64,000 nucleotides of DNA, taken from positions 1-64,000 of the forward strand of contig LEKQ01000005.1 in assembly GCA_001443005.1 (NCBI GenBank), read 5' to 3'. Under the pieces are notes generated by a model that was not told the origin of the DNA, made no database searches, and saw only the letters and a program-made list of their open reading frames with translations. Each line of letters opens with the position of its first letter. Within the stretch, counting starts at the first letter, position 1. The translations under genes were made by a program, and so were the position numbers. This stretch comes from a bacterium GBS-1 (GTDB lineage: Bacteria; Synergistota; GBS-1). Shown here piece after piece: positions 1 to 64,000 of the stretch.

Positions 1-19
1 TTTTTTTTTTTTTTTTTTT
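1..19. repeat. poly-T homopolymer at window start
   Basis: Nineteen consecutive T residues open the window and are followed by A/T-rich non-coding sequence. This may be a genuine T-tract, for example the tail of a terminator of an upstream gene, or an artefact at a contig edge. Nothing else can be read from it. Confidence 0.6.
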
Positions 20-51
20 AAATGAAATTAAAAAAATTTAAGTCCTTTAGC

Positions 52-81
52 TTGAAACTTTGAGAATTTCTTTGATAAAAT
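52..81 (+). promoter_or_regulatory. candidate sigma70-type promoter for the first small gene
   Basis: TTGAAA (52-57) and TAAAAT (76-81) are separated by 18 bases, about 50 bases ahead of the GTG start at 132. The match is reasonable but the surroundings are A/T-rich, so a chance hit is possible. Confidence 0.4.
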
Positions 82-131
82 AAGGTGTAGGTTTGCTTGG
101 AAAAGACCTCGGTTTTAGGAGGTGTGCTTCC

Positions 132-350
132 GTGTCTGATGATAAACTGGCTGCAAAAGATGCCTTGAGGAAGACACTTCTTGAGGTGATCGAGCTCTGG
201 CTCCCCCTTAAGTTCGGCGAGGAAAGCAGGGTTTTGATGTCTCAAATAATGAGGATAGATGATCCGGAAGAACTTCAGAAGCTTAAGGATTTTATAGTTA
301 AAGCGAGAAAGTTATCAGAAGTGGAGGAGTTTATAAAGGGTTTGGTATAA
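132..350 (+). CDS. small helical protein of unknown function (72 aa)
   Basis: I do not recognise this gene with certainty. The GTG at 132 is chosen because AGGAGGTG (117-124) lies seven bases upstream; an in-frame TTG at 93 has no ribosome site. The product is charged and predicted helical, with no signal peptide, membrane segment or cysteine pair. The pattern (residues LxFGEE near the middle, then IDDPEELQKLKDFI, then EEFI near the end) resembles the C-terminal helical tail of Rpn/DUF4351-type putative nucleases. It could therefore be a detached or relict domain of such a protein. It ends five bases before the outermost possible cupin start and is probably co-transcribed with the cupin gene. 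Confidence 0.55.
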   Translation: MSDDKLAAKDALRKTLLEVIELWLPLKFGEESRVLMSQIMRIDDPEELQKLKDFIVKARKLSEVEEFIKGLV

Positions 351-382
351 TAGGAGTGAAACTTTTTCCTGGGGGTGGGACT

Positions 383-730
383 TTGCTCGTTAGGGGAGAA
401 GAAGTTAAGATGGAGGTGCGGGAGAACTTCAGAGGTGGTCAGGGTAAGATTTACGCTGGTTACTATGTTAATGAGGAGAGAAGCTCTCCCGGTGCCATGA
501 GGATAGTTAGGATAGTCATCCCTCCCGGTTCTTCTATAGGATACCATCAGCACCTTGGGGATGAGGAGGTTTACCTTATCTTAAGGGGAAAGGGAGAGGT
601 CAACGATAACGGTCAGGTTAAGACGGCAAGTCCTGGTGATCTCGTCTTAACGAGAAGCGGGGAGTATCATGGTATAAAGAACGTTGGGAGTGAGGATCTG
701 GAGCTTCTAGCTATAGTGAGTAAGGTTTAA
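383..730 (+). CDS. single-domain cupin protein
   Basis: This is a 115-residue small cupin. Motif 1 is visible as GYHQH, then DEEVYLILRG, with two His and a Glu as likely metal ligands; motif 2 is GDLVLTRSGEYH with the third His. The family includes small thermophile cupins of undefined substrate (TM1287-like), so no reaction is assigned. The start is taken as TTG 383, preceded by GGGGGTG (371-377) at good spacing and giving the usual family N-terminus; a GTG at 356 has AGGAG only one base away and is unlikely. The last 13 codons lie in a 110-bp segment repeated at 1722-1831. Ancestrally this gene seems to have overlapped convergently with the 3' end of the hoxU-like gene. Confidence 0.85.
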   Translation: MLVRGEEVKMEVRENFRGGQGKIYAGYYVNEERSSPGAMRIVRIVIPPGSSIGYHQHLGDEEVYLILRGKGEVNDNGQVKTASPGDLVLTRSGEYHGIKNVGSEDLELLAIVSKV

Positions 731-801
731 CTAACCTCTTGGATACGATCTTAATTCGGCAGTTTGGGCACACCTCCTCGATTTCCTCGGATGGGGTGTA
801 A
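692..801. repeat. 110-bp direct repeat, left copy
   Basis: The segment matches 1722-1831 at an offset of 1030 bases. It has one mismatch (G at 700, A at 1730) and is perfect over 701-801. It holds the last codons of the cupin gene and a non-functional copy of the final ~27 codons of the hoxU-like gene, which is intact only at the right copy. Confidence 0.97.
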
Positions 802-808
802 AGCGAAA

Positions 809-1033
809 ATGAAGGTTAGGCCCAAAAGGTATATCGTCTGGTCAACTGATAAGGAGATCGATTTAAGCGATCCCTGGCAAAAGAAGTGGTATATAAAACA
901 GGTGCTAACGAAGGGGCGAGCGGAGGATGTTTCTGAGCTCAACTGGGAAGAGATAAAAAACTTGCTTCCTGAACTTGAACTTCCCAAAGAGATAAAGTCT
1001 CTGTGGGAGGACTATTTTGCTTCTCAAGGGTAA
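809..1033 (+). CDS. DUF6922-like partner (putative antitoxin) of AbiEii toxin
   Basis: This 74-residue protein has an aromatic N-terminus (RYIVWSTD), then a helical stretch (WQKKWYIKQVLTKGRAEDV) and a conserved end (LPKEIKSLWEDYF). The layout matches DUF6922, a small family commonly encoded directly upstream of AbiEii-type nucleotidyltransferases. The likely role is the antitoxin or partner. ATG 809 fits the family start; the only visible ribosome site, GGGGTG at 793-798, lies in the repeat, so translation initiation may depend on sequence at the insertion point. The gene overlaps the toxin start by 17 bases, which implies translational coupling. Earlier in-frame starts (764, 791) would add residues encoded by the duplicated segment. 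Confidence 0.75.
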   Translation: MKVRPKRYIVWSTDKEIDLSDPWQKKWYIKQVLTKGRAEDVSELNWEEIKNLLPELELPKEIKSLWEDYFASQG

Positions 1034-1688
1034 AGGGATTATTACCGATCTGCAAAGGGAAATCTTAAATATTTTTTCAGAGATTCCAGATAGTAGAGCG
1101 TTTTACTTAACGGGCGGAACAGCATTAGCGGAGTTTTATTTAGCTCATAGGAGATCCTATGATCTTGATTTATTTACAATCGAGAAAGGAATAATAATTC
1201 CTTTCTCTTACGTTTTTGAAGAGAAGCTTAAAAGAAGGTTTTCCCTTAAAGTTGTAAGGCGTTTTGAAACTTTTGTTGAGTTTGAGGTTTCGGATGAGGA
1301 GAAGAGCACAAGGGTTCACTTGGCTCTTGATTCACCCTTTAGATTTGAGGAACCCATGGACTCAGATATCGGGGTTAAGGTAAACGATTATAAGGATTTG
1401 GTAGTTGATAAGCTTCTTGCCTTTTTTGGAAGGGCAGAGCCTAGGGATGCGATAGATCTATACTTTATTTTGCAGAAGGAAGATTTTGATAAGCTTATAG
1501 ATCTTGCTAGAAAAAAGGATCCAGGATTTGATTTATACTGGCTTGCCATTGCTCTTCATAAAGTTAAAGAATATCCTGACGACGTAGGTAATTTGCTGGT
1601 AGAGATGGTTAAGGATATTAATGTTAAGGATTTAAAAAGTTTGTTTTTAAATTTATCCAAAGAAACACTTAAGAAAATTAAGCCTTGA
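1017..1688 (+). CDS. AbiEii/AbiGii-type nucleotidyltransferase toxin
   Basis: This 223-residue protein belongs to the AbiEii (MenT-related) nucleotidyltransferase family. It carries the polymerase-beta-type signature GGTALAEF followed by YDLDLFT, whose two Asp residues would bind the metal. A downstream helix (DYKDLVVDKLLAFFGR, then PRDAIDLY) supplies the conserved Lys, Arg and Asp. Known family toxins modify tRNA or otherwise block growth; the exact target here is not inferable. TTG 1017 is the start, with GGGAGG at 1005-1010 inside the antitoxin gene. Length is somewhat below that of typical AbiEii proteins (about 250-300), but all motifs are present. Codon use is more A/T-rich than in the neighbours, in keeping with acquisition. 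Confidence 0.85.
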   Translation: MLLKGKGIITDLQREILNIFSEIPDSRAFYLTGGTALAEFYLAHRRSYDLDLFTIEKGIIIPFSYVFEEKLKRRFSLKVVRRFETFVEFEVSDEEKSTRVHLALDSPFRFEEPMDSDIGVKVNDYKDLVVDKLLAFFGRAEPRDAIDLYFILQKEDFDKLIDLARKKDPGFDLYWLAIALHKVKEYPDDVGNLLVEMVKDINVKDLKSLFLNLSKETLKKIKP

Positions 1689-1721
1689 TTTGATGTGACT
1701 GGTTTGCGTCCGATGTGAAAA

Positions 1722-1831
1722 GAGGATCTAGAGCTTCTAGCTATAGTGAGTAAGGTTTAACTAACCTCTTGGATACGATCTTAATTCGGCAGTTTGGGCA
1801 CACCTCCTCGATTTCCTCGGATGGGGTGTAA
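1722..1831. repeat. 110-bp direct repeat, right copy
   Basis: Second copy of 692-801 with one mismatch at 1730. It contains a 39-base relict of the cupin 3' end (1722-1760) and the genuine 3' end of the hoxU-like gene, read on the minus strand. The two readings overlap by 20 bases, as they presumably did before the insertion. Confidence 0.97.
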
Positions 1832-2526
1832 GTGCTTTTTTCCTTTACCTTAAGCCATAGAGGTTCGGGGGTAAAGGGGTGTCCGCAGAGTTTGCATATC
1901 TTTAGGTTCACCTGAGTATTGCTCCACGATCTCATTATTCTCCTTTTATCCCTATCCTCGAAGCTTATGGCTTCCGTTGGACAGATGTTGGCGCATGATC
2001 CACAACCGATGCAGTCTGGGTTCTCCTCAAGGAAGGGAGTATTTATCCTCGTTGCCTCACCTCTTCCTATGTAGCCTATGGCGCTCGCTTTTATTATTTC
2101 GCGACAGGCTCTGATACAGAGGCCGCATAATATACACTTGCCCCCTAATGGGTCTTCCAAGTTCAGAGTTTTATGGAACCTTGTACCCTTTATTCCATAT
2201 CTTTCAGCTAGCTTCTTAATATTATTCGAAAGAGGAGCTTGAGCCAGATAAAGCTCAAGCAATAACTTTCTATGCTTTATCACCTCTGGCGTATCTGTTT
2301 TTATTTCCATCCCCTCTCTTGCCATCAGGGTGCAAGATGTAGTTATCCTCGAGGAGCCTCCTTCTTTAAGCTCAACTATGCATAGCCTGCATGACCCGTA
2401 GGGCTCCTCGAAGGCTTCATGATAGCAAAGGTGGGGGATATCTATGCCTTCCCTTATGGCTATTTGCAGGACCCTCTCTCCCTCCTCAGCCTTAATCAAC
2501 CTTCCATCTATCCTTAGGCTAATCAT
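1741..2526 (-). CDS. hoxU: HoxU/NuoG-type iron-sulfur subunit of diaphorase
   Basis: This 261-residue electron-transfer subunit has three parts. First is an N-terminal [2Fe-2S] plant-type domain (Cys34, 46, 49, 65). Next are two [4Fe-4S] ferredoxin motifs (Cys131/134/137/141 and Cys172/175/178/182). Last is an unusual C-terminal four-cysteine knuckle (Cys211/214 and 243/246) that looks like a zinc ribbon. The His-plus-three-Cys cluster motif usual in NuoG is absent. It is the last gene of the CO operon and overlaps nuoF by eight bases. With NuoE and NuoF it should form a HoxEFU-like NAD(P)-linked diaphorase that takes electrons from CooF or ferredoxin. Its 3' end lies in the right 110-bp repeat. 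The symbol is by similarity of architecture. Confidence 0.85.
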   Translation of the reverse strand: MISLRIDGRLIKAEEGERVLQIAIREGIDIPHLCYHEAFEEPYGSCRLCIVELKEGGSSRITTSCTLMAREGMEIKTDTPEVIKHRKLLLELYLAQAPLSNNIKKLAERYGIKGTRFHKTLNLEDPLGGKCILCGLCIRACREIIKASAIGYIGRGEATRINTPFLEENPDCIGCGSCANICPTEAISFEDRDKRRIMRSWSNTQVNLKICKLCGHPFTPEPLWLKVKEKSTYTPSEEIEEVCPNCRIKIVSKRLVKPYSL

Positions 2527-4207
2527 ATCTCTTAATCAGCTCCTCGTACTCCTCCTTGAAATATTTTATGGTGGTTAAAACGGGATTTGGGGCGGTCTGA
2601 CCTAAACCGCAAAGGGAGGTAGTCTTTATCGTCTCAGAAAGCTCCTTCAACAGCTCTAAGTCGCTCGGAGACCCCTTCCCCATGAGGATCTTGTTTAATA
2701 TATTAAGCATCTGCTTCAATCCTTCCCTGCAGGGTGCGCACTTACCGCATGACTCCTCGCTCGTGAAGCTCACGAAGAAAGCGGCAGTTTCAACCATTGA
2801 AGTTCTCTCGCTCATAACGACCATTCCACCTGAGCCCATTATCGAGCCCACCTCTTTAAGGCTCTCGTAATCTACGGGTATGTCAAGGAGCCCTTCGGGT
2901 ATACACCCCCCTGATGGTCCTCCTATCTGGACAGCTTTGACCTTAAGGCCATCTGGGCAACCGTTCCCTATGTCGTACACTATCCTTTTAAGGCTCGTTC
3001 CCAGAGGAACCTCCACTAAGCCTACTCTTTGGACTTCTCCTACCAGCGAGAAGACCTTGGTCCCAGTGTTATTCTTAGTTCCTATCTTTGAAAACCACTC
3101 TCCACCTTTGTATACTATTACAGGTATATTGCACCATGTCTCGACGTTGTTTATGTTCGTTGGCTTTCCCCAGAGCCCCTTTTCAGCTGGGAATGGAGGT
3201 CTTGGACGAGGCCTTCCGGTTTCCCCCTCTATCGAGGCTATCATCGCGGTTTCCTCCCCACATACGAAGGCTCCAGCCCCTTTGACTATCCTTATGTCGA
3301 AGCTGAAATCGGTTCCAAATATGTTTTCGCCAAGTAAACCATATCTTCTCGATTGTTCTATCGCGATTTGAAGCCTACTTATGGCCAAGGGGTATTCAGC
3401 CCTGACATATATTATTCCCTCCTTGGCTCCTATAGCGTATCCCCCTATTATCATGCCCTCTATAAGAGAATGGGGGTCACTTTCCATTTCGTTCCTGTTC
3501 ATGTAGGCTCCTGGATCTCCCTCATCGGCATTGCAGATTATGTATCTTTCATCGCTTTCGCTTTTTGCCGTTATCTCCCACTTAAGTCCGGTTGGAAAGC
3601 CCGCGCCTCCCCTTCCCCTTAAGCCCGATCTCTTAACCTCTTCTATTACCATTTCCGGTGTCATCTCCGTTAGCGCTTTATAGAGAGAACGATAGCCTCC
3701 TACAGCTATATATTCCTCGATATCTTCAGGGTTTATTATCCCTGCGTTTCTCAAGACTATCTTCCTTTGATGCTTGAAGAAGGGGGTATCCTCGTATAAG
3801 CTTACGTCAGTGAACCCATCTCCGTAGTGTATCTTTTCAAGCAAATGGTCCCACTCTTTAACTCTACACACTATCTTTTCCCTTGGCACATCTCCATCGA
3901 TAAGGTTTTTTAATATCTCTGAAGCATCCTCTGGTCTTACCCTTGAGAGTAGAAGCAAGGCTTTCCCTGGGATCACCACGTTGACGATGGGCTCCTCCCT
4001 ACAGTATCCGATGCATCCCACCTTGGTTAAGAGTATATCTCTCTTGAGGCTTTCTATCCCTTTCAAGAAGGCTGAGTAAACCTCTTCCGCACCAGTCGCT
4101 ATGCCGCATGTGGCTAAGCCGACCGCTATCCTTATTCTCCGACCACAAAGCTTCTCTAAGGCTCTTTGCGCTATCGCTTTTAAATCATCTAGTGACCTTA
4201 CTCTCAT
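2519..4207 (-). CDS. nuoF: NuoF/HoxF-type NADH-binding flavoprotein subunit
   Basis: This 562-residue subunit begins with a thioredoxin-like [2Fe-2S] domain (Cys34, 65, 69). It continues with the FMN/NAD(H) site (RGRGGAGFPTG near residue 200, then CNADEGDPGAY) and an SLBB-like region. It ends with the [4Fe-4S] motif SCGKCAPC near 485 plus the later Cys in SLCGLG near 531. The C-terminal double ferredoxin found in HydB-type bifurcating hydrogenase subunits is missing, so it is closer to HoxF in layout. ATG 4207 overlaps the nuoE stop as ATGA; a GTG at 4219 is in frame but less well placed. Expected role: NAD(P)+ reduction or NADH oxidation in the cytoplasm. Confidence 0.92.
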   Translation of the reverse strand: MRVRSLDDLKAIAQRALEKLCGRRIRIAVGLATCGIATGAEEVYSAFLKGIESLKRDILLTKVGCIGYCREEPIVNVVIPGKALLLLSRVRPEDASEILKNLIDGDVPREKIVCRVKEWDHLLEKIHYGDGFTDVSLYEDTPFFKHQRKIVLRNAGIINPEDIEEYIAVGGYRSLYKALTEMTPEMVIEEVKRSGLRGRGGAGFPTGLKWEITAKSESDERYIICNADEGDPGAYMNRNEMESDPHSLIEGMIIGGYAIGAKEGIIYVRAEYPLAISRLQIAIEQSRRYGLLGENIFGTDFSFDIRIVKGAGAFVCGEETAMIASIEGETGRPRPRPPFPAEKGLWGKPTNINNVETWCNIPVIVYKGGEWFSKIGTKNNTGTKVFSLVGEVQRVGLVEVPLGTSLKRIVYDIGNGCPDGLKVKAVQIGGPSGGCIPEGLLDIPVDYESLKEVGSIMGSGGMVVMSERTSMVETAAFFVSFTSEESCGKCAPCREGLKQMLNILNKILMGKGSPSDLELLKELSETIKTTSLCGLGQTAPNPVLTTIKYFKEEYEELIKRYD

Positions 4208-4695
4208 CCCTGTTTCCACCCATAAAGCTTAAGAAAGGCGGGAAGCCTCTCTGGGGACATGAATCCATAGGTTCTGTCGTTTACCCTTATTACAGGTGCC
4301 ATGCTACAAGCTCCGAAGCATCTCGCGCTCCTTATTGTGAAGCTTCCGTCGGGCGTTGTCTCTCCCTCCTTCACCTTAAGGAGCTTTTCAAGCTCTTCTA
4401 AGAGCTTTGGGGCTCCTTTAACGTAGCAAGCTGTACCCATGCATATGGTTATGATGTTCTTCCCAGCCCTCTTTAGGTTAAAGAAGGAGTAGAAAGTTGC
4501 CACGCTATAAAGATCAGATAGGGGAACGTTTAGTCTTGTGGATATATATTTTAGGCTCTCCTTTGAAAGATAGCCCTCCTTCTCTTGGAGCTCCTCAAGT
4601 ACGCTCAATACCCTTCCCGTTCGAGACGCGTACTTTGAGATTATCTCGTCTATGATCTTGGCCTTACCTTCATCCAAGGAAGATTCACCTCCCAA
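4204..4695 (-). CDS. nuoE: NuoE/HoxE-type [2Fe-2S] subunit
   Basis: This 163-residue thioredoxin-fold [2Fe-2S] protein has the four family cysteines at 85, 90, 126 and 130 (CMGTAC and CFGAC). The N-terminal half is the helical domain normal for NuoE, and the length is typical. It overlaps cooC by 11 bases upstream and nuoF by an ATGA junction downstream, so the diaphorase genes are translated with the CO dehydrogenase genes. In HoxEF- and NuoEF-type complexes this subunit passes electrons to or from the flavoprotein. No hydrogenase catalytic subunit gene is present in the operon. Confidence 0.93.
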   Translation of the reverse strand: MGGESSLDEGKAKIIDEIISKYASRTGRVLSVLEELQEKEGYLSKESLKYISTRLNVPLSDLYSVATFYSFFNLKRAGKNIITICMGTACYVKGAPKLLEELEKLLKVKEGETTPDGSFTIRSARCFGACSMAPVIRVNDRTYGFMSPERLPAFLKLYGWKQG

Positions 4696-5467
4696 GGATA
4701 TGCTCAGCTATCATCTTCACCTTCGCCTTAAGGGGAGAGCTTGCGGGTAGCTCACTTAAGGAGGCCTTCCTTCCTTCGATGACTTTTAAACTTTCATCGA
4801 ACTCGATGGCTATCCATGGGATGGGATGCTTTGCGAAGATCTCCTCGTAAACTCCTCTTATATCCTCATCTTGAACCTTGTTAATTAGGAGAAGCTCTCT
4901 TGATATGCGTAGATCTCTTCCCATCCTAAGGAGTTTCTCTGATATCTTGAGGGACTTATAGGTAGGTTCGCTTACGCACAGCATGATGTCAAACTTCTCT
5001 GCTAGCCCCCTTCCGAAGACCTCAGCTCCAGCCTCGCTATCGACCACCACTATAGGCTTATCGCCAGATAAGACGTGCCTTAAGAGTGCCTTCGCTAAGG
5101 CTATGGCGGGACAGAGGCAACCTTCTTTGCCCTGGTCTATGCTTCCAACGACAAAAAGGCTCAGTTTCTCGTTTATCTTTATTCCATAGCTTTCGATCAG
5201 ATCATCTACTTTTGGGGTCAGCGAGAAGACCGCCCCCCATTCACCTGGTCGAGCCCCCGTTCTGTTCTCCACAAGCTTCTCGTTCTTAGAAAGAGGTGTT
5301 ATCTTGTCTGCCTCTTCATAGGGAACTCCCAGGCTTATGGCTAGGTTGGGAGTGGAATCGGTATCTAAGGCGAGGACCTCAAAGCCCCTTTCCGCGAGCT
5401 CAAGCGAAAGGAGGGCGGAGATGGTGGTTTTCCCAACCCCGCCCTTTCCCGCTATGAGTATCTTCAT
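4685..5467 (-). CDS. cooC: CooC-type nickel-inserting ATPase for CO dehydrogenase
   Basis: This 260-residue MinD-like ATPase has the deviant Walker A GKGGVGKTT at residues 7-15. The pair Cys117/Cys119 (GCLCPA) is the CxC that binds metal at the dimer interface in CooC proteins. A switch region (VVDSEAGAE) follows. The family matures the nickel-iron C-cluster of CO dehydrogenase using ATP. The gene overlaps cooS by four bases (ATGA) upstream and nuoE by 11 bases downstream, so dosage is tied to its client enzyme. Starts and length are normal and no anomaly is seen. Confidence 0.95.
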   Translation of the reverse strand: MKILIAGKGGVGKTTISALLSLELAERGFEVLALDTDSTPNLAISLGVPYEEADKITPLSKNEKLVENRTGARPGEWGAVFSLTPKVDDLIESYGIKINEKLSLFVVGSIDQGKEGCLCPAIALAKALLRHVLSGDKPIVVVDSEAGAEVFGRGLAEKFDIMLCVSEPTYKSLKISEKLLRMGRDLRISRELLLINKVQDEDIRGVYEEIFAKHPIPWIAIEFDESLKVIEGRKASLSELPASSPLKAKVKMIAEHILGR

Positions 5468-7362
5468 GATAGCCCAAGCTTCTTCCTCTTGGATAATATA
5501 TGATTATATATGCCCTCAACTGCCTTGATGGGATCAGGTTCCACGTAGAACTTCCCTCCGAGAAGGTTCTCAACCTCTTCCGTTAGTATCTTTGTGACCT
5601 TCTCGCTTCCCAATACGGGAGGTATGATGCCAAGGTGGGTGAATACTCCGCTTGCGACAAAGTATGTTCCTATGGCTACCGCTTTTTCGCTCATCCATTC
5701 GGGAGCCGAACCAGCCACAGGTAAGTCTGGGATATCTACGCCCAGAGTTTCTGAAATGGCTCCTAAGGCTATAAGTATCCTTGAGCAGTCAACGCAGGAG
5801 CCCATGTGCAGGCATGGCGGAACGCTTAGGGCCTCGCATATCTTTCTTAAGCCAGGTCCAGCCTCCTTGGTGGCTTCGAGACCGAGCAGCCCATGCATAC
5901 CTGCTGCGATTCCCCAACAACCGGTTCCGACGACCAAGATATCCCTTTTGATGAGCTCCTTGGTTATCGTTACATGGCTATTATTATGAATCACCCTTGG
6001 ATTATTACAGCCCACTACGCCAACGATTCCCTTTATGGTTCCATCCTCTATTGCGCTTATGAGGGGCTCTAAGCTTCCGCCGAGTGCGTTTAGTATAGCT
6101 TCAACGCTAAAGCCAGCAACTAGATCCATCTTCCCCTTAGGTATGAAGACCTTTTCCCTAACCCTGTTAGGATAATTATCTATGGCTATCCTTACTATCT
6201 CTTCAGCTATCTCATCTGCCCTTTCGGGGGAGAACTCGACGTGCTTAGCTCCCGGTATTCGCGCCTTTGGTTCCGTGGTTATTATCTTCGTATGATAGCA
6301 GCTTGCCACATCTACTAAAGCTGGCATGAGACACTGGTAGTCTACGACCATAGCCTCAACCGCTCCGGTTATTATGGCCAACTCTTGCATCAGAAAGTTT
6401 CCAGCGGGAGGTATTCCCATTCTCATTAGAACCTCATTGCCCGTACAGCATATACCAGCTACGTTAACTCCTTCAGCTCCTTTTTCCTTTGCCAGGGCCT
6501 GCATCTTTTCGCTTGTGGCTATCTCGGCTATCTTAGTTGAGAGTATGGGGTTATGCCCGTGAACTATCACGTTGACCATCTTTTCCTTTAATACGCCGAG
6601 GTTAGCCGAGGATTTTATCGGTTTTGGGGTTCCAAAGAGGATGTCGCTTAAGTAAGTGGCCATCATCGAGCCGCTCCACCCATCGCTTAGGGCGGTTCTA
6701 ACGCCGTGGAGTAGGAGGCTAACCGGGTCTGCATCAACGCCCATTGTCGTTCTATGCATGCATTCGCATATCTCCCTATCTATGGCTCTCGGCATAACGC
6801 CAAGCTTATCCCATATCTCTGATCTTCTTTTAGGAGCGAGGGCCTTAAGCATTCTCAAGGGTTCATCATCCTGCTTGCCAAACTCGCTATCTAAGATTTC
6901 GGCTACCTGAGCCCCTATCTCGGTTATATCCTTATCTTCGGTTTCTACCCCGAGGGCTTGCGCTATGCTCTTAAGCTTCTCTCTGTCAGTTATCCTGTAG
7001 AACTCCGTTTCTCCCTTTGTCGCCATCTTAAATACGTGGTTTACATCTCTTGCATGATCGCTGTGAGCTGCTGCACCAGCTGCTATCATCCTCACCAAGT
7101 TCCTAGCCACAATCGTATCAGCGTCCGCTCCGCATATCCCCTTCGATGCTCCCGCGCCGAAGGGGTCTATCCTACATGGTCCCATAGCGCAGTTTCTACA
7201 GCATATTCCAAGAAGCCCAAAGCCACACTGAGGTTGTTGTTCCATAAATCTATGCCATGCGGTCTTTACTCCTTCCCTTTCCGCTTTTTCTATAAGCTCA
7301 TTTACATTCTCCGTTACGGATACGCCTTTCGATGCCACCTTATACCTTACATGCTCCTTCAC
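5464..7362 (-). CDS. cooS: anaerobic Ni-Fe-S carbon monoxide dehydrogenase, catalytic subunit
   Basis: This 632-residue protein oxidises CO to CO2 (or the reverse) and acts as a soluble cytoplasmic homodimer. The N-terminal cysteine spacing (Cys46, 54, 55, 58, 63, 77) gives the shared D-cluster and the B-cluster. Expected C-cluster residues are visible in HGHNP, GICCTGNE, VGCNNPR, GTGCWG and MGSCVDCSR. The GTG start at 7362 follows GGGAGGTG. It lies 19 bases after cooF and overlaps cooC. No acetyl-CoA synthase or corrinoid protein genes are nearby, so the local context points to energy or redox use of CO and not the Wood-Ljungdahl carbonyl branch, although that branch could be encoded elsewhere. 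Confidence 0.97.
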   Translation of the reverse strand: MKEHVRYKVASKGVSVTENVNELIEKAEREGVKTAWHRFMEQQPQCGFGLLGICCRNCAMGPCRIDPFGAGASKGICGADADTIVARNLVRMIAAGAAAHSDHARDVNHVFKMATKGETEFYRITDREKLKSIAQALGVETEDKDITEIGAQVAEILDSEFGKQDDEPLRMLKALAPKRRSEIWDKLGVMPRAIDREICECMHRTTMGVDADPVSLLLHGVRTALSDGWSGSMMATYLSDILFGTPKPIKSSANLGVLKEKMVNVIVHGHNPILSTKIAEIATSEKMQALAKEKGAEGVNVAGICCTGNEVLMRMGIPPAGNFLMQELAIITGAVEAMVVDYQCLMPALVDVASCYHTKIITTEPKARIPGAKHVEFSPERADEIAEEIVRIAIDNYPNRVREKVFIPKGKMDLVAGFSVEAILNALGGSLEPLISAIEDGTIKGIVGVVGCNNPRVIHNNSHVTITKELIKRDILVVGTGCWGIAAGMHGLLGLEATKEAGPGLRKICEALSVPPCLHMGSCVDCSRILIALGAISETLGVDIPDLPVAGSAPEWMSEKAVAIGTYFVASGVFTHLGIIPPVLGSEKVTKILTEEVENLLGGKFYVEPDPIKAVEGIYNHILSKRKKLGLS

Positions 7363-7381
7363 TTTAAATCACCTCCCTTCC

Positions 7382-7999
7382 TTAATACCATCTGACTCTT
7401 GAATAAGCCATGTAAAGGTTGGGAAGCTTGCTTTCGCCCTTCTCTCCCTTTATGATGACCACCTCCGGCGCCTTTAAACCTTGAAGGAGGCCTCTTAAGC
7501 TCTCCCTCTTTACTATTTCCGTCACCTCTTCCACCGTTCCAAATAGAAGCGCCTCCGTTGGGCAGGCTTCCACGCAGGCGGGTAGATCTCCTCTTCTCAC
7601 CCGTTCGGCACATAGGTCACACTTTAAGGCTGACTTGTACTCCCTCTCATATCTTGGATGCCCGAAAGGGCAGGCTATCACGCACATAAGGCAGCCTATG
7701 CATCTTCTCTCGTTTAGGGTTATGAAGCCCTCTTGGGTTTTCTCTATGGCAGATGTTGGACATACGCTCAAGCAGGGAGCATCCTCGCAATGCTGACATC
7801 TCGCCGGGACGTTGAGGAGCTCAGCTACTATCACCTTGGTTCTTGGCTTCGGGGCTGGTCTCTCAAAAATGGCTTCGTATAGGCTCTTGCTTTTAGACTT
7901 TTCAACTGCGCAGGCTATCTCGCAGGATCTACAGCCGGTGCATCTTTCAGGATTTATATATACCATGAGCCTTTCAGCCTCATTAGATGGAATAGTCAT
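7382..7999 (-). CDS. cooF: CooF-like four-cluster ferredoxin
   Basis: This 205-residue ferredoxin-like protein carries four Cys quartets: 20/23/26/30, 68/71/76/80, 100/103/106/110 and 127/130/142/146. The arrangement is that of CooF/HycB/DmsB-type electron-transfer subunits. There is no signal peptide or membrane helix, so it acts in the cytoplasm. As first gene of the CO operon it should accept electrons from CooS and deliver them to the NuoEF/HoxU module. ATG 7999 is chosen because AGGAGGTG lies seven bases upstream; an earlier in-frame start at 8029 has no such site and lies at the predicted transcription start. Confidence 0.92.
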   Translation of the reverse strand: MTIPSNEAERLMVYINPERCTGCRSCEIACAVEKSKSKSLYEAIFERPAPKPRTKVIVAELLNVPARCQHCEDAPCLSVCPTSAIEKTQEGFITLNERRCIGCLMCVIACPFGHPRYEREYKSALKCDLCAERVRRGDLPACVEACPTEALLFGTVEEVTEIVKRESLRGLLQGLKAPEVVIIKGEKGESKLPNLYMAYSRVRWY

Positions 8000-8033
8000 T
8001 AACTTCACCTCCTTTGCAAAAATGCACAACTTT

Positions 8034-8062
8034 ATAATATCACTTTAAAAGTGTTTAATCAA
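8034..8062 (-). promoter_or_regulatory. sigma70-type promoter of the CO operon
   Basis: On the minus strand TTGATT (8062-8057) and TATTAT (8039-8034) are separated by exactly 17 bases. This gives a predicted leader of about 28 bases before cooF. The spacer contains the perfect palindrome at 8041-8053, a position where a bound repressor would block RNA polymerase. Confidence 0.7.
8041..8053. promoter_or_regulatory. palindromic operator candidate between -35 and -10
   Basis: CACTTTAAAAGTG is a perfect 6+1+6 inverted repeat centred in the promoter spacer. It does not match the published CooA-type pattern (TGTCA-N6-CGACA). The regulator is unknown. Confidence 0.5.
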
Positions 8063-8080
8063 GGAGATTTTGTTTGCAGT

Positions 8081-8112
8081 TTGTAACACAATTTTGAGGA
8101 CTAGTGTTACAA
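8081..8112. promoter_or_regulatory. 9-bp inverted repeat upstream of the CO promoter
   Basis: TTGTAACAC (8081-8089) and GTGTTACAA (8104-8112) are perfect inverted copies separated by 14 bases. They lie about 20-50 bases upstream of the -35 box. They also sit just beyond the stop of the GGDEF gene, so a hairpin is possible, but no T-tract follows on the minus strand. An activator or redox-regulator site is an alternative. Confidence 0.5.
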
Positions 8113-8117
8113 GGGGA

Positions 8118-8957
8118 TTATTCAGCGGTTATGCGGTTTCTTCCCGAGGCCTTTGACCTATAAAGTAGGGAGTCCACCCTTATTCTAATGTCTCTTGGGG
8201 TATCTCCGGGGCGATATTCGGTCACTCCGAAACTCGCGGTTATCCTTTCTCCACCGGGGATCTCTATTTGGCTTATCCTTTCTCTTAGGTCCTCAGCTAG
8301 CTTCACGGCGCCGTCGAGGGTGGTTTCTGGTAAGAGTATGAGGAACTCCTCTCCCCCCCATCGGCAGAAGATGTCGCTCTTCCTTATCCTATCTTTGACC
8401 GTCCTTGCCACCTTCTTAAGCGTCAGATCCCCGACCTCATGCCCATAGTTATCGTTTATATCCTTAAATTTATCTATATCGAACATTATAAGCGAGAAGG
8501 GCCTTCCCGTGCGCTTCGCTCTCTCTATCTCCTCTTCCATCCTTCCCTTAAAGTAGCGTCTATTGTAGGCTCCGGTTAGGGGATCTACTGTGGAGATGAA
8601 GAATAAACGCTTAAGCTCCTTCTTGCGGTTCGTTACGTCTCTTACTATGATGATGAGGGAGAAGCCGTTCTTCGTCTTAACTCCGCTTAAACTGATCTCA
8701 CCGATGAAGGAGCTCCCGTTCCTTCTCTGACACTCCAGTTCAAAGGTCTGGGGCTCTCCATTGAGGGCTTTCTCTATTCTTCTTTTTATCTCGGGGATGA
8801 GCTCCTCTATGGGCTTGCCCAGTACGTCTTCCTTTGAGCACTTAAAGAGGTCAAGGGCGCTTTTATTGATATCGCTTATGCTTTCGCCCTCTAAGATGAT
8901 TATTCCATCCCCTGAGACCTCGATGAGGGCCTTATACTTATTACTCTCATCAACCAA
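8118..8957 (-). CDS. PAS-GGDEF diguanylate cyclase
   Basis: This 279-residue soluble protein has an N-terminal PAS domain (about 1-115) and a C-terminal GGDEF domain (about 120-279). The active-site motif is intact (GGEEF near residue 200). An inhibitory I-site RxxD (RKSD) lies five residues ahead of it, so it should make c-di-GMP and be product-inhibited. Substrate and metal contacts such as FDIDKFKDIND are present. The start is TTG 8957 with AGGAGG about 11 bases upstream. It is transcribed toward the CO operon, and its stop lies about 90 bases from the operon transcription start. The PAS domain could sense redox or a gas, but no ligand residue can be assigned from sequence alone. Confidence 0.93.
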   Translation of the reverse strand: MVDESNKYKALIEVSGDGIIILEGESISDINKSALDLFKCSKEDVLGKPIEELIPEIKRRIEKALNGEPQTFELECQRRNGSSFIGEISLSGVKTKNGFSLIIIVRDVTNRKKELKRLFFISTVDPLTGAYNRRYFKGRMEEEIERAKRTGRPFSLIMFDIDKFKDINDNYGHEVGDLTLKKVARTVKDRIRKSDIFCRWGGEEFLILLPETTLDGAVKLAEDLRERISQIEIPGGERITASFGVTEYRPGDTPRDIRIRVDSLLYRSKASGRNRITAE

Positions 8958-8994
8958 AGTAGGTTATGCCTCCTGTGGGAAAAGGTTTGATGAT

Positions 8995-9003
8995 ATTATA
9001 TCA
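8995..9003 (-). promoter_or_regulatory. extended -10 promoter element for the GGDEF gene
   Basis: TGATATAAT on the minus strand is a TGn-TATAAT extended -10 located about 40 bases ahead of the TTG start. No clear -35 is seen. The same nine bases occur at 31010-31018 and 38946-38954 ahead of other minus-strand genes. Confidence 0.4.
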
Positions 9004-9600
9004 TGGATAGACATAAAGCAATCTCTCCCTTCCATATCGAGAGAAGCGGAAAAGAAAGCCATCCTTACGAATGAAGAACTCCTTCCCTTGCGCCCCCTCG
9101 ATGAGGGCTGAATAGGAAGGTAAGGGGGTTGGCTCACCTATCAATCTCCTCATAGAAAGACCTCTTCCATCTAGCCTAAGGCTGTGTAGTGAGACCTTAA
9201 GCAGTCCTGTTTCGTTTAACCTTCTCACGAGGGTGATGGGTGAGACCAAGGCCCGTCTTGCAAGCTCGGTTAGGTTATATCTCCAATGCGCTTCCTTTAT
9301 GTATAGATAGAGGTCGTCCCACGGAAGGAGGATCTCAGCTGCCTTTCTATCAGCCTCTCTTTCTAAGCTTTTTGCGTCGAAGATTAACATCTTCCCTTCT
9401 CTTAGTAGGTGTTCCTTTATATGCCATATCTCATGGGCTATGGTGAACCTTTGTCTCGTTAGGGGGTGATTCGAGTTGTATAAGATGAACTTTTTCCTCC
9501 CCACGAAGGCTAAACCAGATATGTTAGAGGGTAAAGGGTATGGTAGGAGGATTATGCCGAGTTCCGAAGCAATCTTCTCCAAGTTTACCGGAAGGCTCAT
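9001..9600 (-). CDS. ImmA/IrrE-type zinc metallopeptidase
   Basis: This 199-residue protein has the gluzincin motif AHEIWH (His56, Glu57, His60) and a downstream acidic helix (LEREADRKAAE near 80-90) carrying the third ligand. The C-terminal half is a less conserved sensor-like region. ImmA/IrrE proteases cleave or inactivate partner regulators on stress signals. It is translationally coupled (ATGA) to the XRE regulator upstream, the usual pairing, so that protein is the likely substrate or partner. Such pairs also occur on phages and conjugative elements, but no other mobile genes are near. Confidence 0.88.
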   Translation of the reverse strand: MSLPVNLEKIASELGIILLPYPLPSNISGLAFVGRKKFILYNSNHPLTRQRFTIAHEIWHIKEHLLREGKMLIFDAKSLEREADRKAAEILLPWDDLYLYIKEAHWRYNLTELARRALVSPITLVRRLNETGLLKVSLHSLRLDGRGLSMRRLIGEPTPLPSYSALIEGAQGKEFFIRKDGFLFRFSRYGRERLLYVYP

Positions 9601-9929
9601 TCCTTATCTTTCTTCTTAAGCTCCCTTATGGCATTAAGTAGGCTTTCTAAGCTTTCAAGGTCTAACTTGGAGAGCTCATCGGCTGCCCTAAGGAGGACCT
9701 TGACTTTCTCGTCTTCGCTAACGCTTATCATCTCTTCTCCTATCAGCTCCGGTAGCCTTATATCCAATCCCTTCGCTAGCTTCCTTAATACATCAAGAGT
9801 CGGTGACCTCTTATAGCCCCTCTCAAGCATCGATATATACCCTGGTGAAACTCCGCTTCTTTGAGCAAGCTCCTGTAGAGTCAACCCCTTTTCCTTTCTC
9901 AACTGCTTGATTTTCTTTCCTATATTCAT
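9597..9929 (-). CDS. XRE-family HTH transcriptional regulator
   Basis: This 110-residue protein has an N-terminal Cro/C1-type helix-turn-helix (LTLQELAQRSGVSPGYISML at about residues 17-36) and a charged helical tail suited to dimerisation. ATG 9929 is preferred over GTG 9938, because GGAGTG would overlap the GTG and sits six bases from the ATG. It forms a two-gene operon with the ImmA protease (overlap ATGA). Autoregulation is typical for the family. The divergent nucleotide-sugar dehydrogenase gene shares its upstream region and could also be controlled. Confidence 0.9.
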   Translation of the reverse strand: MNIGKKIKQLRKEKGLTLQELAQRSGVSPGYISMLERGYKRSPTLDVLRKLAKGLDIRLPELIGEEMISVSEDEKVKVLLRAADELSKLDLESLESLLNAIRELKKKDKE

Positions 9930-9950
9930 CTTAATCACTCCTTCACTTTT

Positions 9951-9974
9951 ATTATAGCAAAAACGTGATATACT
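9951..9974. promoter_or_regulatory. divergent extended -10 elements between xre and the dehydrogenase
   Basis: On the minus strand TGCTATAAT (9959-9951) precedes xre. On the plus strand TGATATACT (9966-9974) precedes the TTG start at 10011, which has GAGGTG as ribosome site. Both are TGn extended -10 forms without clear -35 boxes. Confidence 0.45.
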
Positions 9975-10010
9975 TTAAATAGACCTGACTTTAACAAGAG
10001 GTGAAGTCGC

Positions 10011-11302
10011 TTGAAGATAGCTGTGATAGGCTTGGGTTATGTAGGTTTGCCCTTAGCTGTTCGCTTCGCTGAGAAGGGCTTCGATGTCTTGGGTTTTGAT
10101 CTATCCTTAAGAAGGGTTGAGGAGCTTAAGAGGGGCTTTGATAGGACCGGTGAGGTGGATGAGGAGAGACTTAAGAGTGTTAAGATCTTTTTAACCTCAA
10201 GGTCGGAGGATTTAAGGGGGAGGGAGCTTTTCATAGTTACCGTTCCTACGCCGGTTGATGAGCATAAGATACCGGATCTATCGAAGGTCATTCAGGCCAC
10301 TGAGATAGTTTCAGGTGCATTGTCTAAGGGGGGGTAGTTGTTTATGAGTCTACGGTTTATCCTGGAGTCACAGAGGAGGTATGCGTTCCCATACTTGAGA
10401 GGGGCTCTGGCCTGAAGCACCTTCTGGATTTCAACGTTGGATATTCACCTGAAAGGGTAAACCCGGGGGATAAAGAGCATACCCTTGAGAGGGTGGTTAA
10501 AGTTGTGGCTGGTGATACCCCTCAGGTGACCGAGCTTTTGGCTCAAGTTTATGGCCAGATAATAGATGCCGGAGTATTTAAAGCATCCTCTATAAGGGTG
10601 GCTGAGGCTGCGAAGGTCATAGAAAACGTTCAGAGAGACTTAAACATAGCCCTGATGAATGAGCTCGCAATCCTCTTTAGAAGGATGGGGATACCGATGA
10701 GGGATGTCCTTGAGGCTGCCTCTACAAAGTGGAACTTTCTTAAGTTTCATCCGGGTTTGGTCGGGGGTCACTGCATAGGGGTTGACCCCTACTACCTGAC
10801 CTATAAGGCCCAGGAGGTAGGCTACCATCCTGAGGTGATACTTGCCGGAAGAAGACTGAACGATAACATGGGAAGATACGTTGCGAGGGAGTTCGTCAAG
10901 GAGCTAGTTAAACTTAATCACGCTCTTAAGGGTACCAAGGCTTTGATCATGGGCTTTGCCTTTAAGGAGAACGTTAGGGATTTCAGGAACACTAAAGTCA
11001 TAGATATAGTTAGGGAGCTTAGGGAGTTTTCTATTGAGGCCGTGGTATGGGACCCTGTAGTGGACGCTCAGGATGCTTTGGTGGAGTATAAGGATCTCAG
11101 TATAGTGTCCAGCGCTGAGGCACTCGATGGTGGCTTCTGTGGTATAGTTTTTGCCGTCCCTCACGCCGAGTTCAAGCGATATTCTCTATCTTTCTTGAGG
11201 TCCCTATGCTTAAAGGATCCTGTTCCAGTTATTTTTGATGTCCGATGGTTTTTCCAGAGGTCTCTCGCGGAGAAAGAGGGATTTCATTATGTTTCCTTGT
11301 GA
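10011..11302 (+). pseudogene. UDP-N-acetylhexosamine 6-dehydrogenase (WecC/TviB/WbpA type), frameshifted
   Basis: Two frames together encode a full-length nucleotide-sugar dehydrogenase of about 430 residues. The first (10011-10337) holds the Rossmann motif GLGYVGLPLA. The second holds PERVNPGD and the catalytic Cys in GGHCIGVDPYY. The break is in a run of seven G (10328-10334): adding one G restores reading through GGVVVYESTVYPG with no missing residues. The gene is otherwise undamaged, so this may be a sequencing error, phase variation or transcriptional slippage and not decay. Family members oxidise UDP-GlcNAc or UDP-ManNAc to uronates for surface glycans. No glycan genes are adjacent, but envelope genes follow from 18475. 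Start TTG 10011 with GAGGTG. Confidence 0.85.
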
Positions 11303-11319
11303 CCTACTCCTAAGAAAGC

Positions 11320-11348
11320 TTGAAAAGTTAAAGCTGTTATAGTATAGT
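11320..11348 (+). promoter_or_regulatory. sigma70-type promoter for ferredoxin gene
   Basis: TTGAAA (11320-11325) and TATAGT (11343-11348) are spaced by 17 bases. They lie about 40 bases upstream of the ferredoxin start. Confidence 0.65.
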
Positions 11349-11377
11349 TTCATTTGAACCTTTTTATCTTAGCTTAA

Positions 11378-11572
<195 letters not shown>

Positions 11573-11582
11573 GAGAGAGATG

Positions 11583-11603
11583 GGGCGGGTGGGAAGCCCG
11601 CCC
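11583..11603 (+). terminator. GC-rich hairpin after ferredoxin
   Basis: GGGCGGG (11583-11589) and CCCGCCC (11597-11603) form a 7-bp perfect stem with a 7-base loop, 10 bases after the stop. Only two T follow, so termination may be weak or assisted. Confidence 0.5.
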
Positions 11604-11630
11604 TTAAACTTCAAGTCTTTATAATATAGT

Positions 11631-12227
11631 ATGGATTACATTATCTTTCCTGCGGTTGCAGCCTTCGTAGGATGGATAACTAACGTTATGGCCATAAGGC
11701 TTTTATTCAGGCCTTACGACCCTATAAGGATTCCGATTCTTAAGCTTGAGATACAAGGTGTATTACCGAGAAGGAAGAAGGCTTTAGCTCGGGCGATAGC
11801 TGAGGTGATAGAGGGGGATCTTCTCTCACGCGAGGATCTATGGGCTAAGCTGGAGGATCGGGATGTGGAGGATGCCTTAGTTAAGCACATATTGTCTCTT
11901 TTTAAAGATAAGTTTAAATCCTTATATCCATCTTGGTTGCCCGAGAGGTTTGGGTCTTATCTTTATTACCTTTTAGAGGATTGGATCGAGGGAAGGATAA
12001 GGGAGATAATACCCGAGATGAGAAGCAATTTAAAGGGAGAGATCTTAAGCAAGCTCGCTTTGAGGGATTTGGTCGAGAGTAAAGTTAACTCCTTTGACTT
12101 TAGGGAGCTTGAGAGGTTGGTCAAGAAAATAGCGTCAAGGGAGCTGCGCTTTATCGAGGTGGCTGGAGGAGTTTTAGGGTTGATCATAGGTTTGATTCAG
12201 GTTATTCTATTGAGGGTCTTGGGGTGA
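11631..12227 (+). CDS. DUF445 family membrane-anchored protein
   Basis: This 198-residue protein matches DUF445. It has an N-terminal membrane helix followed by the conserved GWITNVMAIRLLFRP and GVLPRRKK motifs, a charged helical middle, and a C-terminal membrane helix (about 178-197). DUF445 proteins are small envelope proteins of unknown biochemical function. The ATG at 11631 has no ribosome site; a TATAAT at 11620-11625 would place transcription start at or next to the ATG, so a leaderless message is possible. It lies seven bases before mltG and is probably co-transcribed with it. Confidence 0.85.
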   Translation: MDYIIFPAVAAFVGWITNVMAIRLLFRPYDPIRIPILKLEIQGVLPRRKKALARAIAEVIEGDLLSREDLWAKLEDRDVEDALVKHILSLFKDKFKSLYPSWLPERFGSYLYYLLEDWIEGRIREIIPEMRSNLKGEILSKLALRDLVESKVNSFDFRELERLVKKIASRELRFIEVAGGVLGLIIGLIQVILLRVLG

Positions 12228-12234
12228 GCTTTTG

Positions 12235-13245
12235 ATGAGGTTTTTGATAGTTGGGGTAGCTCTCTTTCTCTTCCTTTACCCAATTTTTCACCCCCTTAGC
12301 TTAAGTGACCTTCCTCACCGTCCGCTAGGAAATAGCGTTGGCTTCTACATCTACCCCGGTGAGGGAGTTAACCTAGTGGCGAGTAAGCTTGAAGGAATGG
12401 GGTTGGTCAAGAGTGCGGAGTTATTCATCGAGGAAGCCAAGAGGGTTCGGCTATCCTTTAGGGCTGGTGGATATATTTTGAAGGAGGGTATGAGCCTCTA
12501 CGACATCATAGAAGCTCTTAAGAGAAGGCCGACCCTTGAGAAGGTCACAATTCCTGAGGGGTTAACCGCATCGGAGATAGCTAAGATACTACTCCGTAAG
12601 GAGATAATCTCTTCGGAGAGCGAGTTTCTCCTTTTGGTTAACAAGGGCAAAAGGTACTTTAAGAGCTTCAAGTACATAGGGGATATCCCATCTGAGAGCG
12701 TTGAAGGGTATCTCTTTCCTGATACCTACTATCTTCCTAGGAGAAGCTCCCCTAAGGGGGTAATATCCCTGATGCTCGAGAGGTTTGAAAGATCCATAAC
12801 GGAAGAGATGCTTAAGGAGCTTCCTAAGCTTGGTTTCTCCCTTCATCAGGTTATAACCTTAGCGTCGATAATCGAGAGGGAGGGACAAAAAGAGGAGGAG
12901 TATCCTATAATCTCTGCTGTCTTTTATAACAGGCTTAAGAGGGGGATGAGGCTTGAGTCCTGCGCCACGGTTGGGTATCTGCTTCCTGAGAGGAAGGGGC
13001 GACTTTCAATTAACGACCTTAAGATAGACTCTCCCTATAATACCTATCTTTACGGGGGGTTGCCTCCCGGTCCTATCTGTAATCCTGGCTTGAAGGCCAT
13101 AAGGGCCTCCTTTTTCCCTGCTAAGGTGGATTATCTTTACTTCGTCAGTAAGGGGGATGGTAGCCATCACTTCTCAAGAACCTATGAGGAGCACATCGAG
13201 GCGAAGAATAGATATCTCGGTGGAGCCGGACAGAGAAATCCTTAG
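12235..13245 (+). CDS. mltG: endolytic murein transglycosylase MltG (YceG-like)
   Basis: This 336-residue protein has an N-terminal membrane anchor (about 3-20), a LysM-like region and the YceG catalytic domain. The catalytic Glu lies in ASIIEREG near residue 215, followed by YPIISAVFYNRL and the conserved SPYNTYL. MltG cleaves nascent peptidoglycan strands at the inner membrane and sets glycan length. ATG 12235 is used; a TTG directly before it is in frame. It overlaps the next small gene by about 26 bases and belongs to a housekeeping operon running toward yqeH and ftsK. Confidence 0.93.
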   Translation: MRFLIVGVALFLFLYPIFHPLSLSDLPHRPLGNSVGFYIYPGEGVNLVASKLEGMGLVKSAELFIEEAKRVRLSFRAGGYILKEGMSLYDIIEALKRRPTLEKVTIPEGLTASEIAKILLRKEIISSESEFLLLVNKGKRYFKSFKYIGDIPSESVEGYLFPDTYYLPRRSSPKGVISLMLERFERSITEEMLKELPKLGFSLHQVITLASIIEREGQKEEEYPIISAVFYNRLKRGMRLESCATVGYLLPERKGRLSINDLKIDSPYNTYLYGGLPPGPICNPGLKAIRASFFPAKVDYLYFVSKGDGSHHFSRTYEEHIEAKNRYLGGAGQRNP

Positions 13246-13450
13246 GAGGAAGTTCAAGCTAGACCCTAAGGAGATATATTACCTTTCCTCCATCTTCCAG
13301 TGTTATGATGAGGTGGGGGAGATAAGGACGGTAGACCCTGAAAAGGGTATAGTTGCGCTTTATACTACTTCATCCTGCTTGCCCATCTGCATGGAGATAT
13401 TGGAAGGGGTCGTGAAAGAGGGGGTAGCCATAGAGAGCGTTGATGATTAG
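13220..13450 (+). CDS. DUF4911 domain protein
   Basis: This protein of about 76 residues has the conserved run PKEIYYLSSIFQCYDEV, then IRTVDPEKGIVALYTT, which matches the compact alpha/beta DUF4911 family of unknown function. The GTG at 13220 gives the family length but has no clear ribosome site; an ATG at 13184 is an alternative. The gene overlaps mltG upstream and yqeH downstream and is likely translated by coupling. No catalytic residues can be named. Confidence 0.7.
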   Translation: MEPDREILRRKFKLDPKEIYYLSSIFQCYDEVGEIRTVDPEKGIVALYTTSSCLPICMEILEGVVKEGVAIESVDD

Positions 13451-14489
13451 AAAGTGCTCTGGCTGTGGGGTTCCGCTTCAAAGCGATGACCCTGATAAGG
13501 CGGGGTACGTTCCTCCTGAAAAGCTTAGCATCGCTAAGCTTTGTCAGAGATGCTTTCGCATAAAGCATTATGGGGAGTTTAGGAGCGTTTCCATAGAGGG
13601 CTTCCCTTTCGATGAGATAGCTGGGGGCGTAGACCTTATATGTTTTATTGTTGATGGAGTTGATATCGAAGGTAGCTGGGTTCTCGATAGCTTAGGTCAT
13701 TTGAGGAAGATCTGGCTTGTGATAAACAAGGCGGACCTCCTTCCCTTTTCCAAGGAGGAGGTTTTAGGGTGGATTAGGAAAGAGAAGGGGTGGGATAGGA
13801 AAGCTTTCTTGATCTCTGTTAGGAAGGGGTGGGGGTTAAGGAGCTTCTGGGAGGAGCTAACCTTCGCCTATAAAGGGAGGAGAATAGCCTTCATGGGAGC
13901 TACCAACGTTGGAAAAAGCAGCCTGATGGCGAGACTCTTAGGCGATAGCGACATAACGGTTTCACCTTGGCCTGGGACGACTATAAGCCTGGTTGAGAGG
14001 GCTCTTCCCGATGGTACCATCTTTATTGACACGCCTGGGATAATTCCATATGGCAGGATCTATGACCTTCTCTGCCCCGATTGTCAGAAGATGATAATAC
14101 CTTCTAAGAAGCTGTGCGGTAAGCTCTTCTTTCTTAAGGAGGGTAAGAGTCTGACCTTAGGCGGGCTTTCCGCACTTACGATTAAGAAGGGTAGGCTTCT
14201 TTTAAAGCCCATGATTTCTCATGAAGTTCCATTACACAGAACGAGTGAGCAGAGGCTAGGTGAGGTTTTAATTAAGGCTTCCGGTGATTGGCTTAGACCT
14301 CCTTGCAAGGGGTGTTTCGCGACTTTGGAGGAGTTAGGTTGGAAGGAGGAAGAGGTCGACGTTAAGGAGGGGGAGGATCTCTTTATCTCAGGGATGGGTT
14401 GGGTTTCCCTTCTTGAAGGTGAAGGTAAAGTTAAGGTTCTCTTACCACAGGGGGTTAGGTACAACATTTTAGGAGGTATTAGGAGGTGA
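13443..14489 (+). CDS. yqeH: YqeH-like circularly permuted GTPase
   Basis: This 348-residue GTPase has an N-terminal zinc finger (CSGCG, then CQRC). Its G-motifs are permuted: NKADLL (G4) comes first, then GATNVGKSS (G1), PGTT (G2) and DTPG (G3). That order, the zinc finger and the C-terminal domain define YqeH, a factor in 30S subunit assembly. A TTG at 13440 directly precedes the ATG. It follows DUF4911 with an overlap and precedes tldD. Length is near the family norm (about 360). Confidence 0.92.
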   Translation: MIRKCSGCGVPLQSDDPDKAGYVPPEKLSIAKLCQRCFRIKHYGEFRSVSIEGFPFDEIAGGVDLICFIVDGVDIEGSWVLDSLGHLRKIWLVINKADLLPFSKEEVLGWIRKEKGWDRKAFLISVRKGWGLRSFWEELTFAYKGRRIAFMGATNVGKSSLMARLLGDSDITVSPWPGTTISLVERALPDGTIFIDTPGIIPYGRIYDLLCPDCQKMIIPSKKLCGKLFFLKEGKSLTLGGLSALTIKKGRLLLKPMISHEVPLHRTSEQRLGEVLIKASGDWLRPPCKGCFATLEELGWKEEEVDVKEGEDLFISGMGWVSLLEGEGKVKVLLPQGVRYNILGGIRR

Positions 14490-14496
14490 GACTTCC

Positions 14497-15855
14497 TTGA
14501 GTTATGAGGAGCTTGTGATCAAGGCTCTTGATGGGATATATGGTCTCGGTGACTTAAGCGATGTTTTCATAGAGGTCTCAAGCGGTGAGTCCGTGAAGAT
14601 CGAGGATAATAAGCTTGAGCTTTCCACCTATGGGCTTAAGAAGGGGATGGGCTTAAGGGTGGTCAAAGGGGAGGGGACCTACTACTATCATGGCTATCCC
14701 GAGGCGAAGTTCCTTGACGATGGGATCAAAGCTCTGAGGGAGGCTTTGAATCTGGGTAAGGTTGGTAAGCTAAAAGCGAACCAACCCTTAAGGAGGGAAA
14801 TGGTTTGCCTTGAGAGGATTCCCCTTCCTGAGATAGTAGATCTGCTTTGGAAACTTAACGAGTTTTTCAGAAAAAGCGAGCTCGTTAAGCAGGTCGTTTT
14901 ATCCTATCGGAGGAGCACTCAAGAGGTCTGGATAGGTAACGATGAGGGAAGAGTTGTCAGCGACTTAAGGCTTTACACCTTTCTCTCAATGGGCGTTGTG
15001 GTTGAAAAGGACGGCAGGCTTGAGAGCGGCTATGAGGTTATAGGTGGGACAAGGGGGGATGAGATCATCAAGGATAAAGACCCCTTCCTTTTAGCTGAGA
15101 GGGTCTTAAAGAGGGCTATCACTAGCCTCTCGGCTCTTCCCGCTCCTGCAGGTGTAATGGATGTGGTGATATCGGGCGAGGCTGGTGGGACCATGATACA
15201 TGAGGCTTGCGGTCATGGGCTTGAGGCGGATATAGTGAGAAAGGAGGGCTCGGTCTACGCTGATAAGATAGGTGAGGAGGTTGCTTCCCCCTTGGTTACG
15301 CTTATCGACGACGGTAGCCTGTCTGGCTTGGGAGGTAGCATAGGCTTCGATGATGAGGGGACCCCTCCTAAAAGGACCGTTCTCATAGAGAAGGGAGTCT
15401 TGAAGGGCTACCTTACGGATAGGCTCTCCTCTAAGCTCATGAACCTTCCTTTGACCGGAAACGGTAGAAGGGAGGGGTTTGAGGATTATCCTATTCCTAG
15501 GATGACTAACACCTTCCTTGAGCCTGGGGATCACGACTTCGATGAGATAGTCTCCTCGGTAGATAATGGCCTTTTGGTCCTAAGGATGGGCGGAGGGGAG
15601 GTTAACTCAACCGACGGCAACTTCGTCTTCAGGGTAAATGAGGGGTATCTGATAGAGAAGGGGAAGATAGGGAAGCCCGTCAGGGGCGCCCTGCTTATAG
15701 GTAATGGACCTCAGGTTTTAAAGAACGTTAAGATGGTCGGTAAGGATCTGATCTTCGATGTGGGTATGTGCGGTAAGGATGGGCAGAGCGTTCCCGTGGG
15801 CGATGGTCAGCCGACTCTGTTAGTGGGGGGGCTTGTGGTTGGTGGTGAAAGATAA
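14497..15855 (+). CDS. tldD: TldD-type metalloprotease
   Basis: This 452-residue protein carries the TldD signature HEACGH followed by GLEADIVRKEGS, whose two His residues and a downstream Cys bind zinc in the TldD/TldE protease. The C-terminal beta domain (GGEVNSTDGNFVF and FDVGMCGKDGQSVPVGDGQP) is complete. TldD normally works with the inactive partner TldE (PmbA), for which no gene is seen here. TTG start with AGGAGGTGAG upstream. It overlaps ftsK by 23 bases. Confidence 0.93.
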   Translation: MSYEELVIKALDGIYGLGDLSDVFIEVSSGESVKIEDNKLELSTYGLKKGMGLRVVKGEGTYYYHGYPEAKFLDDGIKALREALNLGKVGKLKANQPLRREMVCLERIPLPEIVDLLWKLNEFFRKSELVKQVVLSYRRSTQEVWIGNDEGRVVSDLRLYTFLSMGVVVEKDGRLESGYEVIGGTRGDEIIKDKDPFLLAERVLKRAITSLSALPAPAGVMDVVISGEAGGTMIHEACGHGLEADIVRKEGSVYADKIGEEVASPLVTLIDDGSLSGLGGSIGFDDEGTPPKRTVLIEKGVLKGYLTDRLSSKLMNLPLTGNGRREGFEDYPIPRMTNTFLEPGDHDFDEIVSSVDNGLLVLRMGGGEVNSTDGNFVFRVNEGYLIEKGKIGKPVRGALLIGNGPQVLKNVKMVGKDLIFDVGMCGKDGQSVPVGDGQPTLLVGGLVVGGER

Positions 15856-17836
15856 AAGAAAGAAAGCTCTGGGTATAGCTTTGCTCACCCTTTCCATCTT
15901 CACGTTTATGAGTCTGCTTAACTTTAAAACTGGCATGGTCGGTAGCTTTCTTAAGGCGGAGCTTCTTAAGCTCTTCGGTCTTTCGTCCTTCCTCTTCGCC
16001 ATTCTGCTCCTTTTTGAAAGCTTATCGCTCCTTGGGCTTTCACTCCCTATATTTCCGCTCCTTCTTTTGATCCCAGTTGCGTCCCTGCTCTTTCACGTCT
16101 TCGTTCCCCTTCGCCTATTTCCGCCAAGGGGTGGGCTTTTGGGTGAGTTTCTCTTTTCCAAGTTGAGCTACTACGTGGGAACGGCTGGTAGTGCAATAAT
16201 AATCGTGCTTGTTCTCTTCACGATACTGTATTGGCTCTTCGGCAAGCCCTTAAGGAGGGTGATATCTCTATTCCAGGGGGATGTTATCAAGGAGAAACCT
16301 AATAGGGTCAAGGAGAAGAGAGAGAAGGATCAGGTTAAAAGGGTTCAGCCTGAGGAGAAGCCGGTAGGGGTGAACGATGAGCCCAAGGTGGTTAGGGAGG
16401 AGGCACCTCCCATTAAGGCGAAGGAGGAGATCACCCTTCCGCCTCCCATGGATCTCCTTTCAGATCCCCCTCCCTTTAAGGAGGATGGAGAGCCTATAGA
16501 GGAGGAAAGAAGGGAGCTTGAGGAGACCTTTAGAAACTTCGAGATAGACGCTCAAGTGGTTAACATAGTGGTTGGTCCCACAGTTCATCGCTTCGAGGTT
16601 CAACCTGCTAGAGGGGTTAAGGTTAACAGGATAGCGTCTCTCTCTAAGGAGATAGCCCTTAATCTCAAGGCTGAAAGCGTCAGGATCGAGGCTCCCATAC
16701 CTGGGAAGGGGCTTGTAGGGATAGAGGTTCCAAACAAGGTTAGAAGGGTTGTCTACTTAAAGGAGATAATAAGCTCCCAAGCCTTCAAGAAGGCTAAGGG
16801 AGCGCTTACCATAGCCTTGGGGAAGGATGTGACGGGCTCACCCTTGGTGGTGGATATAGCTAATCTTCCCCATCTCCTCGTTGCCGGTTCCACCGGCGCT
16901 GGGAAGAGCGTTTGCTTAAACGTCATAATAATGAGTTTGATCTTCAGGAACACCCCTGAGGATGTGAGACTAGTGCTTATAGATCCGAAAAGGGTGGAGT
17001 TCAGCATATACAACGATATTCCCTACCTTGCTGTCCCCGTGGTTACTGAGGTTAAGGATGCGGTGAACGTGCTTAAATGTCTTATAGAGGAGATGGAGAG
17101 GAGGTATAAGAGATTTTCAGGTTTGGGGGTCAGGGATATAGGTGGATACAACAAAGCTGAGAGGGAGGGAAAGCTCCCCTATGTGGTCGTGATTATAGAT
17201 GAGCTCGCTGACCTTATGATGTCCTCACCTAAGGAGGTTGAGGAATCTATCTGCAGGTTAGCTCAAATGGCTCGAGCTACTGGGATTCACCTGGTCTTAG
17301 CGACTCAAAGGCCCTCGGTTAACGTGGTCACCGGGCTTATAAAGGCGAACATACCAGCGAGGATCGCCTTCTCCCTTCCTTCGCAGGCTGATTCAAGAAC
17401 TATCCTTGATTTCTCCGGCGCTGAAAGGCTTCTGGGGAAGGGAGACATGCTCTTTCTCTCCCCCGCTATAGGTCATCCCATAAGGGCTCAATGCGCTTGG
17501 GTGAGCGAAGAGGAGGTTTTGAGGGTTAGCGATTACCTGCGTAAGCTTGGTGAGCCGCAGTATTGGGATGAGCTTCTTAAGACTCCGGAGGAGGAAGAAG
17601 GTAGCCTGGAGGAGATGCCTCAGGACCCTCTCTTCAGGAAGGCCTTGGAGGTTATATTGAATACAAAGGTCGCTTCTGCTACCATGCTTCAGAGGAAGCT
17701 CGGCGTGGGATATGCTCGCGCTGCTCGCTTGCTTGATATGCTTGAGAGGATGGGAATAGTGGGTGGGTCTAAGGGGGGAGGAAAGCCCAGGGATATATTG
17801 AAGAGCGAGGAGGAGATAAGGGAGCTCCTTCAATGA
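15833..17836 (+). CDS. ftsK: DNA translocase FtsK/SpoIIIE
   Basis: This protein of up to 667 residues has four N-terminal membrane helices (about 12-30, 40-60, 64-82, 108-130) and a charged linker. The RecA-type motor has Walker A GSTGAGKS near 352 and Walker B VVIIDELADLM near 460. The C-terminal winged-helix gamma domain (from about 605) reads KOPS-like DNA sites. The protein pumps chromosome ends through the division septum. Several starts are possible (TTG 15833 and 15839, GTG 15842 and 15845); the outermost is given. It overlaps tldD and, by ATGA, the next gene. Confidence 0.95.
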   Translation: MWLVVKDKRKKALGIALLTLSIFTFMSLLNFKTGMVGSFLKAELLKLFGLSSFLFAILLLFESLSLLGLSLPIFPLLLLIPVASLLFHVFVPLRLFPPRGGLLGEFLFSKLSYYVGTAGSAIIIVLVLFTILYWLFGKPLRRVISLFQGDVIKEKPNRVKEKREKDQVKRVQPEEKPVGVNDEPKVVREEAPPIKAKEEITLPPPMDLLSDPPPFKEDGEPIEEERRELEETFRNFEIDAQVVNIVVGPTVHRFEVQPARGVKVNRIASLSKEIALNLKAESVRIEAPIPGKGLVGIEVPNKVRRVVYLKEIISSQAFKKAKGALTIALGKDVTGSPLVVDIANLPHLLVAGSTGAGKSVCLNVIIMSLIFRNTPEDVRLVLIDPKRVEFSIYNDIPYLAVPVVTEVKDAVNVLKCLIEEMERRYKRFSGLGVRDIGGYNKAEREGKLPYVVVIIDELADLMMSSPKEVEESICRLAQMARATGIHLVLATQRPSVNVVTGLIKANIPARIAFSLPSQADSRTILDFSGAERLLGKGDMLFLSPAIGHPIRAQCAWVSEEEVLRVSDYLRKLGEPQYWDELLKTPEEEEGSLEEMPQDPLFRKALEVILNTKVASATMLQRKLGVGYARAARLLDMLERMGIVGGSKGGGKPRDILKSEEEIRELLQ

Positions 17837-18471
17837 GGGTTGTTATATTCACTAATGGAGATTACAAGGACGAGGCTTTTTATAGGGAGGTCCTAAAGGG
17901 TGGAGATTTTATAATCTGCACCGACGGTGGGGGAAACTATCTTAGAAGGTGGGGGATAAGACCGAACCTTATCGTTGGGGATATGGATTCCATCTCTCCG
18001 GAGGCTCTTGAGGGGTTTAAGAGGGATGGCGTTGATGTGAGGATTTTCCCTAAAGACAAGGATTACACCGATACACACCTCGCAGTTATCGAGGCCCTTA
18101 AACTATCCCCATCTGAGGTCCTTATCTTGGGGGGGATAGGAACGAGGTTGGATCACATCTTGGGAAACTTACACCTTCTCTTTTTCCTGTTTAAGCGCTC
18201 CGTAAAGGCCCGTCTTCTTAACGAGTTTTACGAGGCCAGGGTTATATCTCAGGGGGAGAGCTCCTTTGAGATCTGGGGGGATAAGGTCTCCATACTTCCC
18301 CTTACCCAGGAAGTTGAGTTCGAGGGTTCTGAAGGGTTGCGATGGCCCCTATATAATTTAACCTTGAGGTTGGAAAACCCAATCGGTATAAGCAACGAGC
18401 CGACCTCCCCGAACTTCAAGGTGAAAGTTAAAAGGGGGGTGGCCTTCTTGTTTCAGGTTAAGGAGGGGTGA
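17833..18471 (+). CDS. thiamine pyrophosphokinase
   Basis: This 212-residue enzyme transfers pyrophosphate from ATP to thiamine to make thiamine diphosphate. Family motifs are present: DGGGNYLRRW, then PNLIVGDMDSIS, KDKDYTDTHLA and GGIGTRLDHILGN. Length matches bacterial ThiN/TPK. It starts inside the ftsK stop (ATGA) and ends three bases before the UDP-glucose dehydrogenase gene, so one transcript may run from housekeeping genes into the envelope-sugar genes. Confidence 0.92.
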   Translation: MRVVIFTNGDYKDEAFYREVLKGGDFIICTDGGGNYLRRWGIRPNLIVGDMDSISPEALEGFKRDGVDVRIFPKDKDYTDTHLAVIEALKLSPSEVLILGGIGTRLDHILGNLHLLFFLFKRSVKARLLNEFYEARVISQGESSFEIWGDKVSILPLTQEVEFEGSEGLRWPLYNLTLRLENPIGISNEPTSPNFKVKVKRGVAFLFQVKEG

Positions 18472-18474
18472 TGC

Positions 18475-19797
18475 TTGGGCTACTATAAAATAGCGGTCGT
18501 TGGTGCTGGGTATGTAGGGTTGGTTTCAGCCTGCGGCTTCGCTGAGCTCGGGCATAGCGTGGTTTGTGTCGATAAAGACGGGGAAAGGGTATCGAAGCTT
18601 AAAGATGGGATCTTACCGATATATGAGCCCGGCTTAGAGGATCTCTTAAGGAGGAAGCTTTCCGATGGCTCGCTCAGATTCAGCGATGACTTGAAGGAGG
18701 CTTCCGAGTGGGCTCAGGTCATATTCATATGCGTTGGGACGCCACCTCGTGAGGATGGTAGCGCTGACCTCTCCCAGGTTGAGGAGGTCGCCCGAGGCAT
18801 AGCTAGTGTGATAAACGATTACAAGCTTATAGTTGAGAAAAGCACCGTTCCCGTTAAGACCGCTCAATGGATAAAGAGGACCATAGAGCTTTACGGTGGT
18901 AAGGGCAAAGATTATGATGTTGCTTCTAACCCTGAGTTCTTGAGGGAGGGGAGCGCTCTTTACGACTTTTTCAACCCCGATCGAATCGTTATAGGGGTTG
19001 AAAGCGAGCGCGCGGAGAGCATTCTAAGAGATGTTTACTCTAAGTTAAGCGCTCCCATCCTGGTAACTGATATAAACACGGCTGAGATAATAAAGCACGC
19101 TTCAAACTCCTTTCTGGCGATGAAGATATCCTTTATAAATATGATAGCTGACCTGTGTGAGGTGGTGGGGGCAGACGTCAAGAAGGTTGCCAAAGGGATG
19201 GGATTGGATAAGAGGATAGGTGAGGCTTTCTTGAACGCGGGCATAGGCTATGGTGGTTCCTGCTTCCCCAAGGACCTCAAGGCATTCATCAGGATAGCTG
19301 AGGAGCATAACGTGGACTTTTCCTTGCTTAAAGAGGTGGAGAGGATAAACGAGTCGAGGGTAAAGCGCTTTCTAAGGAAGATAAAGAGCGTGATGTGGGT
19401 CTTGAAGGATAAGGAGTTTGCCATCTGGGGGCTCTCTTTCAAGCCAAATACCGATGACATAAGGGAGGCGCCGTCGCTTAAGATCGCTCCCCTTCTTTTA
19501 GCTGAGGGCGTTAGCCTGAGGCTCTATGACCCCAAGGCTATGGATAACTTTAGGAGGGTCTTCCCTCCGAGCGACAGGGTTAGATATTTCGACGATCCTT
19601 ACTCCGCCTTAAGAGGGGCTCACGCTCTCGTTATACTTACCGAGTGGGACGAGTTTAAGAGGGTTGAGCTTTCCAAGGTTAAGGAGCTTTTGCTCACCCC
19701 CATAGTTTTCGATGGAAGGAACGTGTACGACCCTGAGGAGGTTCGCGCGGTAGGGCTTGAGTACTATCCGGTGGGAAGGGGGAGCCTTTCAAGATGA
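18475..19797 (+). CDS. ugd: UDP-glucose 6-dehydrogenase
   Basis: This 440-residue enzyme oxidises UDP-glucose to UDP-glucuronate with NAD+. The Rossmann motif [18 protein letters not shown], the substrate motif [10 protein letters not shown] and the catalytic Cys in [10 protein letters not shown] are present. It is distinct from the frameshifted dehydrogenase at 10011. It overlaps the UDP-glucuronate decarboxylase gene by four bases, and together they convert UDP-glucose to UDP-xylose. TTG start. Confidence 0.94.
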
Positions 19798-20750
19798 GGG
19801 GCACGGTTATTGTAACTGGTGGAGCTGGCTTCATAGGGAGTCATCTTTGCGAGAGGTTCTTAAGGGAGGGCTTCAGGGTTATAGCTATGGATAGCCTTCT
19901 TACCGGTTCCTTAGACAACATAGCGCATCTCTTTGAGATGGAGGGCTTCAAGTTCATAAAGTATGATGTGACTAACTTTATATACGTTAAGGAGGATATA
20001 GATATAATCCTTCACTTCGCCTGTCCCGCTAGCCCCGCTGATTATCTTAAGCACCCGATACACACGATGAAGGTTGACTCCATTGGGACCTTAAACACCT
20101 TAGGGCTGGCCAAGGCTAAGAAGGCTCGCTATCTTTTAGCTTCAACTTCGGAAGTCTACGGAGACCCGGAGGTTCACCCTCAGCCCGAGAGCTATTGGGG
20201 CAGGGTTAATCCCATAGGGCCTAGGAGCGTCTACGATGAGGCCAAGCGCTTCGCCGAGGCCATGGCCATGGCCTATCATAGGGAGCACGGCATAGATGTT
20301 AGGATAGCGAGGATATTTAACACCTATGGACCCAGGATGAGGCTTGACGATGGTAGGGTTATACCGAACTTCATAACTCAGGCCCTAAGGGGGGAGCCCT
20401 TGACGGTTTACGGTGACGGGAGTCAGACGAGGAGCTTCTGTTACATAGATGATCTGGTTGAGGGCATATACAGGCTGGCCACGTACGATGGCCTTAACGG
20501 AGAGGTCCTTAACCTTGGGAATCCCGAGGAGTACAGCGTTATTGAGCTTGCTCGTATAATCATCGATCTGCTTAAATCTTCATCAAGCGTAGTTTACAAG
20601 CCGCTTCCTCAGGATGACCCCAGAAGGAGAAGACCCGATATAACCAAAGCGATGAAGCTCCTTAACTGGAGACCGATCACCCCCCTGCTTGAAGGTCTAA
20701 CCAGGACCGTAGAGTATTTCAGGAGAAGGGGTAAGGAAGGTGGGAAATAA
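19794..20750 (+). CDS. uxs: UDP-glucuronate decarboxylase (UDP-xylose synthase)
   Basis: This 318-residue extended SDR enzyme has the NAD site [10 protein letters not shown], the Ser-Thr region [10 protein letters not shown] and the catalytic pair in [19 protein letters not shown] and [10 protein letters not shown] are characteristic of UXS enzymes. It decarboxylates UDP-glucuronate to UDP-xylose via a 4-keto intermediate. Coupling to ugd (ATGA overlap) supports this. An ArnA-like product (UDP-4-keto-pentose) is less likely because the sequence is UXS-type, but it cannot be ruled out from sequence alone. Confidence 0.93.
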
Positions 20751-20751
20751 G

Positions 20752-21936
20752 ATGTCTTTTCGCCCTAAACCCTGGATTTTAACGCTCATTGTGGGACTGA
20801 CTCTTCTATCACTCTTCCTTCACTTTTTATTTCCTGTCCCTAATTGGATAGTCGTTAGTTGGCATGGCCTTAATTACTCCTTTAGCGAGGATTCTCCCGA
20901 GTTCGCTCGTGGCGTGATCGACTTTCCAGGTGCGGATTTTTTCGACGCTAATATTCGGGTGAACCGACCTTTGTACGTGTTTATGGGATGGCTAGTTTAT
21001 AAGTCTTTAAAAATCCTTAGTATTGATAGGATTATTCCCTCGGATTTAGTTAAGCTTTGCTATGATTTTATGAAGAGGGCCTTTACAAGAGCCGATATGT
21101 GGATTTCAAAGTACTCTCCAGCGGACATAATTTTATCCTGGATATCCCTTACAATAGTTAACGCTGTTATATTGTTTTGCTCCCTTCTGATCCTTGTTCT
21201 TTTATTTACAGAGATCACGGGTAGTTTTAAGCTTACGCTTCTTTTGGTTTTAATCTTCTTTCTAGACGCGAGGCTCTCTCTCGAAGACATGGGCTGGGCG
21301 CCTCATACAACCGTCTTCGATATTCTAATCCCAGCATTTTGCCTTTACTCTTGCTTTAAGCTCTGGCGTGACGATGGTGATTATTATCAATCCTGTCTTA
21401 TTGCCGGTATACTCATGTTAGGAAAGGGTGAGTTTTTTGCTCCCTTGGTGGTAGCCCTCTTCCCCGTTTTTATTAGGAAGATATCCTGGGTAAAGGGGCT
21501 TATCGGGTTAGCCCTAGGGCTATCCCCTCTTTTATTCTATCTTCTCTTCCTTAAGGCGTGCGGTTATAGGCTATACAATCATGAGGTGGAGGTTTACAGA
21601 CAAGGGTTTTGGTATATCGACGTGCTTAAAAGGGAGGGGGTTATCGCTTTAGCTGGGAAGGCGCTGGTAAAAGGGGTAGATATCTTGCAGAACGCCTTAG
21701 TAAGCATGAGATTTGGTTTTTTATCACTGCTTATGCTCAGCATTAGGTCTCCGGTTAGGGTTAGCTTTGACCCCTTTGGGAGGTTTGTCTCTACCTTTGG
21801 TGCAATCTATATCGCGTTTTGCTTTCTATTTTGGCTTTGGGTCGGTTTCGTTCCAGTGAGGCTGATGTTTACCTTCTATCCTGCCGTATATTTATTGGTT
21901 AGCTTTTTGCTCAAGGGAGGTGTTTTAAGGTCTTGA
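20752..21936 (+). CDS. polytopic membrane protein of unknown function
   Basis: This is a 394-residue protein with roughly eight to ten membrane helices. A periplasm-facing first loop is rich in aromatic and acidic residues (SPEFARGVIDFPGADFFDAN). The general shape (large first loop, many helices, operon with glycosyltransferases) is that of a GT-C-like or polymer-export protein, but I see no family motif that proves it. ATG 20752 follows AAGGTGGG; a GTG at 20740 overlaps the upstream gene. By eye it is more A/T-rich than its neighbours, which may indicate separate acquisition. Confidence 0.75.
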   Translation: MSFRPKPWILTLIVGLTLLSLFLHFLFPVPNWIVVSWHGLNYSFSEDSPEFARGVIDFPGADFFDANIRVNRPLYVFMGWLVYKSLKILSIDRIIPSDLVKLCYDFMKRAFTRADMWISKYSPADIILSWISLTIVNAVILFCSLLILVLLFTEITGSFKLTLLLVLIFFLDARLSLEDMGWAPHTTVFDILIPAFCLYSCFKLWRDDGDYYQSCLIAGILMLGKGEFFAPLVVALFPVFIRKISWVKGLIGLALGLSPLLFYLLFLKACGYRLYNHEVEVYRQGFWYIDVLKREGVIALAGKALVKGVDILQNALVSMRFGFLSLLMLSIRSPVRVSFDPFGRFVSTFGAIYIAFCFLFWLWVGFVPVRLMFTFYPAVYLLVSFLLKGGVLRS

Positions 21937-23219
21937 AGCTCTCGGTGGTTATCCCCGTTTACAACGAGAGAAACACGATAGCTAGTGTGATAGAGAGGGT
22001 TAAAAGGGTTAATCTTCCGCTTGAGAAGGAGATAATAGTTGTAGACGACTGCTCGACCGATGGGACGAGGGATGTCCTTAAGGGGTACGAGGGGGATCCC
22101 TCGATAAAGATCCTATTTCACAGCGTTAATAAGGGGAAGGGAGCTGCCCTTAGGACGGGCTTCGGGGCTGTGACCGGCGATTTCGTGATCATTCAGGATG
22201 CCGATCTTGAGTATGACCCTGAGGATTATCCAAAGCTCCTTAAGCCCCTCCTTGAGGGTAGGGCGGATGTGGTTTACGGCTCGAGGTTCCTTCCAACGGG
22301 CGAGAGGATGGTTACATCCTTCATCCACTACCAAGCTAACAAGTTTCTCACCCTTCTGGCTAACATCCTTTGCAACCTAAGCCTTACCGATATGGAGACC
22401 TGCTATAAGGCCTTTAGAAGCGAGCTTTTAAGGAGGTTTGACCTTGAGGAGGATAGGTTCGGCATCGAACCTGAGCTCACGGTTAAGTTCGCCAAGCTTA
22501 GGTGCAGGTTCTATGAGGTTGGAATATCCTACATAGGTAGGAGCCGTAAGGAAGGCAAGAAGATAGGTTGGAAGGATGGCTTTAGGGCCATATGGTGCTT
22601 GCTTAAGTATAGCTTATTTTGGCGACCTGAAAGTAGGGCGGATGATCTTATCCGCCCCATGCGAATGAGGGAAGCTTTGAAGTTCATAGGTGCCAAGGGT
22701 ATAACGCTGCTTGATGTGGGGTGCGGTTTTCCTCCGAGGCTTTTAATCTTTCTCTCTGAAAAGGGGGTTATAGCTAAGGGGTATGGTATCGATAAGAGGG
22801 TTCCTCAGGATAAGATCGGTGAGAGGATCGAGCTCTTTAACCTCGATTTGGAGGGAGGTAGGCGAGAGAGGATCCCCCTTCCCGATGATGGCGTTGACGT
22901 GGTAACCATGTTAGCTGTTATAGAGCACCTTGAGGACCCAAGTTGGATATTAGGTGAGATAAGAAGGGTTTTAAGGGGCGATGGCCTCTTCATTTTAACC
23001 ACACCAACGCCGATAGCGAGGCTTGTCTTAGAAACGTTGGCCTTTCTGAAAGTCATAGATGCTAGGGAGATAAGGGATCATAAGAGGTATTACTCTAAGG
23101 ATGAGCTTTTTAGGACGCTTGAGTCCGCTGGCTTCAGGGTGATTCACTACCGCAAGTTCGAGCTTGGGATGAATCAGATCGCCGTCTCCATGTCGTTGAA
23201 GGGGGAGATGGGGCGTTGA
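21933..23219 (+). CDS. fusion of GT2 glycosyltransferase and SAM-dependent methyltransferase
   Basis: In this 428-residue protein residues 1 to about 225 form a GT-A family 2 transferase of the DPM1/ArnC kind (VVIPVYNERNT, VVDDCSTDGT, IQDADLEYDP). From about 245 a class I methyltransferase follows, with SAM motif LLDVGCGFPPR and the typical IEHLEDP and GDGLFILTTPTP. No membrane helices follow the transferase domain. In this operon the transferase half could load a pentose onto a polyprenyl phosphate and the methyltransferase could modify that sugar or glycan. TTG start 21933; overlaps both neighbours by four bases. Confidence 0.85.
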   Translation: MKLSVVIPVYNERNTIASVIERVKRVNLPLEKEIIVVDDCSTDGTRDVLKGYEGDPSIKILFHSVNKGKGAALRTGFGAVTGDFVIIQDADLEYDPEDYPKLLKPLLEGRADVVYGSRFLPTGERMVTSFIHYQANKFLTLLANILCNLSLTDMETCYKAFRSELLRRFDLEEDRFGIEPELTVKFAKLRCRFYEVGISYIGRSRKEGKKIGWKDGFRAIWCLLKYSLFWRPESRADDLIRPMRMREALKFIGAKGITLLDVGCGFPPRLLIFLSEKGVIAKGYGIDKRVPQDKIGERIELFNLDLEGGRRERIPLPDDGVDVVTMLAVIEHLEDPSWILGEIRRVLRGDGLFILTTPTPIARLVLETLAFLKVIDAREIRDHKRYYSKDELFRTLESAGFRVIHYRKFELGMNQIAVSMSLKGEMGR

Positions 23220-24520
23220 AAAGAGAGCTTTTTCTTCCGACTCTTTTGGCCCTATCTCTGAGGGTCGCTCTCTTTATCTATATCCTCCTTTATAACCCAT
23301 CCTTCATGATCCAACCCGATAGCCCTACTTACATCAACCCTGCCGAGAACCTCTTAGAGCACGGAGCCTTTCTTAAAGGAAGTCATCCAGACTTAGCGCC
23401 TGAGACGGTGAGAACGCCAGGGTATCCGGTCTTCATCGCCCTCTCCTATCTTCTTTTGGGTAGGAGGGTTGAGTCGGTAATCGCGCTTCAGCTCCTTTTG
23501 GGAGCGCTATTCCCCATCTTGGCGTGGAAGACGGTCGAGGAGCTCGGCGGAGGGGAGAGAGTTAAGAGGTTAGCTGCTTGGCTTTCGGCCTTTGACCCTC
23601 TCCTTTTGATATATACAGTGAACGTCTTAACCGAGGAGCTTTACGCCCTGATGATAGCCCTCACGGTGCTTCTTACGCTTAGGCTCGTTAAAAGGCCTTC
23701 TTTACCTTTGCTTTTAATATCATCTTTGTTCTCTTCCTTTCAGGCTTTCGTGCGACCGGTGGGGCTTTACCTCCCCTTTATCCTCTTCCTTTACCTCGCT
23801 TTAAGAAGAAGGTTTAAGGAGGGGGTTATCCTCCTTCTTATAAGCTACGCTTTGGTCTTCGGTTGGATGTATAGAAACTATAGGGAAACTGGGGTTTTTG
23901 AGTTTTCAACGATCTCAGGGGCTAATATGCTTTTTTATAGGGCGGCCTACGTGCTACAGTTTGAGACCAAGGAGAGCTGGGTTAGCGTTCAGGAGAGGCT
24001 TAGGCGTGAGCTTGAATCCCAGGCTCAAGGGCTTAATGAGGCGGAGAAGCTCACCTTGGCTAAGAGGATGGGGTTTAAGCTGATCCTCTCTCACCCCCTT
24101 TCTGCCCTAAAGGCTCTTTCAAGAGGAGCCCTCGGGGTGCTGATTGATCCAGGAGGAAGTTACTACCTCGTGGCTTTTAAGGCCTATAAGCCGGGTTCGG
24201 GTATCTTAAACAGGCTTTATGAGCTTGGCTTCTTGAGGTTTATCGCTCTTCTCTGGAGAGATTATAGATACGTGTTTCTGGTTAATTTCTCTTTTGGGCT
24301 TTATTTTCTCTTTCTTTACATTGCTTCCCTTTGGGGCCTGTGGAGGAATCGCTTTAATCCCGATATATGGCTTTTGTTTCTGATTTCCCTTTATTTCGTT
24401 CTTATCTCCGCTGGACCAGAGGCCTATTCGAGGTTTAGGGTTCCCTTCGAGATACTTATTATAGTTCTCTCCTCCTTAGGACTTGAAAGGAGGGATCAGC
24501 CTTCGATAGACTCACTTTGA
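23216..24520 (+). CDS. GT-C membrane glycosyltransferase (ArnT/PMT-like)
   Basis: This 434-residue protein has about ten or eleven membrane helices. An N-terminal periplasmic loop holds the acidic motif QPDSPTYINPAENLL followed by RTPGYPVFIAL, which is typical of ArnT/PMT-2 transferases that use polyprenyl-phosphate sugars. It would transfer the lipid-linked sugar to an envelope acceptor on the outer face of the inner membrane. TTG start 23216 overlaps the upstream stop. Acceptor and sugar are unknown; lipid A, a glycan or protein are all possible. Confidence 0.8.
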   Translation: MKRELFLPTLLALSLRVALFIYILLYNPSFMIQPDSPTYINPAENLLEHGAFLKGSHPDLAPETVRTPGYPVFIALSYLLLGRRVESVIALQLLLGALFPILAWKTVEELGGGERVKRLAAWLSAFDPLLLIYTVNVLTEELYALMIALTVLLTLRLVKRPSLPLLLISSLFSSFQAFVRPVGLYLPFILFLYLALRRRFKEGVILLLISYALVFGWMYRNYRETGVFEFSTISGANMLFYRAAYVLQFETKESWVSVQERLRRELESQAQGLNEAEKLTLAKRMGFKLILSHPLSALKALSRGALGVLIDPGGSYYLVAFKAYKPGSGILNRLYELGFLRFIALLWRDYRYVFLVNFSFGLYFLFLYIASLWGLWRNRFNPDIWLLFLISLYFVLISAGPEAYSRFRVPFEILIIVLSSLGLERRDQPSIDSL

Positions 24521-24864
24521 TTTTAGCTGTGGTCTTTCTCTCAAGCTTGGGGCAGGTCCTTTTAAAGATGGGGGTTTCTCCCCTATCCCTTGACCTGCGG
24601 AACCTTAACTCCATATTAATCTTTGGCCTTGACTGCGCTAAAAGCTACCTTGTTATTTTGGGGCTGTTTTGCTACGCCTTGGGAGCCTTTCTCTGGCTTT
24701 TGGTGTTGAAGGTTTCTGACCTGGGCGTTGCCTATCCCATGATTAGCCTAACCTATCCGATAATATTGATCCTATCTCACATTCTCTTCCATGAGGTTGT
24801 CACTCTAAGGCAGGTAATCGGCGTGTTAGCCATAGTGATAGGAATATCTCTGGTCTACAGATAG
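24517..24864 (+). CDS. SMR/EamA-like small membrane protein (ArnE/ArnF-like)
   Basis: This 115-residue protein with four membrane helices has the SMR fold pattern (SLGQVLLKMG in helix 1, and AYPMISLTYPIILILSHILF in helices 3 and 4). ArnE and ArnF, the two-subunit flippase of undecaprenyl-phosphate-aminoarabinose, have this size and motif set. A flippase role fits the operon but is inference. Start is a TTG overlapping the previous stop. It is the last gene of the envelope set; the next gene has its own ribosome site. Confidence 0.75.
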   Translation: MILAVVFLSSLGQVLLKMGVSPLSLDLRNLNSILIFGLDCAKSYLVILGLFCYALGAFLWLLVLKVSDLGVAYPMISLTYPIILILSHILFHEVVTLRQVIGVLAIVIGISLVYR

Positions 24865-24894
24865 GGGTATAATTGAAGAGGGGAGGTGATTGAT

Positions 24895-26406
24895 TTGCGA
24901 AAGACCCTGCTTTTCTTCCTGGCCCTTTCGGTGGTGATTCCCTTGACATCGGCCTTAGCGCAGGATAAGGACGCGATAGTTATAGGAACCACCGATAGGA
25001 TAGTTACCCTTGACCCGGCGAACGCTTATGATTATTTTTCGTGCAACGTTATTCGAAATATCATGTCAGGGCTAGTAGATTATAAGCTGGGGACCTCAGA
25101 GATTGTGCCAGCTTTGGCTGAGAGTTGGGATGTCAGTCCCGATGGGTTGACCTATACCTTCCGTCTGAGAAAGGGAGTGAAGTTCTCCGATGGTTCTCCC
25201 TTCGATGCTCGAGCGGTTAAGTTTTCCATAGAGAGGGCCATTAAGCTGAACGGTGAGCCAGCCTTTCTCTTAAGCGACGTCATAGATAGGGTTGAAGTGG
25301 TCGATGATTATACCGTAAGGTTTCTTTTAAAGTATCCTTTTTCACCCTTCCTATCGCTTGTGGCTTTCACCATCGCTTTTCCCGTGAGCCCGGCCTCTTA
25401 TAATGACAAGGATTTTAGCGATGTGGGTATCGGCATCGGTCCCTATAGGGTCAAGAAGTGGGTTAAGGATGTGGAGCTCATCCTTGAGGCTAACCCTAAC
25501 TGGTATGGAGCTCCTCCGAAGAGCAAGGTTGTGGTGATAAGGTTCTATGAGAGCGCTCAAAGCTTAAAGGCGGCTATAAAGAAGGGGGAGGTGGACTTAG
25601 CTTATAGGACGCTTAATCCTGAGGATATATTAGCTTTAAAGGGGAGCGATAAGTTCAAGGTCTATGAAAGTGAAAGCCCCTTTATAAGGTACCTTGCCTT
25701 TAACGCTAAGAGGGAGCCCTTCAACGATCCGAGCGTTAGAAGGGCAATAGCCTACGCTATCGATCGCTCTATGATAGTTAAGAGGGTGTTTAAGGATAGT
25801 ATGATCTCTCTTTATAGCTTGATACCCATGGGGATGTGGGGAGAAGTTAAGGCCTTTCCCGAGTATGACAGGGGCAAGGCCATAGAGCTCTTGAGGAACG
25901 TCGGCTATAGTGAAACTAAACCTCTTCACATCGAGCTCTGGTATACTCCAGTCTACTATGGTTCGGCTGAGTCTGATGTGGCTCAGATGCTTAAGCTGAT
26001 GCTTGAAGCAACCGGCATTATAAGGGTTGAGCTTAAGTATTCCGAATGGGCGACCTACGTTGAAGATTTTGAAAGGGGGAAGATGGGCCTTTTCCTCTTG
26101 GGGTGGTATCCCGATTACCTTGACCCTGATGGCTACTTGTGGCCCTTGGTTCACTCTTCAGGCAGCCCGAACCTTGGAAGCTTCTACTCTAACCCTAAGA
26201 TGGACGAGCTTCTTTTGGTCGCACGTCAGATCCCTCATAGAGAGGGAAGGGCTAAGGTTTACGGTGAGGTCCAGAGGCTCTTAGCTGAGGAGGTTCCCTA
26301 TATCCCTCTCTGGCAAGCTAAACAGTACTGCGTCGCTAAGGCCGAGGTCAAGGGTATACTCCTTGAGCCCACCCAGATATTCAGATACTACCTTATCTAT
26401 AAGTGA
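24895..26406 (+). CDS. family 5 peptide/solute-binding lipoprotein-like protein
   Basis: This 503-residue ABC binding protein has an N-terminal signal peptide (LLFFLALSVVIPLTSALA) without a clear lipobox Cys. SBP family 5 motifs follow: TLDPANAYD, PALAESWDVSPDGLTYTFRL and RKGVKFSDGSPFDARAVKFS. It is expected to bind oligopeptides or similar in the periplasm. TTG 24895 is preferred because GGGGAGGTGA lies just upstream; a GTG at 24886 is inside that ribosome site. It is followed by a fused permease and a single ATPase. Confidence 0.92.
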   Translation: MRKTLLFFLALSVVIPLTSALAQDKDAIVIGTTDRIVTLDPANAYDYFSCNVIRNIMSGLVDYKLGTSEIVPALAESWDVSPDGLTYTFRLRKGVKFSDGSPFDARAVKFSIERAIKLNGEPAFLLSDVIDRVEVVDDYTVRFLLKYPFSPFLSLVAFTIAFPVSPASYNDKDFSDVGIGIGPYRVKKWVKDVELILEANPNWYGAPPKSKVVVIRFYESAQSLKAAIKKGEVDLAYRTLNPEDILALKGSDKFKVYESESPFIRYLAFNAKREPFNDPSVRRAIAYAIDRSMIVKRVFKDSMISLYSLIPMGMWGEVKAFPEYDRGKAIELLRNVGYSETKPLHIELWYTPVYYGSAESDVAQMLKLMLEATGIIRVELKYSEWATYVEDFERGKMGLFLLGWYPDYLDPDGYLWPLVHSSGSPNLGSFYSNPKMDELLLVARQIPHREGRAKVYGEVQRLLAEEVPYIPLWQAKQYCVAKAEVKGILLEPTQIFRYYLIYK

Positions 26407-26432
26407 TTTTCGCTAAATCTGGAGGTGTCCCC

Positions 26433-28187
26433 TTGCCCTCTCTCCGTCATTACCTTTTAGTTAGGCTTATCTTTAAACTCTTGATGGCTATTATAATTCT
26501 TACCCTTTTTTTCTTCCTATTCTGCTTTTTTCCCGATGAGCCCCTTGGGGGTCCTGAGCAGAAGAAGCCTCTTTTATATCAATATGTGGGCTATTTTGTT
26601 GCCCTTTTAAGTGGAGACTGGGGAAGGTCCGCGCTCACCCAAAGGCCGGTTTTAGATGAGATACTCGAGGGTTTTCCTGCGACCCTAGAGCTATCGATAT
26701 CATCCTTACTGGTGGCGTTCACGCTTGGCTTAACTCTTGGGGTTTGGTCCGCTCGGAAGGGTTGGAAGGGCTTCGACCTTCTTTCGGAGGTTGATGTTCT
26801 TCCCGTCTTCTGGTTAGGCATGCTCCTTCAGATGGCTTTAGGCGTTAAGGCTGGCATACTCCCAGTTTCAGGGAGAGTATCGCCTCTGATGGAACCTCAA
26901 CATATAACCGGGCTTTACCTGATTGATAGCATCCTTACGCTTAGCTTGGCTTCCCTTTGGGATGCGTTTCGCTACATTTTTCTTCCATCCCTAACTCTGG
27001 GGATCGGTCTATCGGGAGTATTTTACAAGCTGATCAAGGGTGGTCTTCTTAAGACGCTTAAGATGGATTTCATAAAAGCCTTAAAAGCGCGGGGTATACC
27101 TGAGGATAGGATATTTTATAGACATGCCCTTAAAAGCGCCTTACTTTCCGTTTTAGCCAAGCACAACCTTATCTTCGCACTTCTTTTTAGCGGTGTTATC
27201 TTAATTGAGGTTACCTTTTCCTGGCCTGGTGTGGGAAATCTGCTTGTGAAGAGGATAGTGTGTAAGGACTTCTTGGCGGTTCAGGGAATTCTCGTTTTCT
27301 ATACCGTGCTGATTCTCATCTTTGGTTTCACCTTCGACTTAATCCGCGTGGTTATCGACCCTCGGGTTAGGTGCGGGGAAGAGGGTCATCTATTGGAGTT
27401 AGGGAGCTTTCCTTTAACGCTAAGAGGGCTGGTGAAGCGTAAGGTCTCTACCTTCGTCGCGATGGCTATCCTCCTCGTTTTCTTAGTCTTATTTGCCTTA
27501 GCTCCCCTCATAGCCCCCTACGATCCAATCGCATCGGTAGGCCCGCTCCTTTCGCCTCCCACGCGAGGGTTTATTATGGGAACCGATCACTTGGGTAGGG
27601 ATCTCTTTAGCAGGGTTGTTTGGGGGGGTCGGACGGCGTTGACCGTGGCCTTTTTAAGTGCCCTCTTGAGCACCTCGGTTGGCTTGGCCCTCGCCCTTAT
27701 ATCTGGGCTTGTAGGTGGGGTTCTGGGCAGGATCATAACTACCATAATGGACTCCCTTTACTACCTTCCGGCCCTGGTGCTAGCGATAGCCTTAGCCCTC
27801 GCACTTGGCGCTGGCATAGGAGGTGTATCGCTATCCATAGCCATAGTTCACACCCCCGTTTACTTTAGGGTCACTAAGGAGCGCCTTGAGGCCTTGGGGA
27901 CCTTAGGTGCAAGCGACTGGATGACCTTGCGCCTATACATCCTTAAGGAGGTTTTCCCGTACCTTCTTGCTAAGTTGCCATCAAGCTTAGCTGATGCTAT
28001 ACTTATTAAGACCGCTTTAAGCTTTTCGGGAGTTGGAGTTTCGCCTTTAATCGCCGATTGGGGAGCTGACCTATATAACGCTCATGGCTTTATCCTTCAA
28101 GATAAGTGGTGGATGGTTCTTTATCCGGGCCTGATGGTAGCGCTGCTTACCTTGGGTTTTAAGCTGCTCGGTGAAAGGGAAGGGTAG
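26433..28187 (+). CDS. fused DppB-DppC-type ABC permease
   Basis: In this 584-residue protein the N-terminal half (about 1-310) is a DppB-type permease (LSGDWGRS, LELSISSLLVAF, then KALKARGIPEDRI as coupling helix). The C-terminal half (about 325-584) is DppC-type (LAPLIAPYDP, MGTDHLGRDLFSR). The two are normally separate proteins. The first half lacks some of the usual DppB N-terminal sequence; the second has a complete motif set, although its coupling-helix region (TKERLEALGTLGASDWM) deviates from the common EAAR pattern. TTG 26433 follows GGAGGTG. A single chain would fix the heterodimer stoichiometry. Confidence 0.88.
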   Translation: MPSLRHYLLVRLIFKLLMAIIILTLFFFLFCFFPDEPLGGPEQKKPLLYQYVGYFVALLSGDWGRSALTQRPVLDEILEGFPATLELSISSLLVAFTLGLTLGVWSARKGWKGFDLLSEVDVLPVFWLGMLLQMALGVKAGILPVSGRVSPLMEPQHITGLYLIDSILTLSLASLWDAFRYIFLPSLTLGIGLSGVFYKLIKGGLLKTLKMDFIKALKARGIPEDRIFYRHALKSALLSVLAKHNLIFALLFSGVILIEVTFSWPGVGNLLVKRIVCKDFLAVQGILVFYTVLILIFGFTFDLIRVVIDPRVRCGEEGHLLELGSFPLTLRGLVKRKVSTFVAMAILLVFLVLFALAPLIAPYDPIASVGPLLSPPTRGFIMGTDHLGRDLFSRVVWGGRTALTVAFLSALLSTSVGLALALISGLVGGVLGRIITTIMDSLYYLPALVLAIALALALGAGIGGVSLSIAIVHTPVYFRVTKERLEALGTLGASDWMTLRLYILKEVFPYLLAKLPSSLADAILIKTALSFSGVGVSPLIADWGADLYNAHGFILQDKWWMVLYPGLMVALLTLGFKLLGEREG

Positions 28188-28191
28188 ATCG

Positions 28192-29151
28192 ATGATGGTA
28201 AGCCTGCTTGAGGTTAGGAGCTTGAGGGTTGGCTATAGGTCCGATGGGGGAGTTTCTTGGGCGATTGATGGCCTTAACTTTTCAGTTGGTGAAGGGGAGA
28301 TCTTTGGTGTAGTTGGCGAGTCAGGTTGTGGAAAAAGTACACTTGGGCTAAGCCTTCTTAAGCTCTTTCCACCTGAAAGCAGAGTCGAAGGGGAGATAGT
28401 GTTTGAAGGTGAGGATATATTGAGGCTCGATGAGGAAAAGATAAGGCGCTTGAGGGGAAGGAAGATAGCCATGGTATTTCAAGATCCGATGGCGAACTTA
28501 GACCCCCTCATGAAGATCAGGGATCAGTTTATAGAGCTCCTAGGGGTTCACCTTAGACTCTCTAAGAGGGATGCCTTGCGGATGGCGACATCGGGCCTTG
28601 AAGCGGTGGGTCTCCCCTTGGAGAACCTAGCCCTTTATCCCTTTGAGCTTTCCCATCTAAGTTTGGGAAAGGTCGCTTTGGCTATGGCTTTGGTCTTGAG
28701 CCCCAAGCTCCTCGTGATAGATGACCTCATATCATCTTTGGATGCTACGGCTCAGGCTGAGCTGCTTAAGGTGATCGCCTCTTTAAGGTGCGGCTCCGCT
28801 ATCACGCTCCTTATCATGACGCAGAACCCTCGCACATTGGCTCAGCTTACGGATAGCACTATGGTGATGTATGCTGGTGAGGTGGTTGAGGTGGCCTTGA
28901 CAGGAGATCTCCTTTCCACTCCCCTGCACCCTTATTCAAAGTCCCTGGTTCGGTCCGCTTCCGATAGGGGTGCTGGTTATAGGACGCCTTGTTCTATCGA
29001 TGGTCGTGCTTCTAGCCCTCTTAATCCTCCTAATGGGTGCAAGTTTTACCCTCGTTGCTTTGAATCGATGGATATATGCAGTATGAGGCAACCTAACATG
29101 GTTAAGCTCAGTAGAAGTAGGTTCGTTAAGTGTTGGAAATATTACGGGTGA
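28192..29151 (+). CDS. DppD-like ABC ATPase with degenerate catalytic motifs
   Basis: This 319-residue ATPase has an intact Walker A (GESGCGKST) and Q-loop (MVFQDPM), and the C-terminal DppD/OppD extension with cysteines (CKFYPRC, then C) that bind a cluster in some homologues. The ABC signature is altered (LSHLS where LSGG is usual). The Walker B end reads LLVIDDL, giving Asp where the catalytic Glu should be. The H-loop is MTQN, with Gln in place of His. It may therefore be the inactive half of a DppD/DppF pair. No DppF gene follows, so a partner must come from elsewhere, or transport is impaired. Starts at 28192 and 28195 are equivalent. Confidence 0.85.
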   Translation: MMVSLLEVRSLRVGYRSDGGVSWAIDGLNFSVGEGEIFGVVGESGCGKSTLGLSLLKLFPPESRVEGEIVFEGEDILRLDEEKIRRLRGRKIAMVFQDPMANLDPLMKIRDQFIELLGVHLRLSKRDALRMATSGLEAVGLPLENLALYPFELSHLSLGKVALAMALVLSPKLLVIDDLISSLDATAQAELLKVIASLRCGSAITLLIMTQNPRTLAQLTDSTMVMYAGEVVEVALTGDLLSTPLHPYSKSLVRSASDRGAGYRTPCSIDGRASSPLNPPNGCKFYPRCFESMDICSMRQPNMVKLSRSRFVKCWKYYG

Positions 29152-29226
29152 TGGGCTTAAGATCATTGGGTTGCGTGTTATTTCCCTTAGAGTGAAGGGA
29201 GGCTCGTCAAATTGAAGGAGGATTAC

Positions 29227-30108
29227 ATGGTAAGAGGTATAGCCCTTGAGGGGAGCGTGAGGATACTCTCCTCGAGGATAACCAATACCCTACTTGAGAT
29301 AAGGAGGCGTCAGGATGCCTCTCCGACCGCGATAGCGGCTTTGGGCAGACTGGTTTGCGCCGCTGTCATGATGGGTTGGGATATGAAGGTCTCTTCAGGA
29401 AGGCTCACCCTTCAGGTGGTTTGCGATGGTCCCTTGGGTGGAATGATAGCCGATGCCGATACTCAAGGGGGCGTTAGGGGTTACGTTAGGAATCCTCACG
29501 TGGATTTGCCTCCTAACGAGAAGGGCAAGATAGATGTGGAGAGGGCAGTTGGAGGGGGAGAGCTAGTTGTGATAAAGGATTATGGCCTTAGGGAACCTTA
29601 CTTAACGAGGGTCCCCTTGGTAAGCGGTGGGATAGCTTTAGATATAGCGAACTACTATAAGAGCTCGGAGCAGATCCCATCTGCCGTTGCCCTTGGGGTT
29701 CTAGTTGATCCTAAGAGGTTGATCGCTTCCGCTGGTGGGGTTATAATACAACTTATGCCGGGAGTAAGTGAGGAGTTCGTTAGCCATCTTGAGAGGGGTT
29801 TCTCGAAGCTTGGATCTGTTAGCAGGAAGCTTGAGGATGGGATGACACCCGAGGAGATAGTCGAGGAGCTACTGGGCAAAGATGCTTCTCCCACTTGGCT
29901 TGGCCATCAGAAGGTGGAGTTTAGATGCACCTGTAGCTATGAGAAGGCGGAATCAGCTATACTCACTCTCGGTAAGGATGAGATAAAGAGGATGATCGAG
30001 GAAGGCAAGGGCGAGGTCGAGTGTAAATTCTGTAACGCTAAGTATGTCTTCAGCCTGGAAGATCTAAAGAAGATGCTTGAGGAGGTGGAGAAGGATGAGG
30101 GAGTTTAA
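29227..30108 (+). CDS. hslO: redox-regulated chaperone Hsp33
   Basis: This 293-residue holdase is activated by oxidation and unfolding. The N-terminal domain is typical (RILSSRITNTLLEI, then PTAIAALGRL). The C-terminal zinc site has CTCS and, about 30 residues later, CKFC, the CxC/CxxC switch. ATG 29227 is used because GAAGGAGG lies five bases upstream; TTG 29212 would overlap the ribosome site. In an anaerobe it would protect against oxygen exposure. The 3' end overlaps a small zinc-ribbon gene. Confidence 0.95.
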   Translation: MVRGIALEGSVRILSSRITNTLLEIRRRQDASPTAIAALGRLVCAAVMMGWDMKVSSGRLTLQVVCDGPLGGMIADADTQGGVRGYVRNPHVDLPPNEKGKIDVERAVGGGELVVIKDYGLREPYLTRVPLVSGGIALDIANYYKSSEQIPSAVALGVLVDPKRLIASAGGVIIQLMPGVSEEFVSHLERGFSKLGSVSRKLEDGMTPEEIVEELLGKDASPTWLGHQKVEFRCTCSYEKAESAILTLGKDEIKRMIEEGKGEVECKFCNAKYVFSLEDLKKMLEEVEKDEGV

Positions 30109-30280
30109 GTGCGCCTCTTGTGGAGAGGTATTTCAGCATGAGAAGGGGGAGCTTCGCTGCCCTAAGTGCGGCAGTCGAACCCTCATATTGATAAAGGGCG
30201 AGAGTTTAAGGAAAAGGGGAGGTAGTGGGAGCTGTAGCACCTGCTCCACGGGGACCTGTTCAACCTGTGGAATAGGTTAA
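30095..30280 (+). CDS. small zinc-ribbon protein with Cys-rich tail
   Basis: This 61-residue protein has an N-terminal zinc ribbon (CASCGEVFQHEK, then CPKCGS) of the FmdB-like type. It ends in a repetitive tail, SGSCSTCSTGTCSTCGIG, with five further cysteines. The tail could bind metal or a cluster. ATG 30095 lies within the hslO 3' end and implies coupling to the chaperone. Function is unknown. The last 21 bases overlap the convergent DUF72 gene. Confidence 0.75.
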   Translation: MREFKCASCGEVFQHEKGELRCPKCGSRTLILIKGESLRKRGGSGSCSTCSTGTCSTCGIG

Positions 30281-30988
30281 GCGCTTTAGTAGAAGGGCGT
30301 TTTTGACCGCATAGGCCTTAGTGTCGTTGTTGAAGTATACGAATATGTCCTTGAGCCTGTTAGCCATTTCTTTGATCCTTTCAGCCCAGCTTTTGATCTC
30401 ATCATCGGAGTATAGATAGTTATACCACGCGGTCTTTCCATGGAACCTTATATAGGCCCAGTCAGCCGTGATTTTAACCACCTCCGGTAGTTTGGGAGCG
30501 CTCACCGTCACGAAGGCGCAGTTCTTGCTTCTTAAGATCTCCTCTACCTCTTTAGATTCAAACCACCCTTGACTTCTAAACTCAAAGGCAAACCTGAAGT
30601 CCTGGGGTAGCTTCTCCAAGAACCTTTCAAGGAGCTCCGGGGAGCATCTTAAGGAGGGGGGTAGCTGAAAGAGAATGGGACCCAGGTTTTCTCCCAACGC
30701 CGATGCTTCCTTCAGAAAGGCACTTACATCTTCACTTGCATCTTTAAGTCTCTTAAGGTGGGTTATACCTCTAAAGGCCTTGAGCGCGAATATGAAGTTG
30801 GGAGGCGATTCCTTCTTCCACTTCTTTAAGTTGCTTCCCTTCGCCCCTCTGTAGAAGGTGGAGTTTATCTCGACGGTGTTGAAGTCACTGGCGTAAAACT
30901 TAAACCACTCATGGGGTGGTAACTCCTGAGGGTAGTAAATTCCTCTCCACCCCCTGTAAAACCAACCTGATGTCCCTATGTATATCAA
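30260..30988 (-). CDS. DUF72 (YecE-like) protein
   Basis: This 242-residue TIM-barrel-like protein has the family opening IGTSGWFYRGW, the FYRGAKGSNLKKW-like motif and the conserved end YVYFNNDTKAYAVKNA (here FVYFNNDTKAYAVKNA). DUF72 proteins have no established reaction. TTG 30988 follows AGAGGTGAG. It converges on and overlaps the zinc-ribbon gene. An extended -10 (31010-31018) lies upstream. Confidence 0.9.
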   Translation of the reverse strand: MIYIGTSGWFYRGWRGIYYPQELPPHEWFKFYASDFNTVEINSTFYRGAKGSNLKKWKKESPPNFIFALKAFRGITHLKRLKDASEDVSAFLKEASALGENLGPILFQLPPSLRCSPELLERFLEKLPQDFRFAFEFRSQGWFESKEVEEILRSKNCAFVTVSAPKLPEVVKITADWAYIRFHGKTAWYNYLYSDDEIKSWAERIKEMANRLKDIFVYFNNDTKAYAVKNALLLKRLTYSTG

Positions 30989-31009
30989 GCTCTCTCACCT
31001 CTTAAGGCC

Positions 31010-31018
31010 ATTATATCA
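31010..31018 (-). promoter_or_regulatory. extended -10 element for the DUF72 gene
   Basis: TGATATAAT on the minus strand lies about 22 bases before the TTG start of the DUF72 gene. No convincing -35 box is present. Confidence 0.4.
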
Positions 31019-31088
31019 TGCTTAGAGCTACTTAAATATATGTTAAAATCTTCTAATAAGACCAAGCTTAAGATTGGAGGTTAGAACG

Positions 31089-32954
31089 ATGAGGTTAAAA
31101 GTGGCCTTTAAGTTTGGTTTAGTTGCCTTGTGCCTTCATCTTCTCTTTTTCCCCCTGGTTAAGGGTGCTCTTTCAGCGAGCCTGGACGATCTTTTACTTA
31201 TGGCTAATAAGAGTAGAAGAGAGGGGAAGCTTGACGAGGCCCTCAATCTTTACTCTAGGGTTTTACCACAGGGCAGGGAGCTTTCCCCTTACATCAAGTT
31301 TTACATTGGCCTGATAAACTTGAACAAGAAGGATTACGCTAAGGCCCTTGAAATTTTCAACGAGCTGTGGACAAATAGGGACAAGCTTCCTAAGGAGCTT
31401 GAGGCCATCCTGCCCTTCAGAATGGCTCAGGCTCACGAGGGGTTAGGTGAGAGGGAGAGAGCCTACGATCTCTATCTTATAACCTTAACCCTTGGGACAG
31501 ACTATTTAAAGAGGCTCGCTTACTATAGGTTAGCTTCTATAGCTTACGATAAGGGAAATTATCGCAAAGCCTTCGAGTGGCTTCTTCCGATACTTGAGAA
31601 TAGCCCTAACGACAGAGATGCAAATAACTTGGTTCTTAAACTCTTTCCTAAGGTAAAGGAGCCGTCGGCTGAGCTTCTTTATAGGGTAGGAAGGGCCTAC
31701 TACCTAATGGGGAATTATTCAAGGGCTCTCGATTACTTCAGACGGGCCAAGGCGGGCTTCTGGGAGGGGTTGTCTCTTGAGAGACTCGGTAGAAGAGAGG
31801 AGGCCTTCGCCGTCTATTCAAGCTTGATTAGGAGGGGCGATGGGAGCGAGGCCCTTGTAAGGAGGTTCGTCGGGGTTGCTGAAAGACTGGGGTTAAAGAA
31901 GGAGGCCTACGATGTACTAAGAGGGCTTCTTAGGAGGGAGGCCAAGGACAAGGCCCTTGTGCTTTACTACCTCTACTACTTAAGTGAGAGGGAGGAGTAT
32001 AAGAGGACCCTTAAGGAAAGATATCCCACCTCTAAATGGGCTTTAAACCTTTCTTGGTTTGAAGGGTGGAAGAGCTACTCCTCCGGTAAGTATAGGGATG
32101 CTTTAAAGGAGTGGGACCTGATAATCAAGCATCATAAGACCAACCCGGCCTATGCGAGGGTTTTATACTACCTTTCGAAGGTTGGCCTTTACCCCAAGGA
32201 TAAGGCTAAGAATGAGCTTCTTAGCTTTTTCCCCCTTGAGTATTACACCCTTAAAAGCTATGGTCTATCCATAAACGATAAGGTTCCAGAATTGCCCAAG
32301 GATGAGCTCCTAAGAAGGCTGTTTAGCGTGGGTTTCTGGGAGATGGCCTTGATAAGGGCTGGCCTTTTTGATAACCTTGAGGACGCTTCAAGGCAGTATT
32401 ACCTTTCCCTGACCTTCGAGAAGCTCTCCGAATATAGGCCCTCCATCGGCTATGCCTATCTTCTGATAAACTCTGGTTGGAGGAACCCCGAGATCTGGAG
32501 GAGAGCTTTCCCGTTGGGGGATCACTACGACTATATAGTGGAAATGGCCAAGAGGGAGAAGGTCGACCCCTTGCTCGTTTTAGCTGTGATACATCAGGAA
32601 AGCAGGTTCGACCCCGATATAGTCTCATGGGCTGGCGCGATCGGCTTAATGCAGCTTATGCCCTTTACCGGAGAGAGCTATGGGATCAGGGATAGGAACC
32701 TTCTTTTTTCGCCTGAGATAAACATAAGGTTGGGCATAAAGCATCTTAAGGAGTTTCTCGATAGGTACAACGGCAACCTCTACCTCGCCTTAGCCGCTTA
32801 CAACGCGGGTAGCGGAAACGTCGATAGATGGATTAAGAACATAAAGGCGAGAAACTGGGAGGAGTGGTCAGAGGGCATACCCTTTGAGGAGACGAGAAAC
32901 TACGTCAAGAAGGTCCTGGGAGCCTATAGGGCTTACAAGGAGCTTTATAGATGA
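31089..32954 (+). CDS. Slt-type lytic transglycosylase with TPR-like repeats
   Basis: This 621-residue secreted protein has a signal peptide (about 1-28) and a long all-helical superhelix with TPR-like pairs (ALNLYSRVL, ALDYFRRAK, AFAVYSSLI). The C-terminal SLT domain begins near 490, with the catalytic Glu in HQESRF near 503. GAIGLMQLMP and LAAYNAGSGNV complete the goose-lysozyme-like fold. It cleaves peptidoglycan to anhydromuropeptides in the periplasm. ATG 31089 follows TTGGAGGTT. It stands alone and converges on the isoaspartyl peptidase gene, two bases away. Confidence 0.93.
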   Translation: MRLKVAFKFGLVALCLHLLFFPLVKGALSASLDDLLLMANKSRREGKLDEALNLYSRVLPQGRELSPYIKFYIGLINLNKKDYAKALEIFNELWTNRDKLPKELEAILPFRMAQAHEGLGERERAYDLYLITLTLGTDYLKRLAYYRLASIAYDKGNYRKAFEWLLPILENSPNDRDANNLVLKLFPKVKEPSAELLYRVGRAYYLMGNYSRALDYFRRAKAGFWEGLSLERLGRREEAFAVYSSLIRRGDGSEALVRRFVGVAERLGLKKEAYDVLRGLLRREAKDKALVLYYLYYLSEREEYKRTLKERYPTSKWALNLSWFEGWKSYSSGKYRDALKEWDLIIKHHKTNPAYARVLYYLSKVGLYPKDKAKNELLSFFPLEYYTLKSYGLSINDKVPELPKDELLRRLFSVGFWEMALIRAGLFDNLEDASRQYYLSLTFEKLSEYRPSIGYAYLLINSGWRNPEIWRRAFPLGDHYDYIVEMAKREKVDPLLVLAVIHQESRFDPDIVSWAGAIGLMQLMPFTGESYGIRDRNLLFSPEINIRLGIKHLKEFLDRYNGNLYLALAAYNAGSGNVDRWIKNIKARNWEEWSEGIPFEETRNYVKKVLGAYRAYKELYR

Positions 32955-32955
32955 T

Positions 32956-34137
32956 TTAACTCTCGAAGGTCCCTTTAACTATGATCTCTCCTTCCTTTAT
33001 CATCCACTTTCCTTTCGCGAAAAGGTGCACTACGTTCAGCTTTTCATCTAAGACTAAGATATCTGCATCGCTACCTTTTAACAGTGCTCCCTTCTTAGGA
33101 TAGAGCTTTAGTGACCTTGCGGGGTTTAACGTTACGGTCTTTATGGCTTCTTCCAGTGGGATGCCTTCCTCTAGCACAAGGTCCCTTAGCTCCTTAAGAA
33201 GGGAGGAGACCTCTGCAACCTTAAGTCCCTTAAGATTTCCTCTTTCGTCGAAGTCTGGTAGGCTTCCATTGCCATCGGAGCTCATGGTTATGTTTTCTAT
33301 GGGCACACCGCTATCAAGGCAGGTCTTAATAGCTTTCGACGCCTTGATCGCCCTTTTTAAGCCGTTTTTGGGGGACACGCTCGAGGTCATATCTATCACG
33401 CCTCCCATCTTGGCAAATTCTATTCCTTCCTCGAGCAAGTCTGGATTGCGATTTATGTGGGTGGGGGTAAAGTGGCTTATGGGTATCTCCCCCTCCTTAA
33501 CTATCTCGAAGATCATCTTCAGTCCTGACCTTCCATCGCCCATGTGAAGGTGAAGGACTCCTGCCTTTCCGCTAAGCATCCCTCCTACTCTGACTTCTGC
33601 CGCAAGCTTCTTGATCTCCTCCTTTGTGGGTTGTGAGGATCTATGGTCTGATAGGGCTATTTCTCCCGCTCCTAATATCTCCCTTATCAGTATTATATCC
33701 CCCTTGACGCTACCGGTTATGGTTTTAACCGGTATATCATAGGACCCGGTATATGCGTAGGTGGATATGCCTTCCTCTTCCAGGGCTCTCGCCTTAGCAA
33801 GAAGGGAGATCATGTGCCGAGTGATGCCGTCGGTCCCAAGACAGCCTACCACGGTTGTAACTCCCGATTTTAGTATATCGCTTAGCTTTATCTCTGGTGT
33901 GCGGGATGAAAAGCCCGACTCTCCACCACCACCTATTATATGTACGTGCTGGTCTATGAGTCCCGGAACGACATACTTGCCCTCGGCATCTATAACCTCC
34001 ACCTCTCCATATTGAGGGAAGGGTGGGATATTGTCGGCGATGTTCGCTATTAAGCTTCCGGCTATCAGTATATCCTTTTTCCCTGCATATTGGGGCAGGA
34101 AAAGGTATCCTCCTTTGATTATCTTGAACAAGCTCAT
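32956..34137 (-). CDS. iadA: beta-aspartyl (isoaspartyl) dipeptidase
   Basis: This 393-residue amidohydrolase matches IadA. It has metal ligands in DQHVHIIGGGGE, substrate loop FSSRTPEI, later His ligands in HLHMGDG and HFTPTHINRN, and the catalytic Asp in SSDGNGS. It hydrolyses beta-aspartyl dipeptides, which form from isomerised Asn and Asp during protein turnover and accumulate faster at high temperature. It overlaps the M28 peptidase gene by ATGA and ends the peptidase operon. Confidence 0.94.
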   Translation of the reverse strand: MSLFKIIKGGYLFLPQYAGKKDILIAGSLIANIADNIPPFPQYGEVEVIDAEGKYVVPGLIDQHVHIIGGGGESGFSSRTPEIKLSDILKSGVTTVVGCLGTDGITRHMISLLAKARALEEEGISTYAYTGSYDIPVKTITGSVKGDIILIREILGAGEIALSDHRSSQPTKEEIKKLAAEVRVGGMLSGKAGVLHLHMGDGRSGLKMIFEIVKEGEIPISHFTPTHINRNPDLLEEGIEFAKMGGVIDMTSSVSPKNGLKRAIKASKAIKTCLDSGVPIENITMSSDGNGSLPDFDERGNLKGLKVAEVSSLLKELRDLVLEEGIPLEEAIKTVTLNPARSLKLYPKKGALLKGSDADILVLDEKLNVVHLFAKGKWMIKEGEIIVKGTFES

Positions 34138-35903
34138 CCCTCCTTAAGAAGAGATAAGAGGTCTTCAGCGAGGTTAAGCGCTGAAATTAATGCTTCTTGG
34201 ACGCCGTTTAGCCTTCTCCTTAACCCCACTAGAAAGGCCATTTTTTGGTCTCTGTCAAGGCTCCTTAGCATCTCCAGTTCCGGAAGCAGGGGAACAGGAG
34301 GTTGAGGTAATGCAGGATCATGTAGATAAGGGGGATTCTTGCAGTAGTTTATTCGAACCAAGGGCCTCTCTATCTCCATTATCTTCCTGTTGATTAAAGG
34401 TAGGTGCTCCGGAGGTAGTGAATCAGCTAAACTTTCAAACAACTCTTCAGCTTTTGAGAGCTTCTCCTTGATTTTAAGTGAGAGCTTTAAAGCTTCGTTA
34501 AGTGCCAAGCTAACTCCCATCTCCATCGATTCATCTATGTGGCTGTGATACTTATCCTTGTATTCATTTAGGTATTTACCTATCTCTTCGATCGAGGATG
34601 CCGGCTTAAGGGGTATCAATGGAGATGTTAGGAAAAGCCAAGTGACGCCAAGGATTATCTTAGTATCGCGAACCAAGTTGGCTGGATCTATTATCTCCAT
34701 CGTATCTAAGGGGGTATGCCACCATGGGCCTAAGCCTCCGCTTCTCTTTTTACCCAAAAGCTCGGTGATTCCATCGCTTATTTCCTTCGGTGGTTGTTCG
34801 GCTGGAGTGACGAATAGAGAGGGGACTCCGCAGCCCCAGAAGGATTGGTCTCCCATGCGCGTGAATCTTGTACCGTTAAGCTTTTGATCGCAAACCAGCT
34901 TTATTATTACCTCTCCGACGTGCTTGGTTTCGGCCATGACGTTCCCCTCTGTGACTATGCTCGCTCCCTTTGCTCCAAGGCAATCGGCGTTTATGTGAAC
35001 CACGCAGTTAAGCATGAGGTCGACGTAGTTATGGTCGGCATACCATGTGGAACCAGCGTATCTTCCGTGAGAGTGCCCAGACCAAAAGGCAACCCTCAAG
35101 CTCCTCTTAAGCTCCTCCCTGTGGAGTGAGGCTATGCGCAATACCTCGAGCTGGCAGGCGTTGCCAGTTGCATTATCCATAGCGCCATAATGCCAAGAGT
35201 CGACATGCCCACTTAAAAGGACGAAGCTTTCTCCCCCTTCAATGGGCTTTATCTCGGCTATAAGACAGCTGGTTTCTGTCCAATCGGTTTTTACCTTAGT
35301 GAAAATCTTAGCTTCCGCTCCCTCCTTTGCCAAAGAGAATATCCTTTCCTTAAATCTTGAGCCAACGGAGACGGCAGGTATTTTAGGTAGGTCTTTTAAC
35401 TCCTCGAGGGTTGGGCTTCCCCAGACTGGAGAGACTATCATCTCAGGTGGGGGATCGGTCTCGGTTAAAAATACGCATCCTATAGCGCCTTTAGATGTGG
35501 CTTCGAGAAGAGATTTGGGGTTCGCCACCCCCTTGATTAAAGCTATCTTTCCATAAAGCGAGCTCTCCTCAAGTGGGGAGAGCTTTCCAGATATGCCCTC
35601 AGGAGGAGTTGATGGAGACATGGAGTGAGTTATGCACGGGATCTCCATCTCCTCTTTATTGTTTCTTATCCTCAGGCGAGCCTCTAAGGGTACGCTTGAG
35701 TAGATGACGGGCTTGTATTCTTTAACGGATGCTCCCGCTTCTATGCATCGCTCTTTTATGTAGTCGAAGGCCCTTTTCTCCTCTTCAGATCCAGTTATCC
35801 TGACCCACTTTGATATCTCGCGGGTGTCAAATATGAGCCTATCTTCACTGACCTCATCTAAGAGCTTTGCGAGCCTCTTTAGGTTGGCTTCCTTAATCTT
35901 CAT
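34134..35903 (-). CDS. M28-family zinc aminopeptidase with PA-like insert
   Basis: This 589-residue protein has a PA-like domain (about 85-210) inserted before an M28 catalytic core with GHVDSWHYGAMDNATG (metal His and Asp) and AFWSGHSHGRYAGS. No signal peptide is visible, so it should act in the cytoplasm on imported peptides. The C-terminal ~130 residues are helical and resemble the extra domain of carboxypeptidase-like M28 members. It sits between the M20 and IadA genes in one operon. Substrate is undefined. Confidence 0.88.
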   Translation of the reverse strand: MKIKEANLKRLAKLLDEVSEDRLIFDTREISKWVRITGSEEEKRAFDYIKERCIEAGASVKEYKPVIYSSVPLEARLRIRNNKEEMEIPCITHSMSPSTPPEGISGKLSPLEESSLYGKIALIKGVANPKSLLEATSKGAIGCVFLTETDPPPEMIVSPVWGSPTLEELKDLPKIPAVSVGSRFKERIFSLAKEGAEAKIFTKVKTDWTETSCLIAEIKPIEGGESFVLLSGHVDSWHYGAMDNATGNACQLEVLRIASLHREELKRSLRVAFWSGHSHGRYAGSTWYADHNYVDLMLNCVVHINADCLGAKGASIVTEGNVMAETKHVGEVIIKLVCDQKLNGTRFTRMGDQSFWGCGVPSLFVTPAEQPPKEISDGITELLGKKRSGGLGPWWHTPLDTMEIIDPANLVRDTKIILGVTWLFLTSPLIPLKPASSIEEIGKYLNEYKDKYHSHIDESMEMGVSLALNEALKLSLKIKEKLSKAEELFESLADSLPPEHLPLINRKIMEIERPLVRINYCKNPPYLHDPALPQPPVPLLPELEMLRSLDRDQKMAFLVGLRRRLNGVQEALISALNLAEDLLSLLKEG

Positions 35904-35921
35904 CGCTATCCCTCCATATTC

Positions 35922-37124
35922 TTAGGCAGTTTGACAGAGGGTGAGGGCTATATTCATGTATACCTCCGTCGCGAGCCTTAGATGCTCTAAAGGTACGCGC
36001 TCGTTGACCTTGTGAATTATACTCGGTTCTCCAGGACCGAACCAAACGCCGGGAATACCTGCCTTAAGAGTGTAGTAGAGATCACCAGCGGATAGGGTTC
36101 CCTTAAGAAGGGGAGCCCTTCCTGTGACCTTAGATATTATCTCGCTTAAGGTTTTGACCTTCTCATTTTCAGGAGAGACCTCCACTGGATCTCTCTCCTC
36201 GAAGACCTCGAATAGCGATATTTTTATGCCCCTTTCCTCGGAAAGCCTGCTTAATAGGTCTCTGACCTTGTTTATATACATTTTAGCGCTGTTAGGTGGC
36301 CCCATTCTGATGTCATACTCCATAAGGCAGTTCGCTGGGACCACGTTTACCCTCGTTCCACCGCGGATGGTCCCTAAGTTGCAGGTATCTGGGCCAAGCA
36401 TTGGATGAGGATTAAGCTCGCTTTCCTTCACAAGATCTCGCATTGATATGGCTATATCTATGCCCCTCTCTATGGCGTTTATTCCCTCTTTGGGAGCGCC
36501 GCCATGAGCCGACTTGCCCGCCACCTCTATCCTTATCCAAGTCCTTCCCTTAAAGGAAACCATCAGATTAAGGTTTGTAGCTTCCCCCAGTATGTGAAAG
36601 GAGGGGCGGGGAAGACCCGCCCTCGAGAACCCTTCTTCTATAAGGAACTTCATTCCCATTTTACCGGCTATCTCATCATCCACTGTTGTCGCTATCATCA
36701 AGTTAAACTTGGGCTTCCAGCCCCTATCCCTTAGAAGTTTAACGGCGCATATCATGCAGGCTATCGCGCCCTTCATGTCGGCTGCTCCTCTTCCCCAGAG
36801 ATGGTCTTCCTTAACCTCTCCAGCATAAGGAGGGTAAAGCCACTCTTTTGGATCCCCGCTTTCAACCACATCCATGTGTCCGCTTAAAAGTAGAGTTTCG
36901 CCTTTACTTGAGCTTCCATACCATATTCCTACCACATTGGGCTTATTCTCATCCCCCTTCAAGATGTGAGCTTCAAGGCCAGCTTCTTTCATGGTGCTGT
37001 AAATTACGGGCGATAGTTCCTCGTAGTTTCCTGGTGGGTTTTCCGTAGGAGTTCGAATTAACCTCCTTCCAAGCTCGATTACGTCATCTAGCTCTCTCTG
37101 ACTTATCTTAAGTATCTCTTCCAA
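35922..37124 (-). CDS. M20-family metallopeptidase/deacylase (ArgE/DapE type)
   Basis: This 400-residue enzyme has metal ligands in SGHMDVVESGD and WGRGAADMKG. The catalytic segment reads TVDDEIAG, where most relatives have Asp-Glu-Glu, so the general-base position appears to be Asp. The dimerisation lid domain (KGRTWIRIEVAGKSAHGGAP) and C-terminal His (PSIIHKVNERV) are present. Candidates are N-acetyl-amino-acid deacylase, succinyl-diaminopimelate desuccinylase or a dipeptidase. The peptidase operon favours a role in peptide or N-acylamino-acid breakdown. Confidence 0.9.
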   Translation of the reverse strand: MEEILKISQRELDDVIELGRRLIRTPTENPPGNYEELSPVIYSTMKEAGLEAHILKGDENKPNVVGIWYGSSSKGETLLLSGHMDVVESGDPKEWLYPPYAGEVKEDHLWGRGAADMKGAIACMICAVKLLRDRGWKPKFNLMIATTVDDEIAGKMGMKFLIEEGFSRAGLPRPSFHILGEATNLNLMVSFKGRTWIRIEVAGKSAHGGAPKEGINAIERGIDIAISMRDLVKESELNPHPMLGPDTCNLGTIRGGTRVNVVPANCLMEYDIRMGPPNSAKMYINKVRDLLSRLSEERGIKISLFEVFEERDPVEVSPENEKVKTLSEIISKVTGRAPLLKGTLSAGDLYYTLKAGIPGVWFGPGEPSIIHKVNERVPLEHLRLATEVYMNIALTLCQTA

Positions 37125-37150
37125 TCGAGGTTACCTCCTTTATAAGCCTC

Positions 37151-38623
37151 TCATTTGAAGTGCTTCTCGATTACCTCCTTGCTTGGTGGAGGCGTAAGCA
37201 GAGAAACTACTACCATGACGATAAGGGTTATGATCGCTGCGGGTATCAAGGCGTGGAAGCCCTTAGTTAAAGCGGGGTTCTTGGTAAAGTATATGACGGA
37301 GATGAGCCCGATTATAAGGCCTGAGAGGGCGCCATATTTGTTGGCTCTCTTCCATCTGACGCCTAGTACCAAGAGGATCGTGTTTATACCAAGACCGCCG
37401 AAGACGAAGAGGATTATCTGGAATATCGTTCCTGGGCGGTAGATTCCTATTAGGGTGGCTGCGATTCCCACCAGCAGGGTTGCTACCTTAGCTATGTTTA
37501 AAACGGTTTTTTCATCTGCCTTGGGGTTTATCGCCTGCTGATAAAGGTCACGAGCGAAGGCTCCTGATACAGCTACGATCACGGAGTCTATAGTTGACAT
37601 TCCTGCTGCTAAAACGCCAGCCATAAGCACGCTTCCAATTATAGGATGCAAGGATTTGGAGACTAATGTTGGGACGACCCAATCGGTCATCTTGGGAGGA
37701 ATACCGGGTACGGCTACCCTTCCGACGACAGCAGCGCTATACATGAAGATGACCGATAGGAACATCCCTATCCCGCTTGCTATTACCGCTCCCCATAAGA
37801 CCCTCCTATCCCTCATAAGGAAGAACTTTGTTGCAAGCTGCGGTTGACCAACTGCGAACAAGTTCCATAGCATCACATTGGAAAGGAAGAAGGGGTAAAA
37901 CATATAGGCTCTTGGGCTACCAGGCATAGTGAAGGCTTTTGGATCCGCAGCTAATAAGGCCTTGTTTGCTGCCTCAACCCCTCCTGCCAGGTTAGCTGCT
38001 CCCCAGAAGGTAAGAACGGCCGTTATAACCATCAATATACCTTGGGTGATGTTGGTGTACATGGCACCTCTTATGCCGCCCATGAAGCAATAAATAGTTA
38101 CTCCCAGCCCCATTATACACACGCCCACCCAGTAGGGCCAACCTGTGAATGTGTTGAATATGGTTCCAGCCCCTATGGTCTGGGCTCCCATGTAAGGTAT
38201 TAAGAAGATTATTATAGCGATCGCAGTTATAACCCTTATGGCTTTGCTTTCATACCTATCGGCAAAGTAGTCAGGAAGCGTCAAGAATCCATGCTTTTTA
38301 CCTAATCTTACGAGATGGTTTCCCACCAAAGCTGCTGGAACGAGCATGCTAAAGGCTGCTGTGGGGACGCTTACCGCTAAACCCGCCCAGCCGACGTTGT
38401 AAATAGTTCCAGGAACGCCGAGGAAGGTGCTTATGCTGTATTGGGTTGCGAAATAACCGAGTCCACCTAAAAGGATACCTGCGGATCCGCCCATCACGAA
38501 GAACTCATTTAAGTTTAGGGCCTTCTTGGATGATATCCATCCTAAGTAGAGGACACCAGCTAAGTATATGCTGACGACGGTTATGAATACTCCAGGAAAG
38601 GGAGTTACTGTTGGTCCTTGCAT
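37151..38623 (-). CDS. sodium:solute symporter (SSS family)
   Basis: This 490-residue protein has about thirteen membrane helices. SSS features include GYFATQYSISTFLGVPG in helix 2, GGIRGAMYTNITQG and VLAAGMSTIDS with the Na2-site Ser/Asp region. The PanF-like subgroup is suggested by the small companion gene just upstream. Its operon with three peptidase genes suggests import of a peptide, amino acid or N-acyl amino acid, although pantothenate-like substrates are possible. Confidence 0.9.
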   Translation of the reverse strand: MQGPTVTPFPGVFITVVSIYLAGVLYLGWISSKKALNLNEFFVMGGSAGILLGGLGYFATQYSISTFLGVPGTIYNVGWAGLAVSVPTAAFSMLVPAALVGNHLVRLGKKHGFLTLPDYFADRYESKAIRVITAIAIIIFLIPYMGAQTIGAGTIFNTFTGWPYWVGVCIMGLGVTIYCFMGGIRGAMYTNITQGILMVITAVLTFWGAANLAGGVEAANKALLAADPKAFTMPGSPRAYMFYPFFLSNVMLWNLFAVGQPQLATKFFLMRDRRVLWGAVIASGIGMFLSVIFMYSAAVVGRVAVPGIPPKMTDWVVPTLVSKSLHPIIGSVLMAGVLAAGMSTIDSVIVAVSGAFARDLYQQAINPKADEKTVLNIAKVATLLVGIAATLIGIYRPGTIFQIILFVFGGLGINTILLVLGVRWKRANKYGALSGLIIGLISVIYFTKNPALTKGFHALIPAAIITLIVMVVVSLLTPPPSKEVIEKHFK

Positions 38624-38629
38624 GACCGA

Positions 38630-38899
38630 TCACTCCTCCTCTTCAAATAAACCATAGCTCTTAAATTGAAGATACATTATGAAGCTGCCAACTATCGTTA
38701 GGATGTTCACTATGATCCATGTCCAGACAAACCACGGTATCAATAGCGGTCCAAGGAAGAGCTCATTGGTGTAATTAAACTTTCCTGGTATCCATACCAA
38801 GAAGTAGAGCACGGCGAAATAGATTATCCACCACACTATAAACCTTGGCATCTCTGAAGGGTGGAAGCTTTCCGGTAACCTTATAACAGGCCTTTCCAA
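38630..38899 (-). CDS. small membrane companion of the SSS symporter
   Basis: This 89-residue protein has two membrane helices (about 20-39 and 55-77) and acidic C-terminal residues. It lies six bases before the symporter gene, as do the YhdT/DUF997 or DUF4212 small subunits of other SSS carriers; I cannot decide between those families. The start, a TTG at 38899, follows AAGGAGGTGG. It is the first gene of the peptidase-symporter operon. Confidence 0.75.
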   Translation of the reverse strand: MERPVIRLPESFHPSEMPRFIVWWIIYFAVLYFLVWIPGKFNYTNELFLGPLLIPWFVWTWIIVNILTIVGSFIMYLQFKSYGLFEEEE

Positions 38900-38945
38900 G
38901 GTGGACCACCTCCTTGAGACGCTAAAATAATATAACCTATTAATG

Positions 38946-38954
38946 ATTATATCA
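38946..38954 (-). promoter_or_regulatory. extended -10 element for the symporter-peptidase operon
   Basis: TGATATAAT on the minus strand lies about 47 bases before the TTG start and about 20 bases past the icd terminator. No good -35 is seen. Confidence 0.45.
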
Positions 38955-38972
38955 CTTTTGTGTATTTGCTAT

Positions 38973-38997
38973 AAAAAAAGGGGGTCTTAAGACCCCC
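38973..38997 (-). terminator. strong rho-independent terminator of the icd-acn transcript
   Basis: On the minus strand GGGGGTC-TTAA-GACCCCC is a perfect 7-bp GC stem, followed directly by seven T. It lies about 24 bases after the icd stop. Confidence 0.9.
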
Positions 38998-39020
38998 TTT
39001 CGTCAAAGAGAAAATTATCT

Positions 39021-40217
39021 TCACATGCTTCTTATATGCTCTATTACTCTCTCCCCGAAGTCGCTCGTGGACACCTCCTTAGCCCCCTCTATCTGACGGG
39101 CCAAGTCGTAGGTTACGACCTTTTCCTCTATCGTCCTTTGTATCCCCTCTATTATGAGCTCTTTAGCCTCTTTCCAGCCTATATACTCGAGCATCTCGGC
39201 GCCTGAGAGGATAAAGGAACAGGGGTTTGCCATGTTCTTGCCAGCGTACTTGGGAGCCGATCCATGAGTCGCTTCGAAGACGGCTACTCCCGTTTCGAAG
39301 TTTATGTTTGCTCCCGGCGCCATCCCCAGACCTCCGACTTGAGCTGCACAGGCATCGGATATGTAATCGCCGTTAAGGTTAGGGGTGACGATTATATCAT
39401 ACTCATCTGGGCGCAGGAGGATCTGTTGGAACATAGCATCCGCTATCCTATCCTTTAAGACTATCTTCCCCTCGGGGACTTTGCCACCGTACTCCCTCAA
39501 GAGATCTTCTTCGGTTATAACCTTCTTGCTGTACTCTTCCTTAGCGAGTTCGTATATTGCATCCCTGAAGAGTCCCTCGGTATACTTCATTATATTGCCC
39601 TTGTGCATTATGGTTACTGATCTTCTTCCGTGGCGTAGAGCGTACTCTATGGCTGCTCTACCCATCCTCTTGGATCCGAAGACGCTGATAGGCTTTATGC
39701 CTATACCAGAGTCCTCCCTTATCTTTATGTTGAACTCTCTTTCCAAGAATTCCCTTATCTTCTTGGCTTCTTCGGCTTTAAAGGGCCACTCTATCCCAGC
39801 GTAGACGTCCTCCGTATTCTCTCTAAAGACTATGATGTCAAGGAGCTCTGGTCTCTTTAGGGGAGATGGGACCCCTTTAAAGTATCTGACGGGTCTGAAG
39901 CAGACGTAGAGGTCAAGTATTTGTCTAATCGCAACGTTGACCGATCGATATCCTCCGCCCACGGGGGTAGTCAAAGGCCCCTTTATTGCAACCTTGTACC
40001 TCTTTATCTCCTCTATGGTTTCCTCAGGAAGGACATCGCCTACCTCTTCGATCGCTTCTTCTCCTGCTAATAGTTTCTTCCAGTTTATCTTTCTTCTTCC
40101 CCCATAAGCCTTCTCAATCGCTGCATCGATGACCCTCAAACCTACCGGAGTTATGTCTCTCCCTATGCCGTCTCCCACTATGTAAGGTATCGTTGGGTTA
40201 TCAGGAAGCTCTATCAA
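39021..40217 (-). CDS. icd: NADP-dependent isocitrate dehydrogenase
   Basis: This 398-residue enzyme is of the E. coli Icd type. The substrate loop [13 protein letters not shown] carries the Ser and Asn that contact isocitrate. The cofactor region [15 protein letters not shown] keeps the Lys-Tyr pair that selects NADP in the E. coli enzyme. It converts isocitrate to 2-oxoglutarate and CO2. It lies three bases after the aconitase gene and is followed by a strong terminator, so acn-icd is a two-gene operon facing the citrate synthase gene across a regulated intergenic region. Confidence 0.94.
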
Positions 40218-40220
40218 CCT

Positions 40221-42176
40221 TTAAACACCTCCTTTTGAGATTAAGGGTAACACTCCTCCTTCGAGGAGAGCTCTTCTTTGCCTTTCAGTCAGGTTTAACC
40301 TTAGCGTTATTTCCCTATTTCCTCTGATTCTTAAGAGCTTTGTTAATTCCCTTCCCTCTTCTATATCTTTTCTTATGCTTGGAAGGATTACTTCATCCCC
40401 TTCTTCCAGCTCATCGTAGTCTTGGGGATCAGCTAAGGTTAAGGGGACTATACCGAAGTTGATGAGATTGCTTAAGTGTATCCTCTCTATCGATTTAGCT
40501 ATCACGGCTTCGACGCCCAAGAACATGGGACATAAAGCCGCATGCTCTCTTGAAGAACCTTGGCCGTAGCTTTCGCCCGCCAATATCACGTTTGCCAAGC
40601 CCTTTTCCCTATTTCTTAAGGCCCTTTCATAGAAGGTTGGGTCTATAGGTTCAAAGACGTGCTTGGAATACTCAGGGATGTTTGATCTGAGCTTGAGATA
40701 TCCTCCGGCGGGTGTTATGTGGTCTGTAGTTATCTTATCCCCAACCTTTATGGCTATGACTCCCCTTATGCTACTTTTCAGTTCATTCTTAATCGGTATG
40801 GGCTTTATGTTCGGTCCTCTATATATCTCTACCTTTTCTCTCTCTTCGCGAGGTAGTGGGAATATGAAGCCTGAATCATCTATGACGAAGCTCGATGGAA
40901 GGGAGAACCTCCTGTAGCTTATACCTATATCCTCAAGCCTTCTTGGGTCGGTTATCCTACCAGTTAGGGCAGCTGCCGCGGCGGTTTCGGGGCTCGCCAG
41001 ATACACTAAAGCGTTTGGGGTACCACTTCTTCCCTTAAAGTTCCTGTTGCTCGTTCTTAAGGAGACGCCGTTAGAGCATGGAGAAAAGCTGTTTCCTATG
41101 CAGAAGTTACAAGTGGCTTCAAGTATTCTAGCGCCAGCCCTTATCATAGCTGAGAGTCCTCCATCCCTTTCCACGGTTAAGAGGACCTGCTTGGACCCAG
41201 GTGTTATTCCTAACTGTACATCCTTATGTATAACCCTTCCGCTCAATATATGTGCTACGGTCATTAGATCTCGGTAGGACGAGTTAGTGCAGCTACCTAT
41301 AGCCACTTGGTCTACCTTAATTCCCTCAACCTCCCTAACTGGCTTTACGTTATCGGGAGAGTGGGGGCAGGCGATTAGCGGTTCAAGCTCGGACAAGTTT
41401 ATCTCTATTACGCCGTCATACTTCGCATCCTCATCAGCTTCTAGGGGTATCCAGTCTCCTTCTCTTCCCTGCTTTCTTAAGAACTCTAAGGTGACCTCAT
41501 CGGATGGGAATAGGGAGGTAGTTACGCCGGTCTCTGCTCCCATATTGGCTATCGTGGCTCTATCTGGGACCGATAGCGACTTAACCCCTTCTCCTCCATA
41601 CTCTAATATGCATCCGACGTTTCCTTTGGTGGTTATTATGGATAGCACTTTTAAGATCACATCCTTTGCGGATACCCAAGGGGGTAGTTCTCCCTTAAGA
41701 TCTACCTTTATCACCTTTGGGTAGGTTAGGTAAAAGGGACCTCCCCCCATGGCTATTGCCACGTCTAATCCACCAGCTCCTATTGCTAAGGCTCCTATTC
41801 CTCCCGCTGTGGGTGTGTGACTGTCCGAGCCGATGAGAATAGTTCCAGGCTTTGCGAACCTCTCAAGATGAACCTGGTGGCATATTCCATTTCCGGGTTT
41901 TGAGAAAATTATGCCGAACCTTTCGGCCACGCTCTGAAGATACTTATGGTCGTCCATGTTCTCAAAGCCAATCTGCACCGTGTTGTGATCTATGTAGATC
42001 ACGGCGAAGCTTTTAACCTCCCTAAAACCAAGACTTTCAAACTCAAGACAGGCAGTGGTGCCGGTGGCATCCTGGATTAGTGTTTGGTCAACCTTGATGG
42101 CGATTTCCTCTCCCTTTTCCATTTTTCCGCTTACAAGGTGCGACTCTATTATCTTTTGAAAGAGGTTTTTCCCCAT
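40221..42176 (-). CDS. acn: aconitate hydratase (651-residue anaerobe type)
   Basis: This 651-residue aconitase has the LeuC-like part first, with cluster ligands in GSCTNSSYRDL and CNFCIGN, and the swivel (LeuD-like) domain at the C-terminus (GESYGQGSSREHAAL). The length matches the shorter putative aconitase subfamily found in many anaerobes, not the ~890-residue AcnA. It interconverts citrate and isocitrate. It shares an operon with icd. One of two matching operator-like sequences (42229-42247) lies 53 bases ahead of its start. Confidence 0.93.
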   Translation of the reverse strand: MGKNLFQKIIESHLVSGKMEKGEEIAIKVDQTLIQDATGTTACLEFESLGFREVKSFAVIYIDHNTVQIGFENMDDHKYLQSVAERFGIIFSKPGNGICHQVHLERFAKPGTILIGSDSHTPTAGGIGALAIGAGGLDVAIAMGGGPFYLTYPKVIKVDLKGELPPWVSAKDVILKVLSIITTKGNVGCILEYGGEGVKSLSVPDRATIANMGAETGVTTSLFPSDEVTLEFLRKQGREGDWIPLEADEDAKYDGVIEINLSELEPLIACPHSPDNVKPVREVEGIKVDQVAIGSCTNSSYRDLMTVAHILSGRVIHKDVQLGITPGSKQVLLTVERDGGLSAMIRAGARILEATCNFCIGNSFSPCSNGVSLRTSNRNFKGRSGTPNALVYLASPETAAAAALTGRITDPRRLEDIGISYRRFSLPSSFVIDDSGFIFPLPREEREKVEIYRGPNIKPIPIKNELKSSIRGVIAIKVGDKITTDHITPAGGYLKLRSNIPEYSKHVFEPIDPTFYERALRNREKGLANVILAGESYGQGSSREHAALCPMFLGVEAVIAKSIERIHLSNLINFGIVPLTLADPQDYDELEEGDEVILPSIRKDIEEGRELTKLLRIRGNREITLRLNLTERQRRALLEGGVLPLISKGGV

Positions 42177-42228
42177 CTACTCCATACCCCCTTTGAAAGT
42201 TTTCTCACAGCTTGACGAGTATTTTTAT

Positions 42229-42247
42229 ATCATATATTATATGATAC
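42229..42247. promoter_or_regulatory. operator-like palindrome 1 (acn side)
   Basis: ATCATATATTATATGATAC lies in the acn leader or promoter. With the T before it, the core TATCATATA-T-TATATGATA is a perfect 9+1+9 inverted repeat. It matches the sequence at 42609-42627 at 16 of 19 positions. Confidence 0.6.
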
Positions 42248-42453
42248 ATGAAAAGTTCTCCTTTGGCAATATCCTTTTGGAGGATAGGGATGATCATCGA
42301 GTGCTTCATGAAGGTGGAAAAGTCTTCATTGATCGGTTCGCTCCTAAAAGAATAAAGGACCTTGGGGTTTTGGCTTTAGCTGACCGAGTTAATATTGGGG
42401 GCGTGAGGATTTTACATCGGGATATCCGTCTGAGTGGGGTTGAAAGTTTATGA
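42241..42453 (+). pseudogene. doubtful or decayed small reading frame
   Basis: An open stretch from ATG 42241 would encode 70 residues (…KRIKDLGVLALADRV…) but has no ribosome site and starts inside operator 1. Immediately after, in another frame, GTG 42433 opens a run reading VYDLFMELEEPKGLRKLEAF and stops at about 42520. The two could be remnants of one frameshifted gene. I recognise no family. It may equally be chance open sequence in a ~490-base regulatory region. Confidence 0.25.
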
Positions 42454-42548
42454 CCTTTTTATGGAATTGGAAGAGCCAAAGGGTTTGAGAAAGTTGGAAG
42501 CTTTTCTTGATAGGGTTTAAAACCGCTTCCTCTCGCGCAGGTCAGGTC

Positions 42549-42577
42549 TTGACATGAGGGTAGGTGCCAAATATAAT
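42549..42577 (+). promoter_or_regulatory. consensus sigma70 promoter of citrate synthase
   Basis: TTGACA (42549-42554) and TATAAT (42572-42577) are both perfect hexamers with a 17-base spacer. Predicted transcription start is near 42584, leaving a leader of about 85 bases to the GTG at 42670. Confidence 0.88.
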
Positions 42578-42591
42578 TACAGATAATTATA
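42572..42591. promoter_or_regulatory. inverted repeat across -10 and transcription start
   Basis: TATAATTACAGATAATTATA has 8-base perfect arms separated by CAGA and covers the -10 box and predicted start site. It is a possible repressor site, but A/T-richness makes chance more likely than for the 19-bp pair. Confidence 0.4.
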
Positions 42592-42608
42592 AACTAGCAT
42601 CTTTATAC

Positions 42609-42627
42609 ATCATGTAATATATAATAC
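42609..42627. promoter_or_regulatory. operator-like sequence 2 (citrate synthase leader)
   Basis: ATCATGTAATATATAATAC is a near copy (16 of 19) of the palindrome at 42229. It lies about 25 bases downstream of the predicted transcription start, so binding would block elongation or initiation. The GntR regulator at 43843 is the obvious candidate binder. Confidence 0.55.
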
Positions 42628-42669
42628 CTTATATAAAACTTAAAGCTTGTGTTAGAGGAGGGGTAGGAT

Positions 42670-43809
42670 GTGACTGATGAGTTAGAGGTAAAGTGGGGGC
42701 TTGAAGGTGTAGCTGTGGCTTCATCTTCTATATCCTTCCTCGATGGAGAGGAAGGGAAGCTCATCTATAGGGGTTTTGACATTAGGGATTTGGCTGAAGG
42801 ATCTTCCTTTGAGGAGGTTTGTTACCTGCTTTGGTTCGGCTCCTTACCGAGCGATGATGAATTGGAGTGGATTTCTCTTGAGCTCTCCAAGGAAAGGGAG
42901 CTACCTCGTGAGATCGTCGAGGTTATGAAGCTTCTTCCGAAGAACGCTCACCCAATGGATATATTAAGGAGTGTTGTTTCACTATTAGGGGTTTACGCTA
43001 ATGATAATTCCGTTTCTTTCAAGAACGCGATTTCTCTGACTGCCAAGCTTCCCACCATAGTCGCTTACTGGTATAGGATTAAAAATGGCCTTCCTCTCGT
43101 AGGACCTGAAGGAGGTTTAGGACATTCGGATAACTTTCTTTATATGATGTTTGGGAGGGTTCCGGAGAACTCTCATCTTTTTGACAAGGCATTAATACTT
43201 CACGCTGAGCAGGAGATAAACGCTTCGACTTTTTCGGCTATGGTTACCTCATCCACGTTAAGCGATATCTTTTCAGCTGTTACTTCTGCCATCGGGACGC
43301 TTAAGGGTTCTCTTCACGGTGGTGCGAATGAGAAGGTCTTTTCCATGCTTGAGGAGATAGGAGATGTGGGGTGTGTGGAAAGCTACGTTGATCTTTTGAT
43401 TTCGAGAAAGGAGAGGATAATGGGCTTTGGTCATAGGGTTTATAAGACCTATGATCCTAGAGCTTTAATGCTTAAGGAGTGGTTGATGGAGCTTAGCTTG
43501 AAAGATGAAGTTAAATATCTTGATATAGCCTTGAAGTTAGAAGAGGTGGTTTTAAGCAGGTTCAAGGATAGAAAGATATATCCAAACATGGACTTTTATT
43601 CGGGAATCCTTTACAATTACTTTGGTATACCGAAAGAGTTCTTCACAGCCCTATTCGCTATGGCCAGAGTGGTAGGCTGGACCGCTCATGTTATAGAGTA
43701 TCGTAAGGATAATAGACTGTTTAGGCCTATTAGCGTTTATGTTGGCCCGAAGGGCCTTAAATATAAAGAGGTGAAAGAGAGCTTTAGGAGGGTTTCTGGC
43801 TTAGGTTAA
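42670..43809 (+). CDS. gltA: citrate synthase
   Basis: This 379-residue enzyme is of the short bacterial/archaeal type. It has the first active-site His in HAEQEINASTF, the glycine segment GSLHGGANEKV, the second His in GFGHRVYK and the catalytic Asp in PNMDFYSG. It condenses oxaloacetate and acetyl-CoA; 2-methylcitrate synthase activity cannot be excluded from sequence. The GTG start at 42670 follows GAGGAGGGG. With acn and icd on the opposite strand it completes the oxidative route to 2-oxoglutarate. Confidence 0.93.
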   Translation: MTDELEVKWGLEGVAVASSSISFLDGEEGKLIYRGFDIRDLAEGSSFEEVCYLLWFGSLPSDDELEWISLELSKERELPREIVEVMKLLPKNAHPMDILRSVVSLLGVYANDNSVSFKNAISLTAKLPTIVAYWYRIKNGLPLVGPEGGLGHSDNFLYMMFGRVPENSHLFDKALILHAEQEINASTFSAMVTSSTLSDIFSAVTSAIGTLKGSLHGGANEKVFSMLEEIGDVGCVESYVDLLISRKERIMGFGHRVYKTYDPRALMLKEWLMELSLKDEVKYLDIALKLEEVVLSRFKDRKIYPNMDFYSGILYNYFGIPKEFFTALFAMARVVGWTAHVIEYRKDNRLFRPISVYVGPKGLKYKEVKESFRRVSGLG

Positions 43810-43842
43810 ATAAACCCTAGAGATGATCGGGCGGTGGTAAAA

Positions 43843-44502
43843 ATGGGGATTATAGAGCGGAGATCCTTAAGAGACGAAGTTCTGGAGAAGGTAAAGGGGT
43901 ATATTATCGCCGGGAAGTATCTTCCGGGGCAGAGGATAGTTGTTGATAGCTTGGCGAAGGAGCTCGGCGTTAGCATAACGCCTGTTCGGGAAGCACTGCA
44001 TTACCTCGCGGCGCAGGGGTTCCTCAGCGCGGAACCTCACAAGGGGTTTTTGGTTAAGAAGTGGACAAGGAAGGAGATAGAAGACCTCCTTTCCTTGCGC
44101 ATGTACCTTGAGAAGCTTGCAGTTAGGCTCTTCATAGAGAGGGGTTATGAGGATAACTTGGAGCTTTTAAGGGAAAAGCTTAAGGAGATGGATATAGCTT
44201 CGCAGGAAAAAGACGTTGAGAGGATGAGCCAGCTTAACTCGGAGTTTCACGCCATAATAGTTAAGGGTTCTGGAAATGAGGAGCTTAAGAGGGTTATGGA
44301 TTCCTTAAGCGAGAAGCTTCATAGGGTCAGAGTTCTCTCCATATCCTATCCCGGAAGGTTTAGGGAGTCCTATAAGGAGCATCTAAGCATATACGAAGCT
44401 ATAGAGAAAAAGGATATACCTTTAGCGGAGAAGCGGGTTGAAGAGCATTTAAGTAGCATCATGAGGATACTCTTAAAGAGGTATGAGGAGGGGTTGATAT
44501 AG
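43843..44502 (+). CDS. GntR-family regulator, FadR/FCD subfamily
   Basis: This 219-residue regulator has an N-terminal winged HTH (SLRDEVLEKVKGYIIAGKY, then LAKELGVSITPVREALHYL) and an all-helical FCD ligand domain. Conserved acidic and His residues there (for example NSEFHAIIV and YKEHLSIYEAI) usually bind a metal that holds a carboxylate effector. It follows citrate synthase by about 33 bases and ends three bases from the convergent sugar-acid operon, so it could control either. ATG 43843 is preferred to GTG 43834. Confidence 0.9.
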   Translation: MGIIERRSLRDEVLEKVKGYIIAGKYLPGQRIVVDSLAKELGVSITPVREALHYLAAQGFLSAEPHKGFLVKKWTRKEIEDLLSLRMYLEKLAVRLFIERGYEDNLELLREKLKEMDIASQEKDVERMSQLNSEFHAIIVKGSGNEELKRVMDSLSEKLHRVRVLSISYPGRFRESYKEHLSIYEAIEKKDIPLAEKRVEEHLSSIMRILLKRYEEGLI

Positions 44503-44505
44503 CCT

Positions 44506-45522
44506 TTAATCGATGCCTAGGCTTAAAGCTACCGATATCGCTCCTACCGCGGATGCCTTCTCAGCTACATCAGGTGGAACGACTAAAACCTTACTGCAAG
44601 CCATGTGAGACTTGCTCCATGATTCTAGTATCTTTCCAAAGATTGTGCGAAGGGGATCCCCTCCCCCTATGAAGATCCTAACCTTACCTTCCTCTTTTTC
44701 CGTGAGCCTTAAAAAGCGTGGATCTCTTTCAAGGGCTAATAGATCCGTTCCCACGATCGCACCCCACATGAAGCTCTTTCTTTGATCTGGTGTTGTTTCG
44801 CTCATCAAGTCAAGCAGTCTTATCAGGAAGAAGCTCCTCGTGATGCCCCATTGACGTGCGGTTTGAAAGCCCTTTAATAAGAACTCTTCGTCAATTTGGC
44901 TTAAGTTAATTGTCTTGAGGGATTTACCTATAAGGGTTGAATCTACCAAAGCATTCGCAAGCTCACCGGCTATTGTCGTAAGAGAACCCTCGATGCGATT
45001 TTCTTCGTCAACGAAGACGAACTTCGTATGGGAGCCGGGGAGGATCAGTAAGGTGGGTCCTTTTACTTCCATGAGCTTGATTATGCCTAAGGTTTCGCAC
45101 TCCTCACCTCGCATTATATCCTGAAGTAGAGGGTCCTCCGATAGGGTTTTTACTCCGGGTATGAATAAGATGGGCTCTGGCCAGATTTTGGGAAAGAGCC
45201 TCTTTAAAACTCCTTGGCTTATCTCCTTGAGCCCCGCAGGGGCTTTAACGTGAGGGACCTCAAGCAATCCAGCTTCAGAGGTTATCATTCCAGAGATAAC
45301 CACGCACAGAACTTGGCTTTGGGAAACGTCGCTATCCTTGAGAACCTTCGATATGGCATAGGATATCGCTTCTTCTAAACGTTCGCGCCCCACCTTGGTG
45401 GTATCCTTGGCACCTATGGCCTCTCGGGCCGCACTCACTATCGAGAGGTCACTTAGGTTAATCAAGCGGACGCGTGTGTTTGTGGTTCCTCCGTCTATAG
45501 CTATCGCATAGCTTTTCTTCAA
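44506..45522 (-). CDS. dgoK: 2-dehydro-3-deoxygalactonokinase (DgoK-like)
   Basis: This 338-residue ASKHA-fold kinase has phosphate-binding IDGGTTNTRVRL, the family motifs MITSEAGLLEVPH and LPGSHTKFV, and the C-terminal IFIGGGDPLR. DgoK phosphorylates 2-keto-3-deoxy-galactonate at C6. No DgoA aldolase is in the operon, so the next step may be catalysed by the RraA-like or HpaI-type aldolase, or elsewhere. TTG 45522 follows a G-rich ribosome site. It is the last gene of the operon. Confidence 0.88.
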   Translation of the reverse strand: MKKSYAIAIDGGTTNTRVRLINLSDLSIVSAAREAIGAKDTTKVGRERLEEAISYAISKVLKDSDVSQSQVLCVVISGMITSEAGLLEVPHVKAPAGLKEISQGVLKRLFPKIWPEPILFIPGVKTLSEDPLLQDIMRGEECETLGIIKLMEVKGPTLLILPGSHTKFVFVDEENRIEGSLTTIAGELANALVDSTLIGKSLKTINLSQIDEEFLLKGFQTARQWGITRSFFLIRLLDLMSETTPDQRKSFMWGAIVGTDLLALERDPRFLRLTEKEEGKVRIFIGGGDPLRTIFGKILESWSKSHMACSKVLVVPPDVAEKASAVGAISVALSLGID

Positions 45523-45538
45523 TCGAATCCCCCCTCGT

Positions 45539-46843
45539 TTAAGCTCTTGCCTCACTTAGCTTAGGAAGGATGGTAGTTGCCCTTGGGAACACCGCTATCT
45601 TGCATTCAGGGCCATGGCGAGCTATCGCTTTATCTATGGCTTCCTGTAAGGTGAAGGCGTGCTCTATGCCCATGCGCTCTATCGAAGAAGGAGGAAGCTC
45701 CTTAGTCACTATTATCATCCGAAACCTTTGAAGCGTCCTTGCCCATATCTGAGCCCCCCATTGGTCTTTAACTGGAGACAAGTAGCATCTTTCGATTATC
45801 GCTTCTGGGTTGCCATTTTCCATGCACATCATCTCGTAGAACTCCCTGTGGTGGCCTATCCCCTCTTTAAGCTCCATGGGAAGTATTATCGTTCCTCCAT
45901 CGCGTATGACCTTATGTAAAGTTCTTACCACGACAGAGGTTATCTTTGGACCCTGGTAGAGAACCTGGTCAAGGGGGTATCCGCTTGCGGTTATTGCTAC
46001 ATCGCAGGCCTCTGGCATCAAAACCTCTCGAAAGCTTCGTGAGAGCTCAACTCCCTTAAGGTAGGCTTTTTCAAGGTCTCCAGCGACAGCCCATGTGAGC
46101 ATTTCATCCTGGTTAAGTACCACGTTTAGGATGAAATCCACCTTTACCGCCCTTGCGAACTCCATGGCATCTTCATGCTGGGGGTTGCCTTCTAAAGCTC
46201 CGTTTACAGCGAGGGGGTGGTCCATCATCTCAGCTTTATGGTTATGCATGACCGCGTCTTCGCTTGCTATGCCAGGGAGTAAGCTCTTTCTCCCTCCTGT
46301 GAAGCCGAACTGCTGATGGGGTTCTATATATCCTGTGAGGATTAGGAGATCTCTTTCTAATGCTAGTCTGTTTACCTCTATGGGTGTTCCCCGCTTCGTT
46401 TTCCCAAGGCAGATTAGCTTAGACCTATCGCGGTAATCGTGGTTTATAACCTCAACCCTCTGAACGACCTCCTCACCGTAGAGGTTTCTTTTCTCCTCTG
46501 GGGTTAGCCCGCGGTGTAATCCGGTTGCTATAAGTAGGATTATATCTTCATCCCTGACCCCATGCTCGTTTAGGTAGTTCAAGAGAGGGGGGAGGATGAT
46601 CTTGTAGGGTATGGGTCTTGTGATATCGCTTACCACTATGGTTACCTTCATTCGGGGACGAAGGAGCTCGCTTAATGGGGGAGTTCCTATAGGATTACTT
46701 AAGGCTTTAAGTATCTCTCCCTTTGGATCTAAAGAAGGCTTTACGCCTTTGGTTTCATAGACTCCCAAGAGGTTTTTCGATGGTATAGTTGCGCTTATGA
46801 AGTCGCGTCCGAAGGGAACCCTTATTGAAACCGTTTCTTTCAA
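45539..46843 (-). CDS. LarA-family nickel-pincer racemase/epimerase
   Basis: This 434-residue protein matches lactate racemase LarA and its homologues. Expected ligand and catalytic residues are visible: His in ATGLHRG, His and Lys in IEPHQQFGFTGGRKSLLPG, and His in MHNHKAEMM. The family uses a nickel-pincer nucleotide made by LarB, LarC and LarE, none of which is encoded here. Characterised homologues act on lactate, malate, other 2-hydroxyacids or gluconate. Next to DgoK, a sugar-acid C2 epimerase is the most attractive guess. It lies 17 bases upstream of dgoK. Confidence 0.88.
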   Translation of the reverse strand: MKETVSIRVPFGRDFISATIPSKNLLGVYETKGVKPSLDPKGEILKALSNPIGTPPLSELLRPRMKVTIVVSDITRPIPYKIILPPLLNYLNEHGVRDEDIILLIATGLHRGLTPEEKRNLYGEEVVQRVEVINHDYRDRSKLICLGKTKRGTPIEVNRLALERDLLILTGYIEPHQQFGFTGGRKSLLPGIASEDAVMHNHKAEMMDHPLAVNGALEGNPQHEDAMEFARAVKVDFILNVVLNQDEMLTWAVAGDLEKAYLKGVELSRSFREVLMPEACDVAITASGYPLDQVLYQGPKITSVVVRTLHKVIRDGGTIILPMELKEGIGHHREFYEMMCMENGNPEAIIERCYLSPVKDQWGAQIWARTLQRFRMIIVTKELPPSSIERMGIEHAFTLQEAIDKAIARHGPECKIAVFPRATTILPKLSEARA

Positions 46844-46860
46844 ATTTACTTCGCCTCCAG

Positions 46861-47568
46861 CTATAACCTTCCGAACTCTTCGAGGAGCTCCTTTATACCC
46901 TTTCCCTCGCGTATCCTCTTTCTGGTTAGCTCCTCCTGTTCCGCTAAAGCTTGAGCCTTTTGGAGTACTTCTTTGGCGTTTTCCTTATCGACTACTGTGA
47001 TTCCTATCTCATCTGCTATGATGATGTCTCCTGGTTTAACTATAACTCCACCGCACGTTATCGGTACATTTATCTCTAAGGTTTCAAGGCGACCGGAGTA
47101 GGGGGAGTGGGTTGACCTTGGAACTATGCCTCGAGAGGCTATGGGGAAGCCCAGATCTCTTATCTCGTCAGTATCGCGGATCGAGCCATCTACGACCGCT
47201 CCTGCTATGCCCTTGTGAAGGCAGAGGTTGGCCATCAATCCTCCCCAAACTGAGGTTTCCGTTTCCCCTCTAGCGTCGACAACGATTACATCTCCGGCCT
47301 GGGCTACCGATAGGGCGTAAAGAGGGTCCACCAAATCCCCTGGGAAGAGCTTCACGGTTAGGGCTGGTCCAACGAACTTCTTAGATCGATCCAGTAGCTT
47401 AATCTGAGAGTGCATGACCCCGGATCGCTCCTGCGCATCGGCTACGACACAGCTTATGCTGTATGTGGGAAGAAGCTTGCGGAAACCCTCAACCACCTCC
47501 CAGTCTACTTCAGCATGGGGTAAAACCTTTGGAAACGAGGAGACCCTCTTCCTTTCTTCACCGTTCAT
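46861..47568 (-). CDS. RraA-like family protein (HMG-type aldolase candidate)
   Basis: This 235-residue protein is of the RraA/4-hydroxy-4-methyl-2-oxoglutarate aldolase family, often mis-named as a menaquinone methyltransferase. Typical motifs are GDVIVVDARGETE, GGLMANLCLHKGIAGAVVDG and then IRDTDEI. The Arg-Asp pair in GSIRDTDE is the expected catalytic and metal site. It may act as an aldolase or oxaloacetate-type decarboxylase on the operon's keto-acid product. It lies 12 bases after the dehydrogenase gene. Confidence 0.85.
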   Translation of the reverse strand: MNGEERKRVSSFPKVLPHAEVDWEVVEGFRKLLPTYSISCVVADAQERSGVMHSQIKLLDRSKKFVGPALTVKLFPGDLVDPLYALSVAQAGDVIVVDARGETETSVWGGLMANLCLHKGIAGAVVDGSIRDTDEIRDLGFPIASRGIVPRSTHSPYSGRLETLEINVPITCGGVIVKPGDIIIADEIGITVVDKENAKEVLQKAQALAEQEELTRKRIREGKGIKELLEEFGRL

Positions 47569-47580
47569 CTTACTCCCTCC

Positions 47581-48612
47581 TTATGGTCTTGGTTTCCATC
47601 TCAGGTTGGGAGAGTATAGGACTTCTCTGTTGACCACGTGATTTGGAAGCTCTCCCGTTAAGGCTCGAGCCACCTCTTGAGCTGCCGTGGTTCTAGCCTC
47701 TACAAGCGACTCCTCGGAGTAGTAAGCTGAGTGAGGGGAGACTAAGAGATTGTCAAGCTTAAGAAGCGGGTTTGTGGGCTTCCAGTTCTTTTGCTTGGCT
47801 GGCTCCTCTTCAAGGTCGTCTAATGCTGCGCCTAGGATCAAGCCGTTGGATAGGGCGTAGTATAAAGCTTCGTTGTCTATTATCGGTCCGCGAGCGGTGT
47901 TGATTATCAGGGCGGTTTTCTTCATTTTGGAGAAGGTTTCAGCGTTAAAGAGGTGCCTCGTCTTTTCAGTAAGCGGTGCTTGAATGAATATCACATCAGA
48001 GTTCTTGACGAGCTCCTCAAAGGATACCGCTATGCAACCATCTTCTTTTATCTTCTCATGGTTAACGTAAGGGTCGTATACCAGTATCTTTAAGCCGAAG
48101 GGCTTAAGTCTTGCAGCGATTGCGCTTCCTATCCTTCCGTAGCCTATCACCCCTGCTATCATGCCGCTTATCCTGTGGATTGGTTTACCGCAGGCGCTCC
48201 AATGCCATTTCCCCTCTCTTACCGCTTTATCGTATTCTCTTATCCTTCTTGCCATCGTTAGGAACATAGCTATTGCGTGGTCGGCGACCTCGGATATGCA
48301 GTATGCTGGAACGTTTGTGACGATTATGCCATGGCGGGTGGCCGCCTTGACATCCACTATATCTACACCAACGCCATATCTGGCTATAATGATGCACTTC
48401 CTCATCTCGGATATGACTCGCTCTCCTACCTTAGCGTACTCAACTAAGATAGCATGAGCATCATAAGCTACCTCTATGAGCTCATCCTCAGTCTTGCACT
48501 GTGCTCCAACAACTTCGGCTCCTATACCCTGGAGTATGGAAGTCTCTATGCTTAGGTCTGGGTAGTCATAATCCGTTACCACTACCTTGAGCTTTTCGGT
48601 ATGCTGAATCAT
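47581..48612 (-). CDS. D-2-hydroxyacid dehydrogenase (PGDH/CtBP-like)
   Basis: This 343-residue enzyme has the NAD site VIGYGRIGSAIA, the catalytic Arg in NTARGPIID, the Glu in the LEEEP segment and His in SPHSAYYSEES. This set defines the D-isomer-specific 2-hydroxyacid dehydrogenases. No ACT domain is present, so it is not a long serine-pathway PGDH. Its operon suggests oxidation of a 2-hydroxy sugar acid. ATG 48612 is chosen because GGAGGTG lies six bases upstream; an in-frame GTG at 48621 overlaps that site. First gene of the four-gene operon. Confidence 0.9.
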   Translation of the reverse strand: MIQHTEKLKVVVTDYDYPDLSIETSILQGIGAEVVGAQCKTEDELIEVAYDAHAILVEYAKVGERVISEMRKCIIIARYGVGVDIVDVKAATRHGIIVTNVPAYCISEVADHAIAMFLTMARRIREYDKAVREGKWHWSACGKPIHRISGMIAGVIGYGRIGSAIAARLKPFGLKILVYDPYVNHEKIKEDGCIAVSFEELVKNSDVIFIQAPLTEKTRHLFNAETFSKMKKTALIINTARGPIIDNEALYYALSNGLILGAALDDLEEEPAKQKNWKPTNPLLKLDNLLVSPHSAYYSEESLVEARTTAAQEVARALTGELPNHVVNREVLYSPNLRWKPRP

Positions 48613-48680
48613 ATTCGGCACCTCCGGTTAAACAAGAAAATTCTCTTAAAACGTCTTACATTTAAGTCTTTTCAGTAAAG

Positions 48681-48710
48681 AATATAAACCTACTGATGGC
48701 TATGTGTCAA
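48681..48710 (-). promoter_or_regulatory. sigma70-type promoter of the hydroxyacid operon
   Basis: On the minus strand TTGACA (48710-48705) and TATATT (48686-48681) are spaced by 18 bases. The -35 box overlaps the ksgA stop codon region. Confidence 0.7.
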
Positions 48711-49582
48711 GTGCTATTGGTGTTGCTTATAGCTTCTTTAAGCGCGTTAGATAGTGCGGCCCATTCCTCCAGGGATAGCTCTTCGGCTCGAATGGTTTCG
48801 CTAAGGTCCATGCTCCTTAGGATTTCCTTTAAAAGCATTTCATCGAAGGACCCTTTCAGGTTATTAAGCAGGGTCTTTCTCTTTCTCTTGAAGGCTTCCT
48901 TAACTAGCTTGAAGAACAGGTGCTCATCTTCAACGCTCCACCTCTCCCTGGGCTCCTTATAGGGGGTCATCTTTACAAACGATGAGGTTACTTTAGGTTG
49001 GGGGTAAAATACCCTCGGGGGAACATGAAAGAGTATCTCTATCTCTGAGTAATATTGAACTATTACGCTTATGGCGGATCTGGCCTTCCTCTTGGGAGGG
49101 GATGCTAATCTCTCCGCTACCTCTTTTTGCAGCATAAGATACATCTCATCTATTAATCTATGACCTTTCTCCAATAGGTACAGGGTTATCTCCGTTGCCA
49201 TTCTATAGGGCAGGTTGGCTACAACCTTGATTTCATACTTCCTTTTCTCCTTTTCTATAAAGGATAAGTCAACCTTAAGTATATCATCCTCTATGAGGAA
49301 AAAGTTAGGTTGGGGACCCATGACCTCATCCAATATTTTACAGAGCTTTTCGTCGATCTCCACCCCCACGACCTTAGCTGCGTATTGGGAGAGAAGGAGG
49401 GAAAGATTTCCCATTCCTGAGCCTATCTCAAGGACGAAGCTATCTTTACTCAGGTTTGCCACTCTGCATATCTTGTCAAGAAGCTGAGGGTCATACAGAA
49501 AGCTCTGCCCCTTAGCCTTGCTGAACCTGAACTTATATCGATGGGCGAGGTTCTTCATCTCCTTTAAGGTTAGGTATCTCAT
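48707..49582 (-). CDS. ksgA: 16S rRNA dimethyladenosine transferase KsgA/RsmA
   Basis: This 291-residue enzyme dimethylates two adjacent adenosines near the 3' end of 16S rRNA. The SAM motif is VLEIGSGMGNLS, the catalytic motif is NLPYRMATE, and the C-terminal helical domain is complete. It lies downstream of tRNA-Pro on the same strand, but a terminator separates them. The 3' end carries the -35 box of the next operon. Confidence 0.94.
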   Translation of the reverse strand: MRYLTLKEMKNLAHRYKFRFSKAKGQSFLYDPQLLDKICRVANLSKDSFVLEIGSGMGNLSLLLSQYAAKVVGVEIDEKLCKILDEVMGPQPNFFLIEDDILKVDLSFIEKEKRKYEIKVVANLPYRMATEITLYLLEKGHRLIDEMYLMLQKEVAERLASPPKRKARSAISVIVQYYSEIEILFHVPPRVFYPQPKVTSSFVKMTPYKEPRERWSVEDEHLFFKLVKEAFKRKRKTLLNNLKGSFDEMLLKEILRSMDLSETIRAEELSLEEWAALSNALKEAISNTNST

Positions 49583-49604
49583 CGAGTGACCCTTTCCTAT
49601 AAAT

Positions 49605-49633
49605 AAAAAAGACCGGTATAACCGGCCTTTTTT
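49605..49633 (-). terminator. terminator after tRNA-Pro
   Basis: The sequence forms a stem of ACCGGT-type arms around TATA. It is flanked by six A and six T, so it reads as a rho-independent terminator on the minus strand directly after the tRNA (and could act on the plus strand too). Confidence 0.8.
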
Positions 49634-49644
49634 CTAAAATCAAA

Positions 49645-49723
49645 TGGTCGGGACGAGAGGATTTGAACCTCCGACCCCCTGCGCCCCATGCAGGTGCGCT
49701 AAACCAGGCTGCGCCACGCCCCG
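49645..49723 (-). tRNA. tRNA-Pro (anticodon GGG)
   Basis: Cloverleaf read on the minus strand: 7-bp acceptor stem (CGGGGCG with CGTCCCG, one G-U), D-stem GCGC/GCGC, anticodon stem CCTGC/GCAGG with loop ATGGGGC giving GGG, and T-stem GGAGG/CCTCT with loop TTCAAAT. Discriminator A and CCA are encoded. Length is 79 bases including CCA. Confidence 0.97.
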
Positions 49724-49780
49724 ACCCTACTTTAGATTTTATAACTATTTTCCTTTCAAGTCAAGAGGCAAATACGATAA

Positions 49781-50542
49781 TCAACCCATTATGTATTCTC
49801 TTGCCCTTCTGCACGTTTCGTAAAAGAGTAAGGTATCTACGTTATAGGCTATGTAATCAAGACCAAGGTTAAACCACCTTTTGGCGTCATCTAAGTCTGG
49901 GCTGAATGTACCTACGCATATCCCCTTTCTTTTAGCCTTTTGAGCCATCTCTCTTAATGCCGTCGTAACTATGGGATTATTTATCTCTCCTGGAACCCCC
50001 AAGGATACCGAGAGATCGATGGGTCCAAGCATTATCCCATCTACATAGGGGAGGTCTATTATATCATCAAAGGCCTTCATTCCTTCCTTTCCCTCCACTA
50101 ATAGTATCACCGATGTTTCTTCGTTTGCTCTCTTGAAGTAGTTTTCCTCTCCTCCTCCATATCTGTTGGCCCTGACGCATGGACAGGCCCCTCTTACCCC
50201 TATCGGGCCGTACTTAGCTCCTTTAATCGCTCTTTCAGCATCCTCGCGCGAGGATATACCGGGAACGATGATCGCCGATGCTCCTATGTCGAGGGCTTTA
50301 AGTATCGCGATGTTGGAGTTCTCCGGAACCCTTATTATCGACGTTATCCCCGTGGCATCCGCAGCCCTTAAGAGCTTAAGCGCTCCCTCTATGTCGAAGG
50401 GACCGTGCTCCATGTCTATCACCACGAAGTCAAAGCCAGCGTAACCTATGATCTCCACCATCTCCTCGCTCCTTGACTGAACGAACATGCCTAACATCCT
50501 ATCCTTTGACCTTTTAAGCTCCTTAAAGCTTTTAGCCATCAA
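49781..50542 (-). CDS. HpcH/HpaI-type class II aldolase
   Basis: This 253-residue protein has the family core: VVIDMEHGPFD, RVPENSNIAILKALDIGASAI, the Arg-containing GVRGACPCVRANRYG loop, and VEGKEGMKAFDDI with the metal Glu. LGPIDLSVSLG carries the metal Asp. It cleaves or forms 4-hydroxy-2-oxoacids to pyruvate and an aldehyde (2-keto-3-deoxyrhamnonate or dihydroxyheptenedioate type). It is not in the DgoK operon but lies close by and could supply the missing aldolase step. Starts at 50542 and 50539 are both ATG. Confidence 0.88.
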   Translation of the reverse strand: MMAKSFKELKRSKDRMLGMFVQSRSEEMVEIIGYAGFDFVVIDMEHGPFDIEGALKLLRAADATGITSIIRVPENSNIAILKALDIGASAIIVPGISSREDAERAIKGAKYGPIGVRGACPCVRANRYGGGEENYFKRANEETSVILLVEGKEGMKAFDDIIDLPYVDGIMLGPIDLSVSLGVPGEINNPIVTTALREMAQKAKRKGICVGTFSPDLDDAKRWFNLGLDYIAYNVDTLLFYETCRRAREYIMG

Positions 50543-50554
50543 GCTTTACCCCCT

Positions 50555-51400
50555 TTAATAACCCCTTAGCTTCCTTAGGGTGGCTAAATTTATGGCGTCC
50601 CAGTTTTCTCCCTTAGGCGTTTCCAATATCATAGGTCTACCCTTGAACCTCTCATCGTTAAGGAGTAGGGAGAAGGTCCTTTCTCCTATGAGCCCCTTTC
50701 CTATGTGAGCGTGCCTGTCTAACTTGCTTCCTAAGGGGCTTAGAGAGTCGTTTAAGTGAAAGGCAAGCAGGAAGCTTAGTCCTATTATTCTGTCGAAGTA
50801 TTTAAGCGTATTTCTGTAACCATGTTCTGTGGATATATCGTATCCTGAGGCGAAGACGTGACACGTGTCAAAGCAGACCCCAATTCTATTATCCCTTCCA
50901 ACCATCTCCATTATCTGGGCTAGTTGGTCGAACTTGTGTCCTATGGTGCTACCTTGGCCTGCGGTGGTTTCGAGCAGTATTCGCACCTCGCATTTTGTGG
51001 TTTCCTCTATAGTGATCTTAAGCGCATCCGCTATCCTTCTTATTCCCCAGGTCTCTCCCCTCCCCTTATGGGCGCCGGGGTGGAGAACTAAGCAGGATAT
51101 TCCCAGCTCTTCGCACCTTCTTATCTCATCTATCAATGCCGATATAGACCTTTCGTAGGTTTTGCCCTCTGGGGATGCCAAGTTTATCAAGTAGGATGTA
51201 TGAGCTATGATCTTGCTTATACTGCTTTTCTTCCACTCATTGTAAAACATCTCGATGTCAAGCATGCTCAGCTTTTTCCCGAACCATTGGATTTGATTTT
51301 TGGTGAATATCTGGATAGCCTCGCACTTGAGGCTATCTCCCCGTTCTATGGCCTTCCATATCCCTCCCGAAATAGACATGTGCGCGCCTATTAAGCTCAT
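50555..51400 (-). CDS. nfo: endonuclease IV (AP endonuclease)
   Basis: This 281-residue enzyme has the family signatures LHPGAHKGRGE, ETTAGQGSTIG, VCFDTCHVFASGYD and HLNDSLSPLGSKLDRHAHIG, which carry the tri-zinc ligands. It incises DNA at abasic sites during base-excision repair. The N-terminus IGAHMSISGG is that expected for the family, so the start at 51400 is sound. This puts the first 68 bases inside the end of the upstream Nudix gene, an unusually long same-strand overlap. Confidence 0.95.
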   Translation of the reverse strand: MSLIGAHMSISGGIWKAIERGDSLKCEAIQIFTKNQIQWFGKKLSMLDIEMFYNEWKKSSISKIIAHTSYLINLASPEGKTYERSISALIDEIRRCEELGISCLVLHPGAHKGRGETWGIRRIADALKITIEETTKCEVRILLETTAGQGSTIGHKFDQLAQIMEMVGRDNRIGVCFDTCHVFASGYDISTEHGYRNTLKYFDRIIGLSFLLAFHLNDSLSPLGSKLDRHAHIGKGLIGERTFSLLLNDERFKGRPMILETPKGENWDAINLATLRKLRGY

Positions 51401-51902
51401 CTAGGACATCTTTCCTTTCTAAGAGTTTGCTTACTATCCTCGCTGTTGCCCCCCATATTCTATAGCCCTGCCAGTTATATACCGGGTAGGAGATCTCCTT
51501 ATCACCCAGTTTGAAGCTTTCTATCTTTACGGGGATCTTCTTCAGATCCTCAAGCGGTATTACTATTACCTCTTTCACCTCTTTCTCGTTTACCTTAAAA
51601 TCTGGTTTACCCTTTATCAGCCCGACAAAGGGCTTTACCAGATACCCTGTCTTATAGACCATTTCCTCCTCGATTTCACCTATAACCTCTATATCTTCAC
51701 CTTTTATGCCTATCTCCTCCTCTATCTCTCGAAGAGCGGTCTTTAAGGGGGTTTCTCCGGGCTCCTGCTTTCCCCCGGGGAAGCAGATCTGTCCACTGTG
51801 CTGATTCAGATTTTTCTCTCTCACTGTTAGTATTATGCTCAGCTTTCCCTCTTTAAGCGTGAAGGGGATTAATACCGCCGCTTTCTTGACTTCCTTCATC
51901 AT
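51333..51902 (-). CDS. Nudix hydrolase, CoA-pyrophosphatase-like
   Basis: This 189-residue protein has a complete Nudix box (GGKQEPGETPLKTALREIEE, then EIG). FPGGK before it and a UPF0035-like opening (LTVREKNLNQHSGQICFPGG) indicate the YeaB/NudL CoA-pyrophosphatase subgroup. It would hydrolyse CoA or oxidised CoA to phosphopantetheine products. The reading frame continues 68 bases into nfo; the true family C-terminus near WGATARIVSKLL is already complete before that, so the overlap may be an added tail. Confidence 0.88.
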   Translation of the reverse strand: MMKEVKKAAVLIPFTLKEGKLSIILTVREKNLNQHSGQICFPGGKQEPGETPLKTALREIEEEIGIKGEDIEVIGEIEEEMVYKTGYLVKPFVGLIKGKPDFKVNEKEVKEVIVIPLEDLKKIPVKIESFKLGDKEISYPVYNWQGYRIWGATARIVSKLLERKDVLDELNRRAHVYFGRDMEGHRTGR

Positions 51903-51938
51903 AGCATATATTATACTCCAAAGAAGGGGGGGAAGTAT

Positions 51939-52457
51939 ATGGCATTAGGGTTGGTCCAAGTTTACACTGGAAACGGTAAAGGTAAGACCACGGCGGCCTT
52001 GGGATTAGCCATGAGGGCTATGGGGCACGGTTATAGGGTGATCATGATTCAGTTTATGAAGGGCAAAGTTAACTATGGTGAGCTTAGGAGCGCTGAAAAG
52101 TTAGGTCTTAAGGTAGTCCAGTTCGGGAGACCTACCTTCGTTGATAGGAGAAACCCTGACCCTGAGGACATAAGGGAGGCTCAAAGGGGGCTCGCCTTTG
52201 CGCGCGAGGTGATATTAAGCGGCGAGTATGATATGGTAATTCTGGATGAGATCAACGTGGCGGTGGACTTTAAGCTAATATCATTGGAGGATGTTATCAG
52301 GCTCATAGAGGAGAAACCCCCTAACATTGAGCTAGTTTTGACCGGAAGGTACGCTCACGCCAAGATAGTTGAAAAAGCCGACCTCGTGAGCGAAGTTATA
52401 GAGGTCAAGCACCCCTACAGAAGGGGTATAGAGATGAGGAAGGGGATAGATTATTAG
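51939..52457 (+). CDS. cobO: cob(I)alamin adenosyltransferase (CobA/BtuR type)
   Basis: This 172-residue ATPase has the P-loop GNGKGKTTAALGLA and family motifs MIQFMKGK, VILDEINVAVD (here MVILDEINVAVDF) and LTGRYAH. It adenosylates corrinoids to coenzyme B12 forms. ATG 51939 follows a GGGGGG ribosome site. It runs directly into the radical SAM gene, which begins within or just before its stop codon, so the two are coupled. No riboswitch is seen in the 36-base gap upstream. Confidence 0.93.
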   Translation: MALGLVQVYTGNGKGKTTAALGLAMRAMGHGYRVIMIQFMKGKVNYGELRSAEKLGLKVVQFGRPTFVDRRNPDPEDIREAQRGLAFAREVILSGEYDMVILDEINVAVDFKLISLEDVIRLIEEKPPNIELVLTGRYAHAKIVEKADLVSEVIEVKHPYRRGIEMRKGIDY

Positions 52458-53562
52458 AGTTTTAGAGGTATATAGGGATAAAGGTATTCACGGATGGTGG
52501 AAGTGGAAGTATAGGGCCTGTCCGGCTGAGAGATTTCTTTTAAACCCTTACGCCGGTTGTAGTGTAGGATGCTTCTTTTGTTATTCTAGAGCTCTTCCCG
52601 GTTGTCATAGGGAGGCCTTTTTAAAGGGTTTGGTTTTCGTCTGGGTTAACTTTCCTGAGGGAGTATCAAGGAGGCTCGATAAGCTACTTTTATCTCCTCC
52701 GGGTTACCTTTCTCCGACCAGTGACCCCTTTCAATCTGTTAACTTGAAGTACGGCCTTTCGGAGAAGGTCATAAAGGTTTTCGTGGAGAGAAACCTTCCT
52801 ATCTTGGTTGTCACCAAAAGAAGGGCGAGCGATGAAGCTATATCGCTCCTTTCTAGCCAAAGGGATAGCGTTTTAGAGGTGAGCCTTCTTGCGTTGAAGG
52901 AAAGGCTGAGGCGCTTTCTCTCCCCAGGTGGTTCAACATCTGGAGAGCTTCTGGAATCCCTTGAGATGGCATCTAATAAGGGAGTTCATACGGTCTTAAG
53001 GGTTGATCCTATACTTCCCTTTATCAACGATGAGGAAAAGAGCATCTTTGAGCTCTTGAGGGAGGCTCGCGAGAGGGGGGTTAAGCATGTGGTAGCTTCG
53101 TGTCTTGATATCCCTTTGAGGATCAAGGGCTTCGTGCTATCCTCACTCGCTAAGTGGGATAGCTCTCTCCCAAGCAGGTATGAGATCCTTTACAGGGAGA
53201 GGATATCTAACTCCCTTCACGCTGATATAGCTTATAGGAGAAGGCTTTTTTCCATCCTGAGGGACATGACTGAATCGCTTAAGCTCACCTTATCTTTATG
53301 TATGGAGTTTACGCAGGATGGGAGAAACTTGAACGAAGAATACGCTACATCGAAGAACTGTGAGGGAAAGATTATGCCGATTTCCTACAGGTCTGGTAAA
53401 AGCTTTTTGCCACTTCCCTGTTCCAACGATGGATCCTGTTTAACCTGTTTTGGGCCGACCTGCGGGGTAAGTGAGCTTCCGATGAGGGGAGAGGTTAAGT
53501 ATCTCTCCTATTCCGATTTTAGGAGGATGAGCGCTCCTTGGATGGTTGGGTTAAGTTCTTAG
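52453..53562 (+). CDS. SPL-like radical SAM protein with non-canonical start
   Basis: This protein of about 369 residues has the cluster motif CSVGCFFC (CX3CX2C) preceded by NPYAGC, as in spore-photoproduct-lyase-like radical SAM proteins. The C-terminus has extra cysteines (CLTCFGPTCG). In this frame there is no ATG, GTG or TTG between the stop at 52447 and TTG 52630, and 52630 lies after the SAM motif, so it cannot be the real start. ATT at 52453 has AGGGG (52441-52445) seven bases upstream and is the best candidate; ATT 52450 is another. Substrate is unknown. Confidence 0.8.
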   Translation: MRVLEVYRDKGIHGWWKWKYRACPAERFLLNPYAGCSVGCFFCYSRALPGCHREAFLKGLVFVWVNFPEGVSRRLDKLLLSPPGYLSPTSDPFQSVNLKYGLSEKVIKVFVERNLPILVVTKRRASDEAISLLSSQRDSVLEVSLLALKERLRRFLSPGGSTSGELLESLEMASNKGVHTVLRVDPILPFINDEEKSIFELLREARERGVKHVVASCLDIPLRIKGFVLSSLAKWDSSLPSRYEILYRERISNSLHADIAYRRRLFSILRDMTESLKLTLSLCMEFTQDGRNLNEEYATSKNCEGKIMPISYRSGKSFLPLPCSNDGSCLTCFGPTCGVSELPMRGEVKYLSYSDFRRMSAPWMVGLSS

Positions 53563-54290
53563 GGCACGCTACCCTGCTAATGAGGCTGGGCGATTTAACC
53601 ATTTTGACGGACCCTATAGCGGAGGTTCTGAAGGGTTATCCTGGACTCGAAAGCTCCTTCTCATTGGACCTTGTGGCCATATCTCATGGGCATAGGGATC
53701 ATCTGGATTTTGAGGCTTTAGTCAGGCTTAAGCCTTCGGTCATTCTCGCTCCTCAAGGATATCGTCCCTTGTTTCCTAAGGGTTTAACTGGAAGCTTGGT
53801 CGAGATAAGAAGGTGGGAGAGCGTTAATTTTAAGGATGTGAGAATAACTGCTCTTCCCTCGTTGCACCTGGGTTTACTGTGTAATTTTCCCTTTCTCTTT
53901 CCAACGCTGGGCTATATCTTCGAGCATGGGGATTTGGGAGTTTACTTCGCAGGGGATACCGGGTTTAGCGCGAAGCTTTTTAAAGAGATAGGTGAAAGGT
54001 TTAAGATAGATGTGGCTTTTCTTCCCATTGGATCAGATAGGTTTTTACTGAGATTGCATCACCTGGGCGCAGAAACTGCCTTGCGCGCAAGCGAGCTTCT
54101 TAAGGCGAGGGTCTTCATACCTATACACTGGGGCGTAGTTAAAAGCGCAAGCGGTGATCCCTTGAGGATCTTACAAAAGCTCTCAACCATGTCCTTTAGA
54201 ACCCTTCGCTTGCTCAATTTAGGGGAAAGGTCTTCTTGGGAGGAGCTTTTAAGGGGTGGAGCTAAAACCCCACCCCTTAAATTCCCTTAA
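53538..54290 (+). CDS. MBL-fold metallo-hydrolase
   Basis: This 250-residue protein has the metallo-beta-lactamase signature SHGHRDHLD, preceded by FLGHATLLMRLG. GDTGFS holds the bridging Asp and PIHWG the last His. The pattern (LGHA, then TDP, then SHGHRDH) is that of the UlaG/NAPE-PLD-like group of phosphodiesterases or lactonases. Substrate is undefined. TTG 53538 overlaps the radical SAM gene by 25 bases with AGGAGGATGAG as ribosome site. It converges on the flagellin gene with a 14-base overlap. Confidence 0.88.
   Translation: MDGWVKFLGHATLLMRLGDLTILTDPIAEVLKGYPGLESSFSLDLVAISHGHRDHLDFEALVRLKPSVILAPQGYRPLFPKGLTGSLVEIRRWESVNFKDVRITALPSLHLGLLCNFPFLFPTLGYIFEHGDLGVYFAGDTGFSAKLFKEIGERFKIDVAFLPIGSDRFLLRLHHLGAETALRASELLKARVFIPIHWGVVKSASGDPLRILQKLSTMSFRTLRLLNLGERSSWEELLRGGAKTPPLKFP
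54248..54281. terminator. hairpin between convergent MBL and flagellin genes
   Basis: TTTAAGGGGTGG (54248-54259) and CCACCCCTTAAA (54270-54281) form a perfect 12-bp stem with a 10-base loop across the converging 3' ends. Neither strand has a long T-tract, so bidirectional termination is plausible but not certain. Confidence 0.5.
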
Positions 54291-55017
54291 GCAGGTTTAG
54301 CAAGGTAGAAGAAGCATTGTTCTTCGCTTGATTTAAGTTAAGAAGGTTAACTTGTTCAAGTATCTGATTTACGGTTAGTTTAGATAGCTCCTCAGCTATA
54401 TCTGTATCCCTTATAAGCGATTCGGCGGCCGAGAGATTTATAGCTGCTACGCTTAGTCTACCTATCTCTGAGGCAAGCCCTCTCACTTCCGAGCCAATGG
54501 TCGTTCTCCTTGAGGTTATCATCTCCTTAGCCCTATCCAACGCTTTAAGCGCTTCCTCGTTGCCAAGCTGAACATTTGATAGGCCAAGCCCTTCCGCGTT
54601 CATATCCCTTATCACAGGCTGTTCATTGAAGAGGGTGTGCTCTGCTATTCTATCTATCTCCTCCTTAAGTTGGTTAAACTCCTTTTGAATTGCTGTTCTC
54701 TCTTCATTGGAGAGCGTGGGATTAGTGGACTGGACGGCGAGTTCCCTCATCCTATCGACTATCTCGCTCTGAGAGCTAAGGGCTTGGTCCGATACTTGCA
54801 AGCTTGATATCCTGTCTTGGATGTTCCTCATCTGATTTAAAGTTTCTGCTATCTGAGCTCTTAGCCCCTCCGATATGGATAGTCCAGCCGCATCGTCTGC
54901 CGCCCTATTTATTTTCCTCATGCTGCTCAGGCGCTCAAGGCTTTCGGTCAGTCTCCTTTGGATTTCCTCTAGGAGGCTCTCCTTCCTTGGAAACAGGGGC
55001 TCAGACCCTATTCTCAT
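54277..55017 (-). CDS. short divergent flagellin
   Basis: This 246-residue protein consists of flagellin D0/D1 segments only. The conserved core is clear (RLSSMRKINRAADDAAGLSI, then NQMRNIQDRISSLQVSD), as is a C-terminal coiled-coil region. The first residues (MRIGSEPLFPRKESLLEEI) do not fit the usual MRINTNISAL start, and the last segment lacks the normal helix pattern. No variable D2/D3 domain is present and no flagellar gene is nearby. It may be a minor or ancestral filament subunit or a secreted structural protein. ATG follows GGAGGGGGTGAT. Confidence 0.85.
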   Translation of the reverse strand: MRIGSEPLFPRKESLLEEIQRRLTESLERLSSMRKINRAADDAAGLSISEGLRAQIAETLNQMRNIQDRISSLQVSDQALSSQSEIVDRMRELAVQSTNPTLSNEERTAIQKEFNQLKEEIDRIAEHTLFNEQPVIRDMNAEGLGLSNVQLGNEEALKALDRAKEMITSRRTTIGSEVRGLASEIGRLSVAAINLSAAESLIRDTDIAEELSKLTVNQILEQVNLLNLNQAKNNASSTLLNLLKGI

Positions 55018-55072
55018 GAATTATCACCCCCTCCCTTCCCTGGCTTGCTCCTAAGTATATTATAATACAAGT

Positions 55073-55102
55073 TTGACCGAACCCATCAGTTTGGATTATA
55101 AT
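55073..55102 (+). promoter_or_regulatory. sigma70-type promoter of the TRAP-pxp operon
   Basis: TTGACC (55073-55078) and a perfect TATAAT (55097-55102) are spaced by 18 bases, about 45 bases ahead of the dctP start. Confidence 0.75.
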
Positions 55103-55147
55103 TTATGGTGTATTTTAAAACTTTAACCTGAATGGGGGGTGTAAAGG

Positions 55148-56149
55148 TTGAAGAAGCTGTTTTTCGCTGCGGTAGTGCTTAGCTTGGTTTTGGTCTTGGG
55201 AGCGGGGGCTATCGCCAAAACCCAGTGGATAGGTAACTCCGTCTGGCCTCCTAACAATCATCATAGTATCGGTCTAAATGAATTCGCTGCTAAGGTTCTC
55301 GAGAGAACCAAAGGGGAGCTTGAGATCAAGGTTAACGTTGGTGGTGCTTTGGGGTTCAAGGGGCCTGAGCTTTTAAGGGTTGTTCGTGACGGCTTGGTTC
55401 AGATATCTGATATGCTTTGCAGTGGGGTTGCTGGTGATGAGCCTATATTTAACATAACCACTTTACCCTTCCTCGTGCGCGGTTTTAAAGAGGCTCGCTT
55501 GCTTAATGAGATAGCGAAACCTTACTATGAGAAGGCCGTTGAAACCAAGTGGAACCAGAAGATAATCTACACGGCTCCATGGCCTGCTGCGGGTCTCTGG
55601 ACTAAGAAGCCTATAAAGGGCGTTGCGGATATGAAAGGGTTAAAGACGAGAACCTACGACAAGAATGGGGCTTTGGTGGTTAAGGCGACAGGTGGAACCC
55701 CCTATCCCTTGCCCTTCAGCGAGGTTTACTCAGCTTTGGCAACTGGCTTGATAGACTCAGTCATAACCTCTACTCCTACGGCGGTTGATGCTAAGTTCTG
55801 GGAGGTCTTAAAGTATTTCGCGAGGATCGATATAACTCAGGCTGTAGACATGGTTAACGTTAACCTTAAGGCCTTCAACGCTTTAAGTCCAGAGGTCCAG
55901 AAGGTCTTAGTTGAGACAGGCAAGGAGATGGAGAACTACATGTGGGAATGGGTTGAGAAGCTTGATATGGAAATGGAGAAGAAGTGTAACGATAACGGTA
56001 TAGAGTCCCTTCCCATATCTAATGAGTTCCTCGACGAGCTCGCTAAGATAACGCGGGATATAAGGAAGGAGTGGATAGAGAAAGAGGCTCCTCCGGAGGC
56101 TAAGGAGATTTACACCAAATTTTTGGAGAAGGTAGGAAGGAAGGATTAA
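55148..56149 (+). CDS. dctP: TRAP transporter substrate-binding protein DctP
   Basis: This 333-residue periplasmic protein has a signal peptide (about 1-22) and the DctP-fold pattern. The carboxylate-binding Arg is likely in KGLKTRTYD near residue 175, and PLPFSEVYSALATGLID is the classic downstream motif. The TTG start follows GGGGGGTG. Its operon with pxpB, pxpC and pxpA suggests 5-oxoproline (pyroglutamate) as ligand. A strong hairpin between this gene and dctQ probably keeps its level above that of the membrane subunits. Confidence 0.92.
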   Translation: MKKLFFAAVVLSLVLVLGAGAIAKTQWIGNSVWPPNNHHSIGLNEFAAKVLERTKGELEIKVNVGGALGFKGPELLRVVRDGLVQISDMLCSGVAGDEPIFNITTLPFLVRGFKEARLLNEIAKPYYEKAVETKWNQKIIYTAPWPAAGLWTKKPIKGVADMKGLKTRTYDKNGALVVKATGGTPYPLPFSEVYSALATGLIDSVITSTPTAVDAKFWEVLKYFARIDITQAVDMVNVNLKAFNALSPEVQKVLVETGKEMENYMWEWVEKLDMEMEKKCNDNGIESLPISNEFLDELAKITRDIRKEWIEKEAPPEAKEIYTKFLEKVGRKD

Positions 56150-56162
56150 GAGCTTTCTGTTT

Positions 56163-56195
56163 TTAGGGGGGCTCTCGAAGTTGAGGCCCCCCTAA
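56163..56195 (+). promoter_or_regulatory. intercistronic hairpin between dctP and dctQ
   Basis: TTAGGGGGGC (56163-56172) and GCCCCCCTAA (56186-56195) form a perfect 10-bp stem. No T-tract follows. Such stems after binding-protein genes usually stabilise the upstream mRNA or cause partial termination. Confidence 0.75.
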
Positions 56196-56228
56196 GATTA
56201 AAGACCTTATAGGGGTGAGGGGAAAGCT

Positions 56229-56726
56229 ATGAAGAAGTTTATTAAGTTTGTCGATACCTTGTCTTGGCTTGGAGGTTACACCTCTGGAATAATGATGATA
56301 GTGGGTTTTGTTCTGGTTATTATAGAGATCTTGGTCAGAGGGCTTTTCGTTAAGACGCTTTATATAACTGAGGAGTACACAGGTTATCTTATGGCTGGTG
56401 TGACATATCTCGCTCTGGCATTCACCCTTAGGGATGGTGCTCACATAAGAATGACCTTTATCTTTGAGGTTCTGTCAGAGCGAAAGAAGCTCTTGCTTGA
56501 AATAATCTGCTTCGTCATCGGATTTGCCTTCTCGATAGTTTTAACCTACCTTACCTTCTCTCTCTTTTGGGACTCGGTCATAACAGGGACGAAGGCCATG
56601 AGCATTTCGGAGACCCCTCTTGCTATACCTCAGGCTCTTCTTCCTATCGGCTCTTTCTTGATGACCCTTCAGTTTCTCTCGGAAATCGCTAAAAGGAGTT
56701 TGGCTTTAAGGAGATCAGAGGGGTAG
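56229..56726 (+). CDS. dctQ: TRAP transporter small membrane subunit DctQ
   Basis: This 165-residue protein has four membrane helices (about 15-37, 50-70, 88-110, 128-150) and the family pattern EEYTGYLMAGVTYLALAFTL followed by DGAHIRM. It bridges DctP and DctM. ATG follows GGTGAGGGG. It is separated from dctP by 79 bases holding the hairpin, and from dctM by 12 bases. Confidence 0.9.
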   Translation: MKKFIKFVDTLSWLGGYTSGIMMIVGFVLVIIEILVRGLFVKTLYITEEYTGYLMAGVTYLALAFTLRDGAHIRMTFIFEVLSERKKLLLEIICFVIGFAFSIVLTYLTFSLFWDSVITGTKAMSISETPLAIPQALLPIGSFLMTLQFLSEIAKRSLALRRSEG

Positions 56727-56738
56727 GGAGGGAACCTT

Positions 56739-58043
56739 ATGGATAGCTTGCTTGCGAGCTTTTTGTTCGTTGTAGGGCTTCTTGGAGTTTTACTTGTGGG
56801 AAGCATCTGGGTTGGGACCGCTCTCTTTATCGTTGGCATAGCTGGGTTTCACTTTTTCTTGAACATCCCTTGGGGGAATATACTTTCCACGATAGCTTGG
56901 AACAGCACAAGTAGTTCAACGATGTTCGCTCTTCCTCTCTTCGTCTGGATGGGGGAGATCCTCTTCAGGAGCAAGATTTCGGAGAACCTTTTTAACGGGC
57001 TAGCTCCTTGGCTTGATAGCATTCCAGGAAGGCTTATTCATGTTAACGTTTTCGCGAGCGCTATATTCGCTGCCGTAAGCGGTTCGTCAGCTGCGACTAC
57101 CGCTACCGTTGGTAAGATAACCCTGCCGGAGCTCTTGAAGAGGGGATATGATAGAGGGCTTGCTATTGGTTCCTTGGCCGGGTCTGGGACCTTAGGCTTC
57201 ATGATCCCCCCAAGCATGATGATGCTGGTTTACGGTATATTGGCTGATGTGAGCATAGGTAAACTTTTTATAGCTGGAGTTATACCTGGGATAATGATAG
57301 CCTTGATGTTCAGCGGCTATATAGTAACCAGGTCCCTCTTAGATCCCAATGTGGCACCGAAGGCAAAAAGCAGCTACACCTGGGGTGATAGAATAAGGGC
57401 CATACCTAAGGTAGCTCCAGCTGTAATCTTGGTTATCATAGTTCTTGGAAGCATATACACTGGATGGGCGACGCCTACCGAGGCCGCGGCTGTGGGGGTT
57501 TTGGGTTCTCTCCTATTTGCCTGGGGGATGAGGAGCTTTGATTTCAAGACCTTTAAGGAGGCGATGATTAGCTCCGTAAAGACGAGCTGTATGATAATGT
57601 GGATAGTTTGCGGCGCTTCCTTCTTCTCCGTCGCTATGGGTTATCTTGGCATAACGCAAGGAGTGGCTCAATTCGTAGGAGGGTTGGGTCTCTCTCGCTA
57701 TACGCTGATAGTTATCCTATCTTTGATGTATCTGGTTTTGGGCTGCTTGGTGGATGGTTTTTCCATGATAGTCATGACTCTTCCCATAGTTTTGCCCTTA
57801 ATAAAGATGGCAGGATTTGATCCTCTTTGGTTTGGGATATACCTCGTGATAATGATTCAGGTGGCTCAGATAACGCCGCCCGTTGGCTTTAACCTTTTCG
57901 TTATAAAGGGGCTTATAGGTGAGGAACTTACCACTATAGCTAAGGATGCATTACCCTTCTTCGTAATGCTTTTCTTGGCCACTGCGATAATAACCGTCTT
58001 TCCCGGACTGGTTTTATATCTCCCCAGCCTTATGATCAAGTGA
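56739..58043 (+). CDS. dctM: TRAP transporter large membrane subunit DctM
   Basis: This 434-residue protein has about twelve membrane helices. The family motifs AVSGSSAATTATVGKITLPEL (first half) and the PTEAAAVG and TPPVGFN segments (second half) form the inverted-repeat Na+/substrate sites. It drives Na+-coupled import of the acid bound by DctP. It lies one base before pxpB reading, so the carrier and the catabolic enzyme are made together. Confidence 0.93.
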   Translation: MDSLLASFLFVVGLLGVLLVGSIWVGTALFIVGIAGFHFFLNIPWGNILSTIAWNSTSSSTMFALPLFVWMGEILFRSKISENLFNGLAPWLDSIPGRLIHVNVFASAIFAAVSGSSAATTATVGKITLPELLKRGYDRGLAIGSLAGSGTLGFMIPPSMMMLVYGILADVSIGKLFIAGVIPGIMIALMFSGYIVTRSLLDPNVAPKAKSSYTWGDRIRAIPKVAPAVILVIIVLGSIYTGWATPTEAAAVGVLGSLLFAWGMRSFDFKTFKEAMISSVKTSCMIMWIVCGASFFSVAMGYLGITQGVAQFVGGLGLSRYTLIVILSLMYLVLGCLVDGFSMIVMTLPIVLPLIKMAGFDPLWFGIYLVIMIQVAQITPPVGFNLFVIKGLIGEELTTIAKDALPFFVMLFLATAIITVFPGLVLYLPSLMIK

Positions 58044-58053
58044 GGTGTTAATG

Positions 58054-58767
58054 ATGGATTATCCTAAATACCTTCCGATGGGTGATAGAGCTTTTCTCGT
58101 TCGCTTTGGAGATGAGATTTCAGAGGAGCTTTCAAGGAAGGTTAGAGCCTTAACTTTACTTGTCGAGAGGGAGAGGATACCTGGGGTGGAGGAGCTTGTT
58201 CCAACCTATAGATCTCTGATGATATGTTATAATCCTCTTAAGATAGATCCTGAGGATTTAGAGAGAGCTCTTAAGACGCTGGTGAGCGAGATTGGTGATG
58301 TGAAGCTTCCGGAGCCCAAGGTTATAGAGGTACCAACGGTTTATGGTGGGAGGTATGGTCCTGACCTTGAGTTTGTGGCAAAGTATCACGGCTTAAGGCC
58401 GGAGGAGGTCATAGAGCTTCACGCTAATAGGAACTACCTAGTATATATGCTTGGCTTCACGCCCGGTTTCACCTTCTTAGGGGGGTTGGATGAGAGGCTC
58501 CATACCCCTCGCCTTTCCACCCCCAGGAAGAAAGTCCCTGCCGGTTCCGTGGGGATAGGTGGTAAGCAAACGGGCGTATATGCGGTTTCTTCCCCTGGTG
58601 GGTGGAGGCTTATAGGCAGGACCTATCTTAAGATATATGATCCCGATAGGGATCCACCCATACTGGTTAAGGCTGGAGATTACATGAGATTTATCCCTTG
58701 CTCGGAGGAGGAGTTTCTGGCAAACTGGAAGGGTGAGCTTGATTTTGCGTCCCCAGTTGAGGAGTGA
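58054..58767 (+). CDS. pxpB: 5-oxoprolinase subunit PxpB (KipI-like)
   Basis: This 237-residue protein has the PxpB/KipI core: GDRAFLVRFGDEI, then YMLGFTPGFTFLGGLDERL and VPAGSVGIGGKQTGVYA. With PxpC and PxpA it hydrolyses 5-oxoproline to glutamate using ATP. Clusters with transporters are usual for Pxp and not for the sporulation inhibitor KipI. ATG 58054 is preferred (GAGGTG six bases upstream); GTG 58045 and ATG 58051 are in frame. Confidence 0.93.
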   Translation: MDYPKYLPMGDRAFLVRFGDEISEELSRKVRALTLLVERERIPGVEELVPTYRSLMICYNPLKIDPEDLERALKTLVSEIGDVKLPEPKVIEVPTVYGGRYGPDLEFVAKYHGLRPEEVIELHANRNYLVYMLGFTPGFTFLGGLDERLHTPRLSTPRKKVPAGSVGIGGKQTGVYAVSSPGGWRLIGRTYLKIYDPDRDPPILVKAGDYMRFIPCSEEEFLANWKGELDFASPVEE

Positions 58768-58773
58768 TGGGCT

Positions 58774-59790
58774 ATGCCGGTGGTTGAAATTATCTCGCCA
58801 GGGATGTTAACGACGATACAAGACCTTGGAAGGTTTGGTTATCAAGCGCAAGGGATAAACACCTCTGGAGCTATGGATGACTTTGCTTTGAGGGTGGCTA
58901 ATATCTTGGTCGGTAACCCTCAAGGTGAGGCTTGCCTTGAGATAACTTTGGTTGGACCAACCTTGGTTTTTCACGATGATGTTATAATAGCTATAACCGG
59001 GGGAGATCTTGGCCCGTGTATAGATGGTTTTTCCGTTCCTATGTGGGAAAGCCTTTATGTGAAAAAGGGAAGCACCCTCTCCTTTTCCGGTATAAGGTGG
59101 GGTGCTCGAGCCTACATATCCTTCCAAGGGGGAATATTCGTCGATAAGGTCATGGGGAGCAAGTCAACCGACGTTAGAGCCAAGATAGGTGGCTTGGAGG
59201 GTAGGGCATTGAAAGAAGGGGATAGGTTCTTCGTAGGCTTGCCCCTCGATAGGTCGGTCGTTGGAAGAAGGATTCCCTCAGACCTTTTACCCCTCTACTC
59301 GAATCACCCGACCTTAAGGGTGGTTATGGGGCCTGAGGATGATCACTTCACCCCATCATCGATTGAGCTCTTCCTATCCCAAGATTGGGTGGTCACTGAG
59401 AACGCGGACAGGATGGGTTATAGGCTTGAGGGAGAGCCGTTGAAGCATAGCGATCGTGGAGCCGAGATAATCTCAGATGGGATCGCTTTGGGTAGCGTTC
59501 AGGTTCCAAAGGATGGCAAACCTATAGTTCTCCTTAAGGATAGGCAAGCTGTAGGGGGCTATCCTAAGATAGCCACGGTAATATCAGTGGATGTCCCATT
59601 AATAGCTCAGCTTAAGATGAACGATCGTCTTAACTTTAAGAAGGTCTCACTGAAGGAAGCGGTGAGGGAGCTAAGGGATAGGGAGAGGGTGCTTGCAAGC
59701 CTTCCCTTGCTCATAGGGAAGAAAACCTCCTCCAGGTTTAGGATAAGAGTTGGGGAGAAAGAGCTTCTGGTGGAGATTGAGGAGAAATGA
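58774..59790 (+). CDS. pxpC: 5-oxoprolinase subunit PxpC (biotin-dependent carboxyltransferase-like)
   Basis: This 338-residue cyclophilin-like-domain protein has family motifs PGMLTTIQDLGRFGYQAQGI, SGAMDDFALRVANILVGN and the C-terminal DRQAVGGYPKIATV. It forms the PxpBC kinase-like part of bacterial 5-oxoprolinase. It follows pxpB by six bases. Its stop overlaps the start of the HD-GYP gene (ATGA), so the sensor is translationally coupled to it. Confidence 0.93.
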   Translation: MPVVEIISPGMLTTIQDLGRFGYQAQGINTSGAMDDFALRVANILVGNPQGEACLEITLVGPTLVFHDDVIIAITGGDLGPCIDGFSVPMWESLYVKKGSTLSFSGIRWGARAYISFQGGIFVDKVMGSKSTDVRAKIGGLEGRALKEGDRFFVGLPLDRSVVGRRIPSDLLPLYSNHPTLRVVMGPEDDHFTPSSIELFLSQDWVVTENADRMGYRLEGEPLKHSDRGAEIISDGIALGSVQVPKDGKPIVLLKDRQAVGGYPKIATVISVDVPLIAQLKMNDRLNFKKVSLKEAVRELRDRERVLASLPLLIGKKTSSRFRIRVGEKELLVEIEEK

Positions 59791-62700
59791 GCTTAAGGAA
59801 TAAGATAGTATTGTATTCTTGCTTGCTTTTTATATCCTTAACAGCTATAATAACCTACATTTCCTATAGGGAGAGCATGGATAAGACTATAGCTTCTTTA
59901 AAGATCGATAGCTTGAATGCTCTTGAAAGGCTATCTATTTTCTCAAACGCTGTTCTTCGTGTGATTAGCTTCTATGAGGGCAGGTTCGGCGGTGAGCTCG
60001 ATGGGTCGTCAGCTGTTAGAGATGTCATTCTTGAAGCCCTGAGCCACTACTCCTTCGGTAAGCGTGGTTATTTGCAGGTTTTCTCTCCCGATGGTAAGCT
60101 TATAATTTCATCAAAGTCTGTGCTTGGAGAGGATGACTCACCATCAAGCCCTCATATGAGAAAGGTCTTTGAGGCTCCCTCTGGTTCCTTCGCTTATGAC
60201 TGGGGTGAAGAGAAGAAGGTCAGGGCCTTCTTTCGGCTTAAGCCAAGCCCTTTAGGGCAGGAAAGTGTCTTAGTCTTAACCGCTTATCTTTATGATTTCG
60301 CGCCCTCCCTTTACTGGAGGCGCTACCTTGCAAGAGTTTTTCCCTTCATAGGAGTTTTTGCCTTCCTTCTATTTCTGGTGTTGGATCTCTATTTGAGAAG
60401 AGGGTTTTTCTCCTTTCTCGATAGCCTGTCTAAGGGGTTTGATAGCCTGATGAGAGGTAACTACGACTTCAAAATGAATAAGTTTGGGGAGAGATTTTTG
60501 GATGAGGTGGTAGATAGGTTCAACGCTGTTAGCTCCCACCTTTCTGCCCAGAAGGAGGAGCTTGAGGCTACCTACTCTGAGCTCCTGAGCTTAAACAAGG
60601 AGCTTTCCTTAAGCAAAGAGGAGCTTGAGGCTACCTACGCTCAGCTTAGGGCCTATGCTTCCTCCTTGGAGAACCTTAACCTTCTTCTTTCAAGGAGTAA
60701 TGAGATCCTGAAGATGGTTCTAAGGGCTGGGGAGGAGCTCCTTCTCGTCTCGAAGGAGGAGGACCCCATAAAGAGAATCTATGAGATTTTAAGCAGATTC
60801 TACGGAGAATCCAGTGTCCTGGGAATATATGAGATCTCTCCTGACTCTAAGCTCTTCATCAAGAAGATCGGCGATGGGGATGAGAGGATTGAGGTCGGGC
60901 GTGGAGTGGAGTCCGCCTGCCTGGAGGGACCTTGCGTCGTAGCCGAGGGAGAAAGTTCGAAGTTTATGGTTCCCATAAAGTTCTTAGATAAGATATATGG
61001 TATCATAGTTCTTCAAACGGGTTTAAATGCCCTTTCTAAGTTAGACGTTGAGGTTATCTCGATGTTAGCCTCCCTGATCGGGATAGCCTTGGCCAATAAG
61101 GATTACTTCGCGAGTGCCGTTGAGAAGACCAAAAAGCTTAAGGCTCTGGTTAAGGTTTCCGAGCTTTTGGTATCCAGTAGGGACCTCATTGGGAATATGG
61201 AACCGATTTCTAAGGCCATCGTGGAGGAGCTCGGGTATGACAATCTTGAGGTTCTTCTTAAAGAGAATGGCAAGCTAAAGAGGGTAGCTGCTTTAGGCAA
61301 GATAAGCGAGATCTCCTACGGAAATGGCGGTTGGGATATAGAAAAGGGTATAGTTGGCTGGGTTGCAAGGCACGGTAAGGGGGCTTTTGTCCCTGATGTC
61401 AGAAAGGATCATAGGTACGTTCAGGTTTATGATGGTGTTAAAGGTGAAATAGCTGTTCCAATAATCGGAGATGGCGAAGTCTACGGAGTGATAAACGTGG
61501 AGAGTGAGTGTGAGCTCACCTTCGATGACTATGAAATCTTGAGCATCTTGGGAAGAGAGCTGGGTATAGCTCTAAGGAAGGAGAAGCTGCTTAAGAGCGT
61601 TCAAGATGAAGCTAAGAGGTTCAAGATACTTTATGAGCTTTCCTTGAGGTTGAGCGCCCTTGAGCCGATAGAAGACATATTAGGCGATATCTGCGCCAAG
61701 ATCAAGGAGGATAGGTCCTACGTTGACGTTACCGTTGCAGTTTATGATAAATATTCCCAGAAGTGGAAGTTTCTTGCAGGTGGGGTAAAGGATTTGTTTT
61801 CTGATGAGGATCTTCATGAGCTGATGAGGGTCGGTGGGGTGATATCTACAGCCTTGCGCCTTTCAAAGATCATTAACGTTCCTGACGTTTCAAGCGTCTC
61901 TTACTACGTTAAGGTTTTTGAGGATACCAGGTCTGAACTTGCTGTTCCCATGCGCGTGGGTGGGGAGATCTTGGGTATCTTAAACGTTGAAAGCCCGCGC
62001 CTTAACGACTTCACGAAGGAGGATGAGGAGTTCTTTGATTCGGTGGCCAAAGTTGTGGGGCTCGCTATAGCGAGAGATCACCTCATCAAGGACCTGATTA
62101 AGCAGAGTCAAAGGCTCATGGCCCTTCTTGAAGTTTCACGCGGCTTAATATCGATTCGTGATGAGGGTGAGCTTTATAATTACGTTTGCGAATCCTTAGT
62201 TGAATATGTGGGTTATAAAAGGGTCGTTTACCGTGAACCTGATTGGGAAGCTGGCTTGCTAATGCTTAGGGCTGAAAGCCCATTAGGTGCCGGTGTTGTC
62301 GACCAAGTCAAGATAGATGACTCAACTACTGTAGGGCATGTGGTGCTCACTGGCTCTCCCCTATTGGTTCGGGACCTCAACCTTGAGCCGAGGTTTAGGA
62401 AGATATATAAGTCAACGAGATCTGTGGTTGCCGTTCCGGTTAAGCTTGATGGGAAGGTGGTAGGCGTCCTAATTGTCTCCGATAGCTTGCCTGGCGCTTT
62501 TGATAAGCGCGATGAGGAGCTTTTATTAACGCTATCTAACATAATATCATCTGCCTTAAAGAGCATCGACGCTATGGAGTCCCTTGAGAAGAAAACCGAG
62601 AGGATGGGTCTGCTTTACGAGCTATCGCTTAGTATTACTAGGGCAAATAGTGAGGATGAGGTTTATGATACCGTTATGAGCTTCTTGAGGAGAGTTAAAT

Positions 62701-63650
62701 CTTACTCTCGAATCACCATTCAGGTCCTCGATGGGGATGAGCTTGTCTTTAAGCGAGCCTATCCAGAAGTTGGAAGGTTTGAGAGGATAAAGCTTGGGCA
62801 GGGGGTAACAGGTTGGGTAGCTCGCACAGGGGAGAGCCTTTTGGTTCCCGATGTCTCTAAGGATCCGCGCTACCTTCCGGGGTTAGAGGGTATTAAATCT
62901 GAGCTTGCGGTTCCCATAAGGGTAAGGGGGGAGGTCTTTGGAGTTCTCAACCTCGAAAGCGAGCTTCCAGGGGTTTTCTCAGAGGATGATAGATGGCTCG
63001 TTGAGGCGGTTGGGGCTTCTATGGGCGTGGTTCTTGAGAACTTAAGTTATGTTAAGGAGCTTGAGGACAACTTCTTTGCGACAACCTTGGCCCTCGCCAA
63101 GACCATAGAGTATAAGGACCCCTATACAAGAGGGCACTGCGAGAGGGTAATGATCCTTGCTGATCGTCTTGCCCTAAGGATCGGGCTTTCTGAGGCCGAG
63201 AGAAAGAAGTTAAGATACGCATCTATACTTCACGATATAGGTAAGATAGGGATTCCTGGGCGCATCCTTGACAAGCCAGGTAAGCTCACTGAGGATGAGT
63301 ACGAGGTCGTTAAAAGGCATCCTGTTTTAGGTGAGGAGTTAATTAAAGATGTTCCCTTCCTTAAGGAGGTATCTCTTTTTGTTCGCTGGCATCACGAGAG
63401 GTGGGATGGGAAGGGTTATCCCGATGGTCTAAAGGGTTATGAGATCCCCTTGGAGGATAGGATAATGTCCATAGCGGATGCCTTCGACGCCATGACCTCA
63501 GAGAGACCCTATAGGAGGGCGTTAAAGCTTGACGATGCCATCCTTGAGTTGAAAAGGGGGGCGGGCTCTCAGTTTGATCCTCTTTTAGTTAATGAGTTCC
63601 TTAAGATGCTCGAAGAGGAAGGGGGGATTGAAAGTGAGGATAGATCTTAA
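59787..63650 (+). CDS. Cache-HAMP-5xGAF-HD-GYP membrane sensor, c-di-GMP phosphodiesterase
   Basis: This 1287-residue protein has a first membrane helix (about 6-24), a periplasmic sCache-like domain (about 26-185, with [16 protein letters not shown]), a second helix (about 188-207) and HAMP (about 208-260). A coiled coil with a repeated KEELEATY unit follows. Five GAF domains come next (about 310-440, 450-595, 605-755, 765-915, 925-1070); four share a VPDV-like then AVP-like signature. The C-terminal HD-GYP domain is intact ([12 protein letters not shown] near 1148, [13 protein letters not shown] near 1201). It should degrade c-di-GMP under control of periplasmic and cytosolic ligands. It sits between pxpC and pxpA with ATGA and 17-base overlaps. 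Confidence 0.93.
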
Positions 63651-64000
63651 CAGCGATATGGGGGAGAGCTTCGGTAGGTATAAGCTGGGGTATGATGAGG
63701 AGGTTTTGAAATACGTTTCCTCAGCGAACATAGCTTGTGGCCTTCATGCTGGCGATCCACTTGTTATGGAGCGTACGGTAAAGGAGGCCATATCGAGGGG
63801 GGTTGGAATCGGAGCTCATCCTGGCTATCCTGATCTTCAGGGATTCGGTAGAAGGAGCATGGTTATGTCTCCGGAGGAGGTAGAGGCCTTCGTCCTTTAT
63901 CAAATAGGGGCTCTTTATGCCTTCGTGCGTAGTCATGGGGGTAGCCTTAGGCACGTTAAACCTCACGGTGCCTTATATACTGATGCTTACAACGCTGCCT
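63634..64000 (+). CDS. pxpA: 5-oxoprolinase subunit PxpA (LamB/YcsF), cut by window end
   Basis: The first 122 residues are visible. GTG 63634 begins [17 protein letters not shown], followed by [30 protein letters not shown] and VKPHGALY, the metal and active-site segments of PxpA. It cleaves phosphorylated 5-oxoproline in the PxpABC reaction. The start lies 17 bases inside the HD-GYP gene with a G-rich ribosome site. The family is about 250 residues, so roughly half is missing because the window ends. Confidence 0.93.

Follow-up and report, generated by a model that had tools for sequence, protein, structure and literature searches.

The DNA between the divergent aconitase and citrate synthase operons of this Synergistota bacterium carries two related 19-bp sites, O1 and O2, which are probably operators of the PmiR/CitO-like GntR/FCD repressor encoded beside them. 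The repressor would come from a tricarboxylate regulon that is now reduced to the aconitase–isocitrate dehydrogenase (acn-icd) operon and the citrate synthase–gntR operon. The window, that is, the whole 64,000-nucleotide stretch analysed, belongs to the genome G000, and the features of the locus are collected in Table 1.

In the proposed mechanism, the GntR/FCD protein would repress as a dimer, depend on a metal and respond to a carboxylate. Bound at O1, the protein would mask two -10 elements, that of the leftward acn-icd promoter and that of a rightward one. Binding at O2 would stop transcription just past the start of the citrate synthase–gntR transcript, so that the protein would also repress its own gene. 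A tricarboxylate (citrate, isocitrate, aconitate or a 2-methyl analogue) in the FCD pocket would release the protein from DNA. The ancestral regulon would also have held a Tct tripartite transport system, a PrpF-family isomerase and an MmgE/PrpD-family enzyme. Deletion of this middle operon in the lineage of the window would have spared only a stub of prpD and brought the two sites to a distance of 380 bp. The targets of GntR would now be limited to the genes for citrate synthase, aconitase and isocitrate dehydrogenase and to gntR.

Table 1. Genes, predicted promoters and candidate operators at the locus (window coordinates), with two similar sites in other genomes
Feature	Position	Strand	Remarks
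NADP-type isocitrate dehydrogenase (icd)	39021..40217	-	3 bp past aconitase; TIGR00183 above cut-off
Aconitase (TIGR01342/PRK07229 type)	40221..42176	-	
Predicted rightward promoter	42212..42240	+	TTGACG-17-TATTAT; overlapped by O1
O1, predicted operator	42228..42246	.	TATCATATATTATATGATA; near-perfect 9-1-9 palindrome, 0 arm mismatches
Predicted acn-icd promoter	42241..42269	-	-35 TTGCCA (42269-42264), 17 bp, -10 TATCAT (42246-42241)
MmgE/PrpD-family gene remnant	42316..42520	+	C-terminal part, frameshifted; tblastn with G002 PrpD
Predicted citrate synthase–gntR promoter	42549..42577	+	TTGACA-17-TATAAT; consensus match
O2, predicted operator	42609..42627	.	ATCATGTAATATATAATAC; imperfect palindrome, in citrate synthase leader
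Si-citrate synthase	42670..43809	+	TIGR01800, citrate/2-methylcitrate synthase II
GntR/FCD regulator	43834..44502	+	In citrate synthase operon; predicted O1/O2 binder
O1-like palindrome before FCD gntR paralog	L155 1723-1741 = G003:C194:7222-7240		
O1-like palindrome before FCD gntR paralog	L163 1171-1189 = G023:C1:487170-487188		

Sequence and conservation of the two sites

The twin 19-mers of the preliminary description were reproduced in sequence, in coordinates and in their agreement at 16 of 19 positions, and the best symmetry of O1 was found at a shifted position (Table 1), which refines its placement. By shuffle statistics, such a match is unusual but not decisive by itself. A second match to O1 of at least 16/19 appeared in the intergenic DNA in 11 of 20,000 first-order Markov shuffles (0.05%), and in 42 of 20,000 (0.2%) when the AT-rich 121 bp around O2 were shuffled alone. 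The motif takes the form ATCAT(A/G)(T/C)A...TATATGAT. Scoring of the Fur, PerR, BioR, FadR-type and PrpR consensus sequences at O1 and O2 gave values at shuffle level or weak ones. This includes the FadR-type TKGT...ACMA boxes (GT/AC 2-3 bp apart at the palindrome centre), whose best matches were at shuffle level; the FadR-type operator rule has exceptions, such as NanR and BioR (PMC4494728).

The whole of G000 (1.81 Mb, 15 contigs) was scanned with up to three mismatches allowed. Matches with zero or one mismatch occurred at the O1 and O2 places only, and every other match had three mismatches. The latter lie within genes, one of which resembles rpsL, or ahead of unrelated genes, and were not counted. 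One weak match of this kind, ATCATAGCATATATTATAC at 51898-51916, spans the beginning of a NUDIX-like gene and immediately precedes a gene resembling that of a cobalamin adenosyltransferase. A degenerate-pattern scan of 61 relatives returned none to few matches per genome, little above the reversed control; consequently, a match distant from the locus was given no weight by itself. The promoter of the hydroxyacid operon has no site (best match 11/19), which speaks against the refuting case named in the preliminary description, binding of GntR solely at that promoter. No site was found at the SSF transporter promoter either (best match 12/19).

The scan of relatives proposed in that description located both sites again in G002, a member of the same family, and this conservation provides the decisive support for reading O1 and O2 as real operators. 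There, the sites lie 6.7 kb apart and bracket a six-gene operon, prpF-tctC-tctC-tctB-tctA-prpD, with aconitase-icd and citrate synthase-gntR kept on opposite sides of it. O1 falls between aconitase and prpF, and O2 between prpD and citrate synthase. The operon encodes a PrpF-family isomerase, two TctC proteins, TctB, TctA and an MmgE/PrpD-family protein; the TctA, TctB and TctC names are presumptive and were assigned by reading the sequences. The PrpF and PrpD proteins score under the NCBIfam equivalog cut-offs. The O1 copy (L089 5101-5121) is identical to that of the window at 21 of 21 bp, against 54 of 100 in the aligned flanks. The O2 copy (L089 11847-11867), TACATCATACAATATATGATGTA, is a better palindrome than the O2 of the window and retains TTATACATCAT..AATATAT.AT a few bases past a TTGACG-17-TATAAT promoter. 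G002 is the sole relative showing both sites, because the contigs of G001 and G003 end.

The spacer between O1 and O2 in the window preserves a trace of this operon. In a tblastn search of the whole window with the PrpD protein of G002, the spacer was matched (E=2.8e-5) by two stretches in different frames (VFIDRFAPKRIKDLGVLALADRVNI and EDFTSGYPSEWG, with 30.4 and 25.4 bits, respectively), while the best of 300 shuffle controls reached 21.2 bits. A third frame of the remnant ends with VYDLFMELEEPKGLRKLEAFLDRV and a stop. Because of this remnant, and because no PrpF-family gene was found in G000 and the closest TctA relatives there are paralogs with no more than 38-41% identity, the close, divergent twin layout is regarded as secondary. 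The comparison indicates that about 6 kb disappeared in the lineage of the window and that the operators thereby reached their present spacing.

A second family, represented by G005, offers a different arrangement. On contig C60, the gene series gntR-prpF-prpD-tctC-tctC begins with the GntR ortholog (51% identity), and the motif ATCATGTAAAATATATTAT, with two mismatches to the degenerate pattern, stands 7 bp ahead of the gntR start. This pattern occurs at two distinct places only in G005, a third listed match being an overlapping end (contig C189). On contig C160, the end of a TctA gene (69% identical to that of G002) is followed on the same strand by aconitase and icd, and we infer that C60 and C160 belong to one operon. 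Because of this layout, and because G005 has no Si-citrate synthase, the ancestral regulon would have served tricarboxylate uptake and processing, with citrate synthase as a later recruit. The earlier idea of a dedicated regulon for the oxidative TCA branch would thus hold for the remnant in this lineage but not for the ancestral state, to which G002 and G005 would add PrpF, Tct and MmgE/PrpD alongside Acn and Icd.

Among 61 related genomes, close relatives of the citrate synthase (at least 72% identity) occur in G002 and G003 only; the others are at most 34% identical and partial, and the next best named relatives are archaeal, at about 50%. The gene was likely gained by horizontal transfer. 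As a separate observation, the Fe-S cysteine pair of the aconitase reads CNFC(I/V)G in the family of the window and G002 (L089 3093-5048), and CG(A/P)C(I/V)G in most other Synergistota aconitases examined; this variant may affect the substrate range of the enzyme.

The regulator and its candidate ligand

The product of the gntR gene combines a winged HTH domain (PF00392, 6.7e-14) with an FCD domain (PF07729, 7.4e-29), which assigns it to the FCD subfamily of the GntR superfamily. Residues N135, H139, H183 and H205, corresponding to a metal site of Asn/Asp and three His, are invariant in five orthologs. They align with the histidines of TM0439 and are equivalent to N137/H141/H192/H214 of Atu1419, a protein in which the zinc is fortuitously occupied by citrate (PMC7797058). 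A structure model from five orthologs (mean pLDDT 88.5) matches FCD structures, with PmiR as the top PDB match, and the best solved relative by sequence search is likewise PmiR (7xp0/7xp1), at 33% identity. This kinship is of family level and not orthology, and the ligand of PmiR is not transferable. A plasmid search for closer relatives returned just FCD proteins 34-36% identical, with mixed neighbours and no ortholog; the gene of one of them adjoins a tripartite tricarboxylate transporter.

The gntR gene follows citrate synthase in G000, G002 and G003. By this linkage in three genomes, and by the similar site before the G005 ortholog, the local GntR protein appears to be the best candidate for the binder, as first suggested, and we infer that it binds O1 and O2 and represses from them. 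It is unlikely that another FCD/GntR paralog, or another regulator, uses the sites and that the adjacent gntR is incidental. G000 contains eight GntR matches, the motif is non-canonical for FadR-type proteins, and O1-like palindromes stand 50-80 bp upstream of two paralogous FCD gntR genes, in G003 and G023. The latter suggest that this class of FCD protein reads this class of site and that the operator class is common to several FCD regulators in the phylum; paralogous regulators reading similar sites may mean that another GntR is the binder, or that there is cross-talk. However, both sites flank the operons of this very gntR in G000 and G002, and a site stands ahead of its ortholog in another family (G005), where the neighbours differ. 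A global regulator would be a poor fit to just two good sites per genome, and a Fur- or PerR-like consensus at O1 and O2 scores at shuffle level.

Elsewhere in G000 (C1 329941-331103; L159, minus strand), a homocitrate/isopropylmalate-synthase-like gene is interrupted both by a frameshift and by an in-frame stop, while G002 has an intact copy, 78% identical. An O1/O2-like site, ATTATATATGATATAATGT (C1:331277-331295), lies about 170 bp upstream of the broken gene.

The conserved FCD metal residues are consistent with a carboxylate ligand, as the preliminary description had supposed. A six-carbon tricarboxylate would be a better guess than the citrate or 2-oxoglutarate proposed there. A strict methylcitrate (propionate) regulator, sensing 2-methylcitrate or 2-methylisocitrate, is as improbable as a paralogous binder. 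Such a regulator would suit the G002 module, in which PrpF and a PrpD-family protein are joined by a citrate/2-methylcitrate synthase of TIGR01800 type, and PmiR as the closest solved relative, although the identity to PmiR is so low and PrpF and PrpD fall below the equivalog cut-offs. Moreover, the locus has no adjoining prpB, isocitrate dehydrogenase being in the operon instead, and G005 is without Si-citrate synthase. The PrpR operator ATTGTCGACAAT is also absent from the intergenic region, where its best match (8/12) was equalled by 81% of shuffles. PmiR reportedly senses 2-methylisocitrate, to judge by the title of a cited study.

PmiR (PrpR, PA0797) of Pseudomonas aeruginosa is the closest solved relative in both sequence and fold. 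It is an FCD repressor linked, like the predicted repressor in its G002 setting, to citrate/methylcitrate synthase, prpF and prpD (7xp0/7xp1; PMC9765439). The gene of the exact PmiR protein stands ahead of prpB-prpC-acnD-prpF-prpD, which PmiR represses (PMC9765439). In addition to its low identity, it differs in its operator and in an operon that includes prpB and acnD and has no tct transporter or icd.

Promoter geometry and the mode of control

The perfect TTGACA-17-TATAAT promoter described between the sites is present and is the sole exact one in the window; its G002 counterpart, TTGACG-17-TATAAT, occupies the equivalent position. The predicted acn-icd promoter is represented in G002 by TTGTCA-17-TATCAT at the matching position, and the rightward promoter by TTGACA-18-TATTAT, which would drive prpF-tct-prpD there. 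O1 covers the predicted -10s of the leftward acn-icd promoter and of the rightward promoter. With the transcript start taken as 7 bases past the -10, the predicted citrate synthase transcript has O2 at about +25 to +46, and its G002 counterpart at +5 to +27. Thus, the original placement of both sites in leaders is right for O2 but not for O1, which overlaps predicted -10s in both directions. The geometry relative to the predicted promoters suggests repression and self-repression. On the other side of icd, a gene-free gap of about 400 bp (38624-39020), kept in G002, extends to a sodium:solute symporter gene (37151-38623). No operator was found in this gap, and the symporter is therefore probably under its own control.

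The same geometry bears on whether GntR could be a citrate-dependent activator rather than a repressor, which seems slightly less likely than either alternative above. The model for this, and the nearest functional parallel, is CitO of Enterococcus faecalis, which likewise belongs to the GntR/FCD proteins and requires citrate and a divalent metal (PMC4746285, PMC3198936). Its two operators lie between divergent citrate operons, just as O1 and O2 lie between divergent operons of tricarboxylate metabolism. Its regulator gene also lies within one of the operons, and a metal-dependent carboxylate pocket is predicted for the regulator of the window as well. However, the CitO sites are at -41 to -74, upstream of the -35 and thus of the promoters, whereas in both species studied here O1 lies over predicted -10s and O2 past the predicted start, which is the geometry of a repressor. 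CitO controls citrate lyase and citrate transport, in contrast to acn, icd and citrate synthase in the window; CitO-type gene content is absent from the window locus, and a transporter operon is found in relatives only.

Double-site FadR-type divergons (Suvorova et al. 2015, PMC4494728), in which separate sites lie near their own operons and the spacer sets the distance, fit the layout of the window, although their TKGT/ACMA boxes are not found in its motif. Trans-aconitate assimilation by TarR-TarA-TarB in Bacillus velezensis (PMC11495376) combines a PrpF-superfamily isomerase with a dedicated transporter and delivers cis-aconitate to aconitase. By analogy, the G002 and G005 operon might likewise feed cis-aconitate to aconitase. 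The TarR system differs in its LysR-type activator, its other transporter type and the lack of citrate synthase.

Chance similarity of AT-rich DNA with no function is very improbable: a 16/19 match does arise in up to 0.2% of AT-rich shuffles, but O1 is fully identical and O2 preserved in G002 between flanks of 54% identity, and a similar site precedes the gntR ortholog of G005.

Regulatory history and its significance

The preferred reading, a local GntR/FCD repressor acting at O1 and O2, may be extended to the history of the regulon, although this step is tentative and somewhat less than an even bet. A substrate-inducible regulator of imported tricarboxylates, once the transport genes were deleted, would have become dedicated to the oxidative TCA branch of the cell itself. 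It would now control a probably transferred Si-citrate synthase together with acn-icd and would sense an internal tricarboxylate. In the literature searched, no description of a GntR regulon joining aconitase and citrate synthase was found.

The class of mechanism is already well known, and it is the regulatory history that forms the interesting part. The locus provides two candidate operators and a regulator through which the control of aconitase, icd and citrate synthase can be tested, in a family that has been little studied within Synergistota, where Si-citrate synthase is otherwise nearly absent. The relatives show how a catabolic regulator can end up controlling central metabolism once an uptake operon has been lost.
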